Of a stretch of DNA of 62,807 nt, positions 1 through 62,807 are shown in pieces; position 1 is the stretch's first letter; each line of letters starts with the position of its first letter. The notes under the pieces are model-generated. The model was not told the origin of the DNA. It did not search any database and saw only the letters and a list, made by a program, of their open reading frames with translations. The stretch is from contig JAEUWC010000018.1 in NCBI GenBank assembly GCA_016786465.1, positions 1-62,807 of the forward strand, given 5' to 3'. This stretch comes from Bdellovibrionales bacterium. Its GTDB lineage: Bacteria > Bdellovibrionota > UBA1018. Both the position numbers and the translations under genes were made by a program.

Positions 1-919
1 GGGCTGCAACTTGGGTCAACCAATCGCGAACGCGTGGAATTTCAGTTCGGGAAAATTCAATCAGTTGACCCATGCTTTTCACCGTCGAACTGGTTGTCTT
101 TGCTGGATTCAAGGTGGGGTCCGATATCTTCCGTTTCAAAAGCCGCATCTGATCCGATGCTCGGCAATAATCTTCAGAAAGAGCATTAATCGCGCAGGCG
201 ACGGTTCGGTCAAATTCGTCGCGCATCAAGGTTTGGTAGCCTTTGTCAAAGCGACGGAATCGCAGCTTCTGGCTGGCGTAGTCGATCAACTTGGTCCCCG
301 CCGCAATCCCCACTGAAAGAACAGGATTCACGGCGGTAACGGTCGCTGCGACTGATCCGACGATCGTTAGAATTTGCGAAAATTCTCCGGACCGTTTCAT
401 GAAACATTTCTTGTTATTGACTGAACTGTTGATGACGTTGCGGGCGATGTCCGAAAGGTGAAGAACCGCCTTTTGATATGGGACGGTCTTCAAGTCCTGC
501 TTCTGTTCTAACTGAACGCGAAGCACGGCAAGTTCCGTTTGATTTGCCGCGATTGTGGATTTCAGCGAAGTCAGGATCCCTTTGTCTTCTTCGACCATCG
601 CCTGGTTGATCAGGTCAGTGTTCCGGGCTTCAAGGCCGGCGATCTGCCTTTGGATGTCCTGGTACTGGCTGACGTAAGTGATTTGGTCTTCCAGCAAAGT
701 CAGGTTTCCGACGACTCCTCCTTGGCAATCGGGATCGCTGGAAAGCGCCTGAACCAATGCCCGAAGATTCTGAGAAATTTGAGCAGGACGATCACTGGAA
801 TTGTCGCAGCCGAATTGTGCAAAAGTCTGGCGAAGAATGGTGTGGGGTTCTGATCCCGCAAATGCCTGCGCGGAAATCGCGAACACGCAAACAGCGAAAA
901 AATGCCGCAAAACCGCCAA
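1..919 (-). CDS. Secreted protein of unknown function (3' part cut off by window edge)
   Basis: An open frame runs on the minus strand from a TTG at 917-919 and leaves the window still open, giving 306 codons. The TTG start is chosen because a GGGGGG run lies 5 nt upstream as a ribosome binding site and the frame then begins with a signal peptide (LAVLRHFFAVCVFAISAQA, cleavage near AFA-GS). The mature part has few cysteines (for example FGCD), a central helical, probably coiled-coil stretch rich in Q, E and L (about residues 60-120), and a short glycine/alanine/valine hydrophobic segment around residues 160-185 that could be a membrane helix or hairpin. I do not recognise a family. It diverges from the lipoprotein gene starting at 1121. 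Confidence 0.75.
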   Translation of the reverse strand, partial: MAVLRHFFAVCVFAISAQAFAGSEPHTILRQTFAQFGCDNSSDRPAQISQNLRALVQALSSDPDCQGGVVGNLTLLEDQITYVSQYQDIQRQIAGLEARNTDLINQAMVEEDKGILTSLKSTIAANQTELAVLRVQLEQKQDLKTVPYQKAVLHLSDIARNVINSSVNNKKCFMKRSGEFSQILTIVGSVAATVTAVNPVLSVGIAAGTKLIDYASQKLRFRRFDKGYQTLMRDEFDRTVACAINALSEDYCRASDQMRLLKRKISDPTLNPAKTTSSTVKSMGQLIEFSRTEIPRVRDWLTQVAA

Positions 920-1120
920 AATGAACCCCCCGGCTCGAAACTAAAAACTTAACTTGGGGTTATCAACTGCGGCATCGAGGGTCAAGCTGACCGGTCCAAT
1001 CCTGTGTAATATTTCGTGCGTCGTCGAGATTCTCATCAGCTGCTCAGAAGATCGACACCGACGAAAATGACGGCGAAAATTGTTGATAAGATTTGTCAAG
1101 TACTATAAAAATAGAGCGTT
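920..1120. other. Divergent intergenic region
   Basis: About 200 bases separate two divergent genes. Apart from the promoter-like hexamers just before 1121 I see no RNA gene, repeat or small ORF with a credible ribosome binding site. The promoter for the leftward gene must lie here but no good consensus stands out. Confidence 0.5.
1080..1109 (+). promoter_or_regulatory. Sigma70-type promoter with very short leader
   Basis: TTGTTG at 1080-1085 and TATAAA at 1104-1109 are 18 nt apart (TTGATA at 1083 with a 15-nt spacer is an alternative). A start about 7 nt after the -10 box would fall near 1116, only about 5 nt before the ATG at 1121, and no clear Shine-Dalgarno sequence is present. Inferred from sequence alone. 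Confidence 0.45.
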
Positions 1121-2281
1121 ATGAAAAAGAATCTTATTTCGAAGTTCAACGCGAAGGCCTTTGCGATCGCTTTGGGTGTGACCCTGACAGGTGCAGCTTG
1201 CGGACAGAACCAACACTTGGTTGGAAATCCTCCTAGCGGCGCTGGTAGCGGACAAACGGCCGGTGGTTTAACGGAGAAAGGGACTCCAAGCGGCGATCCT
1301 TCTGGAACACCGTCGGGTACACCTAGCGGAACGGTCAGCGGTACACCGTCGGGTACACCTAGCGGGACTCCGTCGGGTACACCTAGCGGCACCCCATCGG
1401 GTACACCTAGCGGTACTCCATCTGGCACTCCGAGCGAAACGCCTGCGTCAGGAACTCCAAGCGGAACGCCTAGCGGTACACCGTCGGGCACTCCAAGTGG
1501 CACTCCAAGTGGCACTCCAAGTGGCACTCCAAGTGGGTCTCCGACCGTCCCCATCGTGATTGAAGGTAAGGATGGAATGGATGGCAAAGATGGTCGTGAC
1601 GGCAAAGACGCTTGTAACCCACAGATCTTTGTAAAGTCCTTCGAATCCCGGGCGATGACCGCGGATGAAAAGAAATTGGCCGTTCTTCCATACCGCACGC
1701 AGGTGAAGACCCCGATCAAGAATATCGACATTGGCGAATACACCACGTTCACTTCGGGTGGATTGGGCTATGTTTCGGACGCGCAGGTTTTGATGGCGTT
1801 CGATCTGGTTCTTCCTTTCAAGGGTTCGGTGATGAACCTTCGTAAAGTGGAAGCCCGTTTGGATATGGCCAAAGTCAGCACGGAAAAGTACCTGACGACT
1901 GAAATCTTTTGCTTGTTGGATGCAAAGGCATGTTCCGGAGCAATCTTCACTTTGAAGGATTGGCAAGCAAACCTGAACCCGTTCTTCTTCGGAAGCGGCG
2001 GGCGCGTTTCGTCGGATCTGTTTTCGAAGCTGGTTCTTTCCAAAGGCGGAAAAATTCCAGGCCTAGCTTACCCGTACTATTACGAAAACGACGTTCCGTT
2101 GGATCTTTTGGCAGCGTTCCCGGACGTCAAGATTGGCGACTTGCTTTACGACAACGTGACCCCGAACGAAACCGGCTTCATGGTCGGCAAAACCTTGTAC
2201 GTGGTCGTTGCGGATGACACCGCGGTGAAGAACGCACGAATCAATGTGCAGATCACCGTTAACCCTTGCGCGAAACCCTAA
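1121..2281 (+). CDS. Repeat-rich lipoprotein with PSGT stalk and collagen-like patch
   Basis: The 386-aa product starts with a lipoprotein signal ending in LTGAAC, so Cys27 would be acylated. Residues about 54-144 are some 20 copies of the tetrapeptide GTPS, with variants (GDPS, GTVS, GTPA, GSPT). Residues 153-167 form Gly-X-Y triplets of the collagen type (GKDGMDGKDGRDGKD). The remaining roughly 220 residues look globular, with Cys169, CLLDAKAC and a final cysteine near the C-terminus (NPCAKP). The layout suggests a lipid-anchored, extended spacer that holds a C-terminal domain away from the membrane; that is inference. The OmpA-like gene follows after 9 nt, so the two are probably co-transcribed. 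Tandem repeats of this kind tend to vary in number between strains. No named family recognised. Confidence 0.85.
   Translation: MKKNLISKFNAKAFAIALGVTLTGAACGQNQHLVGNPPSGAGSGQTAGGLTEKGTPSGDPSGTPSGTPSGTVSGTPSGTPSGTPSGTPSGTPSGTPSGTPSGTPSETPASGTPSGTPSGTPSGTPSGTPSGTPSGTPSGSPTVPIVIEGKDGMDGKDGRDGKDACNPQIFVKSFESRAMTADEKKLAVLPYRTQVKTPIKNIDIGEYTTFTSGGLGYVSDAQVLMAFDLVLPFKGSVMNLRKVEARLDMAKVSTEKYLTTEIFCLLDAKACSGAIFTLKDWQANLNPFFFGSGGRVSSDLFSKLVLSKGGKIPGLAYPYYYENDVPLDLLAAFPDVKIGDLLYDNVTPNETGFMVGKTLYVVVADDTAVKNARINVQITVNPCAKP
1280..1552 (+). repeat. 12-bp tandem repeat array coding for GTPS
   Basis: About 20 units of a degenerate 12-bp repeat (typical units: GGTACACCTAGC, GGCACTCCAAGT) encode the GTPS tract of the lipoprotein. 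Units near 1495-1535 are almost identical (GGCACTCCAAGT repeated), while earlier units differ at third codon positions, which suggests recent expansion at the 3' end. Confidence 0.9.
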
Positions 2282-2290
2282 GGAATTTTT

Positions 2291-3607
2291 ATGAAGACCC
2301 GATTCAAAAAAATCGCAGCGGTTACCCTGGCCACCTTGGCTGCGGGTTTGGTTCAAAAGGCAAACGCTTCTCAAGGTGTTAGTGTTCAGAACTTTTCACC
2401 GGCACTGGGCCTAAGCTATTTGTACACAGAAAGCGCAGTCCCAGATTTTTCGTTGGATGGCAGAACGCAAAGGTACACCCGTTACTTTTTGAATGCGAAT
2501 TACAACACGATCAATGATCCGCTGGTGACCCTGGATCCTACACGTACCATTCGTCTGGGAACCGTCATTGAACGCATGCACACCTTGGATTTGGCTGCAG
2601 GGATGGAATTAAACGGTCGGGTTGCATTTGGCGTCGGACTTCCATTGAACATGGTCACCCGTCCCAACTTAGGAACCAGTTTTTCTCCGGGCGACATCCG
2701 CGTCCTTTCAAAGATCTACTTCAACCGCCAGCCAGGAAAAGTAGCGTTGGCGTTGATCCCTGAAATGCGCCTTCCGACCGGAAGCGCGGATCTTTACGTT
2801 TCGGATTCGTCATTCAGCATTGGCGCAAGCCTGGCTGCCGAAGCCAACTTCGGAACCGTTTTGGCGGCCGCAAACCTGGGTTACCGTTTTGCTAACCTAG
2901 CATCATTTCAAACCATCAACTTTCGTCATCGCATGCCCGTCAGCCTGGGGTTAAGCATCCCATTGACCCATCGTTGGTACCTTAACACCGAAGGTGTGGC
3001 TTCGATTCCATTGCCTGTGGATCGCTTCCAGAATCCAAGCGAACTTTATGTCGGTCTACGTTACTTCATGCACAGAAATTTTGCCGTGAACACGGGCTTC
3101 GCCGTGGGCGATGTTTCGGGTGTTGGAAGCGGCGACGTTCGGATCTTGGCAGGGATCAAGTTTTCACCTACCGTGGATCGCCCTGATCGTTTTGAGGCCC
3201 CGATCCGCGTTTCGCAGGCGGCGCCTTCGCCTAGGGTTGTTTTCACGAAAAAGGAAATTCAAATTTCTGAAGAAGTGAAATTTGAAACCGGGAAAGACGT
3301 CTTGACTGAATCCGGAAAAAATCTTTTGGATGAAGTCGCCAGCGTGATGAAGGTCAATTCCGCAGCCTTCAAAAGAATTCGTATCGAAGGTCACACCGAT
3401 GAACGCGGCGGGGATCAGTTGAATCTTCGCCTTTCGTTGCAACGCGCACAGGCGGTTAAGGAATATCTTTCAAGCCGCGGCGTGAAGCGCGACGTGCTTT
3501 CGGCTCTGGGTTACGGCAAACGCAGACCCAAGCAGAACGTTAAAAGCCTATCGAAGACTGCACAACTGGACGCGAACCGCCGCGTCGAGTTCAAAGTCGT
3601 GAACTAA
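2291..3607 (+). CDS. OmpA-family outer membrane protein
   Basis: The 438-aa product has a signal peptide (cleavage around ANA-SQ, residues 24-27), a long beta-rich middle region of alternating hydrophobic and polar residues with many aromatics (about 30-300) consistent with a membrane barrel, and a C-terminal OmpA/MotB peptidoglycan-binding domain from about residue 325. The diagnostic motif GHTDERGG followed by NLRLSLQRAQAVKEYL is intact, including the Asp and Arg that normally contact diaminopimelate. It would tie the outer membrane to the cell wall. An AAGGAATTTTT stretch just before the ATG provides the ribosome binding site, 9 nt after the preceding lipoprotein gene. The barrel part resembles the transporter-like barrels attached to OmpA domains rather than E. 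coli OmpA itself. Confidence 0.88.
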   Translation: MKTRFKKIAAVTLATLAAGLVQKANASQGVSVQNFSPALGLSYLYTESAVPDFSLDGRTQRYTRYFLNANYNTINDPLVTLDPTRTIRLGTVIERMHTLDLAAGMELNGRVAFGVGLPLNMVTRPNLGTSFSPGDIRVLSKIYFNRQPGKVALALIPEMRLPTGSADLYVSDSSFSIGASLAAEANFGTVLAAANLGYRFANLASFQTINFRHRMPVSLGLSIPLTHRWYLNTEGVASIPLPVDRFQNPSELYVGLRYFMHRNFAVNTGFAVGDVSGVGSGDVRILAGIKFSPTVDRPDRFEAPIRVSQAAPSPRVVFTKKEIQISEEVKFETGKDVLTESGKNLLDEVASVMKVNSAAFKRIRIEGHTDERGGDQLNLRLSLQRAQAVKEYLSSRGVKRDVLSALGYGKRRPKQNVKSLSKTAQLDANRRVEFKVVN

Positions 3608-3629
3608 AAGGTGCCTGCTACTTTTTAAG
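3605..3629. repeat. GGTGCCTGC dyad repeat at converging gene ends
   Basis: The sequence AAAAGGTGCCTGCTACTTTT begins at the stop codon of the OmpA-like gene and runs to the converging gene. It can fold with arms AAAAG/CTTTT and GC/GC and is followed by a T. Nearly identical copies occur at 12956 and 34017, and a looser one at 21599, always between convergent genes. A bidirectional terminator is a reasonable guess. Confidence 0.7.
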
Positions 3630-3637
3630 TCCGAAAA

Positions 3638-5236
3638 TCAGTCGGTCATGTTTTTACGGACCGCTTCTAGTGCGGACGCGAATTCGGCATCCGTGAATCG
3701 TTCCCACGTCATTTCGGGTGAATCCATTCGCGAAGTCTTTCCCAATGTATTACGGGCTTCGTAAAGTTTTGGATTGCTGAAGTATTCTTCAAAAGCTTCG
3801 TTGTAAATCTGCTTTTCATTCATGTGTGGGCTTTCAATCCATTGATAGGCAACCGAACTTGACGACTTGTACCTTAAGGCAAGGCTATCCAGTCGGGCTT
3901 CGCCCACCTTCTTTCCAAGGATTTCCTTTACGTAGGGAACTTCCAGGAATTCCTTCATCAAGGAATTCAAATCAAAGGGGGTCTTGATGTCGAAGGCCTT
4001 CTTGCCGGTTTTGTAATGGTCGAAAAGCTTCTGGTAACGAACTGAATTGAAGTGCTTTTTCAAATAAGCGTCGGCATCCAGGATGTACTGCCCGGGCTTC
4101 TTTCCCAAACAAAGCAGATTCGGAACACTTTTCTTTTGCGCCAATTCGGCTTGCTGAACCCACCATGCAATCTTCGGATGGGGATGTAAGGTATTTACCA
4201 AGTAATCCATGGCCTGGATGCCATAGTTTGGATCCACGCAGCTATTCACACCTAAACGAAATGGTGCAACGGTGTTGGTCATGCCCCGTCCCGTTGATGG
4301 GCTGAAACCCAAGAAGGATTGAAGCCTGAATTCGGGAAGTTTCATTTTCCCAGGGGGTACGCATGCTGCTCCGTGGCCCAGTTCAGGCGCCGTCAGGCGG
4401 TGCATCCATTTTCCCAAGATAGCGGTCGACACTAAAGTCAGCGCCGGATGGGTGAAATAGTTCGATGGATAGGTCGACGAAACTTCGGGAAGCGAAAATG
4501 GAATCTTCGCACAGCAATAGTGTTTCTCGGAAGGTTTCGAAAGCAGGGCCAGTCCGTCGTAATCAGAAACGGAATCCTTGCTGTTCAGTTTTCCGATGCA
4601 CGCATAAGAAGTTCCCTTTCCAAGAACTTTGTGTTCGTTGCCCAAAAGCAGGACTCGTTGATCTTGTAAGTCTTCCAAAAGGTCGGGATCTTTCCATTCA
4701 ACGACCTGCTTGACCTGATTCGCGTGCGGATTGCATCCCAAAGTTCGCGCTGAATTTCGGTCATGCACATGCTGATTCAGTCGATGAATCGAATTCGGAT
4801 TCTCCATCAAACCAATCGCCAACATCGCGTAAGGATCCACCTTCATCGCAATGGATGAATAGACCAGTTGCTTCAGTTCCATTTCGACGTTTGGAAGGAT
4901 ATTGGGGTGGCCCTTTCTGGGCTGGTACCCCATCGCATAGGCGTAGGGCGTTCGGTACGGATAGAATAGCGAAACCTGTCTTTTGCCCCAGTCTTCTAGG
5001 TCGTAGACGGCTTTTGCCCGTTCGGGTTCAACACCGACAAAGGACCGTACTTTCCCACCAGTATCGCATTCGAACTGAATTTTCTTTTGGGCGGCGCTGG
5101 CCGGTGCGCGAAGATTCTTTGCTTCGGTCAAGCGGCGTGTGGAAAGCCATTCTGCAAATCCAAGCAATACGATGCAGGCGGCGCTGATCACCGCGAAGTG
5201 TCCGTGAAAATTTTCCTTCTTTTTCTTGGGCGCCAC
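3638..5236 (-). CDS. Membrane-anchored protein of unknown function, possibly lysozyme-like
   Basis: The 532-aa product starts at a GTG with a basic N-terminus (MAPKKKK) and one membrane helix (about residues 15-30), so it is probably an inner-membrane protein with a large periplasmic part. About residues 115-150 contain DPYAMLAIGLMEN, and further on PFRLGVNSCVDPNYGIQAMDYL, a spacing reminiscent of the catalytic Glu and the later asparagine/glycine motif of soluble lytic transglycosylases; this resemblance is weak and unproven. Several cysteine pairs (HYCCAK, GAACVP) suit an oxidising compartment. It lies 18 nt downstream of the DTW gene and is probably in the recN operon. Confidence 0.75.
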   Translation of the reverse strand: MAPKKKKENFHGHFAVISAACIVLLGFAEWLSTRRLTEAKNLRAPASAAQKKIQFECDTGGKVRSFVGVEPERAKAVYDLEDWGKRQVSLFYPYRTPYAYAMGYQPRKGHPNILPNVEMELKQLVYSSIAMKVDPYAMLAIGLMENPNSIHRLNQHVHDRNSARTLGCNPHANQVKQVVEWKDPDLLEDLQDQRVLLLGNEHKVLGKGTSYACIGKLNSKDSVSDYDGLALLSKPSEKHYCCAKIPFSLPEVSSTYPSNYFTHPALTLVSTAILGKWMHRLTAPELGHGAACVPPGKMKLPEFRLQSFLGFSPSTGRGMTNTVAPFRLGVNSCVDPNYGIQAMDYLVNTLHPHPKIAWWVQQAELAQKKSVPNLLCLGKKPGQYILDADAYLKKHFNSVRYQKLFDHYKTGKKAFDIKTPFDLNSLMKEFLEVPYVKEILGKKVGEARLDSLALRYKSSSSVAYQWIESPHMNEKQIYNEAFEEYFSNPKLYEARNTLGKTSRMDSPEMTWERFTDAEFASALEAVRKNMTD

Positions 5237-5254
5237 TGGCCTATTTTGCCAGAT

Positions 5255-5911
5255 TTAGACGATCGGGGCACTGTTGGTGATTTGACGACGGGGTCTGCCT
5301 GATGGCATCCGAACTAAGTCATTGCGGCTGAATTCCAATTGGGTCTGAACCATGCTGCGAAAAACTTCCAAAAGCGCACCGGTGGAAAGGCCGGGTTCGG
5401 TCAGGCTTAGCACACGCTGTATGGATTCGATGGTCGAAAGGCAGTGTTCAGCCGGTTGCTTTCGAAACTGGTATTCCGATTCCTTGGATGCGTTGAACGA
5501 AATGGCAGGCAAGGAACAGATTCCAGGGTTACTGCGCAAAATTTGCCGAGCATCCAACCAAGTTCCATCGATCACAAAAACGGTCAGCTTCTTGCCCAGA
5601 AGTTCTTGGGGTGTGAACGGATTTTCTTCGATGTTACGGCAGCCGGGCTTTGGAAAAAGAACGACACAGACGCGTTCAGGGTCGGCAGTGATTGCCTGCA
5701 CCTGCGGATGGCCATCGAAATCACGGTCCGTGATCAGCCTAGACCCCTTCAGCATCAAATGGGTCATTTGCGCGGTACCGACAGAACGTTTTCTTTCCCT
5801 GGGGTGCCGCAGAATCACGATTTGCGTGGAAGCGACGATGGGTGCATGCGCACGGATTTCGTCACAGTAGCAGGTGGACCCTGATCGATTGCACTTCAGG
5901 CAGCGATTCAC
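5255..5911 (-). CDS. DTW-domain tRNA-uridine aminocarboxypropyltransferase
   Basis: The 218-aa protein has four N-terminal cysteines (C4, C7, C14, C16) of the metal-binding type found in this family, a hydrophobic strand ending in ILRHPRERKRSVGT, and the signature DGTW (within VFVIDGTWLDARQ) that names DTW/TDD proteins. Characterised relatives transfer the 3-amino-3-carboxypropyl group of S-adenosylmethionine to a uridine of tRNA to give acp3U. Start is a GTG preceded by AAGGGGG at 4 nt. The gene begins 9 nt after recN and is probably co-transcribed with it. Assignment rests on the motif; the exact tRNA position cannot be read from sequence. Confidence 0.88.
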   Translation of the reverse strand: MNRCLKCNRSGSTCYCDEIRAHAPIVASTQIVILRHPRERKRSVGTAQMTHLMLKGSRLITDRDFDGHPQVQAITADPERVCVVLFPKPGCRNIEENPFTPQELLGKKLTVFVIDGTWLDARQILRSNPGICSLPAISFNASKESEYQFRKQPAEHCLSTIESIQRVLSLTEPGLSTGALLEVFRSMVQTQLEFSRNDLVRMPSGRPRRQITNSAPIV

Positions 5912-5920
5912 CAGGCCCCC

Positions 5921-7588
5921 TTAGCGAACGGCTAATTCCATCAGTTCGCCAGCGTTTTCCAGGCTCTTGGAAGTCAGCTTTGGGCCAGCAAGCATGCGGG
6001 CCAATTCTTCGCGTCGATCTTTCAAAGAAAGTTCGACCACTTCTGTAATCGTGCGATCTTTTTCCGCACGCTTTCGAACCGACAAGTGGTGGTCTGCAAA
6101 GGCGGCGACTTGGGGCAGGTGAGTGATGCAAATGACTTGATTGAAAGAAGCGACGGTCTTGAGCTTCTTGCCGACGACGAACGCGGTTTCTCCGCCAATG
6201 CCTGAATCGATTTCATCAAAAAGGTAAACGCCGATTCCACCGCGGTCGGCGATCACACGACGAATCGAAAGCATCAGCCGTGAAAGTTCGCCCCCGGAAG
6301 CGATTTTACCCAAGGGCCGCGCCGATTCACCGCGGTTGGTCTGAATGACAAATTGGATCAGATCAGTACCGGACCGGGTTAGGGACGAAGTTTCCATCGA
6401 AATCTTGAATGATGCGTCACCCATTTTCAGTTCGCGAACTTCCGCTGTCACTGAATCCGATAAAAGGCCCGCGACCGATTTTCTGGATTTTGAAAGGGCA
6501 GCTGCTTTCTTTTGTGCTTCTTCGCCGACTTCCGAAAGACGCTGGGTCACTTCCGAAAGGCGCGCACCCAGGTCGTTTAGGCTTTCAGATTCTTTTTCCA
6601 GGCGCGATAGCGTGGCCAACATTTCTGAAACCGAAGTGCCATACTTGCGTCGAAGGTCGGCAATCAATGCCAGGCGTTCTTGAACTTCTTCCAGGCGTCC
6701 TGAATTTAGTTCAACCTGTCCCAAATAACGATTTAGGCTCAAAGAAACTTCTTCGGCTTCCGCCAGCGATCGTTCTAAGCCCTTTAACATTTCGCCGGTC
6801 AAATCGCTTGCATCCAAAGTCGCAAGGGATCGGATTCGGCCGGTTGCTGCACGCAGTTGATTCAAAATCCCAATGTCTTCGGATTCTAAAATCACCCGTG
6901 CCGCTTCAGCGTGACCTACGCGTCCTTCGGCTGATTGCAGAAGCTGTTTTTCAGCACCCAGCCGGCTGTCTTCGCCTTCTTGAAGGGCCGCGTTCTTCAG
7001 TTCAGCGATCTGAAAGTTCAAGAAGTCGGCGCGACGAAGGCGGTCCGCTTCGGCCTGTTCTAGTTCTGTTTTTTCGCGGGTTAATTCCTGGAATTCATCA
7101 AAAGACTTTTCATAGTCGGCAAGTTTCGCCTTCAAACCGCCGTAACGGTCCAAAAGATCCAGCTGTGTGGCGGGTCGAATCAGCGACTGGTGTTCGTGCT
7201 GCCCGCAAAGGTCAACTAAACCTTCGCAAAGTTGTTGAAGGATGCTTAGGGTCGCCAGCTGCCCATTGATGTGAATTCGGTGCTTTCCCGTTTTGTGGAC
7301 CACGCGGCGAATCAAAAGCTGGGTTTCGTTGGGTAGGCCCAAAGTTTCCAGGCGTTCAAGCATCCAGGGGCTGTCAGTTAGATCAAAAAGGCCTTCAACG
7401 ACCGCTTCGTCGCATCCGGAACGGATTAAGTCATTCGAAGCTCGCGAACCCAGAATCAACGAGATGGCTTCGATCACGATGGATTTTCCGGCCCCGGTTT
7501 CTCCGGACAGGATGTTCAATCCTTTTGCGAAAGGAATTTCAGCCGAATCGATAACAGCCAGGTTACGAATCTTCAAAGTTTCCAGCAT
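5921..7588 (-). CDS. recN: DNA repair protein RecN
   Basis: An SMC-like ATPase of 555 aa, normal for RecN. Walker A is GETGAGKS (residues 29-36) in the context GLNILSGETGAGKS; the C-terminal half has the ABC signature region SGGELSRLMLSI and Walker B in LFDEIDSGIGG (about residues 455-467), then THLPQVAAFADHH, the conserved His switch. The middle (about 150-380) is a long E/L/R/A-rich coiled coil. RecN acts in recombinational repair of double-strand breaks. It is first in a minus-strand set followed by the DTW gene and a membrane protein. No LexA-type box was evident upstream by eye. Confidence 0.96.
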   Translation of the reverse strand: MLETLKIRNLAVIDSAEIPFAKGLNILSGETGAGKSIVIEAISLILGSRASNDLIRSGCDEAVVEGLFDLTDSPWMLERLETLGLPNETQLLIRRVVHKTGKHRIHINGQLATLSILQQLCEGLVDLCGQHEHQSLIRPATQLDLLDRYGGLKAKLADYEKSFDEFQELTREKTELEQAEADRLRRADFLNFQIAELKNAALQEGEDSRLGAEKQLLQSAEGRVGHAEAARVILESEDIGILNQLRAATGRIRSLATLDASDLTGEMLKGLERSLAEAEEVSLSLNRYLGQVELNSGRLEEVQERLALIADLRRKYGTSVSEMLATLSRLEKESESLNDLGARLSEVTQRLSEVGEEAQKKAAALSKSRKSVAGLLSDSVTAEVRELKMGDASFKISMETSSLTRSGTDLIQFVIQTNRGESARPLGKIASGGELSRLMLSIRRVIADRGGIGVYLFDEIDSGIGGETAFVVGKKLKTVASFNQVICITHLPQVAAFADHHLSVRKRAEKDRTITEVVELSLKDRREELARMLAGPKLTSKSLENAGELMELAVR

Positions 7589-7650
7589 TGGAAACAGTCG
7601 TCTAAAAAAATGCCCGGCGAGTCAAGAAGCAAAAGTGTCCGAAAATCCGA

Positions 7651-8652
7651 CTAGAGGCTGCCAGAGTCGGTTGCGTAGGCCCAAAGCAGTTCCAGCGAAT
7701 TATAGGCCCAGCGGTTCTTCAGTGAATTCGTATAGAAAATCGTAAGGACGACCCCGTCGGGGATGAACTTTTCATAGCTTGCGTACAAGTCTTTCAAGAT
7801 CGGACCCATGACCTTCTTTTGGTATTCGTTGAACTGTTCCATCGGAATGTCGCCGACCATTGCAGCGCCGGTAACCAACGCGTTCCAGTGGTAAAGTTCC
7901 TTTAGACTGTTTTGGGCTTTTTCCCGTTTTGAAAGATTCTTTACCCTTGCCCACCAAGCTTCGGTTTCACGGATCAAGTCGGGGTAGCGCAAAAGATGGT
8001 CCTGGCTGACCCCAAACTTTGAATGAATCGATCGGACCGCTTTTCCTGCCCAGGCGTTTTCATCCTTGAAGGTCTTCCCGCTCTGCAAAATTCTTAGGCC
8101 AAGTTCTACGATCAACGCGTCTTCAGCTGAAGCTCCCGCTGTAACACCGAATACTGCATCGGATCCTGCTGCCGCGAATGAATTCAATTGGGTTTTTCGG
8201 TGCAAAAGAAGTTCATCGGCGACTAGATCCAAATACGCATTTCGTTGTTCGACGGAAAGGATTCCGGCGAAATTCTGCGACCAGTTCAGATGGTCATAGA
8301 AGGCTTTTGTCTGTTTGTTGTCGCGCAAAAATTCGCGGTCTTTCGACCAGATTCGATCCAATACGCCGTAGCGGGCCTGGACGGCTCGCGCAGCCTGACG
8401 GTCATTTAAATAATTCGGCGGAACCAAGTAAACTTCCGTAGAAAAAGTATCGATCCCAAACTTTTCGGAAAGCTTCGCGCCCAGGGTTTTTCGCAAGAAA
8501 GCTGCGTCACTGCTCATGAAATAGGCGCATTCGTAAAATTCATAAATCGCGTTTTCGATTTTCTGTGACGGCTTTTGGCGGTCTGCCCATGCTGCAGATC
8601 CAAAAAGATTTACGCAAAGCATCACAAACGCGATCTTTTTCGGAGTGATCAT
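7651..8652 (-). CDS. Secreted protein of unknown function
   Basis: The 333-aa product has a clear signal peptide (IAFVMLCVNLFGSAAWA, cleavage before D24). The mature protein is mostly helical by composition, with aromatic residues and few cysteines, and ends in WAYNSLELLWAYATDSGSL. No motif or family is recognised. The start ATG at 8650-8652 gives a good signal peptide but only a weak ribosome binding site. It lies between recN and the cupredoxin-like lipoprotein gene, 62 nt before recN, all on the minus strand, but nothing links the functions. Confidence 0.75.
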   Translation of the reverse strand: MITPKKIAFVMLCVNLFGSAAWADRQKPSQKIENAIYEFYECAYFMSSDAAFLRKTLGAKLSEKFGIDTFSTEVYLVPPNYLNDRQAARAVQARYGVLDRIWSKDREFLRDNKQTKAFYDHLNWSQNFAGILSVEQRNAYLDLVADELLLHRKTQLNSFAAAGSDAVFGVTAGASAEDALIVELGLRILQSGKTFKDENAWAGKAVRSIHSKFGVSQDHLLRYPDLIRETEAWWARVKNLSKREKAQNSLKELYHWNALVTGAAMVGDIPMEQFNEYQKKVMGPILKDLYASYEKFIPDGVVLTIFYTNSLKNRWAYNSLELLWAYATDSGSL

Positions 8653-8710
8653 GATGCACTTATCGGTATTTTTGGATGATGGCTTAAGACGCGGTTGGTC
8701 GCGGGAAGCC

Positions 8711-9151
8711 CTAGTCAGTGACGTTAATCGTCCCGTTCATCAGTCCGTGGAATTCGCAATTGTAATACAAAGTATTGGGCGCGCCCGCAGGAACGACGAA
8801 GGTCAATGTTCCGCTGGTCGCCCCGTTGTTGGTCACGCCGGTATTGTAAGCGTTTGCGGTTCCAGTGCTGTTGCTGGTCTTGATGTAAAAGGGATGGCCA
8901 GATACCGAAAGATTGAGAGTGTAAGTGGTACCGCGCTTCAAGGTCAGCGTCGCATTGTCGACGCTATTCAAGGTGTAGTACGACGGCGCATTCACCGAAG
9001 TCACATCAAAGGTCGTGACACTAGAATCGATGTTTCCACCAGCGGTTGCAGAAGCTTTTCCGCATCCATGACCCAAGAACCCCAGGCTAAGACCTAGGGC
9101 TACCGTTACAATTCCTAGATTCCACCACTGGTTTTTTAGAAAGGTCTTCAT
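8711..9151 (-). CDS. Cupredoxin-like copper lipoprotein
   Basis: The 146-aa protein has a lipoprotein-type signal ending in FLGHGC (Cys30). The mature part is a single beta-rich domain with all four ligands of a type 1 copper site in the plastocyanin order: His86 (SGHPFYI), Cys132, His135 and Met138 in NCEFHGLMNG. It is probably a small blue copper electron carrier held on the periplasmic face of a membrane. The Cys-X2-His-X2-Met spacing is that of plastocyanin-type proteins. The partner enzyme is not evident: neighbours are a secreted unknown and an erythromycin-esterase homologue, 9 nt away. The -3 residue of the lipobox is Gly rather than Leu, so lipid attachment is likely but not certain. 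Confidence 0.82.
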   Translation of the reverse strand: MKTFLKNQWWNLGIVTVALGLSLGFLGHGCGKASATAGGNIDSSVTTFDVTSVNAPSYYTLNSVDNATLTLKRGTTYTLNLSVSGHPFYIKTSNSTGTANAYNTGVTNNGATSGTLTFVVPAGAPNTLYYNCEFHGLMNGTINVTD

Positions 9152-9160
9152 GACCCGATT

Positions 9161-10483
9161 CTACGGTTTTCCCCAGAAAACGGAAGCTGGACTGACGGAA
9201 TGATAGAAAATCGCGTCAAAAGCTTTGCGAATCGGATACTGCCGACCGTTCGGAACGCTTTCTTCATGAACGTGCCACAAGGACTTTTTCTTGATCCAAG
9301 ACGCGTGCGTGTCCAAAAGCAAAAAAGGCTTCTGAAGGCTTTTCAGGTAAAAGTCGATCGAATCGGACGCGTTCGGAAGGGGGTAACTGCCTTTCGAATA
9401 GGTTGCAGCGATATCGTAACCGCTTTGAGCAATCACGCGGTATCCGCGTCCCAGCGCTTTTTCAAGCTGGGTTCCAACCGTAACCAGGCCTTCCCACGGA
9501 TCGCCGGCTTCGGTGGGAAGTAGCGCCTTTTTCGCAACATGAAGATTATGAGCAATCAAGATCGCCTTCTTGGGTTTACGATCTAGTTTCTTCCAGTGCC
9601 AAAGAACTGAAGGACCAAAGGCCGCTTCACGGTAAGCCATTGAAGCCTTTTCATCGGCAAAAAGCGAATAGGATTTCATTTGCCAGGAATGAAGGCTGCG
9701 AACAGCATCCAAAGTATCGAAATACATTTCCTTCAATTGCGAGCGGGTTTTTCCGGTGCTTTTCAGTCGAAGGATCTTGCCTTGATTTGTCCCAAGAAAA
9801 GCACTTAAGTCATCCAAGGCAGCTAAGCAGTTTTGATGCTTCGTTTCGTCTAACGCTTTCTTGGTGTAATAGTCGCTGCATTCTTTCGAAAACGCCCAGT
9901 CGACTTGATCCTTCGCAGTTGCGCCAAAGCAGTTGGCTTCGATCGGATCAGAATAAGTTTTTTCAATTCCTGCCAAAGTTGTTAGTGCGCGAATTCTAGG
10001 GGCGCTGACCCACGGATTGGGATCAACCGAATGCACGGTCACTTTGTCATTCGGGTGCGCTTGGTTGTAAGCGCAAAGCCATTCGTAAAATTCTTTTCTG
10101 GCGGCGTTGTGGTCGTTCCAGGGATTTCTGTACAGGATGTCTTTTAGGTTTCCCTGGCAGGTTTGTAGGTATTCATTCAGGCGTTGATCTTGGCTGACCA
10201 GTTCCAACATGATTTTTCGATAGCCGTATTTTTCGACTAGGATTTTGACCAGCCGGTGTTGGGCTTGCGCGTAACCCGCCGATCCGTGTGCCGATTCGCC
10301 GATGGCCAGAATCTGGGCCGACTTGAACAAGGGCGCTAAGACTTCCAGATCTTCATCCGTCAGGGCTGCAGATACTCCCTTCAGTTCCTGAATCCCTTTG
10401 GGAAGGGCTTGGGCTTGAGCGCCAGAAGCCAAAGCGAAAAAAAGTACCGGCAACGCATATCGAAGTCTGAAAAAAATCTTCAT
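9161..10483 (-). CDS. Erythromycin esterase family protein (secreted)
   Basis: The 440-aa product has a signal peptide (cleavage near AQA-QA, about residue 24) and the family hallmark ILAIGESAHGSAGYAQAQHRL, in which the Glu and His of GESAHG correspond to catalytic-centre residues of EreA/EreC-type enzymes. Further family landmarks are LMLELVSQDQ-like and HSVDPNPW segments and ILIAHNLHVAKK, holding the later His. True Ere enzymes open the macrolide lactone ring by hydrolysis; most environmental homologues have other, unknown substrates, so antibiotic resistance should not be assumed. Export to the periplasm is unlike the classic cytoplasmic resistance enzymes. It is upstream of the cupredoxin gene by 9 nt. 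Confidence 0.85.
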   Translation of the reverse strand: MKIFFRLRYALPVLFFALASGAQAQALPKGIQELKGVSAALTDEDLEVLAPLFKSAQILAIGESAHGSAGYAQAQHRLVKILVEKYGYRKIMLELVSQDQRLNEYLQTCQGNLKDILYRNPWNDHNAARKEFYEWLCAYNQAHPNDKVTVHSVDPNPWVSAPRIRALTTLAGIEKTYSDPIEANCFGATAKDQVDWAFSKECSDYYTKKALDETKHQNCLAALDDLSAFLGTNQGKILRLKSTGKTRSQLKEMYFDTLDAVRSLHSWQMKSYSLFADEKASMAYREAAFGPSVLWHWKKLDRKPKKAILIAHNLHVAKKALLPTEAGDPWEGLVTVGTQLEKALGRGYRVIAQSGYDIAATYSKGSYPLPNASDSIDFYLKSLQKPFLLLDTHASWIKKKSLWHVHEESVPNGRQYPIRKAFDAIFYHSVSPASVFWGKP

Positions 10484-10558
10484 GGCCTGTAAGGATCATG
10501 AAGAACGGGCGCCGAGAATCGAAAAATAAAATGATAAATCAGTAATTATTTCAGATAT

Positions 10559-11557
10559 TTAATCGCGCATCCCGAACTTCAGTTTTTCACGAAGGACGGT
10601 GAAGTAGTCGCGCGATGGCGACGAAATCAGTTTCAGCGAATGCTTTTGATAGCGGCGAATGGTGACGATGTCTTCTTCGCGTAAGTCGACCGCGTCTTGT
10701 CCATCCAGGGTCAAAAGCACATGACCTGGGCGCTGCGAAAGGCAAACCGCGATTTCGCTGGAATCGCAGACGACCAAGGGACGCTGGGTCAACGAATGGG
10801 GACAGATGGGCGTGATTACCAAGGCGTTTAGCTTGGGTTCCAGAATCGGGCCGCCCGCCGCAAGCGAATACGCCGTGGATCCGGTCGGGGTGCAAATGAT
10901 GATTCCGTCGGCGCGGACATGCGAAACCAGTTTGTCATTCACCGTGATTTGCATTCCGATGATTCGCGCAATTGCGCCTTTGGAAATAACGGCGTCGTTG
11001 ACGACGGGTCCTTGGAACACGACTTTGTTCTTTCGGCGAACGGTGACTTCCAAAAGAGCACGCTCGCTGATCTGAATGTTTTTTGCCAGCAGGCTGTTTT
11101 CAAGAATCGGTTCGGATTTTGAATCCGGAAGATCAAAAAGCATGCTGACGACATCAAAGGCTTCCGCGCGTTTGATTTCAGTCAGAAATCCCAGCGTCCC
11201 CATATTGATTCCCATGACAGGAACGCTTTTGTTTTTCATCAGTCGAGCGATGCTTAGATAAGTTCCATCGCCGCCCAGTACGATAATGAAATCCGTTTTA
11301 TCGACCAGCTTTGACTTTTCAACTACGCGAATAGGTACCGACATCATGCCGGCTTCGCGATAGCTTTCAATCAGTTCGCGCGCGACTTTCTTGCTTTCAC
11401 TTGGGAAAACGACTTCGGTCCCTTTTGGGCCAAGCTTCAAAATGAAGCGCGCAAGGTCCATGGCCAAGATCGCGGCTTCGGGTTGATTTCGCTTAATGAC
11501 GAAACCAAAACGCTTCAGATGGGATAAAACGGCTTTGGATTTTTTCGGTGCCTTCAT
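10559..11557 (-). CDS. nadK: NAD kinase
   Basis: NAD kinase phosphorylates NAD to NADP using ATP. The GGDG motif (residues 95-98, in IIVLGGDGTYL) and the second signature CTPTGSTAYSLAAGGPI are both intact. The frame stays open upstream to 11836, but that would put 77 codons inside rarA on the other strand and gives a non-conserved arginine-rich leader. I start at the ATG 11555-11557 (332 aa), which gives about the normal family size with a short basic extension (MKAPKKSKAV); a further ATG at residue 33 is possible. The gene is divergent from rarA with 47 nt between them, a space that must hold both promoters. Confidence 0.93.
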   Translation of the reverse strand: MKAPKKSKAVLSHLKRFGFVIKRNQPEAAILAMDLARFILKLGPKGTEVVFPSESKKVARELIESYREAGMMSVPIRVVEKSKLVDKTDFIIVLGGDGTYLSIARLMKNKSVPVMGINMGTLGFLTEIKRAEAFDVVSMLFDLPDSKSEPILENSLLAKNIQISERALLEVTVRRKNKVVFQGPVVNDAVISKGAIARIIGMQITVNDKLVSHVRADGIIICTPTGSTAYSLAAGGPILEPKLNALVITPICPHSLTQRPLVVCDSSEIAVCLSQRPGHVLLTLDGQDAVDLREEDIVTIRRYQKHSLKLISSPSRDYFTVLREKLKFGMRD

Positions 11558-11604
11558 CCGGAAATTTCTGTATCCATCTTTCAGTTTAAAGAAAGGACCT
11601 GTTC

Positions 11605-12963
11605 TTGTCATCTTCTGGAAGCCAGCATCCCGACTTATTTGATTCCGTTCATGCTGAAAGAGCGGTTCGCTCGGCACCTCTTGCCCACCGGATGCGGCCG
11701 GTCCGTCTGGATGACTTTGTGGGTCAGGAAAAGGTTTTGGGCCCGGGGCGCCCACTTCGATCGTGGATCGAATCCGACCGCGTCCCTTCGCTGATTCTTT
11801 GGGGGCCACCGGGTTGTGGAAAAACCACGCTTTCACAGGTTATTGCCGCAAAAACTTCCAGCCGCTTCGTCAATCTCAGCGCGGTTCTTTCGGGCGTTAA
11901 GGACATCAAGGAAGCGGTGGAAAGCGCGCGTCAGGCACTTCGAATGACGGGTCGACGAACGATTCTATTTGTCGACGAAATTCATCGCTTCAATAAAGCC
12001 CAACAAGACGCGCTTCTTCCGCACGTTGAAGACGGGACGGTGATCCTGATTGGCGCTACGACAGAAAATCCGTCTTTCGAATTGAACTCGGCCATTCTTT
12101 CTCGGGCTCGGGTCATTCGATTGGAAAGGATTGGGCCTTCGGATCTTGCACAGGTCATCCGCCGTGCACTAACCGATCCAGAACGCGGTCTTGCGGGTCT
12201 GATGCACCTTTCGGATCCTGCGATTGATTGGCTTTCTCACACTTGCGAAGGCGATGCTCGCCGCGCGCTGACTGCACTAGAAACGATTTCGTTGTCAGTT
12301 GCCCGCCAAGGGACTTCTGAAGAACCTTTAAGCTTGGACGAAGTGAAAGCGGCGCTGGAAAGCGCGCTAGAACGTCAGCCGATCCCTTACGACAAATCGG
12401 GTGAAGAACATTACAATGTCGTTTCCGCCTTCATCAAAAGCATTCGCGACAGCGATCCACAGGCGGGATTGTACTACTTGGCCCGAATGCTGGAAGGCGG
12501 CGAAGATCCGATTTTTATTTGTCGCCGATTGGTCATTCTGGCGTCGGAAGACATTGGAAACGCGGATCCCCGCGCGCTTCAAATCGCGATTGCCGCGAAA
12601 GACGCGCTTGAATTCATTGGTTTGCCCGAAGGGCGAATCTGTTTGGGGCAAGCCGTGACCTATTTGGCGCTGGCGCCGAAAAGTAACGCTTCCTACTTGG
12701 GAATCGATGGCGCGCTTTCTGAAGTTCGCGAAAGTGGTGCGCTTCCGGTACCCATGCACCTTCGAAACGCGGTGACGAAGCTGATGAAGGGTGAAGGCTA
12801 CGGAAGTGGGTACAAATATCCTCATTCGCAGGCGGATGGGGAAAATCGTACGCGAATTTCAAACCTTCCCAAGGAAATTCAAGGCCGTAAGTTCTACGTG
12901 CCCACCGAAAACGGTTTGGAAAAGCAGTTGAAGGAAAAGCTGGATCGCTTGAGCCAAAAGTAG
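11605..12963 (+). CDS. rarA: Replication-associated recombination protein RarA (MgsA)
   Basis: A 452-aa AAA+ ATPase of the RarA/MgsA/WRNIP1 family, which acts at stalled replication forks. Visible motifs: [18 protein letters not shown] near the N-terminus, Walker [10 protein letters not shown] (about residues 67-75), Walker B in [16 protein letters not shown] (about 119-134), sensor 1 in [12 protein letters not shown], and the C-terminal family block [16 protein letters not shown]-like. Start is a TTG at 11605 with AAAGGA 7 nt upstream. The stop codon lies inside the GGTGCCTGC dyad repeat shared with the converging HD-GYP gene, leaving only 9 nt between the two coding regions. Confidence 0.95.
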
Positions 12964-12977
12964 CAGGCACCTTTAGC
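12956..12977. repeat. GGTGCCTGC dyad repeat spanning two stop codons
   Basis: AAAAGTAGCAGGCACCTTTA here is, on the other strand, nearly identical to the copies at 3605 and 34017. It contains the TAG stop of rarA (12961-12963) and the TAA stop of the converging gene (12973-12975). Confidence 0.75.
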
Positions 12978-14544
12978 CTTGAATCGCTCGCGCTGCGGCC
13001 AGGACTTTTCGAAAACCGCCTGAATTGTATTTTACGGCATGGGACCGAATGAATTCGTCCAAAAGCGCAGGGGACAGATCTCCGATTTTTTCTTTGCTGA
13101 TCAGGAACTGAACGAAGTCATGCGCCACAATGAAGACCGAAGCCAAAGGGGCGATTCGAAGGTGATTCAGTCCCCGGGGAAATCCTGTTCCGTCGGGGCG
13201 TTCATGGTGTTGAGCGATGATCGTGTCGACGTCGGGCGGAACTTCATGGAATCCGCGCGCGGTCGCCGCGGCGGTCATGGGGTGTTCCTTGTACGCTTTT
13301 AGTTCTTCGGCAGTGAACTTGGCGTTGTTTGCTTCCAGTTCCTTGATGGATTGAATCTTGGCCAGTTCGTGGTTGGTCAAAGGGCTGTCGTGCAAGAAGG
13401 CCGCAAGGGTTAGCTTCTGGTAGGTCATGTCGTTGGTCCAATCCAGCTTCGTCGCAAAGGCGCAAGCCACATGGGCCAACATCATACTGTGGACCGAAAT
13501 GTACTTTCCTTTTTCGGATCGAATCTTGTCCAGGATTTCAGAAAGCTTGGGCGCCTTCTTCACGACCGCAATGGTCTGTAGAACGTTGACCTTGGTCATG
13601 TGTTGGACTTCTTCGTTAAAGCCCATCTTCGAACCCATGGCCAAGGCGCTGTCCAAGCTTTGGGTCAGTTCGACTGCGACTTCTTTCGAAAGTTTTTCGA
13701 CTTTCGCAGCTTTGGCCAGTTCTTCCTTCTTTTTCAGCAGATCGGCTTTGGCTTTCAAAAGCGCGGCCTGCTTTTCATCCATTTCTTTCTTCTTAGCGGC
13801 AAGGTCGACGTTTGGATCCGGCCCTTGGACTTCCATCGCGTTGATCTGCGATTCGTCTTGGGTTTCAAGCGCTTTGTCCAGAAAGCGAACGCGATCTTCG
13901 GCCTTCTTTGGCGGCGGCTTGACGACCAGTTCTTTTCCGTAAACGATGTTCGCGAACTTGGCTAGAAACGGTACGACAGCTTCGGTTCGAATATAAAGAA
14001 CGGGCATGTTCTTTTTCTTCGAGAAGTAATCCATGTCGATGGCATCAAAATAGTCGTCTTTCAGAATCATGCGAAGGTACTTGACGTCTGACAGCTTGAC
14101 GTAAAGATCGCCGGGCAGGGGGTTCAGAAGCGTCAGAATCTGGGTTTTGATTCGCGCGAACTGAAGATGTTTGGGGCGGTTGTCCTTAATTGAATCCTTA
14201 AACAGCGCCTTCACATGATTGTTGATATCGACAATCATGCTGGTTGGGTTGATGAAATGAATCCAAGCCTTTTGCTTTTCGAAGAATTCGCCAGTCGGTG
14301 GTTTGTCCGTGTTCAACAGAAAATGAAGCTGCAGGCCCTGCGAAAAAATATGATGCAGAAGCTGCGGCCCGGCGGGAGCATAATTGGAAATCACCAGGTC
14401 AAACGCATTGTCTTCGCGTTTCAGGATTTCTAAGGCCTGTGGGCCGTTCTCGGCCTCGACCACCTCCATCAGGTGGCGGCCTTCCACGAAGAACGCTAAT
14501 AATTCTCGAACAATTCGTTTTTCATGAACGATTAGGACGCGCAA
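12973..14544 (-). CDS. Pseudo-receiver plus HD-GYP-like domain protein
   Basis: The 523-aa product has an N-terminal receiver-like domain (about 1-120), a linker with an E/K/A-rich coiled coil (about 255-310), and a C-terminal HD domain of HD-GYP type (about 340-500). In the receiver the phospho-acceptor Asp is replaced by Asn54 (DLVISN), the acidic pair is HE (7-8), and the conserved Lys is not apparent, so it is probably not phosphorylated normally. In the HD part H385-D386 (FLHDSPL) and HH at 446-447 are kept, but the GYP motif reads GFP in HHERPDGTGFPRG and the Gly-Lys after HD is absent. Such proteins hydrolyse cyclic di-GMP; activity here is uncertain. Last gene of the flagellar operon, 7 nt after the preceding gene. 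Confidence 0.87.
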   Translation of the reverse strand: MRVLIVHEKRIVRELLAFFVEGRHLMEVVEAENGPQALEILKREDNAFDLVISNYAPAGPQLLHHIFSQGLQLHFLLNTDKPPTGEFFEKQKAWIHFINPTSMIVDINNHVKALFKDSIKDNRPKHLQFARIKTQILTLLNPLPGDLYVKLSDVKYLRMILKDDYFDAIDMDYFSKKKNMPVLYIRTEAVVPFLAKFANIVYGKELVVKPPPKKAEDRVRFLDKALETQDESQINAMEVQGPDPNVDLAAKKKEMDEKQAALLKAKADLLKKKEELAKAAKVEKLSKEVAVELTQSLDSALAMGSKMGFNEEVQHMTKVNVLQTIAVVKKAPKLSEILDKIRSEKGKYISVHSMMLAHVACAFATKLDWTNDMTYQKLTLAAFLHDSPLTNHELAKIQSIKELEANNAKFTAEELKAYKEHPMTAAATARGFHEVPPDVDTIIAQHHERPDGTGFPRGLNHLRIAPLASVFIVAHDFVQFLISKEKIGDLSPALLDEFIRSHAVKYNSGGFRKVLAAARAIQG

Positions 14545-14551
14545 CTCAAGT

Positions 14552-15166
14552 TCAGCTATCCCGGCTTCGAATCAGCGCAGGGATGCCGCTCGCGGCCCAG
14601 TCTTCCAAATTCATGGGCAAGTGCCTGCGAAGAATCTCCACTTTAAATGCCAGGGTTTCTTCACCGCTGGTTTGCATGGTTTCAAACAGGTCTTTCAAAA
14701 GGGACGCCAGGTCCTTTTCAAGAATTTCCGTCGTCGGATTCTGTCCGATTCGCAGGATGTGTTTTGCGCTTGCGATGCTATCGGCGACGACCTCAAGTCC
14801 TTCGATCAAGCTTTTGAACTCGGACTGGATGTCTTCTCCGCTCCAAAGGCGTTCGCCAATGGCTTCGCTCAGTTGTTTCAGCTGGCTGACGTAAGGGATC
14901 AGCGTTTGAAGGGTTTCCTGCGCTAGTTCACGTGGGTGCGCGGTTAGAACTTCAACCCGCTCGATTTCCGAAAGAGGGCGTTTGGCCATCGCGGTTTCTT
15001 CATCAATCGAAATCTGCTTTCCGTCCACGCTAATGCTTGAAATCAGCGACAAGTCGTTCACGAATTCCTTTTGAATTCGGTTCATCAGCTGTTCAAAAAC
15101 CATCTGGGATTGATCCGAAGATTCCGGAAGAGTGACTTCGTTTCCATTCACTGAAAAGTGGTTCAT
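14552..15166 (-). CDS. Unknown cytoplasmic protein of the flagellar operon
   Basis: The 204-aa protein has no signal peptide or membrane helix and is mostly helical, with an N-terminal beta-like stretch (MNHFSVNGNEVTLPES) and a leucine-rich centre. No family recognised. Its ATG overlaps the stop of the GT9 glycosyltransferase gene by 4 nt (15163-15166) and it ends 7 nt before the HD-GYP gene, so it is translated with them. Its position suggests a role tied to flagellar assembly, flagellin modification or the signalling protein that follows; this is context only. Confidence 0.8.
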   Translation of the reverse strand: MNHFSVNGNEVTLPESSDQSQMVFEQLMNRIQKEFVNDLSLISSISVDGKQISIDEETAMAKRPLSEIERVEVLTAHPRELAQETLQTLIPYVSQLKQLSEAIGERLWSGEDIQSEFKSLIEGLEVVADSIASAKHILRIGQNPTTEILEKDLASLLKDLFETMQTSGEETLAFKVEILRRHLPMNLEDWAASGIPALIRSRDS

Positions 15167-16974
15167 GTCGTTTTTCCTCCGGTTTGGCCATCCAGACGAA
15201 TCACATTCGATGGCTGTATCGCGACGGGTTTAACCAGGTTCAGGGTGTGGCGGATCCAATCACGCAGGATCACGGCACCTTGGCCCAGTTGTTGGTAAAC
15301 TTCCGATGTTTCACGGCTGATTTCAGCCAGGCTTTCGCCCCGAAGGTTGTGCATCAGGATCTGCGAGATCGCCCCATAAGGTTGGACCACAGGGTGGGTC
15401 TGCGCCAGTCTTTGAAGAAGCTGATCCAGTTCTAAAAGCTTTTTGCCCAGGTCCTGAACTTCGTTCTTTTCAGAAAGATCCATGATCTTTTCTGATTTCA
15501 TCTTCGAAGTCTTTTGGTGCAGACTTCCTGCCGTTCTGCGTGCTTCGTCGCAAATTCGGATCAAAACATCCGCAGATTCCTGAAGCGGGCGAACGATCTG
15601 AATCAGACTTGGATTCGTTTGGGACCTTTCCAGTTCATGGCCCACTGGCGGCGTCCATCCGCAGTACCAAGCGCGTGCCGTGTATGACCAAACCAATCCC
15701 GCCCAGTCGGTTGCCCGGATCGGGTTTTGAATCAGTGATTCGTAAACCACGCCGCCCCCGTCATTGGTGGGGCGAATCTTGGTTCTGAATACTCGAACTT
15801 TCGAAATTTCGGCTGACCAACCCAACTGACCAAAATGGCTTTCGATTGAAATCTGGCGGCGGTGAGCCCATTCGGTCGATGCATAAGCCCATGCCGAATA
15901 GACCGCTTCCGCCGAAATTTCCTGCGGCAGGGTAGTGCCATCTGTTTCAGCACAAGCGACGACATAGTGTCCGTTGCCATAGGGTCCGGTTTCCCAGAAA
16001 CGAGGAGCCCCATGCCCGACTTCCAAAACGCGGGTTCCAAGAACACCGGCCAGGTGAACCACGGCGGTGTCTGACGCCAAAATCCACTGGCAACGACCCA
16101 CAATATTGGCCCAAAGGTCGAAATCGGTTTTTCCGACCATCGACACAATCGACGAAGTATCGGTGATCTTCTTAGAAACCGCTTCGACGATTTCGTCCGC
16201 GCGGCTTTGATCCTTGGATTCTCCTAAAAGAACAATGCGACAATCCGGGTGACGACTTAAAAGAAGTTCGGCCACGCGGGCCCACTTTGCCGCAGGCCAG
16301 GTTTTGCGCGCTTGGCCTGTTCCCACCTGAATCCCGATCCATTTACGGGTCGGGTCCTTCCAATTCCAAAGATTTTCTTTGGACTTTAGGTCCAGCTGAA
16401 AGAACGACTTCGAAGAAACTGGGGCATTTCCAGCGTCCACTGGGTCCCCCAAGTGAATCTGAAGTGCCGTCAGAAGCTGCGTGGTCAGAATGTCCGTCAG
16501 GTGAATGTTCTGTGGAAATCCACCTTGCAGAACCGACTGAATGTAATGAGACCAACCGTCATAAACCGAAAGACTTCCGTCTTTACGGCGCGTGTAGCCC
16601 AGCTTGATTCGGGCAGGAACCAGGGCCGACAAGAAGCTAGAAGCTTCCGAATAGGTCCAGTTCAGCAGAACGTCCCAAGGGTTTTCGACGATAGGGATCA
16701 GCCACTGCGAAAGTTTCGCAAGACCCATTTCGCGGGAATCTTTTTCTTCTAGGATCGGAAGAAGGACATCGACCGTAGGTAGTTCGATGACCTTTTCAAT
16801 CCAAGGCACGCGCTTGGCGGCCGAAGAAAAGCGATCACGGGTGACTAGCGTGATTTCTAGTTGAGGATACAGTTGCTTGGCAGCGCGTAGGGCCATCAAG
16901 GACTGAAGATTGTCGCCCAGGCGACCCAGTTGCACGACTAGGCATCGAACTCTTTTTTCAGAAGAAGCGCTCAT
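15163..16974 (-). CDS. GT9-family glycosyltransferase with extra C-terminal domain
   Basis: The first about 350 residues match the heptosyltransferase (GT9) pattern: VRCLVVQLGRLGDNLQSLMALRAA-type N-terminal nucleotide fold, then GIQVGTGQARKTWPAAKWARV in the sugar-nucleotide half and ASDTAVVHLAGVLGT, the family's late signature. A further about 250 residues not normal for GT9 follow, with tryptophan-rich and helical segments. Total 603 aa against about 350 for WaaC/WaaF. In this place, inside a fliD-fliS operon and next to a TPR protein, it more likely modifies flagellin or the flagellar sheath than core lipopolysaccharide; that is inference. Its ATG overlaps the stop of a 42-aa ORF by 4 nt and its end overlaps the next gene by 4 nt. 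Confidence 0.85.
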   Translation of the reverse strand: MSASSEKRVRCLVVQLGRLGDNLQSLMALRAAKQLYPQLEITLVTRDRFSSAAKRVPWIEKVIELPTVDVLLPILEEKDSREMGLAKLSQWLIPIVENPWDVLLNWTYSEASSFLSALVPARIKLGYTRRKDGSLSVYDGWSHYIQSVLQGGFPQNIHLTDILTTQLLTALQIHLGDPVDAGNAPVSSKSFFQLDLKSKENLWNWKDPTRKWIGIQVGTGQARKTWPAAKWARVAELLLSRHPDCRIVLLGESKDQSRADEIVEAVSKKITDTSSIVSMVGKTDFDLWANIVGRCQWILASDTAVVHLAGVLGTRVLEVGHGAPRFWETGPYGNGHYVVACAETDGTTLPQEISAEAVYSAWAYASTEWAHRRQISIESHFGQLGWSAEISKVRVFRTKIRPTNDGGGVVYESLIQNPIRATDWAGLVWSYTARAWYCGWTPPVGHELERSQTNPSLIQIVRPLQESADVLIRICDEARRTAGSLHQKTSKMKSEKIMDLSEKNEVQDLGKKLLELDQLLQRLAQTHPVVQPYGAISQILMHNLRGESLAEISRETSEVYQQLGQGAVILRDWIRHTLNLVKPVAIQPSNVIRLDGQTGGKTT

Positions 16975-17099
16975 TTTGCCTCCTGAATTTCATCCAGCAG
17001 GGCCTGAAGAAAACCTTTGAGAAGCATTGAAACTTCTTCTTGGTCTTTCCTTTGGTCTTCAATCAACTCACCACTGACTCTTTTTCCATCCGTTGCCAT
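16971..17099 (-). CDS. Small 42-aa ORF coupled to the GT9 gene
   Basis: An ATG at 17097-17099 with GGGAG 5 nt upstream opens a 42-codon frame that ends in TGA overlapping the ATG of the glycosyltransferase gene (ATGA, 16971-16974). The product is charged and helical (MATDGKRVSGELIEDQ at the start, LLKGFLQALLDEIQEAK at the end), soluble, with no known motif. The gap between the TPR gene (ends 17135) and the GT9 gene (starts 16974) would otherwise be 160 nt in an operon where the other junctions are tight, which supports a real small gene. It could also act mainly by translational coupling. Confidence 0.6.
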   Translation of the reverse strand: MATDGKRVSGELIEDQRKDQEEVSMLLKGFLQALLDEIQEAK

Positions 17100-17134
17100 T
17101 GGGTCTCCCAACCGTCATCCATGACGATTGCGTT

Positions 17135-18460
17135 TTACTTCGATTGATAATGCTCGATGAGCTTCATCAGCTCCTGCGCTCCCGGGTGCTTCGCGTTCAT
17201 CTGGAGCGCTTGTGCGGCGCTCTCCTTGGCCTCGTTCAGTCGGCCCAGATGAAATTGTAGTCCCGCAAGACTGTAAAGAAGGTTCGCGTTCACTGGCGCC
17301 TTCTGAATGTATTCCTTCACCATTTTCGCGGCCGCAGCGTAGCTTTTGATTTCGTACGCGCACTTCACCATGTGAAAAACGGCGGTCGGATTGTGGATGT
17401 TGACTTCAAGCGACTTCACAAAAAAGTCGTGAGCATTTTTCTTGTCCCCGCTGGCCAAGGCGCAAGAACCCAAGCCCGATAGGGCGCGGTCATTTCTCGC
17501 GTTTTTGGACAAAGCATTTTGGAAATGCTTTTGGGCTTCCGGGATTCGTCCCATCTGCAAGCAAAGGGCGCCCAAGTTGGTCAAAACCGTATCGTTCCCG
17601 GGCTGGATCTGCGCCGCGCGTTTGTAATGAATTTCGGCTTCGGCAGTTCGGTCAACCCGCAGCCAGCAATTGCCACTGGCTTTGTGCAATTCAAAACGAA
17701 TTGCATCTGAAACCGTCTTCAAGGCCAGGGCCTTTTCCATGGTTTCGGCGGCTTGTTGATCCTTCTTGTTACGGATCAAAAGCGCGGCCAGACGCTGGTA
17801 CGCTTCGATCGAAGGATTATAGTGAATGGATTCCTGATAGGCGTTTTCCGCTTCGGCGCTTTTGCCTTCGGCTTCAAAACAGCGTCCCAGCCAATAATGC
17901 GCAGGTGCCGCCTTTTCGCCGCTTTTCGCAATCGTTCGATAGATGTTCTTGGCCAGTCCGTAATCTTTGTTTCGGAAAAGGATCTGAGCGTTCTTGATCA
18001 GGAACGTGATGTTCAGTTTTCCGTTCGGAAGATGGATACTTTCTTCAGTCGTTCCTGTCGCTGCGACCAAGTTGGCCGGATTGACCGGCGGCGGAGGAGG
18101 GCTTGCGACAGTTTGGACGGTCTTAAGCGTTTCTTCCGTCAGTTCAGAAATCAAGTCGGGGCTTTTGGGCTGAGCTAGCGTCGGACGTCCTGCCGAAGTA
18201 GCGGCAGTGCCGGTGGAACGCGCCTTTGGGCGCTTGACCTGGACGATAAAGTTCATGACTTCTTCGTCTTGAGCCTGCGCTGCCTTTTCACTGCGGCGCC
18301 CACTAATGGCGTCGCCGAAAGAATCAATGGCTTCTCCCAAAGTTTTAAACTGGGTTGGGCCCTTCCCGTACTGGGGGATGGGTTGAATTTCAGTGACTTC
18401 GACTCCTAGGCCAGAAAATTCACTTTCGATTGCAGTGTGGATGTTCTTTTCAATGCTCAT
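17135..18460 (-). CDS. TPR-repeat protein of the flagellar operon
   Basis: The 441-aa protein has a low-complexity N-terminal half with basic and Pro/Ala/Ser segments (about 60-125, including VASPPPPPVNPAN) and a C-terminal array of about eight TPR motifs from about residue 145, recognisable from repeats such as APAHYWLGRCFEAEGKSAEA and LTNLGALCLQMGRIPEAQKH. No signal peptide or membrane helix, so it is probably a cytoplasmic scaffold. Its ATG overlaps the fliT-like stop by 4 nt (18457-18460). TPR proteins next to glycosyltransferases in flagellar loci often present substrate to the modification enzyme; that role is inferred. Confidence 0.88.
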   Translation of the reverse strand: MSIEKNIHTAIESEFSGLGVEVTEIQPIPQYGKGPTQFKTLGEAIDSFGDAISGRRSEKAAQAQDEEVMNFIVQVKRPKARSTGTAATSAGRPTLAQPKSPDLISELTEETLKTVQTVASPPPPPVNPANLVAATGTTEESIHLPNGKLNITFLIKNAQILFRNKDYGLAKNIYRTIAKSGEKAAPAHYWLGRCFEAEGKSAEAENAYQESIHYNPSIEAYQRLAALLIRNKKDQQAAETMEKALALKTVSDAIRFELHKASGNCWLRVDRTAEAEIHYKRAAQIQPGNDTVLTNLGALCLQMGRIPEAQKHFQNALSKNARNDRALSGLGSCALASGDKKNAHDFFVKSLEVNIHNPTAVFHMVKCAYEIKSYAAAAKMVKEYIQKAPVNANLLYSLAGLQFHLGRLNEAKESAAQALQMNAKHPGAQELMKLIEHYQSK

Positions 18461-18894
18461 AGCGTTTCGTCTAACCCCTCGCCACTTGCTGGAACCCAGT
18501 GGCTTTTGAAACGCGAAAGGACTTCGCGGTTTTTCTTACCCGAACTGATTTCACGAAGAATCTGGTTCTTGGTCTCTTCGATCTTGGAAATGATCTTCAG
18601 ATCGACTTCTAGAATTTTATGGATCAGAACTTCCTTGCGCTCTAGTTCGGCTCGAACGGCTGCAACCAGTTCCGGCGTTTTTTCTATCGGGGTCAGTAGG
18701 CTTACGGCTTCGGAAAGCTTTCTTTCGAAAAGATCCATCGCTTTCAGCGTCGCTTCTCGGCGTGCTTCAAACTGGCTCAGGGTGGCCATGTCCAGAGAAT
18801 CGGCACTCGGTGTTTCAGCAACAAATTGCTGCGAAAGGGAAAGGAATCTTTCCAAACACTTATTCTTACTTTTCAGAAGCGTTAAAACATCCAT
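18457..18894 (-). CDS. FliT/FlgN-like flagellar chaperone candidate
   Basis: A 145-aa all-helical protein with heptad patterns throughout (for example FERKLSEAVSLLTPIEKTPE and VLIHKILEVDLKIISKIEET) and no signal peptide. Size, helical character and place directly after fliD-fliS fit the FliT/FlgN class of export chaperones, which bind the cap protein FliD or hook-associated proteins. Sequence similarity of this class is very low, so the assignment depends on context. One copy of the 24-nt hairpin repeat (18923-18946) sits in the 69-nt gap between fliS and this gene. It overlaps the TPR gene by 4 nt. Confidence 0.65.
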   Translation of the reverse strand: MDVLTLLKSKNKCLERFLSLSQQFVAETPSADSLDMATLSQFEARREATLKAMDLFERKLSEAVSLLTPIEKTPELVAAVRAELERKEVLIHKILEVDLKIISKIEETKNQILREISSGKKNREVLSRFKSHWVPASGEGLDETL

Positions 18895-18922
18895 GTCTTA
18901 CGTCTCGTTTATTGTTTTGCTC

Positions 18923-18946
18923 GGGCAAGCGCATATCTGCTCGCCC
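18923..18946 (-). repeat. 24-nt hairpin repeat ahead of the fliT-like gene
   Basis: On the coding strand of the operon: arm GGGCGAGC, 8-nt loop AGATATGC, arm GCTTGCCC (8 pairs with one G-T). Same family and same orientation relative to the next gene as the copies at 20824, 20860, 60690 and 60722. Confidence 0.85.
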
Positions 18947-18963
18947 TCGCAACTCTGAATCCG

Positions 18964-19380
18964 TTAGCCCGACGTCCCTGTCGGCTTCCCCGCGGATTCC
19001 TTGTTCACCTGAATTACCGCTGCTCTCCAACCTTCAAGCAACGTCTCCAGCGTCTTCTGTACTGCCTTTAAACAATCTACGGAATTTTCGATATTGGCTT
19101 TCACCAATTGCTCCGTACAAAAATTGTACAGTCGTTCTAGATCCCGAGCAACAGCGCCACCGACTTCGAAGTTCAGCGTGGCTGTCAACTCGTTGACGAT
19201 GTCATGCGCTTTACCGATGCAAACTCCTTTGGTCGCAAGATCCTTTTTTTCCAAGGCCTCTTGAGCCTTCTTCAGATTCTGGATCGCTGCTTCGTAAAGC
19301 ATCAGCAAAATCTGCGGCTTGGAAGCCGTCTTGATTTGCATCTGTCTGTATTGATTTGCTCCGCCATTGTTACCGTTCAC
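18964..19380 (-). CDS. fliS: Flagellin chaperone FliS
   Basis: The 138-aa product fits FliS: a YRQMQIKTASKPQILLMLYEAAIQNLKKA block near the N-terminus (here split by family convention into a four-helix bundle), ATKGVCIGKAHDIVNELTATL in the middle, and LYNFCTEQLVKANIEN later. FliS binds the C-terminus of unexported flagellin in the cytoplasm. The start is a GTG with GGAGG 8 nt upstream, the latter lying inside the end of fliD, so translation is probably coupled to fliD (stop 19385). The last about 20 residues (NKESAGKPTGTSG) are a flexible tail. Confidence 0.94.
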   Translation of the reverse strand: MNGNNGGANQYRQMQIKTASKPQILLMLYEAAIQNLKKAQEALEKKDLATKGVCIGKAHDIVNELTATLNFEVGGAVARDLERLYNFCTEQLVKANIENSVDCLKAVQKTLETLLEGWRAAVIQVNKESAGKPTGTSG

Positions 19381-19384
19381 GGGA

Positions 19385-20791
19385 TTAGCCTCCTAATAGT
19401 TGAGCGACCATGTTACCTCCGCCACCGCCTCCGGGAAGGTTAGCAGCTAGGTATTGTTGTTGTTTTTGCATGTTCGCCAAAGTTCCCTGCAATCGTGAAA
19501 ACTGCTCAGTCAAAGACTTTTGCTTCTGTTCAATTCGTCTTTCCTTCTGTTCGATCTGATCGTCGATTCTTTTGATTCGTTCGCGTAGTCCGCTTTCGCG
19601 CATCGCAAGGGTTCCGCTTCCCGGGCGCGTGTACATTCCAATGACTTGTTTGATTTGGCTGGCGAAACCGTATTCGCCCGTGATCGCAGTTGAAATCCCG
19701 TCAAAGTCGGTTTCCAAAGACTTTTGGAAAACGTTTTCTTTGAACGCCAGAAGACCATTCTTTTCGAACTGAATTCCGACCTGGTTCAAGAAGATCAGCC
19801 GGTTTTCACCGGACTTCTTGTCGCGCACGTAAAAGCCTTCGTGCAAAAGGTTTCGAATTCGGTATTCGATCGATTGCAAGCTGGTGTCGCCGGCAAAAGT
19901 CGATTTTGTATCCGTTTTGTCGTCGACTTGGTTTTGCTTGTTGATGAATTCCAAGATCCCGTTGATCTGATCGACCAGTCCTTTCACCTTGCCCGAAACC
20001 TTTTGATAATCTTCGGTAATTGAAACGGTCACGACTTGATCGGGTTTGGCCTGCTTCAATTGCAGATTCACGCCCGTCATGAAGTCTTTGATCTGGTTGG
20101 ATTCCGTTTGAATCGGGAATCCATCGACGGAAATCACGCCGTTTGCGGCTTCTTTTTCCTCGTCGATGTAAATGTCGTCATAGCCATTCATGAAATAGAA
20201 TTCTGGGAAATCGACTCGCTTTCCCAAAGCTTCGTCTTTTGATGCGATCACCAGACGCCATGGTTTGGATTCGTCGGTCAAATCTTGAACCACGCTGGCC
20301 CGGATCGGAAGATTGCGGTCGCTGTTGATCTTCTGAGCGATCCCTCGAAGGCTGGAATTTTCCGATTCAATGTACACGTCCTGGGTTCCGCCATCGGGAG
20401 TCGAAACCACGATGTAGCCTGCACCCAGCGTGGCTTCGTCGGGCTTTTCAAAGGAATTGGACATGATCGAACCGCGCACGGCCATCTGTTCGACGGTTAG
20501 GTTGTATACCCCTGGCTCGGCGCGCTCTTTGTCGACGGTTACGCCGACGATGCCGGCGCCTTCGCCCAGATCGACTTTCAATTCACGAAATTTTTTGAAA
20601 TTTTCAAACTCGGCAAGGGTCTTTTCAAAACCCGCGAACTTGGATTTGAAATCTTGAAAAAGTTTGAGCTTCTGCTCTTCAAAGCCTTTACGCTTCTCGA
20701 GCTGCTTCACCGGCTGACGTTCAGCTTCGATGATCTGCTTGATCGCTGCTTGAAATTGACCCCCGCCCATGGGGTCGAAGCGAAGTCCCAA
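19385..20791 (-). CDS. fliD: Flagellar cap protein FliD
   Basis: The 468-aa protein matches FliD/HAP2: AIKQIIEAERQPVKQLEKRK at the N-terminus, the central GIVGVTVDKERAEPGVYNLTVEQMA block and the C-terminal LRERIKRIDDQIEQKERRIE coiled coil. FliD caps the growing filament and helps flagellin insert. The start is a TTG at 20789-20791, not the ATG 66 nt further up, because a perfect AGGAGG (20797-20802) lies 5 nt before it and the product then begins MGLRFDPMGGG. Between that site and the divergent gene lie two hairpin repeats. First gene of the operon running to 12973. Confidence 0.94.
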   Translation of the reverse strand: MGLRFDPMGGGQFQAAIKQIIEAERQPVKQLEKRKGFEEQKLKLFQDFKSKFAGFEKTLAEFENFKKFRELKVDLGEGAGIVGVTVDKERAEPGVYNLTVEQMAVRGSIMSNSFEKPDEATLGAGYIVVSTPDGGTQDVYIESENSSLRGIAQKINSDRNLPIRASVVQDLTDESKPWRLVIASKDEALGKRVDFPEFYFMNGYDDIYIDEEKEAANGVISVDGFPIQTESNQIKDFMTGVNLQLKQAKPDQVVTVSITEDYQKVSGKVKGLVDQINGILEFINKQNQVDDKTDTKSTFAGDTSLQSIEYRIRNLLHEGFYVRDKKSGENRLIFLNQVGIQFEKNGLLAFKENVFQKSLETDFDGISTAITGEYGFASQIKQVIGMYTRPGSGTLAMRESGLRERIKRIDDQIEQKERRIEQKQKSLTEQFSRLQGTLANMQKQQQYLAANLPGGGGGGNMVAQLLGG

Positions 20792-20823
20792 ACCGTCCTC
20801 CTGACGTTCTTTACACGACACAC

Positions 20824-20847
20824 GGGCAAGCGCATGTCTGCTAGCCC
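20824..20847 (-). repeat. 24-nt hairpin repeat in the fliD leader, copy nearest fliD
   Basis: On the fliD coding strand: arm GGGCTAGC, loop AGACATGC, arm GCTTGCCC, with one mismatch in the stem. It ends 22 nt before the Shine-Dalgarno sequence of fliD. Confidence 0.85.
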
Positions 20848-20859
20848 GACTTTGCACTC

Positions 20860-20883
20860 GGGCAAGCGCATGTCTGCTCGCCC
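20860..20883 (-). repeat. 24-nt hairpin repeat in the fliD leader, far copy
   Basis: On the fliD coding strand: arm GGGCGAGC, loop AGACATGC, arm GCTTGCCC. It is 36 nt from the first fliD-leader copy, in the same orientation. Confidence 0.85.
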
Positions 20884-21021
20884 GATCAGCTGAAAATCCT
20901 TTTTCAGCCTTCTAGACAGTTTGCCCGCTTTTTCGCGGATCGCCAACGGGCAGGATTTACCTAGTCGCCGGGGCGACCGGACCTAGTTTTTTTGTTCTTG
21001 AGCGTCTGTTTGGACTGATTC
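20884..21021. other. Divergent region with several dyads, fliD operon promoter expected
   Basis: Contains GTCGCC/GGCGAC (20964-20977) followed by seven T at 20987-20993, and TGCCCG/CGGGCA arms about 20 nt apart near 20923-20953. I tried to fit flagellar sigma28 (TAAA...GCCGATAA) and sigma54 patterns; only partial matches such as TAAA with a nearby GGCGAT are present, so no promoter is called. Confidence 0.4.
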
Positions 21022-21399
21022 ATGATTAAAGGAATGAAAAATTCAATCGTAATGGTTTTGGCTGGCCTGACGCTCGCATCGGCAGCGCACGCCAATTGGA
21101 TCTGCAAGTACAACTGTAAGCTAGACGCATCCCATGGGAATTGCGAAGGGCAGGCGTTTATCAAAATTGACGAAAAGCACGGTGTAAAGGACCTGCATTC
21201 AGCAGAAGTCATGTGCTCGGGCTGGCTTAGCCAAGATCTGACGGCCGTCGAACGCGGCGACGAATCCAAGCGAATCAAATGTTCGAACAATGTCGTAGGT
21301 GCGCCTTGGAATCCAGATTTCTTGGGCGGAAGAAACGACGATAAATCGCAGCACTGCACGCTTGCAAAGGCCTTTGACGGCTCGAAGGATTGGCCATGA
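21022..21399 (+). CDS. Small secreted cysteine-containing protein
   Basis: A 125-aa product with a signal peptide (SIVMVLAGLTLASAAHA, cleavage before NWICKY). The mature protein of about 100 residues has six cysteines (ICKYNC, GNC, VMC, IKC, QHC), enough for three disulfides, and a mixture of acidic and basic residues. I start at 21022 because GGA lies 7 nt upstream; an ATG at 21034 is also possible. Family not recognised. Its stop overlaps the start of the next gene (ATGA at 21396-21399), so the two small secreted proteins are made together. Confidence 0.78.
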   Translation: MIKGMKNSIVMVLAGLTLASAAHANWICKYNCKLDASHGNCEGQAFIKIDEKHGVKDLHSAEVMCSGWLSQDLTAVERGDESKRIKCSNNVVGAPWNPDFLGGRNDDKSQHCTLAKAFDGSKDWP

Positions 21400-21575
21400 A
21401 AAATCTTCTGATCGCACTGACTTTGGTTCTATCATTTTGCTTCACGACATCGGCCGTTGAAGCAAAAGGTCGACGCGCTTTTCGTGCTAGCTGCAAAACG
21501 GCTTGCAGCGTCCAAAAGGGCGCGAAAAAGCGTGAATGCGTCCGCCACTGCATGGCGCGCTTGAAGTCTCGTTAG
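21396..21575 (+). CDS. Secreted cationic twin-CX3C miniprotein
   Basis: The 59-aa product has a signal peptide (LLIALTLVLSFCFTTSAVEA) with likely cleavage after Ala23. The mature part is about 36 residues with 13 Lys/Arg and one Glu, net charge about +12, and exactly four cysteines at 33, 37, 48 and 52: C-X3-C, ten residues, C-X3-C. That spacing is the helical-hairpin pattern of alpha-hairpinins and similar twin CX3C peptides, in which two helices are stapled by two disulfides. A role as an antimicrobial, membrane-active or nucleic-acid-binding peptide is possible but is inference. The gene overlaps the upstream one by 4 nt. The frame could also open at a TTG two codons earlier. Confidence 0.75.
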   Translation: MKNLLIALTLVLSFCFTTSAVEAKGRRAFRASCKTACSVQKGAKKRECVRHCMARLKSR

Positions 21576-21598
21576 AAAATCGACACGCCGCTTAGAAT

Positions 21599-21620
21599 AA
21601 AGGTGCCAGGCACTTACTGG
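21599..21620. repeat. Divergent copy of the GGTGCC dyad repeat
   Basis: AAAGGTGCCAGGCACTTACT lies between the converging twin-CX3C gene and the LpoA-like gene; GTGCC and GGCAC form a 5-bp stem. The TAA stop of the leftward gene (21614-21616) is inside it, as at 12956. Confidence 0.55.
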
Positions 21621-23599
21621 ACCTGCGACATCAGACCGTTTCGAACGGTGAGGACCGCTAGGTTTCGGCCAAGCTGTCCGTCACGGAACGTGATTCGTCC
21701 GGTCACGCCGGCATGATTCTGGATTCCGCGAATCTTGTCGCGAAGTTCAGAACGGCTATTGACCGGAAAACGGGCCAGAACGGATTGAATGATTTCGGCC
21801 GCATCAAAGGCCAGCGCTTCCATCATTCCGGGGTCCGACCCAAAGGTCGATTTGTAGCGGGCTAAAAAGCGCTGAATATTGGGATCACCACTTTCTGGAA
21901 CCCAAGCGTCGACAAAATAGGATCCTTCAGCGAAGGCCTGCGCACGAGAAATCAATTCAGGAGAATGCCAGGTCGCGCTTCCCAGGTACTTCACGCCTCG
22001 GACGTCGCGGAATGCAAAAGTGGGAAGGACTTGTCCGATGACTTTCGGTTCATCTGGGATGTAAACCGCTTCATAGTCGATGATCGGGCCCAGATCGAAC
22101 ATCTTTTCATTCTTTCGGGTCTTCTTTTTAATCTGCTGTTCTTCACGAATTTTCGTCAATTCCTGGGCTTCGCGTAAACGGGCGTCCTGATAATAAAGCC
22201 CCGACATTCGATCAATCGGCTGGCGAAAATCCGTTTCGTTCGGAACGTAGCCTTCAACGCCGACGATTTTTCCGCCCATGTTTTCGACCGCATCCCAAAA
22301 TGCGTTGCTGTACTGCTGTCCGAACTTGTCTTTAGGATGAAGAATCGCAAACTTCTTCAAGCCCAACTTTTCAATTGCGTAGCGGGCCATTTCAGCTGCT
22401 TGAACCTGTGCCGTCAGCGCCGATGGCACAAAGAAATCCATGTTCGCGGTGTTTCCGGAAGTCGGTACTTGCTGGGCAAGGCTGATCAACGGAACGCCCA
22501 GTTCCTGCGCACGCTGAGCGACTTGATCGATGCCCTTTGAAGTCAGCGGTCCGATGACTCCGACGACTTTGTGATTGAAGACCAAGTTGTTCAATGCGCG
22601 AACCGCTTGTTCTGGTGTTTCACCGGCATCTTCGACGACCAAAGTGATTCGACTGTCTTGCTGATCTGGGTTGAAAATCCCAAGCGCCAGCTGAATTCCC
22701 TGAAGCGACTTTTGTCCGTATTTTGCGAATTTTCCCGACATCGGTAAAAGCGCGCCCACGGAAAGTCCCGACACTTGGGCTTGCGAACGCATCGTGCGCT
22801 GAAGGTCCAAAACGTCATTCATCTTTGGACTTTGCGGAAATCGTTCCACGAAAGTCTGAATATGCGCTTCGCCCGGGCCGATGCGGCCCTGTTGGACTTC
22901 CGCCTGGGTTAGGCGGAACAAAACCTGATCCGCCAATGGCGAATTCGCGTAGCTGTCATAAAGGTTCGAAAGGGTGTCGGCGTCGCTCATCCCCTGAAGG
23001 GCCTGATCCAATTGGGTGATGAAAAGGTTTCTGGGCTGCGTTTCATCCAAGACCAAGCTTAATTCCAGGATTTCTTTTGCAGCTTCCCCAAACTGGTTGG
23101 CCTTCAATAGGACCCGGCTTTTCAACGAATGCACTTTCACCTGCGTTTCGCGATCGATGTAATCCATCTGAATCTGCGAAAGCGTCACCTTTGCCGCGTC
23201 GATCGCGCCTGATTCGTATTCAGCCGAAGCCAGGTTGTACAAGACGTACTGGCGAAAACTGGATTGGTTTGACGACTGATGCGCCTTTTTGAAATCTTGA
23301 ATTGCGGCCTGGGGGCGACGGGTCAATAGGAAACACATCCCGCGAAGGTTGCGAACCTGGGATAGTTGCGTGCTTTTGGGATACTTCTTTTCAAAGGCAG
23401 TCAGTTTCGCGATCGCTGAATCGTACTGCGCCGAAACGAAAGCCTGATAGGCGGCTTTGTAATCGTTTCCTTCGCGTCCTTTCAAAGACGCGCCCGAATC
23501 GGGACCGCCGCCGGATTTCGATGGCGTCGTACAGGAATGTAAAGCAATGGTTGCCAGACCTAAGATGGCCAAAAGTTGCAAACGAGCTGTGAATTTCAT
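21614..23599 (-). CDS. LpoA-like lipoprotein with TPR and type 1 periplasmic-binding domains
   Basis: From the ATG at 23597-23599 the 661-aa product has a lipoprotein signal (LQLLAILGLATIALHSC). Residues about 35-260 look like helical TPR-type repeats (for example YQAFVSAQYDSAIAKLTAFE), and from about 275 the chain becomes a type 1 periplasmic-binding fold, starting VGALLPMSGKFAKYGQKSLQ and including GVIGPLTSKGIDQVAQRAQE. This two-part layout is that of LpoA, the outer-membrane activator of penicillin-binding protein 1A; many homologues are annotated only as ABC-type ligand-binding proteins. A GTG 6 codons upstream is an alternative start. It follows dnaJ by 29 nt on the same strand. Confidence 0.8.
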   Translation of the reverse strand: MKFTARLQLLAILGLATIALHSCTTPSKSGGGPDSGASLKGREGNDYKAAYQAFVSAQYDSAIAKLTAFEKKYPKSTQLSQVRNLRGMCFLLTRRPQAAIQDFKKAHQSSNQSSFRQYVLYNLASAEYESGAIDAAKVTLSQIQMDYIDRETQVKVHSLKSRVLLKANQFGEAAKEILELSLVLDETQPRNLFITQLDQALQGMSDADTLSNLYDSYANSPLADQVLFRLTQAEVQQGRIGPGEAHIQTFVERFPQSPKMNDVLDLQRTMRSQAQVSGLSVGALLPMSGKFAKYGQKSLQGIQLALGIFNPDQQDSRITLVVEDAGETPEQAVRALNNLVFNHKVVGVIGPLTSKGIDQVAQRAQELGVPLISLAQQVPTSGNTANMDFFVPSALTAQVQAAEMARYAIEKLGLKKFAILHPKDKFGQQYSNAFWDAVENMGGKIVGVEGYVPNETDFRQPIDRMSGLYYQDARLREAQELTKIREEQQIKKKTRKNEKMFDLGPIIDYEAVYIPDEPKVIGQVLPTFAFRDVRGVKYLGSATWHSPELISRAQAFAEGSYFVDAWVPESGDPNIQRFLARYKSTFGSDPGMMEALAFDAAEIIQSVLARFPVNSRSELRDKIRGIQNHAGVTGRITFRDGQLGRNLAVLTVRNGLMSQVQ

Positions 23600-23628
23600 C
23601 TCAGGAAATTCTAACACAGACTTTCAGA

Positions 23629-24786
23629 TCAATCGAAAAACTCGCGGACCTTTTCGAAAAAGCTGTGGTGCATCGGGTGTGAATCACGACCGATCTCGTC
23701 AAAACGCTTCAAAAGATCGCGTTGTTCCGACGTTAATTTTGACGGTGTTTCTACGATGACGCGAACCAACTGGTCGCCACGACCATAGGACCCCAAGCGT
23801 GGCATTCCTTTTCCCTTCAGACGCAAAACTTTATGCGACTGGGTGCCCGATGGGATCTTCATCGCGACTTTACCTTCTAGGGTTGGAACTTGAACGTCCG
23901 TCCCCAGGGCGGCCTGGGTAAAGGTGATCGGCACGTCGCAAAGCACATCGAACTCGTCTCGCGTGAAAAATTCGTGGGCCAAAATATTGATCAGAACGTA
24001 CAGGTCACCGGACGGAGCACCCCGTTCACCGGTTTCGCCTTCGCCGGTCAGCTTCAAGCGTTGGCCGGTATCCACACCCGCCGGTACTTTGACGGCAATC
24101 TGCGCGGTTTTCTGGGTCTGACCCGTACCGCGGCAGGGCGTGCAAGGATTCGAAATCGTCTGTCCCTGTCCCGAGCATTTGGGGCAGGTTCGCGACATTG
24201 CGAAGAAGCCCTGCTGAAAGGTGATTTCTCCGCGCCCATTGCACTGCGAACAAGTGTCGGGTTGCGTTCCGGGCTTCGCGCCGGATCCCGAACAGGTTTC
24301 ACAAGTCACATGCCTAGGGACTGAAATGACTTTTTCGGTTCCAAACGCCGCTTCTTCAAACGAAATGTCCAGCTGTGTGCGGATGTCCGCGCCTGGGCGT
24401 CCATGCCGCCTGGTCCGACCGCCGCCGCGTGCGCGACCGCCTGCTTGCTGACCAAAAATATCGCCGAAGATGTCTCCGAATATATCGTTGATCGAAGCGC
24501 CGCCTGCGAACCCTCCGCCGAAATCAAAGCCGCCCATTCCCGGGCCGCCCGCGCTTCCGGCATTCGCAGCGTGTCCGAACTGATCGTACATCTGCTTTTT
24601 CTGAGGGTCCGAAAGAACTTCGTACGCTTCCGCAAGTTCCTTGAAACGTTCTTCGGCCTTCTTGTCGCCCGGATTTTTGTCCGGGTGAAATTGGACGGCA
24701 AGCTTCCGGTAAGCCTTCTTCAGCTCGTCGCCGGAAGCGCCCTTAGCCACGCCAAGAACTTCGTAGTAGTCGCGTTTCGCGGACAT
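23629..24786 (-). CDS. dnaJ: Co-chaperone DnaJ
   Basis: The 385-aa protein has the complete class A DnaJ layout: J domain with HPD at residues 34-36, a Gly/Phe-rich region including three IFGD repeats, four CxxCxGxG zinc motifs ([32 protein letters not shown]) and a C-terminal substrate-binding domain. It stimulates DnaK ATPase and delivers unfolded proteins. It begins 22 nt after dnaK and is read in the order grpE-dnaK-dnaJ. No CIRCE element was found upstream of the set. Confidence 0.97.
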
Positions 24787-24808
24787 GGTTCCTTCTTAAA
24801 GAAGCGGA

Positions 24809-26749
24809 TTAGACTTCTTTATAGTCAGCGTCGATGACGTCGTCGTCTTTCTTCGACTTGCCGCCGTTGCCCGTCGTTCCGCCTGAAGCTTGTTGCGATG
24901 GATCTGCATCCGTCGTTTGAGCGCCAGCAGGGCCGTTTGGTCCAGCGGTTTTGTACATCTGTTCAGCCATTTTGTTCGAAGCGGCTGTCAGCTGTTCGGT
25001 AGCCTTTTGAAGAACGGCTGCATCTTGGCTGTCTAGGTGTTTACGTGCTTCGACCAAGGCTTCTTCGACCGACTTCTTCGAATCTGCGTCGATTTTTTCG
25101 CCGTTTTCCTTCAAGGTTTTTTCGATCGTGTAGATCAAACCGTCCAAGGTGTTGCGTGCGTTGACGACTTCCTTACGTTTTTCGTCATCGGCGCGGTGCA
25201 TGTCGGCTTCTTTCTTCATGCGTTCGATTTCTTCTTTCGAAAGACCGCTAGAAGCCGTGATCTTGATCGACTGTTCTTTGCCGGTGCCCAAGTCTTTTGC
25301 TCCGACGTGAACGATGCCGTTTGCATCGATGTCAAAAGTGACTTCGATTTGTGGGACCCCGCGCGGAGCAGGAGGAATTCCGACCAGGTCAAAGCGACCC
25401 AGTGACTTGTTGTGTTCGGCGAATTCGCGTTCGCCTTGCAGAACGTGGATCGTCACTGCGGACTGGTTGTCGGCCGCCGTCGAGAAAGTCTGCGACTTCT
25501 TCGATGGGATGGTCGTGTTCTTTTCGATCAGCTTGGTCGAAACGCCGCCCAGGGTTTCAATGCCCAAGGAAAGCGGGGTGACATCCAGAAGAAGAACGTC
25601 TTTCACGTCGCCCTTCAAGACGCCGCCTTGGATCGCTGCGCCCACTGCGACGACTTCGTCGGGGTTCACGCCGCGGTTCGGTTCTTTGCCGAAGATTTCT
25701 TTCACTTTAGCTTGAACCCGAGGCATGCGGGTCATGCCGCCGACCAAGATGACTTCGTCGATGTCCGACTTAGAAAGACCCGAATCGCGAATACAGGTTT
25801 CGCAAGGTCCAACCATTTTATCGATCAAGTCAGCGACCAAAGCTTCTAGCTTTGCGCGAGAAAGCTTCAAATTCATGTGCTTTGGGCCCGAAGCATCAGC
25901 AGTGATGAACGGAAGATTGATATCCGTTTCAGTCGAGCTGGACAGTTCGTGCTTCGCTTTTTCTGCGGCTTCCTTCAGGCGCTGAAGCGCCATCTTGTCT
26001 TTGCGAAGATCGATGCTGTTTTCTTTCTTAAATTCGTCGGCCATCCAGTCGATGATCCGCTGGTCGAAGTTACCGCCGCCCAGGAAAGTGTCGCCGTTGG
26101 TGGCTTTGACTTCGAAAACGCCGTCGCCCATTTCAAGAATCGAAATATCGAAGGTACCGCCACCTAGGTCGAAGACCGCGACGGTTTGTTCTTTTCCTTT
26201 TTTATCCAAACCGTAGGCCAAAGCTGCCGAAGTCGGTTCGTTGATGATGCGCTTGACTTCAAGTCCTGCGATCGCGCCGGCGTCTTTCGTGGCCTGGCGC
26301 TGAGCATCGTTAAAGTAGGCTGGAACCGTAATGACGGCTTCGCTGACGGTTTCTCCTAAAAAGTCTTCTGCGGTCTTCTTCATTTTCTGAAGGACCAGGG
26401 CCGAAATTTCCTGAGGGCTGTATTCGCGGTCGCCGACTTTCACCCAAGCGTCGCCGTTTTTCGCTTCGACGATCTTGAAAGGGGCTACTTTGATGAATTC
26501 TTGAACTTCGCGAGAATTGAACTTGCGGCCAATCAGGCGCTTGGCTTCAAAAATGGTTTTTTCTGGGTTCGTGATCGACTGGCGCTTGGCGGCTTGGCCA
26601 ACCAGCTTTTCGCCGCTGGTTGCGAATCCAGCAATCGACGGGGTGGTGTTCGCACCTTCTGAATTCGGGATCACTTTCGGATCGCCGCCGTCCAGAACAG
26701 ATACGCATGAATTGGTAGTCCCTAAGTCGATTCCAATGATTTTACCCAT
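24809..26749 (-). CDS. dnaK: Chaperone DnaK (Hsp70)
   Basis: A 646-aa Hsp70 with the normal ATPase domain ([14 protein letters not shown] at the N-terminus, [14 protein letters not shown] and [10 protein letters not shown] later), the interdomain linker region [14 protein letters not shown], a substrate-binding domain and a disordered lid tail ending in [12 protein letters not shown] (EEVD-like role in bacteria not implied). Start has AGGAGG 10 nt upstream. It lies between grpE (32 nt upstream) and dnaJ. Confidence 0.98.
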
Positions 26750-26781
26750 AAAATTTTGTCCTCCTAAGTAAAACGTGTGTC

Positions 26782-27324
26782 TTAATTTTTATCCGTCAAG
26801 CTGCCCTGGCTGATCACGACCCGTGCAGGGCGAAGAAGGCGTCCATGCAGGTTGTAGCCCCGCAATTCTTCCTTCACGATGGTTCCTTCTGGAAGTTCCG
26901 ACGGCACTTGTGCGACGGCTTCATGAAGATTCGGATCGAAACTTTTGTTCTGGGTGTCGATGATTTCAACACCCTGGCGTTGCAAAATTCCCAGAAAATG
27001 GCTGGAAATCATTTTCAGACCTTCACCAAAATTCTTATCAGTGTCCTTGGGCATGTGGCCGATCGCGCGTTCAAAGTTGTCAATCACTTGAAGCAGGTCG
27101 CGTGCGACTGATTCCCAACCAAATTTCACTAGGTCAGCGCGCTCTTTTTGGCTGCGCTTTTTAAAATTTTCAAAGTCGGCGTACAGGTAAAGGTACTTGT
27201 TTTCCTTTTCCTTTACCTGAGCTTCCAGTTCCTGGATCTTCAAGGTGGTGGCGTCGACGGACGATTCGTCGGTCGCGTTCGCGCCGGCAGTTTCCGGGGT
27301 AGCTGCATGGACAGAATTACTCAC
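26782..27324 (-). CDS. grpE: Nucleotide exchange factor GrpE
   Basis: GrpE releases ADP from DnaK. The 180-aa product has a disordered acidic N-terminus, a long helix (about 35-75, [20 protein letters not shown]) and the C-terminal beta domain with [20 protein letters not shown] and [17 protein letters not shown], the family signature. I start at the GTG 27322-27324 because GGAG lies about 9 nt upstream and the product then begins MSNSVHAAT; an ATG 33 nt further up (27357) is in frame but would add a non-conserved hydrophobic segment. First gene of grpE-dnaK-dnaJ; hemW ends 117 nt upstream. Confidence 0.94.
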
Positions 27325-27441
27325 TGCGATTTCTCCGTTCAGGGTCAATATGAGCACTAACCGGTCGGAGTCAAATGGGTTTTAGGAATTTTCCCGAGAA
27401 AAATAGGCGGGCAACCTATGGAAATATAAGGCTTTTAAAAC

Positions 27442-28557
27442 CTAGATTCCCAGGGTCTGAATGACTTGATCAGAAAGTGCGAAACCTCGCGGCGTCAATC
27501 GTAGGCGATCTGTGAATTCAGGATGGGGTTCGATCAACCCAGCCGTAGTCAGTCCCGCGGCCTTTTGCAACCGCGCGGGGCTGTCTAACCAGGTCCTGGG
27601 GAACCCTTGATCTAGGCGTAAGGCCAGCATCCAGCGTTCTAAATCCAGCTGTTCGTCCGTCAGGTCTTCGCGCCATTCGATGGGCTTTTCACCCAAGCCA
27701 ACTTTCTTGCCGTAAGCGTGAAGGCTAGAAACATTCTTCCACCTTGCGCGGTCGGTGGGACTAAACGAATGGGCCGAAGGGCCCAAGCCCAGGTAACTTC
27801 CGCCCTGCCAATAGACTAGGTTGTGTTTTGCTTCGAATCCCGGCTTAGCGAAATTTGAAATTTCATAGTGACGAAAGCCTTTCGAACGCATTTTTTCGTC
27901 GATGAAAAGAAGATGCGCTAGCTGGTCGTCATCCTTTGGAAGTTCACGAAACATTCGGTGGGTTTTCGGTAATGTCAAAAGATAACAGCTTAGGTGAGTG
28001 ATCGGAAAAGACGTCAGTACTTCCATCGCGGAACTCAGGTCTTCGATCGTTTGCCCAGGGACTCCGCAAAGCAGATCGACCGAAAAATTAGTGAACCCGG
28101 CACGTGAAATGTTTTCAAGCGCGCGAAGCGCGGCATCGCGAGAATGCACGCGGCCAAGACGCAAAAGCAAGTCATCGCGCATGGCTTGAACACCCATACT
28201 GACGCGATTCACACCCAAGTCGCGGTAGGACTTCAGGGATTCCAGTTCGACCGAAGACGGATTTGCTTCCATGGTCCATTCGGTTTCCGAAGTCACTTTG
28301 TTGGAAAGTTTCAGGGGTTCCAAAGCCCGGCGCATGGATTCCACCGGGGTCATGCTGGGAGTTCCGCCCCCAAAGAAAATCGATTTCAGACGGGGCGCCA
28401 GCTGATCGGCCCAAAGTTCGCATTCAGCGTGAAGCGCTTTTTCATAAAAGTCAGCATCGGTCGTTTTCGTTTTTTCACGACCGATCGAATAGAAGTCGCA
28501 GTAATGGCACTTCGATTCACAAAACGGAAAATGAATGTACAGCGATTCAGCTTTCAC
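27442..28557 (-). CDS. hemW: Heme chaperone HemW (radical SAM)
   Basis: The 371-aa protein begins SLYIHFPFCESKCHYCDFYS, with the radical SAM cluster cysteines C13, C17 and C20 and the extra Cys of CDFY-type typical of the HemN/HemW group. It also has SIFFGGGTPSMTP and the family block VNRVSMGVQAMRDDLL. HemW relatives lack the coproporphyrinogen oxidase-specific residues of HemN and carry heme; the length near 370 aa and lack of the HemN N-terminal extension favour HemW. The start is a GTG with AAGG about 8 nt upstream. It lies 10 nt after the lipid A deacylase-like gene and precedes grpE, an arrangement common in several phyla. Confidence 0.92.
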   Translation of the reverse strand: MKAESLYIHFPFCESKCHYCDFYSIGREKTKTTDADFYEKALHAECELWADQLAPRLKSIFFGGGTPSMTPVESMRRALEPLKLSNKVTSETEWTMEANPSSVELESLKSYRDLGVNRVSMGVQAMRDDLLLRLGRVHSRDAALRALENISRAGFTNFSVDLLCGVPGQTIEDLSSAMEVLTSFPITHLSCYLLTLPKTHRMFRELPKDDDQLAHLLFIDEKMRSKGFRHYEISNFAKPGFEAKHNLVYWQGGSYLGLGPSAHSFSPTDRARWKNVSSLHAYGKKVGLGEKPIEWREDLTDEQLDLERWMLALRLDQGFPRTWLDSPARLQKAAGLTTAGLIEPHPEFTDRLRLTPRGFALSDQVIQTLGI

Positions 28558-28567
28558 GGTGAAAGCC

Positions 28568-29170
28568 TTATTGCCTGAATTTCAGCCCCAAACAAACGAA
28601 ATCCGACCCACCCGTGATTCCGTCAATCAGTCCGAATACACCCGATCTGTGGTGGATTCGAAACACGATGTCGGTCTGTTTCCACGACTGGGGCGCAAGC
28701 GTGACTTCAAAAAGAAGGTGGTAAAGGAAGGCGCTGGTCTTGTCCAAAAGCTGATTTTCAAGTGAAGGAATTCCGCCCAGCGCGTAGGAAACTCCATTTC
28801 CGATCGCAAGTGAACTATTCAAAAGGGACGACCAAGGCGGGTTCTTCCATCGCATGACCCAGGCAGTGCCAATCGAAACTCGGCCTAAAACTTCATTATG
28901 GTGCGCCAGGTTCACTTCCCATTCTGAATCAGCGCTGCCGGTTCCGTCTGAAAGTCTTCTGGCGTAAGCGCCTGCGACGATGCTGTTGTGAACCAGTTCA
29001 AGGCCTCGGGCCCGAAGGATTTCTGGCAAAGGGGTGGGGCTGCCCAAACCCGAATAAAAAGTAAATGAATGCTTCGATGTTTTGCCACTGGCCAAAGTTT
29101 CCGTTTCCGCCTTTAATTCGGAAACGAAGATGCAAAAGAATAGCGCCGCAATAGTGATCTGGGTCTGCAT
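28568..29170 (-). CDS. PagL-like outer membrane lipid A deacylase
   Basis: From the ATG at 29168-29170 the 200-aa product has a signal peptide (TIAALFFCIFVSELKA, cleavage before ETET) and a small beta-barrel-like body. The C-terminal part holds FRIHHRSG followed by GSDFVCLGLKFRQ, matching the H-x-S catalytic motif and terminal strand of PagL-type lipid A 3-O-deacylases (here His174 and Ser176). PagL's third residue is a Glu; the nearest candidates here are Asp183 and Asp190, so activity needs testing. The final aromatic strand is typical of outer membrane proteins. The first 41 nt overlap the 5' end of the divergent lipoprotein gene. Confidence 0.72.
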   Translation of the reverse strand: MQTQITIAALFFCIFVSELKAETETLASGKTSKHSFTFYSGLGSPTPLPEILRARGLELVHNSIVAGAYARRLSDGTGSADSEWEVNLAHHNEVLGRVSIGTAWVMRWKNPPWSSLLNSSLAIGNGVSYALGGIPSLENQLLDKTSAFLYHLLFEVTLAPQSWKQTDIVFRIHHRSGVFGLIDGITGGSDFVCLGLKFRQ

Positions 29171-29912
29171 CGTTTCTTCATCTTGCTCGACTGGAAGCAA
29201 ACTTTCAAACCAGCCGGACGTTTTTCCAAGATCCGCGATCGATCGACCCATGACCCTTCCTGAAGGTGTCACGACTTGGCAGTTCATCAACGGATTCTCT
29301 TTGAAGAATCCAACGAATTTCTTCGTTTATCCGTTACTTTGGGAAAAGGGCATCACGGATGACTTTTCCGTGACGTTCATGCCGCTTCCCCTGGAAGCAC
29401 GCTATCGTGTTTTTCGGTCTAGGGATGGCGCTGCCGAATGGGAAATCTTGGGTTCTTTTTTGGGGCAAATCGTTTCCAGGAATAAGAACTTTGATTGGCG
29501 CCCCACGTTTCGGTCGCGTTCACGCTACCGCTTGACCCCAAAATTCGGGCTTGAATCCGAACTTCTTGCGCTTTTGGAAGTGACGCGCGATCCGATCGGA
29601 AATCCGGGCTCGACCTTTGGGTATAAGGTTCAAGGCAACTATCAGTTTTCGCCCCATTTCATGTTGGGCGTCGGAATTTGGGTCGCCCGTGAAAATGGAA
29701 CGACTCGTGCGCAGTATGTCGGAGCAATCCCCCTGCAAAACGAAGGCATTGCGTCGGAATCGATGCGCGTCCGTTTTCCGATTCAGATCAACGGCCAATG
29801 GTCGATTGCGCCCCAATGGGATCTGAAAATGGAATCGCAAGTGTTTCGCTTGGGCTATGACGCAGACTATAAGCACGCGAACCTCTTTGTTTCGGTTCTT
29901 CATTACTGGTAG
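29130..29912 (+). CDS. Outer-membrane-like lipoprotein of unknown function
   Basis: The 260-aa product begins MQKNSAAIVIWVCIVSSSC, a lipoprotein-type signal (lipobox poor, Ser at -3), followed by FPRSAIDRPMTLPEGVTTW, a stretch often seen at the start of outer membrane barrel-like proteins. The rest alternates hydrophobic and polar residues with many aromatics and ends VFVSVLHYW-like, typical of a membrane strand (LFVSVLHYW). No named family. I start at 29130 since later ATGs would lose the export signal; this makes it overlap the divergent PagL-like gene by 41 nt. The M16 protease gene follows after 14 nt. Confidence 0.7.
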   Translation: MQKNSAAIVIWVCIVSSSCSTGSKLSNQPDVFPRSAIDRPMTLPEGVTTWQFINGFSLKNPTNFFVYPLLWEKGITDDFSVTFMPLPLEARYRVFRSRDGAAEWEILGSFLGQIVSRNKNFDWRPTFRSRSRYRLTPKFGLESELLALLEVTRDPIGNPGSTFGYKVQGNYQFSPHFMLGVGIWVARENGTTRAQYVGAIPLQNEGIASESMRVRFPIQINGQWSIAPQWDLKMESQVFRLGYDADYKHANLFVSVLHYW

Positions 29913-29926
29913 TCTTTGCGGCACCT

Positions 29927-32560
29927 ATGCCTCAATCCCATCGCCCCGAAACGCACGTTCTTTCCAACGGAATCCCAGTTATTTTTCAGCACACCGAAAA
30001 CCCCGTGGCCGCCACTTACTGGTGGAACAAAACAGGATCCGCGGATGAAAATCCTAAAGAAGCGGGCTTCGCCCATTTTCTAGAACACATGCTTTTCAAG
30101 GATGCAGCCGCAAAAGAAACAGGCAAAGCATCCACGGGCCAGATGGCACGCGCAATTGAATCTTTGGGTGGAGAAATCAACGCCTACACATCGTTTGATC
30201 AAACGGTCTATCACGTCACTTGTGCCGCCCATCATTGGGAAAAGGTGTTGGATTCATTTGGGCAGATGGCCAAGCCTCAGAAATTTCTGAAATCGGATTT
30301 CGAGCGCGAACGCGAAGTGATTCTGGAAGAATTGCGCAAGAACGAAGATTCACCGGGACGCCAGCTTTTTCAGCGCCTGTTCAGCACGACGTTTGCGAAG
30401 CACCCCTATGGAAGGCCGGTGATCGGATTTGTGAAAACGCTGAATGCCGCCAAGGTCACCGACTTGGAAGCTTTTTACAAACGCCGATACTGCAGCGAAA
30501 ACATGGGACTGATTTTGGTCGGGCCGCTGGATTCGGCCGGAACGCGAAAAAAGAAGCTGGTTCAGCTTTTGGAAAAACGATTCGGAAAATCAGTCATCCC
30601 AGTGCGCAAGAATTCGCCACACACCCGCGCACGCGACGAAGAAATTCAAAAGGATGTTGAAACGTCGGTTCTGCCTTTCGATGTGAAGACCCCGACCATC
30701 GCGATTTCGTTTCGCGTTCCGGATTTATCCCACGACGACGTCGCCGCCTTGGATTTGGCGTCTGGAATCTTGGGGATGGGAGAACTGGGTCGCTTGTACC
30801 AGCGCATGTTCTATCAAGACGCCATTGCGACAGAAGCGTCAGGTGGACTGTACGTCCCTTACGATGCAGGGATGCTGTATTTTCAGGCTGAAGTCGATTT
30901 GATGGAAAAGATCAAGCCGGCCTTTCAATCGATGCTGGACGAACTATCCAAGGCCCGAAAAGAACTGGTTCGGGAAGAAGAAGTCAGACGCGTACTAGTG
31001 AATTCAGAAAGCGAAAAACTTTATTCGACACAAACAGCGGACGGAATGGCCAGCCGTTTGGGGTTTCTACGCTTTGTGGTGGGCGACCTTTCGCACGACC
31101 AAGAGTATCTGGAAATGCTTCGCCAGACGGATGCCTTTGCGATTCGCGATGCGATGGCCAAGTACTTGGATTACCGGCGAATGAGCATCGTTCTTTTAGT
31201 TCCTAAAGATCAGAAGGACTATCCCGTTGATGAATTGGCCAAAATGGCGCGCGAAGCATTTTCGCCGATGGTGGACGTAAAGCCGGTTTCAAAGCCCAAG
31301 AAAGTGGCCAAGAAAAAATCGTCCGCCGAAGTTCAACCGATTGTCATCGAAAGACCGTCCGGAATGAAGGTCCTGTTTCGACCCAATCCTACATCACCTG
31401 TTTTGGCGGTTCATGCGTCGGTCTTGGGCGGCGTTCGCCTAGAAGACAAAGATCCAGGTTCATCCAACCTGCTTTCCATGACCTGGACCAAAGGTACTCG
31501 GTCCAAGAAGTCTCAGGAAATTGCAGCGCTAGTTGAAGGTTCTGCAGCAAGCATGGATGGGTTTTCGGGGCGAAACACGATTGGCCTTTCGATGACCTGT
31601 TTGGTGCGCGATCGGAAGAAGCTTTCGGACCTGTTTGCCGAAGTTCTGATGGACGCCACGTTCCCGGAAGACGAAGTGGAACATTCCAAGCGTGTGACAC
31701 TGGAAACCCTTAGAAGTTTGGAAGACCATTCCGCGCAGCTTTGTTCGAAACTTTTTCTTGAAACCCTTTACGAAAATCATCCTTACGGAAAAATGATTTA
31801 CGGGACCCCAGAAAGTATCGAACGGATTCATGGAAGCACGTTGAAAGAAATTCATCGCGCTTGGGTGAATCCATCGCGATTGGTCTTGGGAATTTCAGGT
31901 GGCGTGCGTGAAAGCGATGTGGAAGCCCTGATTGCGGCGATCGAAGCACGCTTTACTTCTTCGGGGGTCGCTGCCGCCGCTGCAAAAGCGGTACATCCGG
32001 AACCCAAGTTGAATGGACCACGGTGGGTGGAACGTAAACTTTCCCGTGAACAGGTTCACTTGATCGTCGGTGGACAGGGAATCCAAATGAAAGATCCGGC
32101 ACGGCACGCTTTACGGGTGGCCGAAACGGTATTGGGGGGCCAAAGCGGGCGGATGTTCATTGAACTGCGCGAAAAGAAAAGCCTGGCCTATACCGTTTCG
32201 CCTTTGAACTTCGAAGGGATTGAGCCCGGTTACGTGGGCACTTATATCGCCAGCCAGCCCGGCAAGAAGGACGAAGCTGTCCAAGGGATTCGTCAGGTCT
32301 TGGAAACTTTGGCCAAGAAGGGCCCGACGCCAGCTGAAATGAAGCGCGCGAAGGAATACTTCCTGGGTCGACGTGCGATGGACTTGCAAAGCGATTCATC
32401 AGTAGCGGCACAGATTGGGTTAGAAGCGCTTTACGGCGTCCAACACCGAACCGAAGAAGACGTGATTCGCGATGTGGAATCGGTCACTTCGAAACAGGTT
32501 CAAGAAGTCACGCGTAAATACTTTGTCGAACCGCCGATGGTCACCGCGTCCGTCGGATAA
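29927..32560 (+). CDS. Double-domain M16 zinc protease
   Basis: The 877-aa protein consists of two M16-type halves joined by a charged linker (about 445-465, SKPKKVAKKKSSAE). The first half has the inverted zinc motif HFLEH (H50, E53, H54), with the third ligand Glu about 76 residues on, at or near E130 in EREREVILEE. The second half keeps the fold (for example PSGMKVLFRPNPTSPVLAVH, HPYGKMIYGTPES and the late GQSGRMFIELREKKSLAYTV, carrying the Arg-Tyr pair) but has no HxxEH, as in other two-domain M16 enzymes. No signal peptide is visible, so it may be cytoplasmic. These enzymes degrade peptides in a closed chamber. Confidence 0.93.
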   Translation: MPQSHRPETHVLSNGIPVIFQHTENPVAATYWWNKTGSADENPKEAGFAHFLEHMLFKDAAAKETGKASTGQMARAIESLGGEINAYTSFDQTVYHVTCAAHHWEKVLDSFGQMAKPQKFLKSDFEREREVILEELRKNEDSPGRQLFQRLFSTTFAKHPYGRPVIGFVKTLNAAKVTDLEAFYKRRYCSENMGLILVGPLDSAGTRKKKLVQLLEKRFGKSVIPVRKNSPHTRARDEEIQKDVETSVLPFDVKTPTIAISFRVPDLSHDDVAALDLASGILGMGELGRLYQRMFYQDAIATEASGGLYVPYDAGMLYFQAEVDLMEKIKPAFQSMLDELSKARKELVREEEVRRVLVNSESEKLYSTQTADGMASRLGFLRFVVGDLSHDQEYLEMLRQTDAFAIRDAMAKYLDYRRMSIVLLVPKDQKDYPVDELAKMAREAFSPMVDVKPVSKPKKVAKKKSSAEVQPIVIERPSGMKVLFRPNPTSPVLAVHASVLGGVRLEDKDPGSSNLLSMTWTKGTRSKKSQEIAALVEGSAASMDGFSGRNTIGLSMTCLVRDRKKLSDLFAEVLMDATFPEDEVEHSKRVTLETLRSLEDHSAQLCSKLFLETLYENHPYGKMIYGTPESIERIHGSTLKEIHRAWVNPSRLVLGISGGVRESDVEALIAAIEARFTSSGVAAAAAKAVHPEPKLNGPRWVERKLSREQVHLIVGGQGIQMKDPARHALRVAETVLGGQSGRMFIELREKKSLAYTVSPLNFEGIEPGYVGTYIASQPGKKDEAVQGIRQVLETLAKKGPTPAEMKRAKEYFLGRRAMDLQSDSSVAAQIGLEALYGVQHRTEEDVIRDVESVTSKQVQEVTRKYFVEPPMVTASVG

Positions 32561-32572
32561 AAAGGCGACTGG

Positions 32573-33187
32573 TTAATCTTCCAGTTCTTCTTCTTCTTCG
32601 GCTTCGGTCGCTTGAGCTTCGAAAGTGCAATCGTAAGCCACGCCCATTTTGGTCAGGGCTTTGTGGAATTCTTCTTCAGGCATCGGGTCGACGCTATCGG
32701 CAAAGACCAGCGTCACATCGTCTTGGAATTCGTTCTTTGACAAAAGCGTCCAAAATTGCGCGCCCTTTTCTTTTTCCATTTTCGCCAATTGCGTTTCAAA
32801 GCGCTTGGCGCGATCTGCATTCTGGAAAGGCTTCACAGCCTGTAAAAGGGCGTCGATCTTACGATTCTTTTTCGCCATCGCCAGGCCTTCATAAAAAGCC
32901 TGCTGTGCGCTCAGTCGCTTGATCAATAGATCTTTGTAACGGTCTAAGCCCACCGGTGTTTGTGTCTGTTTCTTCAGCGAAGCCAGGTGACGTTTGGTTT
33001 CTTCCAGCTGGGTGGGAAGAGGAATTCTTTCTGGACCCATTTGGTGGATCATTTTCAATCCGGCTTCTCCAATTTTTGACGGACCCTTCAGGGTGCAAGG
33101 ATTCCCGAAAAGCGTCGCGCGGTACTCGACGCCCGAGCCAAAAGCGAATGCGGTATAACTGGCTAAAACCACGGTGATCTTAAACAC
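32573..33187 (-). CDS. Secreted protein with acidic tail, unknown function
   Basis: The 204-aa product starts at a GTG with AAGGGA 6 nt upstream. A short signal peptide (ITVVLASYTAFAFGSG) is followed by a helical charged body with two cysteines (NPCTLK, YDCTFE) that may pair, and a run of acids at the C-terminus (ATEAEEEEELED). Family not recognised. It converges with the M16 gene (12 nt apart) and diverges from the unknown gene at 33384. Confidence 0.72.
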   Translation of the reverse strand: MFKITVVLASYTAFAFGSGVEYRATLFGNPCTLKGPSKIGEAGLKMIHQMGPERIPLPTQLEETKRHLASLKKQTQTPVGLDRYKDLLIKRLSAQQAFYEGLAMAKKNRKIDALLQAVKPFQNADRAKRFETQLAKMEKEKGAQFWTLLSKNEFQDDVTLVFADSVDPMPEEEFHKALTKMGVAYDCTFEAQATEAEEEEELED

Positions 33188-33320
33188 GGCTAGTCCCTTT
33201 GATTTCCCATTCTAGATGAATCTGGGAAACTTTCCCGTCCGAAATGGTGAAGATTTTGCCGACCCCGAAGTGGTCGGAACACTTGATAAAACAAATTGGC
33301 ACGATCAAAATTCTGCGGTG

Positions 33321-33334
33321 GGTCAAATTTGACC
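33321..33334. promoter_or_regulatory. Perfect 14-bp palindrome, candidate operator
   Basis: GGTCAAATTTGACC reads the same on both strands and ends 8 nt upstream of the -35 box at 33343. A dyad of this size next to a promoter suggests the binding site of a dimeric repressor or activator acting on the gene at 33384, the divergent gene, or both. Confidence 0.55.
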
Positions 33335-33342
33335 AAGGGGGT

Positions 33343-33370
33343 TTGACAGGAAAAGTTACTCTTCTACAAT
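33343..33370 (+). promoter_or_regulatory. Strong sigma70-like promoter
   Basis: TTGACA (33343-33348) and TACAAT (33365-33370) with a 16-nt spacer. The expected start, about 33377, would leave only about 7 nt before the ATG at 33384; the AAAGGA at 33371-33376 would then lie at or upstream of the RNA 5' end. Confidence 0.65.
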
Positions 33371-33383
33371 AAAGGATAGACGT

Positions 33384-33983
33384 ATGGGTCTTGAAAAACC
33401 GAAACCAAAGCCTCAGCTGGATCTGATTACCCAACCGCAGGAATACTTCCGCGAGCTTTTAACGGCAGCGATGTCCCAGAAAAGGGTATCGACCAGTCCC
33501 GAAACTGAATTTTACCTGGTCAATCTTTTGAATCAGTTCCTTTTGTCGGACCGTCTTCGCAGCGAACCTTTGGCATTCCTGCTGAAGGAAGCTGTTGAAT
33601 CGCCGCAGTCCGAAACCCAGAAGGACATTTACCAATATGTGGGCGACGTTTCTTTGTATGTTGCCGGCTTTTTCCCCGACAGCCTGAATCGCAAGCTGGT
33701 GGACGTCGATTATTATATTGAAATGGGTGGCAACGCGTATCGAAACGCCGCTTCCCTTTGCACCTTGAATCCGGTTCGCGACACATTCGAAGAACTGTCG
33801 GATAACTTTTCAAGATTCGTCGAAGTTCTTGCGTTCGCCAGCGATCGGACGGCGACTAAAAGAGAAACCGATTTGCTGCGAATGTATGAACTTTGGCTTC
33901 GCACCAAAAGCGAGCGGGCCGCTAACGCGCTTCAAGAAGCTGGGATCATTCCCAACGCCAGTATCAAAAAAGATATCCAGTAA
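33384..33983 (+). CDS. Conserved-looking cytoplasmic protein of unknown function
   Basis: A 199-aa helical protein without signal peptide. It has an ordered, low-gap composition with motifs such as QEYFRELLTAA, DIYQYVGDVSLYVAGFFPDSL and YYIEMGGNAYRNAA, which looks like one compact domain, but I cannot name the family. The promoter at 33343 and palindrome at 33321 suggest it has its own controlled transcript. It converges with the cyclophilin gene, with a copy of the dyad repeat between them. Confidence 0.82.
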   Translation: MGLEKPKPKPQLDLITQPQEYFRELLTAAMSQKRVSTSPETEFYLVNLLNQFLLSDRLRSEPLAFLLKEAVESPQSETQKDIYQYVGDVSLYVAGFFPDSLNRKLVDVDYYIEMGGNAYRNAASLCTLNPVRDTFEELSDNFSRFVEVLAFASDRTATKRETDLLRMYELWLRTKSERAANALQEAGIIPNASIKKDIQ

Positions 33984-34016
33984 GCGCACCAAGCGAAGCC
34001 GGGTTTTCGGACTTCA

Positions 34017-34037
34017 AAAGGAGCAGGCACCTTTAGC
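34017..34037. repeat. GGTGCCTGC dyad repeat between convergent genes
   Basis: AAAAGGAGCAGGCACCTTTA is the reverse complement of the 3605 copy with one change, and abuts the TAA stop of the cyclophilin gene (34038-34040). Confidence 0.7.
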
Positions 34038-34751
34038 TTAGTCGACGCGAACCTGCAGCATCTTGTCGCCCACTTGAATCTTGCGAACGACATCCATCCC
34101 TTCAGTCACTTGCCCAAAGATCGTGTACTGGCCATCCAAATGTGGCTGCGGTGCCAAGGTGATGTAAAACTGTGAATCGGCTGAATCGGGATCTTGCCCG
34201 CGCGCCATCGCAACAGCGCCTTCGATGTGTTTGCGGGTCTGGCTGAATTCAGCTTTCAAGCGCTGTCCGCTTCCGCCACGACCATCGCCCTGCGGGTCTC
34301 CGCCTTGAATCACAAAGTTTTGAACCACGCGGTGAAAAGTCAGGCCGTTGTAAAAACCCTGTTGAACCAATTCCAAAATGCGCTTCACCGTATTCGGAGC
34401 ATCATTCGTGTAGAAACGAAACTTGATCGTGCCATGAGTGGTCGTCAGCGTGACGGTCGCTTTGGAAAGTCCGGACGAATCCACGGTCAAGTCTGCATTC
34501 GGATTCGAAGCTGCTTCTCCGGGCTTGCCCGAAACTGCATCCGAAGGTTTTGCATTTGGATCAGTGGCTGCGCTGGGTTTGAATTCCGCAGTCGGTGATT
34601 CCTGGGTCTGAGGCGTTTCACTGCTTGGGCCAGAAAAAAGTTTATACCCCACGCCTCCGAGAAGTCCGACGGCGATCACGATTCCGACGATGATCAATGC
34701 GGTAGGTTTCTGTGCAGTTTGAGATGGTTCTTGATTCGGCTGATTCATCAT
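34038..34751 (-). CDS. Membrane-anchored cyclophilin-type peptidyl-prolyl isomerase
   Basis: The 237-aa product (ATG at 34749-34751, AAAGG 5 nt upstream; a second ATG is adjacent) has an N-terminal membrane helix (ALIIVGIVIAVGLLGGVGY), a low-complexity Ser/Pro/Asn linker, then a small bacterial cyclophilin domain from about residue 95. The domain includes FRFYTNDAPNTVKRILELV, GFYNGLTFHRVVQNFVIQGG with the catalytic Arg in FHRV, and SADSQFYITLAPQPHLDGQYTIFG. It would isomerise Xaa-Pro bonds in exported proteins in the periplasm. The longer open frame upstream overlaps tatC and is not used. The gene diverges from tatC with 42 nt between. Confidence 0.93.
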   Translation of the reverse strand: MMNQPNQEPSQTAQKPTALIIVGIVIAVGLLGGVGYKLFSGPSSETPQTQESPTAEFKPSAATDPNAKPSDAVSGKPGEAASNPNADLTVDSSGLSKATVTLTTTHGTIKFRFYTNDAPNTVKRILELVQQGFYNGLTFHRVVQNFVIQGGDPQGDGRGGSGQRLKAEFSQTRKHIEGAVAMARGQDPDSADSQFYITLAPQPHLDGQYTIFGQVTEGMDVVRKIQVGDKMLQVRVD

Positions 34752-34793
34752 GTAGACCTTTACTTTAAGGGCGAATATGACTGGGCGTTCTCG

Positions 34794-35579
34794 ATGACTC
34801 AACAAGAATCTCTGAAAAATCCGCAAGAAGCTGCTGCATCGAGACCCGCCGCAGATGGTCGCGTCATGAGCTTCTGGTCGCACTTGGATGAACTACGCGA
34901 TCGACTGATGCGATCGCTTTGGGTTTTTTTTGGCGGCTTTTTCGGGTGTTACTTTTTAGCCGAAAAGATTTTGGAAATTCTTCGGAAACCGCTTTTCGAT
35001 GCTCTTCCCCCAGAAAAAAGGCAGCTGTATTTCACCAGTCTTTTTGAAAATTTCATGGTCCATTTGAAGATTGCAGGGGTTGCTTCGATCTTCTTTCTGT
35101 CACCCTACTTTTTTTCTCAGGTCTGGGGATTCGTCGCGCCGGGGCTTACTCCAAAGGAAAAAAAGTTCGCAGTTCCCTTCATTATATCGGCAACGCTTTG
35201 CTTCCTGGGTGGGGCAGCGTTTGCTTACTTTGTGCTGTTCCCGGTCGGCTTTAAGTACTTCGTGACTTACGGTGGCCCAAACGACGTCCCGATGCTGACG
35301 ATCGATGCGTATTACACGACCTGCCTGAAGCTGATGCTGCTTTTTGGGCTGGCCTTCGAACTGCCAGTCCTGATCGTTCTGTTGGGGTGGATTGGGCTAG
35401 TCGACGGAGCATTCCTGCGCGCGCAACGTCGAACGGCAATCATCGGAATCACGATCCTTGCGGCTTTGTTCGCCCCGCCAGACGCCATTTCCATGCTTCT
35501 TCTTGGGGTTCCGCTGGTGCTTTTTTACGAAATAGCGATCCACGTAGTTGACATTATCGGTCGGGATAAGAGCCGCTAG
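34794..35579 (+). CDS. tatC: Sec-independent translocase TatC
   Basis: A 261-aa TatC with six membrane helices. The family N-terminal motif SFWSHLDELRDRLMRSL is intact, with the conserved Glu of the signal-binding site, followed by PLFDALPPEK, FSPYFFSQVWGFVAPGLTPKEKKF-type segments and ending with FYEIAIHVV. It is the receptor for twin-arginine signal peptides. About 24 residues precede the first conserved motif; the start at 34794 has only a weak ribosome binding site, and an ATG at 34866 (MSFWSHL) is possible. tatA/tatB are not in the window. rpsF follows after about 100 nt. Confidence 0.95.
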   Translation: MTQQESLKNPQEAAASRPAADGRVMSFWSHLDELRDRLMRSLWVFFGGFFGCYFLAEKILEILRKPLFDALPPEKRQLYFTSLFENFMVHLKIAGVASIFFLSPYFFSQVWGFVAPGLTPKEKKFAVPFIISATLCFLGGAAFAYFVLFPVGFKYFVTYGGPNDVPMLTIDAYYTTCLKLMLLFGLAFELPVLIVLLGWIGLVDGAFLRAQRRTAIIGITILAALFAPPDAISMLLLGVPLVLFYEIAIHVVDIIGRDKSR

Positions 35580-35685
35580 CCAAGGCCCCTGAATTTTGCT
35601 ACGAGAGCCGAACACCTTGCTCACAAACTAATTTTTTGGGCGTTAACCAAAAGGGGCCGCTTTGCGGCTGATTCGGAGAATTGAG
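35580..35685 (+). promoter_or_regulatory. Leader of rpsF, possible S6-S18 autoregulatory site
   Basis: Contains TTTTGG/CCAAAA arms around 35636-35652 and a GCCGC-TTT-GCGGC hairpin just upstream of GGAG and the rpsF start. Many bacteria control this operon through a leader bound by S6:S18; I cannot confirm the known CCG-bulge motif by eye, so the call is tentative. Confidence 0.35.
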
Positions 35686-36183
35686 ATGTCAAAAGCAGCA
35701 GAAAAACTACCCGGTTATGAAACCGTTTTTATTACCCGCGCGGAAATGAACGATGAAGGCCTAAAGGCTCTTCACGACCGCGTGAAGCAAATCGTCGGCA
35801 GCTTCGGCGGCGAAATCGTGATCGAAGAAGACTGGGGCAAGCGTAAGCTAGCGTACCCAATTCAAAAAGAATCCCGCGCACAGTACAGCTTTTTCGCGTT
35901 TTCAGGAAAACCAGGCGTTGTCGCTGAAATCGAGCGCAACCTACGCATCCATGACCATGTTCTGCGTTTCTTGTCCGTGAACGTGGAAGACGAATTTGAA
36001 CCAGCAGCCTACAAAAAAGCACGCGAAGAACAGCGTGAAGCTGCGAAGAAGCGTGAAGAAGAGCGCGAAGCTCGCCGCCAGGAACGCATGGCAGAACGCC
36101 GCGATCGCGGTGGATATTCTGACCGCGGCGGTTATTCGGAACGTTCGTTCGGTGAAGAATCCTTCGGTGGAGACGAAGAATAG
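35686..36183 (+). CDS. rpsF: Ribosomal protein bS6 with charged C-terminal tail
   Basis: S6 binds 16S rRNA next to S18 in the small subunit. The first about 105 residues match the family (YETVFITRAEM, WGKRKLAYPIQKESRAQYSFFAF, RNLRIHDHVLRFLSV). A tail of about 55 residues follows, first a coiled-coil-like KKREEEREARRQERMAERR run and then RGGYSDRGGYSE and an acidic end, total 165 aa against about 100-130 usually. The start at 35686 is preceded by GGAG at 8 nt. Order is rpsF-DUF2232-rplI-dnaB, with rpsR absent from its usual second place. Confidence 0.96.
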   Translation: MSKAAEKLPGYETVFITRAEMNDEGLKALHDRVKQIVGSFGGEIVIEEDWGKRKLAYPIQKESRAQYSFFAFSGKPGVVAEIERNLRIHDHVLRFLSVNVEDEFEPAAYKKAREEQREAAKKREEEREARRQERMAERRDRGGYSDRGGYSERSFGEESFGGDEE

Positions 36184-37153
36184 TCTTTCGCCGGAATCGC
36201 AAGATTCTCCGGCCCAGACGGAATCACCTAGGATCAAAATCGTACCGGTTCCAGTCTGGATGAAGGCCATTCCATTTTTTTTAAGCGGGACGCTTTTTTT
36301 AAGTGGGTTCTTCGCTTGGTTGGCGCCGTTTCCGCTTTTGCTTTTTCGGATTCGGGCACCGTTTTGGATGGCGATGCTGGCGTTTTTGTCGAATGCGTTT
36401 TTGGTTCGCATTTTGGCAGGGCCATCGTCCCTTTCCATTTATGGAATTGTCGTCGGCGTTCTGATGCTCACGATCCCTTCGCTTTTGGAACGTCGGGTTT
36501 CAGTGGCAAGAACTGGAATGATCGCCTGGGTGGCTGTGACTTTGGTCGCACTTGCAGCGATTGCTACGGATTCCATGCTTCATGGTTCAACCCTTTTGAA
36601 GCAATGGTCTGGGCAGGTCGATGGAATGGTTCAGCTTTTGACCCAGGAACTTCCGGCCGAATCGCGTTTTGAATTCTTTGGGGTTTCTGATGCCGAAGAA
36701 ATCAAAACCATCATTCTTCGCGAAATGCCTTCGGGCTTCTTGGTGGTCATTTTGGCCGTGATTTGGGCGAATTTGACGCTTCTTTTAAACGCCAACCCGT
36801 TTGGGATTCGCAATGGATTGGGTTTGGGGCGCGACTTCTTTCGCAACTTCAAGGTTTCGGAATACTGGGTCTGGCCTTCCATTGCTTTTGGAATCGGCTG
36901 GCTTTTGGTGCCTGAAACAGCCCTGAACGGCTGGGTCAGTGTGGTATCCGCGAACGGGGTTCGGGTAATGATGGCCCTTTACCTGATTCAAGGGATCAGT
37001 ATTCTGAGCTTCTTTTTAGATGTCTGGAAGATTGCGGGCTTCTTCCGTTGGGTCGTATTTGGGATGGTTTTCGCGTTCATGATGCCGGTGATTGTAACGG
37101 CAGGCTTTTTTGATCTGTGGTTTGACTTTCGTTCTAAGTTAAGGCAATCCTGA
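36167..37153 (+). CDS. DUF2232-type polytopic membrane protein
   Basis: A hydrophobic protein with about eight membrane helices from about residue 35, and a charged N-terminus, total 328 aa from the GTG at 36167. Topology, size and position between rpsF and rplI fit the YybS/DUF2232 family often found beside rpsF, rplI and dnaB, whose function is not established. The GTG overlaps the last codons of rpsF, which suggests coupled translation; the ATG at 36260 (MKAIPFFLSG) is an alternative, so the start is uncertain. Confidence 0.8.
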   Translation: METKNSLSPESQDSPAQTESPRIKIVPVPVWMKAIPFFLSGTLFLSGFFAWLAPFPLLLFRIRAPFWMAMLAFLSNAFLVRILAGPSSLSIYGIVVGVLMLTIPSLLERRVSVARTGMIAWVAVTLVALAAIATDSMLHGSTLLKQWSGQVDGMVQLLTQELPAESRFEFFGVSDAEEIKTIILREMPSGFLVVILAVIWANLTLLLNANPFGIRNGLGLGRDFFRNFKVSEYWVWPSIAFGIGWLLVPETALNGWVSVVSANGVRVMMALYLIQGISILSFFLDVWKIAGFFRWVVFGMVFAFMMPVIVTAGFFDLWFDFRSKLRQS

Positions 37154-37203
37154 CGACCTATTAAAATTTTAAGGTCTTTTTTCGACCAAAAGGTGTTTTT
37201 CTT

Positions 37204-37650
37204 ATGATGGTGATCTTGCGTGAATCTGTGGAAAATTTGGGACATGTCGGCGATCTAGTTAAAGTGACGCCAGGATACGCCCGTAACTTCTTGTTCCCGA
37301 ACAAGAAGGCCGTTTTTGCGAACGAAAAGAATCGCGCAGCTATCGAACACCAGAAAAAAGGTTTGGAAAAGAAGCGCTTGGCTCAGAAAGACGCCGCTTC
37401 GGAACTTTCAAAGAAGCTGGCTTCGGTCACCGTCAAGGTTGGCAAAAAAGTCGGCGAGCAAAACAAGATTTTCGGTTCGGTCAGCACGGCTGACATCGCT
37501 GAATCGCTGAAGAAGCTGGGCTTTGAAGTCGCCCGCCGCGCGATTCACATCGACGCTCCGATCAAGCAATTGGGCGACTACGTCGTCACTGCTAAATTGG
37601 CGCCAGAAGTCACTGCGGACGTAAAGATCCAAGTCATTAAAGAGGAGTAA
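37204..37650 (+). CDS. rplI: Ribosomal protein bL9
   Basis: The 148-aa product matches L9: MVILRESVENLGHVGDLVKVTPGYARNFL-type N-terminal domain with GYARNFL, a long connecting helix (about 42-75) and a C-terminal domain with KIFGSVSTADIAESL. L9 is on the large subunit near the L1 stalk. AAAGG lies about 12 nt upstream of the first ATG; the second ATG, one codon on, would match the common MxVIL start. dnaB follows after 6 nt. Confidence 0.96.
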   Translation: MMVILRESVENLGHVGDLVKVTPGYARNFLFPNKKAVFANEKNRAAIEHQKKGLEKKRLAQKDAASELSKKLASVTVKVGKKVGEQNKIFGSVSTADIAESLKKLGFEVARRAIHIDAPIKQLGDYVVTAKLAPEVTADVKIQVIKEE

Positions 37651-37656
37651 ACCTCG

Positions 37657-39096
37657 ATGATGGGGGGATTCGAGGAAAGAATGGCCCCGCCATCGGGTGG
37701 GGTGCCAGGTGGCCGTGTGCCGCCGCACAGCCTTGAGGCCGAACGATCGGTCTTGGGTGCGATCCTTGTCAATAACGAAGCCATCCATCGTGTCGTTGAA
37801 ACCGGTTTGGAAAGCCGCGATTTTTATCGCGACGCCCATCAAAAGATTTTCGACGTCCTTTTGTCTTTGTCCGAAAGGGGAGACCCCGTTGACCTGATTA
37901 CCCTGACCAGTTCGCTGAAGGATCGCGGCTGGTACGACCAGGTGGGTGGGACAGGCACCCTGACCCAGCTTTTCGAAGATCAGTTTGCGCCGGGGAATAT
38001 CAATTACTACGCCAAGATTGTTCGCGACAAAGCGTTGTTGCGCAGAATGATCGACGCCAGCGCCCAAATTGCAGGCACTGCTTTCGAAGGTGTCGAAGAC
38101 ATCGAAGCTTACTTAGACGAAGCGGAACAAAAAGTTTTTAGCGTTTCTGATGCTAAGCTGACCAAGTCGTTTAGCAGCATGCAGGAAATTCTTGTGCAGA
38201 ACATGCACACGATTGAAGAAAATGCCCAAAAGAAGCAGTTCGTAACGGGACTTTCGACGGGCTTCACGGATTTCGATCGTTTGACCAGCGGATTGCATCC
38301 GGGCCAGCTGATCATCATCGCGGGACGTCCGGCGATGGGTAAGACCAGCTTGGTTTTGTCGGCTGCGCAAAACGCGGCCGTGAACAGCAAAGCGGTCATT
38401 GCTTTGTTCTCGCTAGAAATGTCCAAAGACGAATTGGGTTTTAGGTTTCTTTCGGGGTTAGCGCGCATCGATTCCAAGCGCTTGAAGATCGGCCGCTTGA
38501 TGGATCGCGATTGGCCACGTTTGACGGTCGCCGCCGATCAGCTAGCCAAGGCCAAGATTTTCATCGATGATTCCGGCGGTTTGACGGTCATGGATATGCG
38601 AGCTCGCTGCCGTCGACTTCTTTCCATCGAAAAGAAACTGGACTTGATCGTGGTCGACTACCTTCAGTTGATGAAGGGTTCGAAGGCTTCGCAAAAAGGC
38701 GATGGTTCCCGTGAACGCGAAATTTCAGAAATCAGCCGAAATCTGAAAGAATTGGCCAAAGAACTTCGGGTTCCGATTATTGCTCTTTCTCAGCTGAACC
38801 GCGGTGTGGAAAGTCGCCAAGACAAGCGTCCAATGTTGTCTGACCTTCGCGAATCTGGTGCCATCGAGCAAGACGCCGACATGGTCGCGTTCGTGTATCG
38901 CGACGAAGTTTACAACAAAGACACTGAAGACAAGGGCGTTGCTGAATTGATCGTGGCCAAGCACCGTGCAGGTGAAACGGATACAGTTCGTTTGGCTTGG
39001 ATGGGAGAATTTACGCTTTTCGGAAATCTGGCGCACGATCAAGGCGGCGGTCAGATCAGTCCTCCGCGATCCGATCGCGGCGATATCACTTTGTAA
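37657..39096 (+). CDS. dnaB: Replicative DNA helicase DnaB
   Basis: The 479-aa helicase has the N-terminal domain (PHSLEAERSVLGAILVN, VGGTGTLTQL) and a RecA-like motor with Walker A GRPAMGKTSL (about residue 223), SLEMSKDELGFR, Walker B in LIVVDYLQLM and SQLNRGVESRQDKRP. It unwinds DNA at the fork. GAGGAG at 37642-37647 is the ribosome binding site. No intein is visible. It ends an operon with rpsF, DUF2232 and rplI. Confidence 0.97.
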   Translation: MMGGFEERMAPPSGGVPGGRVPPHSLEAERSVLGAILVNNEAIHRVVETGLESRDFYRDAHQKIFDVLLSLSERGDPVDLITLTSSLKDRGWYDQVGGTGTLTQLFEDQFAPGNINYYAKIVRDKALLRRMIDASAQIAGTAFEGVEDIEAYLDEAEQKVFSVSDAKLTKSFSSMQEILVQNMHTIEENAQKKQFVTGLSTGFTDFDRLTSGLHPGQLIIIAGRPAMGKTSLVLSAAQNAAVNSKAVIALFSLEMSKDELGFRFLSGLARIDSKRLKIGRLMDRDWPRLTVAADQLAKAKIFIDDSGGLTVMDMRARCRRLLSIEKKLDLIVVDYLQLMKGSKASQKGDGSREREISEISRNLKELAKELRVPIIALSQLNRGVESRQDKRPMLSDLRESGAIEQDADMVAFVYRDEVYNKDTEDKGVAELIVAKHRAGETDTVRLAWMGEFTLFGNLAHDQGGGQISPPRSDRGDITL

Positions 39097-39103
39097 TTTT
39101 CGT

Positions 39104-39136
39104 GGATGGAAAATGCGCATTTCTGCGCGTCCATCC
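39104..39136. repeat. Hairpin with the loop of the 24-nt repeat family but another stem
   Basis: GGATGGA (39104-39110) pairs with TCCATCC (39130-39136) around a region holding the perfect palindrome AAATGCGCATTT and the 12-mer GCGCATTTCTGC. That 12-mer differs at one base from GCGCATGTCTGC of the fliD-leader hairpins. It may be a distant member of the family, after dnaB. Confidence 0.45.
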
Positions 39137-39154
39137 GTGCCTGCTAAAAAACAC

Positions 39155-39190
39155 AAAGAGCCCGAACGACTCACGTCGTCCAGGCTCTTT
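39155..39190. terminator. Bidirectional terminator between dnaB and the phasin-like gene
   Basis: AAAGAGCC (39155-39162) pairs with GGCTCTTT (39183-39190), with an inner ACGAC/GTCGT stem, and is followed by TTCTT; on the other strand the arm begins with the A/T run needed. It lies between convergent genes. A second small AGCCGC/GCGGCT hairpin is at 39201-39222. Confidence 0.8.
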
Positions 39191-39237
39191 GTTCTTCCTA
39201 AGCCGCGCGATTCGCTGCGGCTCCCTACCCAAATGGG

Positions 39238-39576
39238 TTAGACGTTGGCTTGGCTTGAAGTGCTCTTGGACTTCGAAGAAGAGATCTGAGCGATCTGTTC
39301 TTCCAAAGCCGAGATCTTCGACTTCAAGGTTTCGACTTCGCTTTGAGTCGCGACGCCTAGTTTTTTCAAGTTTTCGATGATGACCGCGTTCGTTAGTTTT
39401 TTCGTTTCTTCGCGGTTTGGAAGTTTCACGTTCACAAGAACCTTCGCCTTAGCGAGGGTTTCTTTTTCCAAAGCTTCAAGAACCTTCAGCGATTCCTTTG
39501 CCTGGTTGATGACTTTGTTTACCGTTTCTTTCGCCTTCGCTGCGCCGTTAGATGCGGCTTTCTTTGCGTTTGCCAT
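39238..39576 (-). CDS. Phasin-like coiled-coil protein
   Basis: From the ATG at 39574-39576 (AGGAG about 10 nt upstream) the product has 112 aa: a Lys/Ala-rich N-terminus, a long amphipathic helix, and LKKLGVATQSEVETLKSKIS followed by a Leu/Ile heptad helix. The last part matches the C-terminal pattern of PhaF/PhaI-type phasins and related granule or nucleoid-associated proteins. It may coat polyhydroxyalkanoate granules or bind DNA; no polymer synthase is in the window to decide. The frame is open further upstream, but the coding character begins here. Confidence 0.65.
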   Translation of the reverse strand: MANAKKAASNGAAKAKETVNKVINQAKESLKVLEALEKETLAKAKVLVNVKLPNREETKKLTNAVIIENLKKLGVATQSEVETLKSKISALEEQIAQISSSKSKSTSSQANV

Positions 39577-39726
39577 GGTCTTTTTACTCCTGGTGTTCGT
39601 CGTCACGAACCCTGTTTCCTTCATTTTCACGGCCTTCTCGAGTGGCCGTTCGTGACACGGCATATCACAATAAAATCAAGGGCAGCAATGGGGGTTGGGG
39701 ATTTATTTTGGGGGAAAAAAGAGTTC

Positions 39727-39755
39727 TTGATGAATATGACGCGTTGCATTATAAA
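39727..39755 (+). promoter_or_regulatory. Sigma70 promoter with near-leaderless start
   Basis: TTGATG (39727-39732), 17-nt spacer, TATAAA (39750-39755). The predicted start near 39762 is about 3 nt before the ATG at 39765, and no Shine-Dalgarno sequence is present, so the message would be leaderless. Confidence 0.65.
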
Positions 39756-39764
39756 TGCGCCACT

Positions 39765-40247
39765 ATGAAAACTCTTTTCGTTGTAAGTGGTCTTTTGGTG
39801 GCTTTTCACGCTGAAGCGGCAAGCTTTGAAGCGAAGTTTAACAACGGAAAAGGCATGACAGCCGAGATGAGACAAAGTTCACCGTCCGAAAAAACGGTCC
39901 TTAAGGGCCTAGCCAGCGCCATCAAGGAATGGGGCGATTTGGACATTCAACTGACCATGAATAACGGAAGATCGCTTCACCTGGTTTCTTCCAAGGCGGT
40001 CGAAGGACAGAGCGAAACCAACCAAAAAGTCAAAAAGGCGTGCTTCTATCGCGTCGTATCTGGTTCGGTCAGTTCGAATTCCGATTGGATGAAGCGTTCA
40101 CACGAAGAATGTGTGTATGAAGGCCTAAAGGCTTTGACGGACACCAGCGATTGGAAATCCGTTCGCACCGAGAATTCGGAATACATCAAAGGCGTTAAGG
40201 GAAAGTACTTCCAGATGGAACGCGCTTTCGACATTTCTGTTCAGTAG
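39765..40247 (+). CDS. Secreted protein of unknown function
   Basis: A 160-aa product with a short signal peptide (LFVVSGLLVAFHAEA, cleavage before ASFEAKF) and a mature part with two cysteines (KACFYRVV and HEECVYEG) that could form one disulfide. Beta-rich start, then helical. Family not recognised. The start is set by the promoter and signal peptide; upstream open frame is not coding-like. The glutamate-synthase-like gene follows after 61 nt. Confidence 0.8.
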   Translation: MKTLFVVSGLLVAFHAEAASFEAKFNNGKGMTAEMRQSSPSEKTVLKGLASAIKEWGDLDIQLTMNNGRSLHLVSSKAVEGQSETNQKVKKACFYRVVSGSVSSNSDWMKRSHEECVYEGLKALTDTSDWKSVRTENSEYIKGVKGKYFQMERAFDISVQ

Positions 40248-40308
40248 TCGACGCGGCAGATAATACCCAGTGATTCTAGTCTGGGATTGGCGTTATCCTG
40301 GTGAAACG

Positions 40309-41895
40309 ATGAGACATCAGTTCATCCAGGCCGGATCTGCAGTCCTGCTCGGGACGGCGATTGCTTCTTACTTTATCCCTTCGGTTGCCCAAGCGTTCTG
40401 GGTTCTAGGGCCGCTTAGTCTTTTGGCGCTTCGGGATTTGTTCCAAAAGAAGCATTCTATCCTGCGAAATTTTCCGCTGCTGGGCCACGGTCGTTACCTT
40501 TTGGAACTGATTCGCCCCGAGATCAATCAGTACTTTGTCGAAAGCAACGTCGACGGAGTCCCCTACAATCGAAACAAGCGATCCCTGATCTACCAACGAG
40601 CGAAGGGGGCTGTGGATACTCTTCCATTTGGCACCCAACTGGATGTGAATGCGCCTGGGTATGAATGGATCAACCATTCCATCGTCCCGAAGAACCCTTT
40701 GAAAATTGAACCCAGGGTGAAGATCGGCGGGAAAGATTGCCAAAAGCCCTACTTGGCTTCGCATTTCAATGTTTCGGCGATGAGCTACGGCGCCCTTTCG
40801 AAAAACGCGATCATGGCGCTGAATCGTGGGGCGAAAGAAGGCGGTTTTTATCACAACACCGGCGAAGGGGGACTTAGCCCTTATCACCTAGAAGGCGGCG
40901 GCGATCTTTGCTGGCAGATCGGAACCGGATACTTCAGTTGCCGAACGAAGGACGGAAAGTTTTCCGAAGAAGAATTCAAGAAAAAGTCGGCCTACGGGCA
41001 AGTGAAGATGATCGAAGTGAAACTTTCGCAAGGCGCGAAACCTGGGCATGGCGGGATTCTGCCTGCAAAGAAAGTCACGCCCGAGATCGCTGGTATCCGG
41101 GGCGTCGAAATGGGAAAAGACGTTTTGTCACCGCCGGCGCACACGGCATTCGACAGCCCAGTCGGACTTCTTCAGTTTTTGAAAAAGCTTCGTGACCTTT
41201 CGGGCGGAAAACCCGTGGGCTTCAAACTTTGTTTGGGCAAGCGGCGCGAATTCATGGCGATTTGCAAGGCGATGCTGGAAACAAAAATCTTTCCTGACTT
41301 CATTACGGTGGATGGTGGTGAAGGGGGTACCGGTGCAGCGCCACAAGAATTTTCCGATTCGGTGGGGACCCCGCTGGATGACGCCTTAATCTTCATTCAT
41401 AACTGTTTGGTGGGAATTCGCGCACGCGATCAGATTCGCTTGATCGCTTCAGGAAAGATCGCGACCGGATTCAATATCGTTCAGAAAATTTCCCTGGGCG
41501 CTGACCTTTGCAATTCAGCGCGAGGGATGATGTTTGCCCTGGGTTGCATTCAAGCGCTTCGTTGCAATACCAATCAGTGCCCCACAGGCGTCGCAACCCA
41601 AGACCCCAACTTGATTCACGGACTTCACGTGCAAGACAAAGCCAAGCGTGTGGCCCGTTATCACCACGCGACGATCCACAGTTTCTTGGATGTACTTGCG
41701 GCAGCTGGTTTGGAAGATCCATCGCAGCTTCGCCCTTGGCATATCCAGCGCCGAATCGGGATTCACGAAGTGAAGCATTACGGAGAGCTTTATTCGTACG
41801 TGGAAGAGGGCGCGATCCTAGAGGGCAAGGTTTCTCCCTTCTATTCGCGAGCCTGGGAAGCTTCCCGTCCCGACACCTTCGGTGCGCAGGCTTAA
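40309..41895 (+). CDS. FMN-binding glutamate synthase-like protein
   Basis: A 528-aa protein of the stand-alone GltB-central-domain family: two membrane helices near the N-terminus (AVLLGTAIASYFIPSVAQAF and a following one), then the alpha/beta barrel with SYGALSKNAIMALNRGAKEG, HNTGEGGLSPYH, QGAKPGHGGILPAKKVTPEI and TVDGGEGGTGAAP for FMN and substrate. The [3Fe-4S] cysteines appear in GCIQALRCNTNQCPTGVAT (C-X5-C-X4-C). The glutaminase domain of GltB is missing, as usual in this family, so the real reaction is unknown. Start taken at the ATG 40309 (GGTGA upstream); a GTG at 40270 is in frame. Confidence 0.9.
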   Translation: MRHQFIQAGSAVLLGTAIASYFIPSVAQAFWVLGPLSLLALRDLFQKKHSILRNFPLLGHGRYLLELIRPEINQYFVESNVDGVPYNRNKRSLIYQRAKGAVDTLPFGTQLDVNAPGYEWINHSIVPKNPLKIEPRVKIGGKDCQKPYLASHFNVSAMSYGALSKNAIMALNRGAKEGGFYHNTGEGGLSPYHLEGGGDLCWQIGTGYFSCRTKDGKFSEEEFKKKSAYGQVKMIEVKLSQGAKPGHGGILPAKKVTPEIAGIRGVEMGKDVLSPPAHTAFDSPVGLLQFLKKLRDLSGGKPVGFKLCLGKRREFMAICKAMLETKIFPDFITVDGGEGGTGAAPQEFSDSVGTPLDDALIFIHNCLVGIRARDQIRLIASGKIATGFNIVQKISLGADLCNSARGMMFALGCIQALRCNTNQCPTGVATQDPNLIHGLHVQDKAKRVARYHHATIHSFLDVLAAAGLEDPSQLRPWHIQRRIGIHEVKHYGELYSYVEEGAILEGKVSPFYSRAWEASRPDTFGAQA

Positions 41896-41971
41896 AATCC
41901 TTTGATTTCAAGGATTTATATTTGGATACTAATTGTTGATTAATTTACTCTAGTATGCGAAAAGCTTCCCC

Positions 41972-44900
41972 GTGAATCGGAATAAGAAGCAGCTCGAGTC
42001 TTTGGGTCAATTCCTTGCGTTGGGCGCGTTGAGTGTCGGCATCGCCTCATGTTCGCCCAGCATGCTTTCTGGAAACGGCGAAGACAAAAGCGTTTCGCAG
42101 CAGACTTCGTATCGCCCTTCGAACACTCAGTGCGCGGGCTTGAAAATGTCCACTTCACAGCTGGATCCGCAGACGGCGCGTGCGATGGTGAAGTGTTTGA
42201 ATTCGAATCACAAGATTGATGCTTACGAAAATCTGCTGGCCACCCTTTCAGACCAGGACCTGAAGCCGATTCTGAAAATTGCAAACGAAACGGTTTTGGG
42301 ATCTCCGGAAACAATTTACGACTTTAAGAAAAGTTTCACGACCTTGGTGGACCAAGGAAAAGCGGATTCGGTCTTTAAGCAAATGGGCGTTGTTTTCAAA
42401 AATGACGAATTGATTGCTGCTTCGCTGGACATGATCAAGAAGGTGGACACCCGTCTTTTGATCGGCTTGGAAAATTTGGGTGCTTACCTGAATGAAAAGC
42501 GCGTCGAAAGACTTTTGAATTTTGGCTTGAACGTCGCTTCGGCGCCTGCATTTTCGGACCTTCCCCTGAAGTTCGCCGCAAAATCATTGGCAGAACGCAA
42601 GATTGAAACCATGACTGAAAAAGTGATGGCATTGATCCAAAGCCCGGCTGTTCAAAAGTCCGTGGGCGGATCTTCGCACCGGGTTCGTTTGGGCAAAGAA
42701 TGGTTGAAAGCGACCGCGGATGGTCGCGTTTTCAAGATGCTTGAGCAAGCAATTCCTTTGGTTCAGGCTTCCGTTCCTAAATTGGAAAGCGTGATGAATC
42801 ATTTGGGTGAAACCACCCCACAAGGTGATGCGGCTAGTTTCACTTGGATGACCAAGACCATGGCGCTGGCAAATGCTCCGGTTTCCTGCATGAAGGGGCA
42901 AGCGACCCTTCCAAACGCAGGAACATTTATCCTGAAGGAACTTTCGCGACAGAACCCGGCCGAATCCGGGATCTATCTGACTCAGGAAATCCCTTTGAAG
43001 GTGGTGTCTTTGGCCCCTTTCTGCACCATGCCGGAAGGTTTGGCTGAAACGTGTAGGACTTGGGCAAATATGACGGGACCGACAAACGTCATGCCGGCAA
43101 TGACCGAAGTCGTTCGCGCGGTTGAACAAAATGGCCTTTCCGAACTTTTAGTTCAGACGATGGGCTATGAAAAAATCCAAGACGTTGCTGGGGTCATCGC
43201 TGAACTGACGGATCGCCAGGCTTGGTCTGATATCCTGCTTCTTTCGACTTCGATCAACGATTCTGAAAAGCGCGAGATCGAAGCGTTCGCTTCTTTCTTG
43301 TTGAAGCCTATTGCAGACGCCGGTGGCGATAGTCTTTACGAAATCATGGAAGAAGGACTTCAGAAATTGGAACTGAAGTCAGCCATTCGATTGGTCTTGG
43401 CAATCCAAAAGGTGGTCGAATCCAAGGACTCGTGGATCAAGCCTACTTTAGATGCGATACGCCTGGTTTACCTTTCGACCAACCGTCACCCCATTTTCGC
43501 GGAAGTCCAGAAGACCCTGATTCATGCTCGGGACAACGAAGCCTTGATTTCAGTTTTGGTGAAGATTTCGGGAAGCCCTGCATTCCTGGACACCATCCGC
43601 TTGACTTCAAGCCTTCTTGAGTCTGGTGAAATGAAAAACCTATTGGGTGCGACTTTCGCTCTTTTTGACAAGTTCAGCGAACGTTCTAGCCGCAAGGATC
43701 TGGTCGGGGTGGAAGTTCCAGATTGGGTCCATTCAAGAAAGCATTCAATCAGGTCAGCGGACCTTAGAAAGATCAAGATCGAAAGAAATCCTGAAATCGT
43801 TGAAGTCAGCGATCGGTGTTCATCCTATCGTATGACGGATTCGATTTTGGACATGGCGCCAGCGTCGCTGAAGATGTTCATCACCAACATCGCAGGTTGT
43901 GCAGGGGCGACTTCAAAGACTTCCTTCCTGACGGCACTAGACCAAAAGCGTTCGGTGGATTCGGCTCGCGCGGTTCAGTTCTTGACCCGCGGACCTTATC
44001 CAATGATTGACGTAACGGTCGGCTTGGCCAATGACTTTATTCTTCGCGCGGGGACTCAGGGCACCGATAAATGGTTTGGCGCCAAGATCACCCAGCTTCT
44101 TCGCGACGGTATTTTGGATTCAGTCACGGATTCGATTCACCGAATGGTGACGGAATCTAACTTGGTTCCGACCAGCATCGAACTGGCGCAGGCGACCGCG
44201 CGCGCGCCGGTAGGGTTCAAGGACACGCTATTGGGTGTCGGAAAGCTTCTTCGAGGCCCAGACGTTTGGAACGTTGCTAAGTATCTTTTTGACCTGTGGA
44301 AGAAAGAAAAGAAGAACCCGTCTGAACCGCGAGCCGCGACCGCGGGCGTTCCAAAGCCGTTTGAACCGGCATTGCGGGCGGAAGTCGAAGATCAGCTTCG
44401 CCGTTGGGAATGCGTGACCGATGCTGCGACGCTGGCTAAGCGCGTGGCCGAAGTTGAAAAAGAATACGCTGATTCGCTGAATAGCTGGGAAACTGGCCGC
44501 ACGAAGTACGAAAATGCGGATGCCTTTCTGGCTGAAGTTGAACCGATCTTGAAAAAAGTTTCGGATCCTAAGCAACAGGTGGCGAACAAGACCTTGGCGC
44601 AGGCCTTGACCCGCTTCATGTCCTATTTCACTTTACCTTTGGATTCGCGTTACGAAGTCGGACCAAATGACCCACGTCGTAACCAGAACCAGCATTTCAC
44701 CGCTGAATACATGGCGAAGTTTTTGATTGAACGTGCGAACGATCGCAGGGCTTTGGCCTATTTTTATCCAGGTGAAAAGAAGCCACGCGTTCGCGTCGTC
44801 AACGGCTTGGACATGATGGAACTGGTGCTTTATGTGGCCGATTTCCAGTACCTGCTTCCAAAGAACTTCGGCATGGGTTTCTTGGCTGAAATTGGACAGG

Positions 44901-46141
44901 CTTGGGGCGACGAAGACCGGGCTATTTGGCCAAAAGAAATCCAAGAACAGTTCGATGGCCGCAAGAAGCCCGACACTTTGGCGCAAGCCGTGGACGGCAT
45001 CAAGAAGACCTTAAAGAATTTCGAAGGAATGGTCGGCTATCCTAAGATCGATTCTTGTGTCGACGAAGACATCAAGATTAAGAAGCCCCTTGCGGGCAAG
45101 CTTTTGCCGCTTTTCGTTCGCGCATCACTTTTTAATTCGCGTCAGGTCATCGATTCGTTGGCTGAAAACCTTCCTGATTCGGGTCATGCCTTTGCTGGCG
45201 GGTTAAAAGTCATCCGGGACATGGCGTTTGAAATTTATATGACGACCCCGGAAAAGCATCGCAATCCACGGTCGGGTGAAAAAAATAACTTAACGATGGT
45301 ATCCAACATGGTCCGTTTGGGATTCATGCGAAACATCGGACGTCAATTGGACGGAGCCTTCCAGCTTTCGTCTGATCCTAAAGCCTATAAGAATGTGGAT
45401 CGTTCGAAGTTTGCTGGGTCGTTCGTGCAAGCCGTTCGAGGGCTGGTGAATCTTTCAAAGACGCCTTCGGCAGCTCCGGCATTGGCAGGGATCTTTGCAA
45501 ACCCAGATCTGATTCGCAAAGCGATCCGTCAAGTTCATGCGTCAACCGAAGGCAATCGCGCGTCGATCGGCTATCATCTTTTGACTTATTTGTCGGAAGC
45601 CGGCGACTTGGAACCTTCGATTCAAAGTTCGGCGATCCTTTTGAATCAGCATCCAAAGATTGTTTCGAATTTGATGGATGATCTTTCAAGCGTTCTGTCG
45701 AACACGGATGTCGAAAAGGCGCTTCGTGTTTCTTACGAAACATTTGGAGATTCGTACTTTGATTCTCTGAAGAAAATGAACGGTCAGTTTTTCTTTGCGG
45801 GATCCAAGACCGCAGAACGCGTTCAGCTTTTGGCTGAAAGCGAACCTTCGATCCGTAAGCTGATCAAGGATTGGAAACCCATTCCTGCACCTTGGGCAGA
45901 AGACGTTGTCGAATTTGTGTTGGATCCTGCAAGCCCCGAAGCGCGAACGGTGCGTGAATTCGCTGCGGGAATTTTCCCAGCCAAAGATTCGGTCGTTAGC
46001 CCTGCCGAAAAGATGGTTGGCCAGATTGCGAAGAATCCAACCGAATCTCGCTTTTTCTACGATTGGCTGGTCCAGGAATCCGCTCAGGGCGGGGCTTTGG
46101 ACGAAATGCTTCAAATGGCGAAGCGCGGTTTGACCCAGTAA
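41972..46141 (+). CDS. Giant lipoprotein, unknown function
   Basis: A 1389-aa product starting at a GTG, with a lipoprotein signal ending in VGIASC (Cys27). The mature chain is almost entirely helical by composition, with repeated amphipathic segments of about 35-45 residues in the first 600 residues (for example IDAYENLLATLSDQDLKPIL, DNEALISVLVKISGSPAFLD), suggesting an alpha-solenoid, then a charged section (about 770-860) and further helical parts. Six or more cysteines occur in pairs. No enzymatic motif seen. It would sit in the periplasm on a membrane. It is 124 nt upstream of the proline-rich protein gene and may belong to the same set. A TAGTAT -10-like box is near 41952. Confidence 0.85.
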   Translation: MNRNKKQLESLGQFLALGALSVGIASCSPSMLSGNGEDKSVSQQTSYRPSNTQCAGLKMSTSQLDPQTARAMVKCLNSNHKIDAYENLLATLSDQDLKPILKIANETVLGSPETIYDFKKSFTTLVDQGKADSVFKQMGVVFKNDELIAASLDMIKKVDTRLLIGLENLGAYLNEKRVERLLNFGLNVASAPAFSDLPLKFAAKSLAERKIETMTEKVMALIQSPAVQKSVGGSSHRVRLGKEWLKATADGRVFKMLEQAIPLVQASVPKLESVMNHLGETTPQGDAASFTWMTKTMALANAPVSCMKGQATLPNAGTFILKELSRQNPAESGIYLTQEIPLKVVSLAPFCTMPEGLAETCRTWANMTGPTNVMPAMTEVVRAVEQNGLSELLVQTMGYEKIQDVAGVIAELTDRQAWSDILLLSTSINDSEKREIEAFASFLLKPIADAGGDSLYEIMEEGLQKLELKSAIRLVLAIQKVVESKDSWIKPTLDAIRLVYLSTNRHPIFAEVQKTLIHARDNEALISVLVKISGSPAFLDTIRLTSSLLESGEMKNLLGATFALFDKFSERSSRKDLVGVEVPDWVHSRKHSIRSADLRKIKIERNPEIVEVSDRCSSYRMTDSILDMAPASLKMFITNIAGCAGATSKTSFLTALDQKRSVDSARAVQFLTRGPYPMIDVTVGLANDFILRAGTQGTDKWFGAKITQLLRDGILDSVTDSIHRMVTESNLVPTSIELAQATARAPVGFKDTLLGVGKLLRGPDVWNVAKYLFDLWKKEKKNPSEPRAATAGVPKPFEPALRAEVEDQLRRWECVTDAATLAKRVAEVEKEYADSLNSWETGRTKYENADAFLAEVEPILKKVSDPKQQVANKTLAQALTRFMSYFTLPLDSRYEVGPNDPRRNQNQHFTAEYMAKFLIERANDRRALAYFYPGEKKPRVRVVNGLDMMELVLYVADFQYLLPKNFGMGFLAEIGQAWGDEDRAIWPKEIQEQFDGRKKPDTLAQAVDGIKKTLKNFEGMVGYPKIDSCVDEDIKIKKPLAGKLLPLFVRASLFNSRQVIDSLAENLPDSGHAFAGGLKVIRDMAFEIYMTTPEKHRNPRSGEKNNLTMVSNMVRLGFMRNIGRQLDGAFQLSSDPKAYKNVDRSKFAGSFVQAVRGLVNLSKTPSAAPALAGIFANPDLIRKAIRQVHASTEGNRASIGYHLLTYLSEAGDLEPSIQSSAILLNQHPKIVSNLMDDLSSVLSNTDVEKALRVSYETFGDSYFDSLKKMNGQFFFAGSKTAERVQLLAESEPSIRKLIKDWKPIPAPWAEDVVEFVLDPASPEARTVREFAAGIFPAKDSVVSPAEKMVGQIAKNPTESRFFYDWLVQESAQGGALDEMLQMAKRGLTQ

Positions 46142-46265
46142 AGCAGCAGGCAGATTTACTGGGCGCGTTTTGGCCCCGGTGCGGGGTGGTGGGCCCAGAT
46201 CCGTTTAAATGCCGCATCAGGTGGCACTTGCCTTGCTCAATGGCGTCCTGAGGTTCAGGGCGACT
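46142..46265 (+). other. Intergenic stretch
   Basis: About 120 nt. AGCAGGCAGATTTACTG near 46146 resembles a decayed half of the dyad repeat; GC-rich TGGCCCCGGTGCGGGGTGG can fold weakly. No clear promoter or terminator. Confidence 0.3.
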
Positions 46266-48986
46266 ATGAAAAAGAAATCCGCGTTTGTGATCAGCTTGAT
46301 GGGCGGACTGTTTTTTTCTCAGGCTATGGGGCTAGCGCAGACTGGGACTCCAACCCCCCGGGTGTCTCGGACTCCGTTACCCCCGCCCTCGAATAAGCCA
46401 TCGCCGACACCGGATCCATCTCGCAGGCCATCCCCCCGGCCTACCGCATCTCCGTCCGCGTCGGCTTCGCCGTCCTCATCACCCAGTCCTGTGGCGACGG
46501 TTTCGCCGTCTCCGCGCCCAAGCGTTTCATTTACTCCGCTTCCTCCACCTAGCGATAAGCCTTCACCGCGTCCGACAGTGACGCCCACTCCGACAGAATC
46601 TGCGACACCCTCTCCGTCGCCGTCTCCATCTCCTTCGAAGTCCGCAAGTCCATCTCCGCGCCCCAGCGTGACGTTCACTCCGCTGCCCACGCCAACGGCG
46701 ACGCCGACTCCGACAGGAACTCCAACTTCGACTCCAACGGCGACTCCGACGCCTACGTCGACGCCGCTTCCAACTCCTACTCCGATTCCGACGCCGACTG
46801 CGACGGAAACTTCACCACCGCCTCCGCCTCCACCGCCGCCCCCTCCGCCGGTGGACACGACCCAAGCGGAAAATGACGGCTTTGTGGCGGGTCAAAACGA
46901 CGGCCAAGCTGAAGCGACCGAACGGGGCGCAACTGAAGGCGCGCTGGCAGGGGCGCAAATCGGTGCACGCGATGGTTACGACCGTTGCTATGCGTCTCAG
47001 GGTCAGCAGGAATACCAAAGTTCCTACGCACAAGGTTCGACCGACGGAAATCGTGACGGTTTAAACGTCGGAGCGAACGACGGAAACGCACGCGGTTTGG
47101 CCGATGGCCAACGAGATGGCGATCGCGAAGGTAGCAAAATGGCTGATGTTCAGGCCGCCCGCGATGCCGCGGGTCCGGGCGAACAGCAAGGTCGCTTGGA
47201 AGCGGATCGTTCCGACGCCGCCGCACGCGGAGCCGTAGCCGGAAGATCAGATGGCGATTCAGATGCTTATCGTCGTGCTTTCGATGTGGAATACCCACGG
47301 GGTCAGCGTGATGTTCGCGCTGAAATGGAAAAACTTCCCGTGTTGTCACGCGACTGGATTTCACAAGCGTCGCTTGCGCAACCACTGATGGCTTCAAGCG
47401 GGCAGAATCAAGTGGGAGTGATCCAGCCTGACTATCGTCACTATGACGATTCACGCGTGTGGCCGACGATTGAAGAAACGGATGCGTACAAGGGCTATTA
47501 CCGAAACGGTTACTTGGATGGCTTCGGCCGCTTGTTCCCTATGTTGTACGATCAAGCGTACCGTTCGGCGTACACGCCTGCGCAGCAAGCAGGTTGCCAG
47601 AAGGCGGCATCAGCAGATTATTCTGCGCAACGTCGCCAAGGTTACGACGAAGGTCGCGCAAAAGCGTACAAGATTGCTTACGATTCTGCTTACGCTCAAG
47701 CCAGCAAGTCCGCTTACCCTGGGGCTTACTCGGTGGCTCAGCAGTTCGCGTACCAGCGCGACTACCAGCCTTTTTACCAAAAGCACTTCGAACTGGCTCG
47801 TCAACGCGGATACAAGGCTCGCTACGATGCTCTGTACGTTGCGGCTTACGATCCAGCGCATACGGCAGCCTACGCAAAAGCCTATTCGGGTTATGCGGCT
47901 TCGGCTTACCAAGCCGGTCGTGCAGCGGAAACGAACGAATTCAAGCTGAAGCCCTTGAAAGTGCTGAGCCTGACTTTGGACGAAACGATTCCGAATGGAG
48001 TGTTCGAGCCCGGAGAACCGCTTCGCTTTTCGGTCAAAGTGAAGAACTATGCGGGTCAAGCGATCGACGCTTCGAAAGTGAAGCTGACGGTGACTGCGGC
48101 GAATGCAAGCGATTCGGGGAAAAACGTGATCATCAGCGATGCTTCGCAGCTTTTGGCCAAGAACCTAAAGCCACAAAGCGAAACCGATGTTACGGATGCG
48201 CTTGGTCTTCGTCTGACTGAAAGCGCGATCAAGAAGTCCATCACGGTGAATTTCGAACTGACTTACGAAGGTCGGCGCATTCACTTTGAAAGCAAGACCA
48301 TCACGGCGTCTTTCCTGTCGACCCTACGACTGGTCAGTCCGCTGGGTCTTCAGGAAGGTCTGACGACGCAAGCGAATATCGAAGTAACGAATCAGTCGAA
48401 TCAGCCGACGTCTTCGAAGACCAAGGTGAAAATGCTTTGGAACACTTCAGAAGTGGAAATTCTGCAGCCTGAGGCAACCGTGGGTGTTTTGAAGCCTGGA
48501 GAAAAGAAGATCGTCAGCTTCCTGATGAAAGGGCGCACGACTCGGTCCCAGGTGGATGTTCCAATTGCATTCCAAGTGACCGATTCAGGGTCGGGTACCG
48601 AACGTCGAATCGGCTTGATGGAATTCCAATCGCAAGTGCCGGTGATGAACGATTATCGAATCTCGATTGATTCCGATCTGTCAGGTGCACTGAAAGGCGG
48701 TTTGGTTCGCGCGATTTACAAGATCACGAATCAGAATTCACGTTTGGTGCTTCGTCCGCTACTAGTAACGTTGCGATTCTTAAGCCCAGATCAAAAGACC
48801 TTGTCGGCAACGACGGCGTCAGTGATTGGACCTAATCCACAGTACGTGCGGCCTTTGGAAAACAAAGCATCCAGGAATTTCGTGATCCCAGTGGTCGTCA
48901 ATCAAGGCATGGCGAAGGGATCGATCTTCGAACTTGAAGTTCAAGAAGAAGGCGAAGTGGTTGTGATTCATCGAGGTGTTCTATGA
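46266..48986 (+). CDS. Exported proline-rich protein with DG and AY periodic repeats and CARDB-like C-terminus
   Basis: A 906-aa product in four parts. (1) Signal peptide (FVISLMGGLFFSQAMGLA). (2) Residues about 25-195: Pro/Ser/Thr low complexity ending in twelve prolines. (3) About 196-292: DG-X-X-X-G repeats (NDGFVAGQNDGQAEATERG), spaced four residues apart; then about 425-556: tyrosine repeats, AYxxAY with a period of four (AYKIAYDSAYAQASKSAYPG). (4) About 560-906: Ig-like domains starting with DETIPNGVFEPGEPLRFSVK, typical of CARDB/NEW3-type folds. The layout fits a cell-wall-spanning fibrous protein; function is unknown. Its TGA overlaps the ATG of the following lipoprotein, and the MoxR/Bat genes follow. 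Confidence 0.85.
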   Translation: MKKKSAFVISLMGGLFFSQAMGLAQTGTPTPRVSRTPLPPPSNKPSPTPDPSRRPSPRPTASPSASASPSSSPSPVATVSPSPRPSVSFTPLPPPSDKPSPRPTVTPTPTESATPSPSPSPSPSKSASPSPRPSVTFTPLPTPTATPTPTGTPTSTPTATPTPTSTPLPTPTPIPTPTATETSPPPPPPPPPPPPVDTTQAENDGFVAGQNDGQAEATERGATEGALAGAQIGARDGYDRCYASQGQQEYQSSYAQGSTDGNRDGLNVGANDGNARGLADGQRDGDREGSKMADVQAARDAAGPGEQQGRLEADRSDAAARGAVAGRSDGDSDAYRRAFDVEYPRGQRDVRAEMEKLPVLSRDWISQASLAQPLMASSGQNQVGVIQPDYRHYDDSRVWPTIEETDAYKGYYRNGYLDGFGRLFPMLYDQAYRSAYTPAQQAGCQKAASADYSAQRRQGYDEGRAKAYKIAYDSAYAQASKSAYPGAYSVAQQFAYQRDYQPFYQKHFELARQRGYKARYDALYVAAYDPAHTAAYAKAYSGYAASAYQAGRAAETNEFKLKPLKVLSLTLDETIPNGVFEPGEPLRFSVKVKNYAGQAIDASKVKLTVTAANASDSGKNVIISDASQLLAKNLKPQSETDVTDALGLRLTESAIKKSITVNFELTYEGRRIHFESKTITASFLSTLRLVSPLGLQEGLTTQANIEVTNQSNQPTSSKTKVKMLWNTSEVEILQPEATVGVLKPGEKKIVSFLMKGRTTRSQVDVPIAFQVTDSGSGTERRIGLMEFQSQVPVMNDYRISIDSDLSGALKGGLVRAIYKITNQNSRLVLRPLLVTLRFLSPDQKTLSATTASVIGPNPQYVRPLENKASRNFVIPVVVNQGMAKGSIFELEVQEEGEVVVIHRGVL
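46338..46858 (+). repeat. Low-complexity Pro/Ser/Thr-coding tract
   Basis: Degenerate 6- and 12-bp units such as CCGACGCCGACT and CCATCTCCGTCG code for the PTPTPTP and SPSPSPS tracts. The block TPLPPPSDKPSPRPT occurs twice and SPRPSVSFTPLP/SPRPSVTFTPLP is repeated, showing larger duplications inside the tract. Confidence 0.85.
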
Positions 48987-49480
48987 AAAAGATGGGGTTC
49001 ATCGCTTTGGGGCTTCTGGCCCTAGCATCCGCCTGCAAGTTGCCTGCGGATACCAAGGGCAAGTACAGTTCGGCAGATGGCAAAATCACGATGGAAATCA
49101 AAGGCAGCAAAGCAAAAGTCACTTTTGCGGATGGTCACACCTTGGAAGCCAAAGCCACGGATCTTTCGGTTCAAATTTTAAGTGAAGCGAAAGCCGGAAT
49201 GTATCTTCAGAACAGCCCAACAGACGAAAACATCTTGGAAGTGTTTTGGGTAAATCCCGATCGAAAGACGTTGCAGGAACAGTCCGATTTTGTGTGGATG
49301 AAGTCAGAAGTTTTGATTGCACGCCTTCCTAAGAAGGTTTCGAAAGGCAAAATGCAGGAAGTTCAGATTCTGCATTGCGTTGACGGTCAAGTTCTTGTCG
49401 ATCGTCCAACCGGATTGTACGAGGGCGGTTGCCCACAGGACACTTACCCCACTTTGCTATCACGCGTCAGCAAGCGCTGA
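48983..49480 (+). CDS. Small lipoprotein upstream of moxR
   Basis: A 165-aa product with a canonical lipoprotein signal (FIALGLLALASAC, Cys18). The mature part starts with a beta-rich stretch (GKYSSADGKITMEIKGSKAK) that looks like a small meander, and has two more cysteines (ILHCVDG, GGCPQD). Family not recognised. The ATG overlaps the stop of the proline-rich gene by 4 nt and the stop is 16 nt before moxR, so it is a middle gene of this operon. Confidence 0.85.
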   Translation: MKKMGFIALGLLALASACKLPADTKGKYSSADGKITMEIKGSKAKVTFADGHTLEAKATDLSVQILSEAKAGMYLQNSPTDENILEVFWVNPDRKTLQEQSDFVWMKSEVLIARLPKKVSKGKMQEVQILHCVDGQVLVDRPTGLYEGGCPQDTYPTLLSRVSKR

Positions 49481-49496
49481 TGTAACATCAGTCGAT

Positions 49497-50489
49497 ATGG
49501 CAAGTATCGACGTCCAGTCCCTCACCGAGGAAATTAAGCAACGTAGTCAATGGGTTGATGACGTTCTCAGCGAAGCGGGAAAAGTCATCGTTGGCCAGCG
49601 CGTTTTGTTGGAAAGACTTCTACAAGCGCTGCTTTGTGACGGTCACGTTTTGTTGGAAGGGTTGCCGGGTCTAGCGAAGACGCTGACGATCAAAACCCTG
49701 GCAGACATCCTTCACGCAGACTTCCAGCGAATTCAATTCACGCCGGATCTTTTGCCTGCCGACCTTGTCGGAACGATGATCTTCAATCAGAAGACCGGAG
49801 AATTTACCCCAAAAAAGGGCCCAATTTTTACAAGCCTGGTCCTGGCCGATGAAATCAATCGGGCACCCGCGAAAGTTCAAAGCGCGCTTTTGGAAGCCAT
49901 GGGTGAAAGACAAGTCACCATCGGCGACACGACTTATCCACTTGCGGATCCGTTTGTGGTTCTTGCAACGCAGAACCCGATCGAACAAGAAGGAACTTAC
50001 ACGCTTCCCGAAGCGCAACTGGATCGTTTTCTTTTCAAAGTCAAAGTCGGGTATCCGACCGTGGGCGAAGAAAAAAGCATCTTGAATCGGATGTCAGGCG
50101 TGGCCGCACCGAAGGCGAACAAAGTCTGTCATCCAAAAACCATTCTAGAAGGTCGCGAACTTTCATCGCGGATCTATATGGACGAAAAGCTGAAGGATTA
50201 CATCTTAAGCATCGTCTTTGCGACCCGCTTTCCTGAAAAGTTCGGATTGGTTCAGCTTAAGCCGATGATTCAGGTGGGCGCTAGCCCCCGCGCGACTTTG
50301 GCGCTTGCTAAAGCTTCTCGCGCGAATGCTTTCATTCGCCACCGGGGATTCGTGACTCCGGAAGACGTGAAGACCATCGCTTACGATGTTCTTCGTCATC
50401 GTATCTTGGTTTCGTTTGAAGCTGAAGCCGACGGCGTGGATAGCGAACAGATCGTGAAAAAGATCCTTGAAGCGGTCGAGGTTCCCTAA
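49497..50489 (+). CDS. moxR: MoxR family AAA+ ATPase
   Basis: A 330-aa ATPase with Walker A in EGLPGLAKT (residues 54-62), Walker B in LVLADEINRAPAKVQSALLE, and the MoxR-typical GERQVTIGDTTYPL, ATQNPIEQEGTYTLPEAQLDRF. MoxR proteins act as chaperone-like partners for vWA-domain proteins encoded beside them. The ATG at 49497 starts at the conserved length; the frame is open further up, within the previous gene. The DUF58 gene follows after 15 nt. Confidence 0.95.
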   Translation: MASIDVQSLTEEIKQRSQWVDDVLSEAGKVIVGQRVLLERLLQALLCDGHVLLEGLPGLAKTLTIKTLADILHADFQRIQFTPDLLPADLVGTMIFNQKTGEFTPKKGPIFTSLVLADEINRAPAKVQSALLEAMGERQVTIGDTTYPLADPFVVLATQNPIEQEGTYTLPEAQLDRFLFKVKVGYPTVGEEKSILNRMSGVAAPKANKVCHPKTILEGRELSSRIYMDEKLKDYILSIVFATRFPEKFGLVQLKPMIQVGASPRATLALAKASRANAFIRHRGFVTPEDVKTIAYDVLRHRILVSFEAEADGVDSEQIVKKILEAVEVP

Positions 50490-50504
50490 GGAAGGGCCAA
50501 CCCA

Positions 50505-51398
50505 GTGCTGGACCCCGAGCTTTTAAAGAAAGTCCGGATGATTGAAGTCACCACTCGCAAGATGGTCGACGAAGCCATGTCCGGACAGTACCGAACGCAT
50601 TTCAAGGGCCAAGGCGTTCAGTTTTCCGAACACCGTCAGTATGTACCTGGCGACGATATCCGCCACATCGATTGGAAGGTCAGCGCTCGTGCGCGTGAAC
50701 CGCTAATCAAGAAGTACGAAGAAGAACGCGAACTGGTGGTTCTTTTGGTGGTCGATATTTCAGCGTCGGAAGGATTCGGTAGTCAAACCAAGTTGAAGTC
50801 CGAAGTCTTGGCCGAAGTGGCTGGAATGCTTTCATATGCCGCTAGCCATACGGGCGATAAGATTGGCGTGATTCTTTTTGGCGGACAGATTGAAAAAGTC
50901 ATTCCTCCAAAAAAGGGACGGTCCCACGTTCTTCGAATCGTGAAAGAACTTTTGACCCCAAGGCCAGTGCACCCTGGAACAGATTTAGCGGGCGCACTTT
51001 TGGCCGCCGGCCGGGTGATGAAGCACAAAGGCGTGGTTTTCGTGCTAAGCGATTTTCAAGCGCAGGGGTACGATCGCGAAATGAAGCGTTTAGCCCGCAA
51101 ACATGACGTCGTTGCGGTTCAAGTCGGTGACCTTCGCGAAAAAGATGTACCCGCCATTGGCCAATTGTATGTGGTTGACCCGGAAACGGGCGAAGAAGGT
51201 TTCATCGATACCGGAAGCTACGCTTTTAAAAAGTGGTTCAAGGAAGCGCTTTTGGAAATGGAAACCGATTTCAAAACCATGACCAAGGCTGGGGGTATTG
51301 ACGTTTTAAAGGTCGACACCCACTTGGATTATGCCGACGCAGTGGTGCGTTTCTTTCGTGCACGCGCCAGGGTAAAGGGGACCAAGCCCCGTGGCTAG
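50505..51398 (+). CDS. DUF58 protein (vWA-like partner of MoxR)
   Basis: The 297-aa protein shows the DUF58 signature GDDIRHIDWKVSARAREPLI (residues 49-68) and a vWA-type fold with a MIDAS-like DISAS (D84, S86, S88). No membrane helix. It is the usual second gene of MoxR/Bat operons and probably the direct MoxR substrate. The start is a GTG with GGAAGG 9 nt upstream. It overlaps the following gene by 8 nt. Confidence 0.93.
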   Translation: MLDPELLKKVRMIEVTTRKMVDEAMSGQYRTHFKGQGVQFSEHRQYVPGDDIRHIDWKVSARAREPLIKKYEEERELVVLLVVDISASEGFGSQTKLKSEVLAEVAGMLSYAASHTGDKIGVILFGGQIEKVIPPKKGRSHVLRIVKELLTPRPVHPGTDLAGALLAAGRVMKHKGVVFVLSDFQAQGYDREMKRLARKHDVVAVQVGDLREKDVPAIGQLYVVDPETGEEGFIDTGSYAFKKWFKEALLEMETDFKTMTKAGGIDVLKVDTHLDYADAVVRFFRARARVKGTKPRG

Positions 51399-53223
51399 TC
51401 GTTCACTGGCATCGGCGCCGGCACCGTCGCCGGTTCCATCCGAAACCGCTGAAATGAAGGAATTCCTGGCACTTCCGTCCAAGGACCTGGAAGTCATCGG
51501 AATGGTTGGTCAGGACGGTCTGAGCATCGTGAATCTTCCGATCGGCGATCAAATGTTGAAGCCGGGTGACACCGTGGTGTTGCGTTTATCCGGATTCGAA
51601 CCCGATACGGCGGCGGGCTGGACTTACGATGTTCCAAAGGGAATGCCGGCGATTCTGGATGCTGGTTTTGTGGTCGAAAGTTATATCCCCGGGCAAGGCG
51701 AACCGTCGCGCGCGAAGGGTAAGGATCTTTTTGTTTCAGCAACCGTGACGCGCCCCGGGCGTCTGACGCTTCCGTCATTTCAAGCGCGTGACCCCAGCGG
51801 AAAAGCGCAGATTCGAACCAACCCGTGGAGCATCGACGTCGGGACTGTTTTCAAATCGCAGGAAGAAGCGCAGAAAGCGGAATTGGCGCCGCCGCGACCC
51901 CCAGTCGGATTGCCGCTTCCCACTTTCATTTTGGCATCGGGACTGGTGGTCTTTGGGCTAGTTGCATTGGTCTTGTCGCGCTTTCTTTTGAAAGTTTATC
52001 GCAAGTACCGCGATCGTCCAAAAATGGTCTTGCCCGACGTTCCGCTGCCCGAAGACACGGTGGCGTTGAAAAAGCTGGAACAGCTTCGGGCCGAAGGGCT
52101 TGCGAAAGCTGGAAAACACAAGGCCCATTACTTTCGTACCAGTGAAATCATGAAAGAATACCTTTCATCTCGTTATGAATTTGATGCACGTGAATCGACG
52201 TCACAGGAAATTCTGCGGGCATTGGAAGCTCAGAACCGGGTTCCAGAAGAAAAAATGGCGGAACTTGAAAGACTTTTCGAGCGCCTGGACGTGATCAAGT
52301 TCACAGACCAGATCCCCGGTCCCACGGATCCCGATCGCATCATTCAAGACGCGGTTCAATGGGTCACAACAACCAAGCGTCCTACGACGATCATCACACC
52401 GGGTGGAATTCAACCGGCCAAGCCTTTGGCTGTGATGATCGCCTTGGCAGCCGGACTAACTTGGACTGCACCGGCGAAAGCAAGCCAACCCACGGTCGGT
52501 GCCTATTTGGAAAACGAAAAAGGATTGGATGCCTTCAAGAAGGGAAAGCCCGAAGAAGCGATTCGCCATTTTGGTGCTGCGCAGGCGCATGATCCCAGGG
52601 ATCCGTCGCTGCAGTTCAATCAGGGTTCGGTGCAAATGGAAGCGGGTGATACCGAAGCCGCGATTTCAGCGCTGAAGGGGGCGACCGAAGAAGCCAAGCG
52701 CGGTCGCAGTTTTGGAATGGAAGGTTGGGCGTCGTATAACCTGGGAAGTGCGTATGCAAAGAAGCAGCAGAACGCTGAAGCGATTGCAGCATGGACTAAG
52801 GCCATTCAGGCGGCGCGAAGGTCGGGCGATCAGCGCCTGGAATTGGATGCTCGCAAGAACATAGAAATCCTTTCCAAGAAACAGCAGAACCAAAGCCAAG
52901 ATCAAAAAAACCAAGAAAACAAAGACAAGAAAGATCAGAACCAAGATCAGCAGCAACAGCAGCAGGCGAAGAACAATCAGAACGGCGACCCAAAAGATCA
53001 AAAGAAAGACGAAAAAGATCCCAAAGGCGACCAGGGCAAAGATCAGCAGGCTAAGAATTACCAGGATCCGTCCAAGGGACGGCAGAAAGAATTCAAATCT
53101 CAGAAGCTTAACAAAGAAGATGCCGAACGGGTGATGGCTGAACTTTCTTCTCGAGAAAAGGAACTTCAAGGAAAACTGAACAAGCAGAAGGGGGGGATGC
53201 AGGCCAATGAAAAGGATTGGTAA
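51391..53223 (+). CDS. Fused DUF4381-like / BatC-like TPR membrane protein
   Basis: The 610-aa product begins with a beta-rich periplasmic-type domain (about 30-165), one membrane helix (LASGLVVFGLVALVLSRFLL), then a cytoplasmic helical domain with HYFRTSEIMKEYLSSRYEFD, as in DUF4381 proteins of Bat operons. At about 345-365 comes a second hydrophobic segment ending in an AKA signal-cleavage-like site (LAVMIALAAGLTWTAPAKA), and then TPR repeats (AYLENEKGLDAFKKGKPEEA, WASYNLGSAYAKKQQNAEAI) and a long Gln/Lys/Asp-rich tail, the layout of BatC. So two proteins that are usually separate seem joined. The vWA proteins BatA and BatB that normally lie between them are absent. Start is a GTG overlapping DUF58 by 8 nt. 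Confidence 0.85.
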   Translation: MASRSLASAPAPSPVPSETAEMKEFLALPSKDLEVIGMVGQDGLSIVNLPIGDQMLKPGDTVVLRLSGFEPDTAAGWTYDVPKGMPAILDAGFVVESYIPGQGEPSRAKGKDLFVSATVTRPGRLTLPSFQARDPSGKAQIRTNPWSIDVGTVFKSQEEAQKAELAPPRPPVGLPLPTFILASGLVVFGLVALVLSRFLLKVYRKYRDRPKMVLPDVPLPEDTVALKKLEQLRAEGLAKAGKHKAHYFRTSEIMKEYLSSRYEFDARESTSQEILRALEAQNRVPEEKMAELERLFERLDVIKFTDQIPGPTDPDRIIQDAVQWVTTTKRPTTIITPGGIQPAKPLAVMIALAAGLTWTAPAKASQPTVGAYLENEKGLDAFKKGKPEEAIRHFGAAQAHDPRDPSLQFNQGSVQMEAGDTEAAISALKGATEEAKRGRSFGMEGWASYNLGSAYAKKQQNAEAIAAWTKAIQAARRSGDQRLELDARKNIEILSKKQQNQSQDQKNQENKDKKDQNQDQQQQQQAKNNQNGDPKDQKKDEKDPKGDQGKDQQAKNYQDPSKGRQKEFKSQKLNKEDAERVMAELSSREKELQGKLNKQKGGMQANEKDW

Positions 53224-55186
53224 GCTGATACTTCTTTATACGCTGCCGCTTCTTTGCTTTTCGCTGACTGCCCCCATGGCACGCGCAGCGCCCGACGTGG
53301 ATTTCCAAGCAACCGTCGATAAGGACCAAATCACTGAAGACGATTCGATCACTTTGCGAATCACGGTCAAGGTCGACGGGAACGCTCAGATTGGAAATGT
53401 GCAGTATCAGGCACCTGACTTCATGCTGGTCAACCAATTCGACAATAGCTTTATGGAAAGCTATTACGAAAACGGCAAGTTCGGGGTTCGCAATTCGCGC
53501 GAAATGACCCGCGTGCTTCGTCCGAACCGGACCGGAAAGATTTTCATTTCGGGAATTTCTTTAAGTGTAAACGGCACTTCGCATTCCGCACCCAGCATTG
53601 GGATTGTGGTCAGCCAAGGGGGCCAGGGGACACCGCCGCCACCCAGTTATGGTGGCGCCGGCGTAGGTCTTCGAGGGGCTGGAAAGCGACCTCCGGGTTC
53701 AAGCAAAGACGTCTTTGTTCGCGCCGAAGTCGACAAAGACCACGTGTATAAAGGTGAACAGGTCATCGTCAGTTATTACCTTTATGCCCGCGTACGCGTT
53801 TTCAATGTTCAAGTGGATAAGTATCCCACCTTCACGGGCTTTCTTCGCGAAGACCTAGATATTCCTGTGGTGACTTCGAATCGTTTCAATTGGGAAAGGG
53901 TCAATCTAGACGGTGTTCCCTATCAACGCGGACTTTTGGCGCGTTATGCGTTGTATCCGCTGAAGGAAGGAAATCTAGACGTCGACACGATGGCGCTTCG
54001 GGCTTCTCATTATTCGCAAAGGCCCGGAATGCCGGAAGTGGATGAAGATGACCCATTTGCTCCGTTCATGAATTTCTTCCAATCGATGGCGCCGGTTTCG
54101 TCGACGTCGACCAGTGATCGGGTTCCGGTGCAAGTGACCCCACTTCCAGCAGAAGGACGTCCCGCCGATTTTGGCGGAGCCGTCGGAGAATTTGACATCG
54201 TTTCTGCCACGGATCGGTATCAGATTCGTGCAGGTGAACCCCTGACCTTGACGGTGAAAATCGAAGGGCGCGGCAATCCTTCCATCATTGAAGAACCCAA
54301 AGTTCAGTGGCCATCTGGGTTTCAGGTTTACGAAACCAAAGGGCGAACCAAGAGCGGGAAGGGTGGAGTCGGCGAACGAATCTTCGAAATCCTTTTGATT
54401 CCAAAAAACGCAGGGACGCTTGAAATCCCAGGCATTCCGCTAAGCTACTTTGACCCGAAGAAAAAGCAGTACGTTTCGAAAGCTTCGAAACCGATTTCGA
54501 TCCAAGTTCTTGATGCCGCGCCAGGATCCGCTGCGGCCCAGGCGCTCCAAGGTGCTCCTCCCGGAACCAAGGTCACGGGGAACGAGGCTTCGCAAGTCGC
54601 ACCTCAGGGTTCCTTGGCTCAGAAACCCATTGATGTTTCCGGCAAAGGCCTAGAAGGCGACACCTTTGGCCAAGGACTGGGTTACTTCCTTTCCGTAATT
54701 GGGTTTCGATACTTGCCCTGGGCGATCCTTTGCATTGTCCTTTTCATGGCTTTGGCATTCTATGTTCAAGCCCGACGGGGCAGGGATCCCGAACCCGAAG
54801 GAAGTGGCAGCAAGGGTTGGCGGAAAAAGCGAAGTTCACTTTGGACCAACCTTCAAAACCAGGCCAAGGCAGCGCGGAAGTCAGCGACTCAACAAGATGT
54901 GTTGAAATCCTATGACCTGCTTGCGACGGCGATCTTCGATCTCCTGGATCAACGTTATGGGGTGTCTTCCCGCAGTTTAAGTCGACGCGATTTAAAGGCC
55001 GTTTTGGTTCAGGAAAAAGGGATGGACGAAAAGCTTTTCAGCCGGATCGCCCAAGTCCTTGAATTTGCTGAAACGGTTCGTTTTGCCGCACAAGCTGGCG
55101 TCATTTCTGAAAAAGAGTACCGCGAAAAATTGGAATTCTGGGTTTCGGAAACAATCCAGGTTGAGAATCAGTTTTCTTTTAGCTAG
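53207..55186 (+). CDS. batD: BatD-like membrane protein
   Basis: The 659-aa product has a signal peptide (LILLYTLPLLCFSLTAPMARA), tandem beta-sandwich domains in the first about 440 residues (VDFQATVDKDQITEDDSITL, DKDHVYKGEQVIVSYYL, AGEPLTLTVKIEGRGNPSIIEE), one membrane helix near 510-530 (LPWAILCIVLFMALAFYV), and a helical cytoplasmic tail. This is the BatD family, thought to scaffold Bat complexes in the periplasm. It overlaps the preceding gene by 17 nt and is last in the set 46266-55186. Confidence 0.92.
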   Translation: MKRIGKLILLYTLPLLCFSLTAPMARAAPDVDFQATVDKDQITEDDSITLRITVKVDGNAQIGNVQYQAPDFMLVNQFDNSFMESYYENGKFGVRNSREMTRVLRPNRTGKIFISGISLSVNGTSHSAPSIGIVVSQGGQGTPPPPSYGGAGVGLRGAGKRPPGSSKDVFVRAEVDKDHVYKGEQVIVSYYLYARVRVFNVQVDKYPTFTGFLREDLDIPVVTSNRFNWERVNLDGVPYQRGLLARYALYPLKEGNLDVDTMALRASHYSQRPGMPEVDEDDPFAPFMNFFQSMAPVSSTSTSDRVPVQVTPLPAEGRPADFGGAVGEFDIVSATDRYQIRAGEPLTLTVKIEGRGNPSIIEEPKVQWPSGFQVYETKGRTKSGKGGVGERIFEILLIPKNAGTLEIPGIPLSYFDPKKKQYVSKASKPISIQVLDAAPGSAAAQALQGAPPGTKVTGNEASQVAPQGSLAQKPIDVSGKGLEGDTFGQGLGYFLSVIGFRYLPWAILCIVLFMALAFYVQARRGRDPEPEGSGSKGWRKKRSSLWTNLQNQAKAARKSATQQDVLKSYDLLATAIFDLLDQRYGVSSRSLSRRDLKAVLVQEKGMDEKLFSRIAQVLEFAETVRFAAQAGVISEKEYREKLEFWVSETIQVENQFSFS

Positions 55187-55241
55187 TCTCCGTTTTGCAG
55201 GGGTTGGCATGGTGTCCACCCCATTTACGAAAGGAAAAATC

Positions 55242-57485
55242 ATGTCCTCTTTTAGTGGCGGTCTTGGACCGCGCGCTCGTTTTGAAGCTATCCGCGAATT
55301 GACCTCGCGAACCCCCCGAAAATTTGATCCCCCCCGTGATGCCAATGGCAAGCGCCTGGCCATTTCGGAATTCTACGGAATGCACACCTTTGGCCTTCGC
55401 CAAATGAAAGAAAAGCTTCCGAAAGACGTCTATCAAAAGTTGGCGTCGACGATCGAAATGGGTAAAAAGTTGGACCCATCGATTGCAAACACCGTCGCAA
55501 ACGCCATCAAAGAATGGGCAATTGCCCGCGGCGTGACCCACTTCACCCATTGGTTCCAGCCACAAACGGGATCGACTGCAGAAAAGCATGATGCGTTCTT
55601 GTCGTTTGACGACAGCGGACACGTCATCGAAAAGTTTTCTGGATCACAACTGATCCAATCTGAACCGGATGCTTCCAGCTTCCCTTCAGGCGGCATGCGC
55701 ACGACCTTTGAAGCTCGTGGATATACCGCTTGGGATCCTTCCAGCCCAGTTTTCATCATGGAATCAGCAAGCACCAAGACCCTTTGCATTCCTTCGGTCT
55801 TCATCAGCTACCACGGCGATGCGCTGGACGAAAAAACTGCGCTTCTTCGTTCGATGGACGTGTTGTCATCGAAGGCCGTTGAACTTCTGCACAAGATTGG
55901 TTTGAAAGACGTCAAGCGCGTCGTCCCGACCTTGGGTGTGGAACAGGAATACTTCCTGATCGATCGCGCTTTCTATCAACAGCGTCCTGATCTGGTGATG
56001 TCGGGCCGTTCTTTAGTGGGCGGTCAGCCCCCGAAAGGTCAACAGTTGGAAGATCACTACTTCGGGTCAATCCCATCACGCGTTCAAGCGTACATGGCCG
56101 AAGTCGAACATGAACTGTACAAGTTGGGCGTACCCGTCAAGACTCGTCACAACGAAGTTGCTCCGTCCCAGTTTGAAACCGCACCGATTTTCGAAGAAGC
56201 CAACGTCGCCACTGACCACAACCAGTTGACGATGGAAGTCCTTCGAAAAGTTGCGCTTCGCCACAACTTTTCGTGCCTGCTGCATGAAAAGCCTTTCGCG
56301 GGCGTCAACGGAAGCGGAAAGCACAACAACTGGTCGATGGGAATCGCAGCAAGCGGTCCCGAACTGGACGGCGACAATTTACTAGATCCAGGTCAAACCC
56401 CACGCGACAACCTTCGCTTCTTGTTGGTCTTGGCGTCGGTTTTGAAGGGCGTTCATAAGAACGCAGGACTTCTGCGTGCATCGATCGCATCCAGCGGAAA
56501 CGATCACCGACTAGGAGCAAACGAAGCTCCGCCGGCCATCATTTCGGTATTTGTCGGCGATCTTCTTTCGAAGATCTTGGACGAAGTCGAAGCAGGTGCT
56601 GGAACCCGTGGCGGAGAAAGCGCTGAAGCCGCTGTCATCAAGATGGGTGTCAGCAAGCTTCCTGAAGTCATGAAGGACAACACGGATCGTAACCGTACTT
56701 CGCCTTTTGCTTTCACGGGCAACAAGTTCGAATTCCGCGCAGTCGGTTCGTCCGCTTCGACCGCTTTCCCTGCAACGATTGTGAACGCAGTCATCGCAGA
56801 CGGAATCGCTGAAGTGACCGGCTACTTGGATGCAGAACTGAAATCCGGCAAAGCATTGGATGTCGCGATTTTGGCTGCGGTTCAAAAAGCCGCGAAAGAA
56901 ACGAAGGCCATTCGTTTCGAAGGCAACGGTTATTCGGAAGAATGGGTGAAGGAAGCGGAAAAGCGCGGTCTTCAGAATCTGCGCAAGACCCCGGAAGCGC
57001 TTGAACAACTGATTTCGCCAGCGGCGAAAAAAGTGCTGACTAGCCTGGGCGTTTTCACCGAAGCGGAATTGGTTTCGCGCTACCATGTTCGCGTCGAACG
57101 CTACGTGAAGAATCTTCTGATCGAAGTCGATACGCTTCGCCAGATGGTGGACACTGTGATCCTTCCCGCTTGCATGATGTACCACGGGGCTTTGGCTTCG
57201 GCGGTTGCAGCTGCGAAGACGGCAGGCGTTTCTTCACCATCCAGCGGAACCTGCGACAAGGTCGGAACTTTGATTGCTTCGCTTCAGACCAAGCGCGCCG
57301 CTTTGGAATCTGCTTTCCACAAAGTGGAACAGCTGGGTTCGGAAGACGAAAAGGCGAAATTCCTGTCCCGCGATATTTCGGTCTTGATGGCCGAAGTTCG
57401 TTCAATTGCGGATGAATTGGAAGCCATCGTCGCAGACGACTTCTGGCCGCTTCCGAAGTACCGCGAAATGCTTTTCTTAAGCTAA
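55242..57485 (+). CDS. glnN: Type III glutamine synthetase (GlnN)
   Basis: The 747-aa protein, about the length of GSIII, has the type III start (RPEIFGMHTFG-like: FYGMHTFGLRQMKEKLP) and catalytic blocks GVEQEYFLID, TRHNEVAPSQFETAP, GVNGSGKHNNWSMG and NRTSPFAFTGNKFEFRAVG. It makes glutamine from glutamate, ammonia and ATP. It is not the short GlnA (about 470 aa). Start at 55242 has AAAGGA 6 nt upstream; the frame is open further up but overlaps batD. A strong terminator follows at 57510. Confidence 0.96.
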   Translation: MSSFSGGLGPRARFEAIRELTSRTPRKFDPPRDANGKRLAISEFYGMHTFGLRQMKEKLPKDVYQKLASTIEMGKKLDPSIANTVANAIKEWAIARGVTHFTHWFQPQTGSTAEKHDAFLSFDDSGHVIEKFSGSQLIQSEPDASSFPSGGMRTTFEARGYTAWDPSSPVFIMESASTKTLCIPSVFISYHGDALDEKTALLRSMDVLSSKAVELLHKIGLKDVKRVVPTLGVEQEYFLIDRAFYQQRPDLVMSGRSLVGGQPPKGQQLEDHYFGSIPSRVQAYMAEVEHELYKLGVPVKTRHNEVAPSQFETAPIFEEANVATDHNQLTMEVLRKVALRHNFSCLLHEKPFAGVNGSGKHNNWSMGIAASGPELDGDNLLDPGQTPRDNLRFLLVLASVLKGVHKNAGLLRASIASSGNDHRLGANEAPPAIISVFVGDLLSKILDEVEAGAGTRGGESAEAAVIKMGVSKLPEVMKDNTDRNRTSPFAFTGNKFEFRAVGSSASTAFPATIVNAVIADGIAEVTGYLDAELKSGKALDVAILAAVQKAAKETKAIRFEGNGYSEEWVKEAEKRGLQNLRKTPEALEQLISPAAKKVLTSLGVFTEAELVSRYHVRVERYVKNLLIEVDTLRQMVDTVILPACMMYHGALASAVAAAKTAGVSSPSSGTCDKVGTLIASLQTKRAALESAFHKVEQLGSEDEKAKFLSRDISVLMAEVRSIADELEAIVADDFWPLPKYREMLFLS

Positions 57486-57509
57486 GCGCGGCAAATGAAA
57501 GAAACTGTG

Positions 57510-57544
57510 CCCCTGCTTCTAGGTTCTAGAAGCAGGGGTTTTTT
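57510..57544 (+). terminator. Intrinsic terminator of glnN
   Basis: A perfect 13-bp stem, CCCCTGCTTCTAG with CTAGAAGCAGGGG around loop GTT, followed by six T (57539-57544). Ends the glnN transcript. Confidence 0.95.
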
Positions 57545-57647
57545 ATGTCTTTGATTTTTTTGGATTTTTAAATTCCTTCGGGGCGTTCACTTGACAGATC
57601 CAAGCTTGAATCCATTTCTTAAGTCAAGAACAGGAGGAAAACTGATT

Positions 57648-58028
57648 ATGTTGAACTATTACTTTTGGAACCTACCGGAAGCCAGGTCTTGGGAAATGGA
57701 AGAATCCGAAGATCATTACCTTCTGGACTTAGAAATTCCCGGAGTCCCGTCGGATAAGATTGCTTTGGAGGCCGCAGAAAATCGGATCACCGTTTCTGGC
57801 GAGCATCGCAAAGGCAAGTTCCATCGAACCTTTAGTTTGCCGATGGATGTGGATGCTTCCAAGATCGAAGCAAACCATCAAGACGGTGTTCTTCGGATCC
57901 TTTTGCCAAAGGTCGAAGCCGCAAAGCCAAGGCAAATCAAGATCAGTTCGGGATCAGGCCACGGCCTTTTTTCGAAACTGATCGGTCAATCGGCTTCAAA
58001 TCCATCCAAGGACAAAGTCGCTTCTTAA
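57648..58028 (+). CDS. Small heat-shock protein Hsp20
   Basis: A 126-aa alpha-crystallin protein: YLLDLEIPGVPSDKIALEAAENRITVSGEH, FHRTFSLPMDVDASKIEA and DGVLRILLPK match the domain, with the A-x-x-x-N-G-V-L-type end (HQDGVLRILLPK). Holding chaperone for unfolded protein in the cytoplasm. The start has AGGAGG 11 nt upstream. TTGACA at 57591-57596 is a possible -35 box, but no good -10 is in place. Confidence 0.93.
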   Translation: MLNYYFWNLPEARSWEMEESEDHYLLDLEIPGVPSDKIALEAAENRITVSGEHRKGKFHRTFSLPMDVDASKIEANHQDGVLRILLPKVEAAKPRQIKISSGSGHGLFSKLIGQSASNPSKDKVAS

Positions 58029-58041
58029 TTCGTCGTTTATA

Positions 58042-58076
58042 GTCCCCGTTTCTTTCTTGGAAACGGGGACTTTTTT
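58042..58076 (+). terminator. Intrinsic terminator of hsp20
   Basis: An 11-bp stem GTCCCCGTTTC/GAAACGGGGAC, 7-nt loop, then six T (58071-58076). Confidence 0.95.
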
Positions 58077-58108
58077 CATTCCATCGGTTTTGAACAAGAA
58101 GGTGCTTC

Positions 58109-58675
58109 ATGAAAATTTTTGAATCAAAAATTCTCATTGGGTTCTTGTGTTTTTTGGTGGGGATTGGGGCGGTTCTTGCGGCACAAAAGTTACTGGTTCC
58201 GCCCAAAAAAGAACTGGTCTTTGCGTCCGGTATGAAGCCCATGCTGGACCAGTTTTACGATGACGAATTCTTTAGTCGGTCGCGCGATCCATTCGAACAA
58301 ATGCGAAAGATGCGCAATCGAATGATCAAGGAATTCGACGGATCGAATCCGGGCGGGTTATTTGATTCTTGGTACCAGGGCCGCTTTGGCGGCGGCGATG
58401 TCGCAGAAATCAAGAAGCGAGAAGACAAGGGTTTTGTTTATTACGACATCGCCATTCCTGGTTTGGATCCGAAGAACTTGAAAGTTCGCGTCCAGAACGG
58501 GCAAATCAATGTATCGGGCAAGATTGAAAAAAAGACTGAAGAAGAAGGCAATTCCAGCTTCGTTAGTTCAAGCTTTCATCGGTCATTCCCTGCCCCGCCC
58601 GAAGTTGATTCCAACCGCGTTGAAATCGAACAAGCGGACGGTCAAGTGACCTTGAAGTTTCCAAGGCAGGGCTAA
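58109..58675 (+). CDS. Membrane-anchored Hsp20-like protein
   Basis: The 188-aa product has an N-terminal membrane helix or uncleaved signal (ILIGFLCFLVGIGAVLAA), then a Met/Arg/Phe-rich helical section (about 40-85), then an alpha-crystallin-like domain from about residue 98 (KGFVYYDIAIPGLDPKNLKV, GQINVSGKIEKKTEEE, FHRSFPAPPEVDSNRVEIEQ, DGQVTLKFPR). The closest parallel within the window is the Hsp20 gene just upstream, but here the chaperone domain would face the periplasm. AAGGTGCTTC upstream of the ATG serves as ribosome binding site. Confidence 0.85.
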   Translation: MKIFESKILIGFLCFLVGIGAVLAAQKLLVPPKKELVFASGMKPMLDQFYDDEFFSRSRDPFEQMRKMRNRMIKEFDGSNPGGLFDSWYQGRFGGGDVAEIKKREDKGFVYYDIAIPGLDPKNLKVRVQNGQINVSGKIEKKTEEEGNSSFVSSSFHRSFPAPPEVDSNRVEIEQADGQVTLKFPRQG

Positions 58676-58681
58676 TGACTT

Positions 58682-58927
58682 TCACTTGCCGCGTGACAGA
58701 AAACTATGGGCAACAAAAAGTCCGGTGAACATTCCGACAGTGCGGGCCAATTCCAGCGCCACGGCTGCCATCTGAAGTGGTTCGGTTTCAAGTGAAGTTT
58801 GGGTTTCTGCTGCAGCCGCATCAGGGCCCAGTTGAAGCGGGTCAGATTTGGGGTTGCTTGGGGCGGGTCCGGTTTGGCCCGACTTGGCCGATTTTCTAAA
58901 CGGGTCACGTCCTAAGCGAGAGCTCAT
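58682..58927 (-). CDS. Small protein with proline-rich start and amphipathic C-terminal helix, coupled to parA
   Basis: An 81-aa product whose ATG overlaps the stop of parA (ATGA). The first about 50 residues are disordered, Pro/Ser/Ala-rich (SGQTGPAPSNPKSDPLQLGP), the last about 30 form a hydrophobic helix (MAAVALELARTVGMFTGLFV) that could be a membrane segment or partner-binding helix. No family recognised. It may be a partner of the orphan ParA. Another frame on this strand (58672-58908) is rejected since it has tryptophan-rich, atypical composition. Confidence 0.7.
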   Translation of the reverse strand: MSSRLGRDPFRKSAKSGQTGPAPSNPKSDPLQLGPDAAAAETQTSLETEPLQMAAVALELARTVGMFTGLFVAHSFLSRGK

Positions 58928-59727
58928 TTCTGCACCCCTTCCGCGCTTAGGCGGCGAATGACTTCATCAGCCGCTTTCTGAAAGTCGTTGGCGCCCTTAC
59001 TTTTGCGGTCGTATTCGAAAACGCTTTGCCCATGTCCTGTGCTTTCTGTCACCGACGCGTTGTCATGTATCTGCGTTTCGAAGACCAGGTTTCCGAATTC
59101 AGCCGACAAAACAGAAAGGACTTCCGAAGTCAGTTTGCGGCGACCCGAAACCAAGCTTGGAAGAATGCCCAGAATCTTCAGGCGCGGGTTCCATCGCCTT
59201 CGAACGTCGTCGATCGAAGCCTTCAATTTCGAAATCCCTTCCAGACCGAAGAATTCAGGTTGGACGGGAATCAAAACTTCATCGGCTGCGACCATCGCAT
59301 TCAGCGTGATCAGATTCATCGCCGGCGGCGTATCGATCAGTACAAAATCGTATTCAGGCGCCAGGTCCCACAAAAATTCTTGAAGCAGTCCTTCTTTGTC
59401 TGAACGGCTAAAAAGGTAGTATTCCACGCCCGAAAGGGCACCGTCCGAAGGGATCAGATCTAGACCTGACTGCGTTTTTGCGATGAAAGCCTTTTTTTCA
59501 TGCGTTTCAAGGTCACGCTTCGAAAGGTACATTTCGTCCAAAGTTCGAAGGCCCGGATAGGCTTCAGAACCGGGTTCGACACCCAGGTAGCTGGTCAGGT
59601 TGGCCTGGGGATCGCTATCGATGACCAGAACCTTCTTTCCGGCAAGCTTTAGGCCCGCTGCCAGATTCATGGTCGTGGTGGTCTTGCCGACGCCGCCTTT
59701 TTGGTTAGCAATGACAATGATCTTCAT
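58924..59727 (-). CDS. parA: ParA-family ATPase (orphan)
   Basis: The 267-aa protein has the deviant Walker A KGGVGKTTT (residues 10-18), Walker A' in DFVLIDTPPAMNLITLNAM and VLIPVQPEFFGLEGISKL, all typical of the ParA/Soj group. These ATPases place chromosomes, plasmids or large protein complexes in the cell. No parB, parS-like repeat or 16S methyltransferase gene is nearby, so it may position something other than the chromosome; the small coupled gene at 58682 is the only obvious partner. It diverges from ribF with 61 nt between. Confidence 0.92.
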   Translation of the reverse strand: MKIIVIANQKGGVGKTTTTMNLAAGLKLAGKKVLVIDSDPQANLTSYLGVEPGSEAYPGLRTLDEMYLSKRDLETHEKKAFIAKTQSGLDLIPSDGALSGVEYYLFSRSDKEGLLQEFLWDLAPEYDFVLIDTPPAMNLITLNAMVAADEVLIPVQPEFFGLEGISKLKASIDDVRRRWNPRLKILGILPSLVSGRRKLTSEVLSVLSAEFGNLVFETQIHDNASVTESTGHGQSVFEYDRKSKGANDFQKAADEVIRRLSAEGVQK

Positions 59728-59788
59728 GCGTGTTGCCCCTTCTGGGTCTTATCTTGCGCGGTTTTGGAAAATTTGGGAATAGAAGTTC

Positions 59789-60685
59789 ATGAAGAAATGG
59801 GTCGTGACCATCGGCAACTTCGATGGTGTGCATTTGGGCCACCAGGAAATTTTGCGTGTAACGCGCACTCAGGCGCAGCGCGCCGGTGCGGATTGGGGGG
59901 TTTTCACCTTTCGACCTCACCCCCAGATCGCGTTACGTCCCGAACTTCAGCTGAAGCTTTTGCAAACCTATGACGAAAAAATTCAGATTCTTAAAGAAAT
60001 GGGTGTGCCTAGGGTCATCGAACAGCCTTTCAGTCGGGAATTTTCGACCACATCTTCGGAACGATTCTTTCAAGACACTTTGGTTAAGTCATTGGGCGCG
60101 ACGGCGATCGTCGTGGGTTACGATTTTGCTTTTGGAAAAGGGCGCGCCGGGGGTTTGGAACGTTTAGGAGAACTTTGTGCCGCCGCCGGCGTTGAGCTGA
60201 CCGTCGTTCCAGCGCTTCGATTGAACGGAGAAGCGGTATCCAGCAGTCGGATTCGAAGGCTTTTGGAAGCTGGCGACGTTGAAACGGCGGCTCAGCTTTT
60301 GGGACGCTGTTTTTACTATCAAGGGGTCGTGATCCGTGGCGATTCGCGCGGAAGAAAGATCGGATTCCCCACTTTGAATCTGATGCCGGGCGAAAAACTG
60401 CACCTTCCGAACGGTGTCTATGCCACTTGGACCTGGATCAATCAGAAACGCTATCCGTCGGTCACCAATATTGGGGTTCGGCCCACCTTTGCAAAGGAAG
60501 GCCAGCCGGCGCCAGTGATCATCGAAACGCATGTCCTGGATGCGTCCGGAGACTGGTACGGTGAACCCGTACGAACGGAAGCCGTGAAAAAGCTTCGCGA
60601 CGAAAAGAAATTTTCCGGGGTCGACGAGTTACGAACCCAGATTCAGAAAGACATCGACCAAGCCCGTCAGATTCTTGGCGCCTAA
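59789..60685 (+). CDS. ribF: Bifunctional riboflavin kinase/FAD synthetase
   Basis: The 298-aa enzyme has the N-terminal nucleotidyltransferase motif GNFDGVHLGHQ (residues 9-19), SSSRIRRLLEAGDVETAAQLLGR, and the C-terminal riboflavin kinase with GDSRGRKIGFPTLNL, NGVYATW and TNIGVRPTF. It makes FMN and FAD. Not in a riboflavin operon. Two hairpin repeats lie directly after its stop codon, ahead of pilB. Confidence 0.96.
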   Translation: MKKWVVTIGNFDGVHLGHQEILRVTRTQAQRAGADWGVFTFRPHPQIALRPELQLKLLQTYDEKIQILKEMGVPRVIEQPFSREFSTTSSERFFQDTLVKSLGATAIVVGYDFAFGKGRAGGLERLGELCAAAGVELTVVPALRLNGEAVSSSRIRRLLEAGDVETAAQLLGRCFYYQGVVIRGDSRGRKIGFPTLNLMPGEKLHLPNGVYATWTWINQKRYPSVTNIGVRPTFAKEGQPAPVIIETHVLDASGDWYGEPVRTEAVKKLRDEKKFSGVDELRTQIQKDIDQARQILGA

Positions 60686-60689
60686 GCCT

Positions 60690-60713
60690 GGGCGCGCAGA
60701 AATGAGCTCGCCC
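60690..60713 (+). repeat. 24-nt hairpin repeat ahead of pilB, first copy
   Basis: Arm GGGCGCGC, loop AGAAATGA, arm GCTCGCCC (one mismatch), 4 nt after the ribF stop. Same orientation relative to pilB as the fliD copies are to fliD. Confidence 0.85.
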
Positions 60714-60721
60714 GGTGTCTT

Positions 60722-60745
60722 GGGCGAGCAGAAATGAGCTCGCCC
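60722..60745 (+). repeat. 24-nt hairpin repeat ahead of pilB, second copy
   Basis: Arm GGGCGAGC, loop AGAAATGA, arm GCTCGCCC: a perfect 8-bp stem. It is 32 nt downstream of the first copy, and both are followed by CGGTGT-type flanks (GGTGT). The pilB ATG is 48 nt further on. Confidence 0.9.
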
Positions 60746-60793
60746 GGTGTAAAGTTGTAAGTGGTGACGTTTTCCGTCACAATAAGAAGACGA

Positions 60794-62503
60794 ATGTCCC
60801 GTACTCTTGTTGATCTTTTGTTGAAGGACAAACTGATTACAGCTGCACAGCACGCCGAATCCGTCGAAGCGGCGAAAACAGGGAAGTCGCACGCGCGCTA
60901 CTTGATTGAAAAGAAGTACGTCGCTGATCAAAAGCTTCTGTATTACCTCAGTCAGAAGTTCAAAATGACCAGCATCAACCTGGCGAAGCTTGAAGTTACG
61001 CCGGAAGTCTTGAAGCTACTGCCCCCGGACTTCGTGAAGAAAAGTGGCGTCATTCCAGTTCAAGCAAACAAGACGACCTTGGTGGTTGCTGTAGCCGATC
61101 CTTCGAACGCACAAGTCATCGAAGACATTAAGTTTCGGACTAAATTGAACGTTGAAACTGTTCTGACGACTTTCGGTGCTTTGGATCAAGCGCTTGCGAA
61201 ATTTTATTCGGGCGCAGCATTCGCCGTTGCTGCCGCACAAAGCTATCAGGACAAGGCAAAAAAAGAAGGCGAAGATTCGGCCGGTTCTGGCATCGAGCTA
61301 GTCGAAATTCACGACATCGACACGGGTGCAGGCGCGTCCGATGCGCCCGTCATTGCTTTGGTCAACGGAATCTTGGCCGAAGGAATCAAAAGGATGGCCA
61401 GCGATATTCACGTCGAACCATACGAAAAAAGATTCCGCGTGCGCTTGCGCGTCGATGGCACTCTTCACGAAATCATGCAGATTCCGCAGGAAATGAAGCG
61501 TGCGGTTGCAGCCCGTTTCAAGATCATGTCCCGGATGGACATTGCGGAATCCAGGATTCCGCAAGACGGTCGTATCAAGTTGAAAACCGGGGGAAACGAA
61601 GTCGATTTCCGGGTGAACGCTTTGCCCACGCTTTTCGGCGAAAAGATCGTTCTTCGTATGTTGTCCAAGGGAAATTTGCAGTTGGACTTGATGAAGCTGG
61701 GCTTTGAAGCCAAGCAGTTGGAAACCTTCAAAAAGGGCATTTACGCACCCAACGGAATGGTCTTGGTCACGGGTCCTACGGGTAGCGGTAAAACCACGAC
61801 CTTGTATTCGGCCCTAAGCGAACTGAATCAACCGACCGACAATCTTTCCACCGCCGAAGATCCAGTCGAATACAACCTAGAAGGAATCAATCAGTGTCAG
61901 GTGAACAAAGATGTCGGTCTGACATTCGCCGCCGTTCTTCGTGCGCTTTTGCGCCAAGACCCGGATACGGTACTGGTCGGCGAAATCCGGGATTTTGAAA
62001 CAGCAGAAGTCGCTGTCCAAGCTGCGCTTACCGGTCACTTGGTTTTGTCTACACTTCACACCAACGATGCGCCCAGTACGATTACCCGTCTGATGAATAT
62101 GGGTCTTGAACCCTTTCTGGTGGTTGCGTCAGTCAATACGATCGTCGCGCAACGATTGCTTCGAACGGTCTGCGCAAAATGCAAAGTCGAAACCCAGATT
62201 CCTAAGGAAAGACTTTTGGAAGTGGGATTCACGCCAGAACAGATTCCGCAGATCAAAGCGATGAAAGGTGCTGGCTGTGAAGTCTGCGCCAAGTCCGGCT
62301 ACAAGGGCCGGGTCGCGATCTATGAAGTCTTGGATTTTTCACAGGACCTGAAGGAAATGGTCCTTCGCGGTGAAAGCATCATTGATATCAAGAAACAAGC
62401 GATCAAAAACGGGATGAAGTCCCTAAGGATGGCAGCATTGACGAAGTTTGCTGAAGGGCGAACGACAATTGACGAAGCCCTGTCCTTGACGATGGAGAAC
62501 TAA
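60794..62503 (+). CDS. pilB: Type IV pilus assembly ATPase PilB
   Basis: The 569-aa protein has the N-terminal MshEN-type domain (LVDLLLKDKLITAAQHAESV, LPPDFVKKSGVIPVQ), Walker A GPTGSGKTTT (about 326-335), the Asp box and Walker B in VLVGEIRDFETAEVAVQAAL, the His box STLHTNDAP, and two CxxC pairs (CAKC, CEVC, about 460-498) for zinc. It powers pilus extension. Directly followed by pilT (1 nt), which favours PilB over the type II secretion GspE. Start at 60794 after an A/G-rich site; the frame is open further upstream. Confidence 0.95.
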   Translation: MSRTLVDLLLKDKLITAAQHAESVEAAKTGKSHARYLIEKKYVADQKLLYYLSQKFKMTSINLAKLEVTPEVLKLLPPDFVKKSGVIPVQANKTTLVVAVADPSNAQVIEDIKFRTKLNVETVLTTFGALDQALAKFYSGAAFAVAAAQSYQDKAKKEGEDSAGSGIELVEIHDIDTGAGASDAPVIALVNGILAEGIKRMASDIHVEPYEKRFRVRLRVDGTLHEIMQIPQEMKRAVAARFKIMSRMDIAESRIPQDGRIKLKTGGNEVDFRVNALPTLFGEKIVLRMLSKGNLQLDLMKLGFEAKQLETFKKGIYAPNGMVLVTGPTGSGKTTTLYSALSELNQPTDNLSTAEDPVEYNLEGINQCQVNKDVGLTFAAVLRALLRQDPDTVLVGEIRDFETAEVAVQAALTGHLVLSTLHTNDAPSTITRLMNMGLEPFLVVASVNTIVAQRLLRTVCAKCKVETQIPKERLLEVGFTPEQIPQIKAMKGAGCEVCAKSGYKGRVAIYEVLDFSQDLKEMVLRGESIIDIKKQAIKNGMKSLRMAALTKFAEGRTTIDEALSLTMEN

Positions 62504-62504
62504 A

Positions 62505-62807
62505 ATGGCGAAGGTCAGTTTACCGGCACTTTTGAAAACGATGGTCGATCAAGATGCTTCAGACTTACATTTGACCGTAGGTGTTCCTCCTGAATTCCGA
62601 ATCCGGGGAAGCATGGTCAGGGTAAAGTCGGACGCTTTGAATCATCAAGACACCAAAGACTTGGCTTATTCTGTGATCACAGACGCGCAGAAAGCCGAGT
62701 TCGAAAGAAACTGGGAACTGGATTTTTCGTTTGGCATTAAAGACGTGGCGCGATTCCGGGGAAACCTTTTTTACCAGCGGGGAGGGGTCGGCGCGGTCTT
62801 CCGGATC
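62505..62807 (+). CDS. pilT: Type IV pilus retraction ATPase PilT (5' part)
   Basis: The ATG at 62505 follows the pilB stop by 1 nt, with GGAG about 8 nt upstream. The 101 visible residues match the PilT/PilU N-terminus: LLKTMVDQDASDLHLTVGVPPEFRIRG and then FERNWELDFSFGIKDVARFR and NLFYQRGGVGAVFR. The Walker motifs lie beyond the window, so PilT and PilU cannot be separated. PilT drives pilus retraction and twitching. Confidence 0.93.
   Translation, partial: MAKVSLPALLKTMVDQDASDLHLTVGVPPEFRIRGSMVRVKSDALNHQDTKDLAYSVITDAQKAEFERNWELDFSFGIKDVARFRGNLFYQRGGVGAVFRI

What the first reader, a model, noticed from the sequence alone, without database searches (positions are those of the whole stretch)
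21396..21575. Secreted, highly basic twin-CX3C miniprotein
The mature 36-residue peptide has a C-X3-C, ten residues, C-X3-C pattern and net charge about +12, the cysteine spacing of helical-hairpin (alpha-hairpinin) peptides, which in plants and scorpions are antimicrobial or channel-blocking. I know of no established bacterial family of this design. It is translated together with a six-cysteine secreted protein that might be an inhibitor, carrier or co-effector.
Basis: partly seen in the sequence, partly recalled or inferred. Interest (0 to 1): 0.75.

Follow-up and report, generated by a model that had tools for sequence, protein, structure and literature searches.

The report
Orphan bacterial disulfide-stapled helical-hairpin peptide
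A bacterium carries a small gene for an exported, strongly positively charged peptide whose four cysteines and predicted shape match plant defence hairpins, but no other searched genome has it, so its function and even its use by the cell are unproven.

Summary
Window 21396-21575 (+) encodes 59 aa. After a plausible signal peptide (…SAVEA|KG) the mature peptide is KGRRAFRASCKTACSVQKGAKKRECVRHCMARLKSR: 36 aa, CX3C-X10-CX3C, net +12. Its ATG overlaps the stop of a 125-aa exported six-cysteine protein (21022-21399) as ATGA. AlphaFold2 on the mature peptide alone gives a confident helical hairpin (pLDDT 88; helices 3-14, 20-35). Foldseek's three best PDB matches are plant vicilin-derived alpha-hairpinins; VIA-align's best is Nigellin-1.1 (1.5 Å over all 36 residues). 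Scores are weak at this length. The genome lacks DsbB but has a VKOR-type oxidase, so disulfides are feasible. Neither gene has a detectable homologue in 369 genomes of the phylum, a coarse scan of 84,980 species genomes, or viral contigs; the peptide also has none in plasmids or phages. In 16 of 20 relatives with a readable junction the flanking lpoA-like and fliD genes lie 57-349 bp apart; here an 844-bp insert carries the pair, so it is lineage-specific. No congeneric genome was available, so selection could not be tested. Best reading: an exported, oxidised polycationic hairpin acting on anionic envelope surfaces, convergent with alpha-hairpinins. Antimicrobial or channel activity is inference.

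The parts
21396..21575 (+). 59-aa ORF (P0002): precursor of the twin-CX3C basic peptide; signal peptide 21396-21464, mature 21465-21572, stop 21573-21575
   Evidence: signal cleavage VEA|KG judged by eye and by a simple rule
21022..21399 (+). 125-aa ORF (P0001): exported protein with six cysteines in the mature part, net about -2; overlaps P0002 by ATGA; alternative start ATG at 21034
   Evidence: no homologue; AlphaFold2 model uninformative, pLDDT 38.8
20771..21021 (+). leader between the fliD start and P0001: two 31-nt REP-like repeats (20819-20849, 20855-20885) found at about a dozen other places of the genome, then a G+C-rich stretch and a T-run; no sigma-70 consensus found
19385..20770 (-). 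fliD-like flagellar cap gene, divergent left neighbour (name from own knowledge of the sequence, no family scan)
   Evidence: tblastn against relatives, 39-66% identity
21614..23596 (-). LpoA-like / periplasmic substrate-binding protein gene, convergent right neighbour, present in all 58 genomes (name from own knowledge of the sequence, no family scan)

Best explanation
It is a real, lineage-specific gene for an exported miniprotein. The Sec signal is removed, four cysteines are oxidised (C10-C29 and C14-C25 by analogy) and the chain forms a stapled antiparallel helical hairpin carrying 13 K/R. It most likely works by electrostatic binding to anionic envelope polymers or membranes outside the cytoplasm, in the manner of cationic alpha-hairpinins, with its co-translated six-cysteine partner acting on the same target or on the peptide. 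Shown: ORF, overlap, spacing, charge, unique insertion, lack of detectable homologues. Predicted: signal peptide, hairpin. Inferred: disulfide pairing, export, target, role of the partner.
For: Gene structure with ATGA overlap and AAGGA; twin CX3C unlikely by chance and unique among sampled exported ORFs; confident hairpin predicted without any alignment, one CX3C pair inside each helix; nearest solved folds are alpha-hairpinins: vicilin peptides 7uv1, 6o3q (TMq 0.72, 1.3 Å), 7uv2, Nigellin-1.1 Z 5.7, 1.5 Å, 36 of 36 residues; a VKOR-type oxidase (E 1.5e-20) in a 392-aa open frame of this genome; codon statistics favour the frame.
Against: No homologue anywhere searched, so no evidence of selection on the cysteines. 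Foldseek E-values of 2.4-7.9 and VIA Z below 6: a two-helix hairpin is a common arrangement. DsbB absent. No promoter consensus found. Over the mature part alone one reverse frame scores as well on codon use. No data on expression, export or activity.
Confidence: 0.42

Rival explanations
1. Resident periplasmic protein: a small basic helical hairpin like PsiF-type proteins, staying in the periplasm and binding polyanions or metals without any attack on other cells.
For: Small exported basic Cys-containing helical proteins exist in the phylum: L083 (genome G073) aligns ungapped over 31 mature residues with two of the four cysteines retained (score reached by 0.05% of shuffles). E. coli PsiF repeats have a comparable layout of C...KG..R...C.
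Against: The L083 match has E 0.014 per genome in a search of 369 genomes, so it may be chance. PF07769 (PsiF repeat) does not match this genome at all and the better PsiF alignment is equalled by about 9% of shuffles.
Confidence: 0.25
2. Unselected or very young orphan ORF: open by chance in an intergenic insert, with the cysteine pattern a coincidence.
For: No homologue for either ORF in any collection searched; the insert is absent from most relatives and carries REP-like repeats. A reverse frame scores as well as the forward frame over the mature part.
Against: ATGA overlap with a Shine-Dalgarno sequence, two consecutive ORFs each with a good signal peptide, codon use like other genes, exact hairpin spacing with a confident fold.
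Confidence: 0.2
3. Effector and inhibitor (or immunity) pair: the peptide is secreted against competitors or prey and the 125-aa protein neutralises it in the periplasm.
For: Two overlapping exported genes with opposite sign of charge (+12 and -2), lineage-specific insertion at a variable site.
Against: The partner is nearly neutral and nothing ties it to the peptide beyond position; PADLOC and PHROGs give no significant hit. No binding test was possible.
Confidence: 0.1
4. Small-Tim-like chaperone: a twin-CX3C hairpin that escorts membrane proteins across the periplasm.
For: Small Tim proteins have a strictly conserved twin CX3C and a helix-loop-helix (PMC3759932).
Against: The peptide is 36 aa and strongly basic and lacks long flanking helices; no sequence match.
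Confidence: 0.03

Closest known systems
Plant alpha-hairpinins (Nigellin-1.1, vicilin-buried peptides such as VBP-8 and the Ana o 1 leader, EcAMP1, MBP-1)
   Same: CX3C-Xn-CX3C with n in 4-20, short mature peptide behind a signal peptide, helix-loop-helix; best PDB matches of the model (motif definition PMC11591084)
   Different: Bacterial, single-copy, not a vicilin-linked or multi-module precursor, strongly basic (+12), no sequence homology detected
Scorpion kappa-KTx (CS-alpha-alpha) and cone-snail flf14/vil14 peptides
   Same: Same Cys pattern and, in those peptides, C1-C4/C2-C3 pairing (PMC7191063)
   Different: 22-27 residues, animal venoms; not compared by sequence here; nothing in this genome points to channel block
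Mitochondrial small Tim chaperones (Tim8-Tim13)
   Same: Twin CX3C helical hairpin with two intramolecular disulfides (PMC3759932)
   Different: Longer, work as oligomeric complexes in the mitochondrial intermembrane space; no sequence match here
PsiF / PsiF_repeat (PF07769)
   Same: Small exported basic protein with C...KG..R...C layout in Gram-negative bacteria
   Different: Two cysteines per repeat, two repeats; the family model does not match here

Membership tests
alpha-hairpinin (Cys-motif definition, PMC11591084) | 4C core motif CX3C-X4-20-CX3C | tested here: met
   CKTAC-SVQKGAKKRE-CVRHC, X10
alpha-hairpinin (Cys-motif definition, PMC11591084) | No 'CC' and no surplus cysteines around the core in the mature peptide | tested here: met
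   Exactly four cysteines in the 36-aa mature sequence
alpha-hairpinin (Cys-motif definition, PMC11591084) | N-terminal signal peptide | tested here: inconclusive
   Rule-based check passes with cleavage after VEA; SignalP not available
alpha-hairpinin | Two antiparallel helices joined by a loop, one CX3C in each | tested here: met
   AlphaFold2 pLDDT 88, helices 3-14 and 20-35 hold C10/C14 and C25/C29; superposes on Nigellin-1.1; prediction only
alpha-hairpinin | Disulfides C1-C4 and C2-C3 | not testable with these tools
   Needs mass spectrometry; coordinates of the model were not available
alpha-hairpinin | Common descent with plant members | tested here: inconclusive
   No significant sequence match in PDB or Pfam, but the plant members themselves share little beyond the cysteines (PMC7191063), so sequence cannot decide; convergence is assumed
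PsiF_repeat (PF07769) | Match to family model | tested here: not met
   No match in this genome at E<=1
Small Tim (twin CX3C) | Family sequence or structural match | tested here: inconclusive
   No sequence match in Pfam; not among the few chains listed by structure, which excludes nothing
DUF4787 (PF16029) | Score over curated cut-off | tested here: not met
   15.4-16.8 bits against a cut-off of 27

The most novel reading that the evidence does not exclude
A bacterial alpha-hairpinin: an independently evolved, exported, polycationic disulfide hairpin with antimicrobial or envelope-disrupting action, co-translated with a dedicated exported partner.
Probability: 0.22. Interest if true: 0.75.

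Novelty: new variant of a known kind. Interest (0 to 1): 0.42.

Why it matters
Disulfide-stapled helical hairpins are described from plants, scorpions and cone snails, and similar ones from fungi and insects. I found no paper or family that describes one in bacteria. If this one is made and folded, it would be a convergent bacterial case of a compact defence-peptide scaffold. At 36 residues it is easy to synthesise and test directly.

Tried and rejected
Homology of either ORF in relatives, class, phylum, species genomes and viral contigs, and of the peptide in plasmids and phages: nothing. The best phylum hit for the peptide (L080, E 2.9e-4) is an antisense frame of an ArsR-like regulator gene. 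The viral hit L049 covers the signal peptide only. L081 is a cytochrome-c-like protein sharing mainly the signal peptide. The 134-aa exported Cys protein at the same site in G021 (L052) is not a detectable relative of the 125-aa partner, nor is L004. PsiF membership rejected. The PHROGs 'spackle' hit (E 0.16) and the NCBIfam FxsA hit (E 0.11) look like signal-peptide noise. The partner's AlphaFold2 model is too poor to use. Viral structure library: nothing meaningful. Paralogues in the own genome: none. No Tim-family chain appeared in the structural lists, which does not exclude one.

Full report
What is there. The precursor MKNLLIALTLVLSFCFTTSAVEA|KGRRAFRASCKTACSVQKGAKKRECVRHCMARLKSR has a typical n-region, hydrophobic core and small-x-small cleavage site. 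The mature part has 13 K/R and one E (+12) and exactly four cysteines. Its start overlaps the stop of the 125-aa ORF at 21022-21399 (GGCCATGAAAA), with AAGGA six bases before the ATG, so translational coupling is likely. That ORF also starts with a signal peptide and has six cysteines in the mature part; its net charge is about -2.

Is it more than chance. Shuffling the mature residues gives the exact spacing in 0.026% and any X8-15 spacing in 0.2% of trials. I took 20 stretches of its own genome plus the window (463 kb) and 20 stretches of relatives (400 kb) and listed small ORFs with signal-peptide-like starts: 34 and 17. Only this one has a twin CX3C. A genome-wide DNA scan for the exact spacing shows no general enrichment, and none of the other places that I read as ORFs is a signal-peptide ORF. 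Codon statistics favour the frame over the precursor as a whole, though over the mature part one reverse frame scores as well. So the gene is plausible, not proven.

Relatives. Neither ORF has a detectable relative among the 57 other genomes of the class held or the 368 other genomes of the phylum searched. The same holds for the species-genome collection and viral contigs, with pattern-based scans that find close relatives only. The peptide has none in plasmids or phages. The weak hits were read and rejected. One lead remains: L083 in genome G073, a 66-aa exported basic protein that aligns ungapped over 31 mature residues and keeps two cysteines. Its E-value of 0.014 per genome in a search of 369 genomes is not significant. 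No second genome of the genus is held, and the lpoA-like neighbour is only 49% identical in the closest relative. Absence of homologues therefore shows a lineage-specific gene and cannot tell a fast-evolving gene from a meaningless ORF.

Context. The right neighbour (lpoA-like, 21614-23596, minus) is present in all 58 genomes. Where both lpoA-like and fliD lie on one fetched stretch, 16 of 20 relatives have a gap of 57-349 bp. In four the gap is 722-1225 bp and holds other genes, among them an unrelated 134-aa exported cysteine protein in G021, a 354-aa exported protein in G001 and a carbonic-anhydrase-like gene in G002. In this genome the gap is 844 bp and holds the pair. The junction looks like a site where lineages insert different genes, several of them for exported proteins. 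The leader contains two copies of a 31-nt REP-like repeat that recurs at about a dozen places of the genome. No sigma-70 consensus promoter was found.

Structure. AlphaFold2 with the mature peptide alone gave pLDDT 88 and pTM 0.55, helices 3-14 and 20-35, with the CX3C pairs C10/C14 and C25/C29 one in each helix. Foldseek against 350,542 PDB chains gives as its first three matches vicilin leader or vicilin-buried peptides, which are alpha-hairpinins (E 2.4-7.9; 6o3q TMq 0.72, 1.3 Å), then saposin D. VIA-align, a second look at Foldseek's own candidates, puts Nigellin-1.1 first (Z 5.7, 1.5 Å, all 36 residues), followed by walnut Jug r 2, VBP-8 and Luffin P1; a Tetrahymena complex IV subunit is also listed. 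E-values of such short helices cannot be significant, Z under about 13 is common for helical models, and AlphaFold2 may have learned the motif from these peptides. The consistency of the top ranks is nonetheless striking. The partner's model is unusable.

Oxidation. The genome shows no DsbB but one VKOR-domain protein in a 392-aa open frame, long enough for a fused thioredoxin-like domain, which I did not test. Disulfide formation outside the cytoplasm is therefore feasible.

Mechanism. I consider an exported polycationic hairpin that binds anionic envelope polymers or membranes most likely (0.42 for the whole statement). The gene being real and exported I would put at about 0.7, the oxidised hairpin at about 0.6, and a true attack function on other cells at about 0.2; these are judgements. 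The alternatives are a resident periplasmic binder of the PsiF type (0.25), an unselected ORF (0.2), an effector-inhibitor pair (0.1) and a small-Tim-like chaperone (0.03).

Comparison. It meets the published motif criteria, and by prediction the fold, used to call plant alpha-hairpinins (PMC11591084; PMC7191063). Disulfide pairing is not testable here and common descent is undecided by sequence. I therefore say that it is built like an alpha-hairpinin and do not file it as a member. PsiF and DUF4787 membership fail. The literature searched contains no bacterial alpha-hairpinin that I could find, within an open-access library only.

Noticed in passing
window 20771-21613; loci L051, L052, L054, L063: The lpoA-like/fliD junction is tight (57-349 bp) in 16 of 20 relatives and carries different inserted genes in the other four: it looks like an insertion hotspot for lineage-specific, often exported proteins.
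   Followed up: partly
window 20819-20885, 18920-18946, 60722-60755: 31-nt REP-like repeat CGGGCAAGCGCATGTCTGCT(A/C)GCCCGA, with about a dozen further copies in the genome.
   Followed up: partly
window 21578-21616 and G000:C21:50276-50314 (L002): A GGTGCCAGGCAC-containing element at the convergent gene ends, repeated elsewhere in the genome.
   Followed up: no
G000:C6:55457-55576 and G000:C28:109898-110017: Both contigs end in the same 12-bp tandem repeat TGCAAAGAATGC (Ala-Lys-Asn-Ala in one frame), in orientations that suggest they join through a long repeat array.
   Followed up: no
L004 (G043:C5:172333): A 123-aa exported cysteine-rich protein in the same order with sub-threshold matches to Megourin and TILa domains.
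   Followed up: partly
L092 (G000:C17:71283-71681): VKOR domain in a 392-aa open frame, apparently the genome's disulfide-forming system in place of DsbB.
   Followed up: partly
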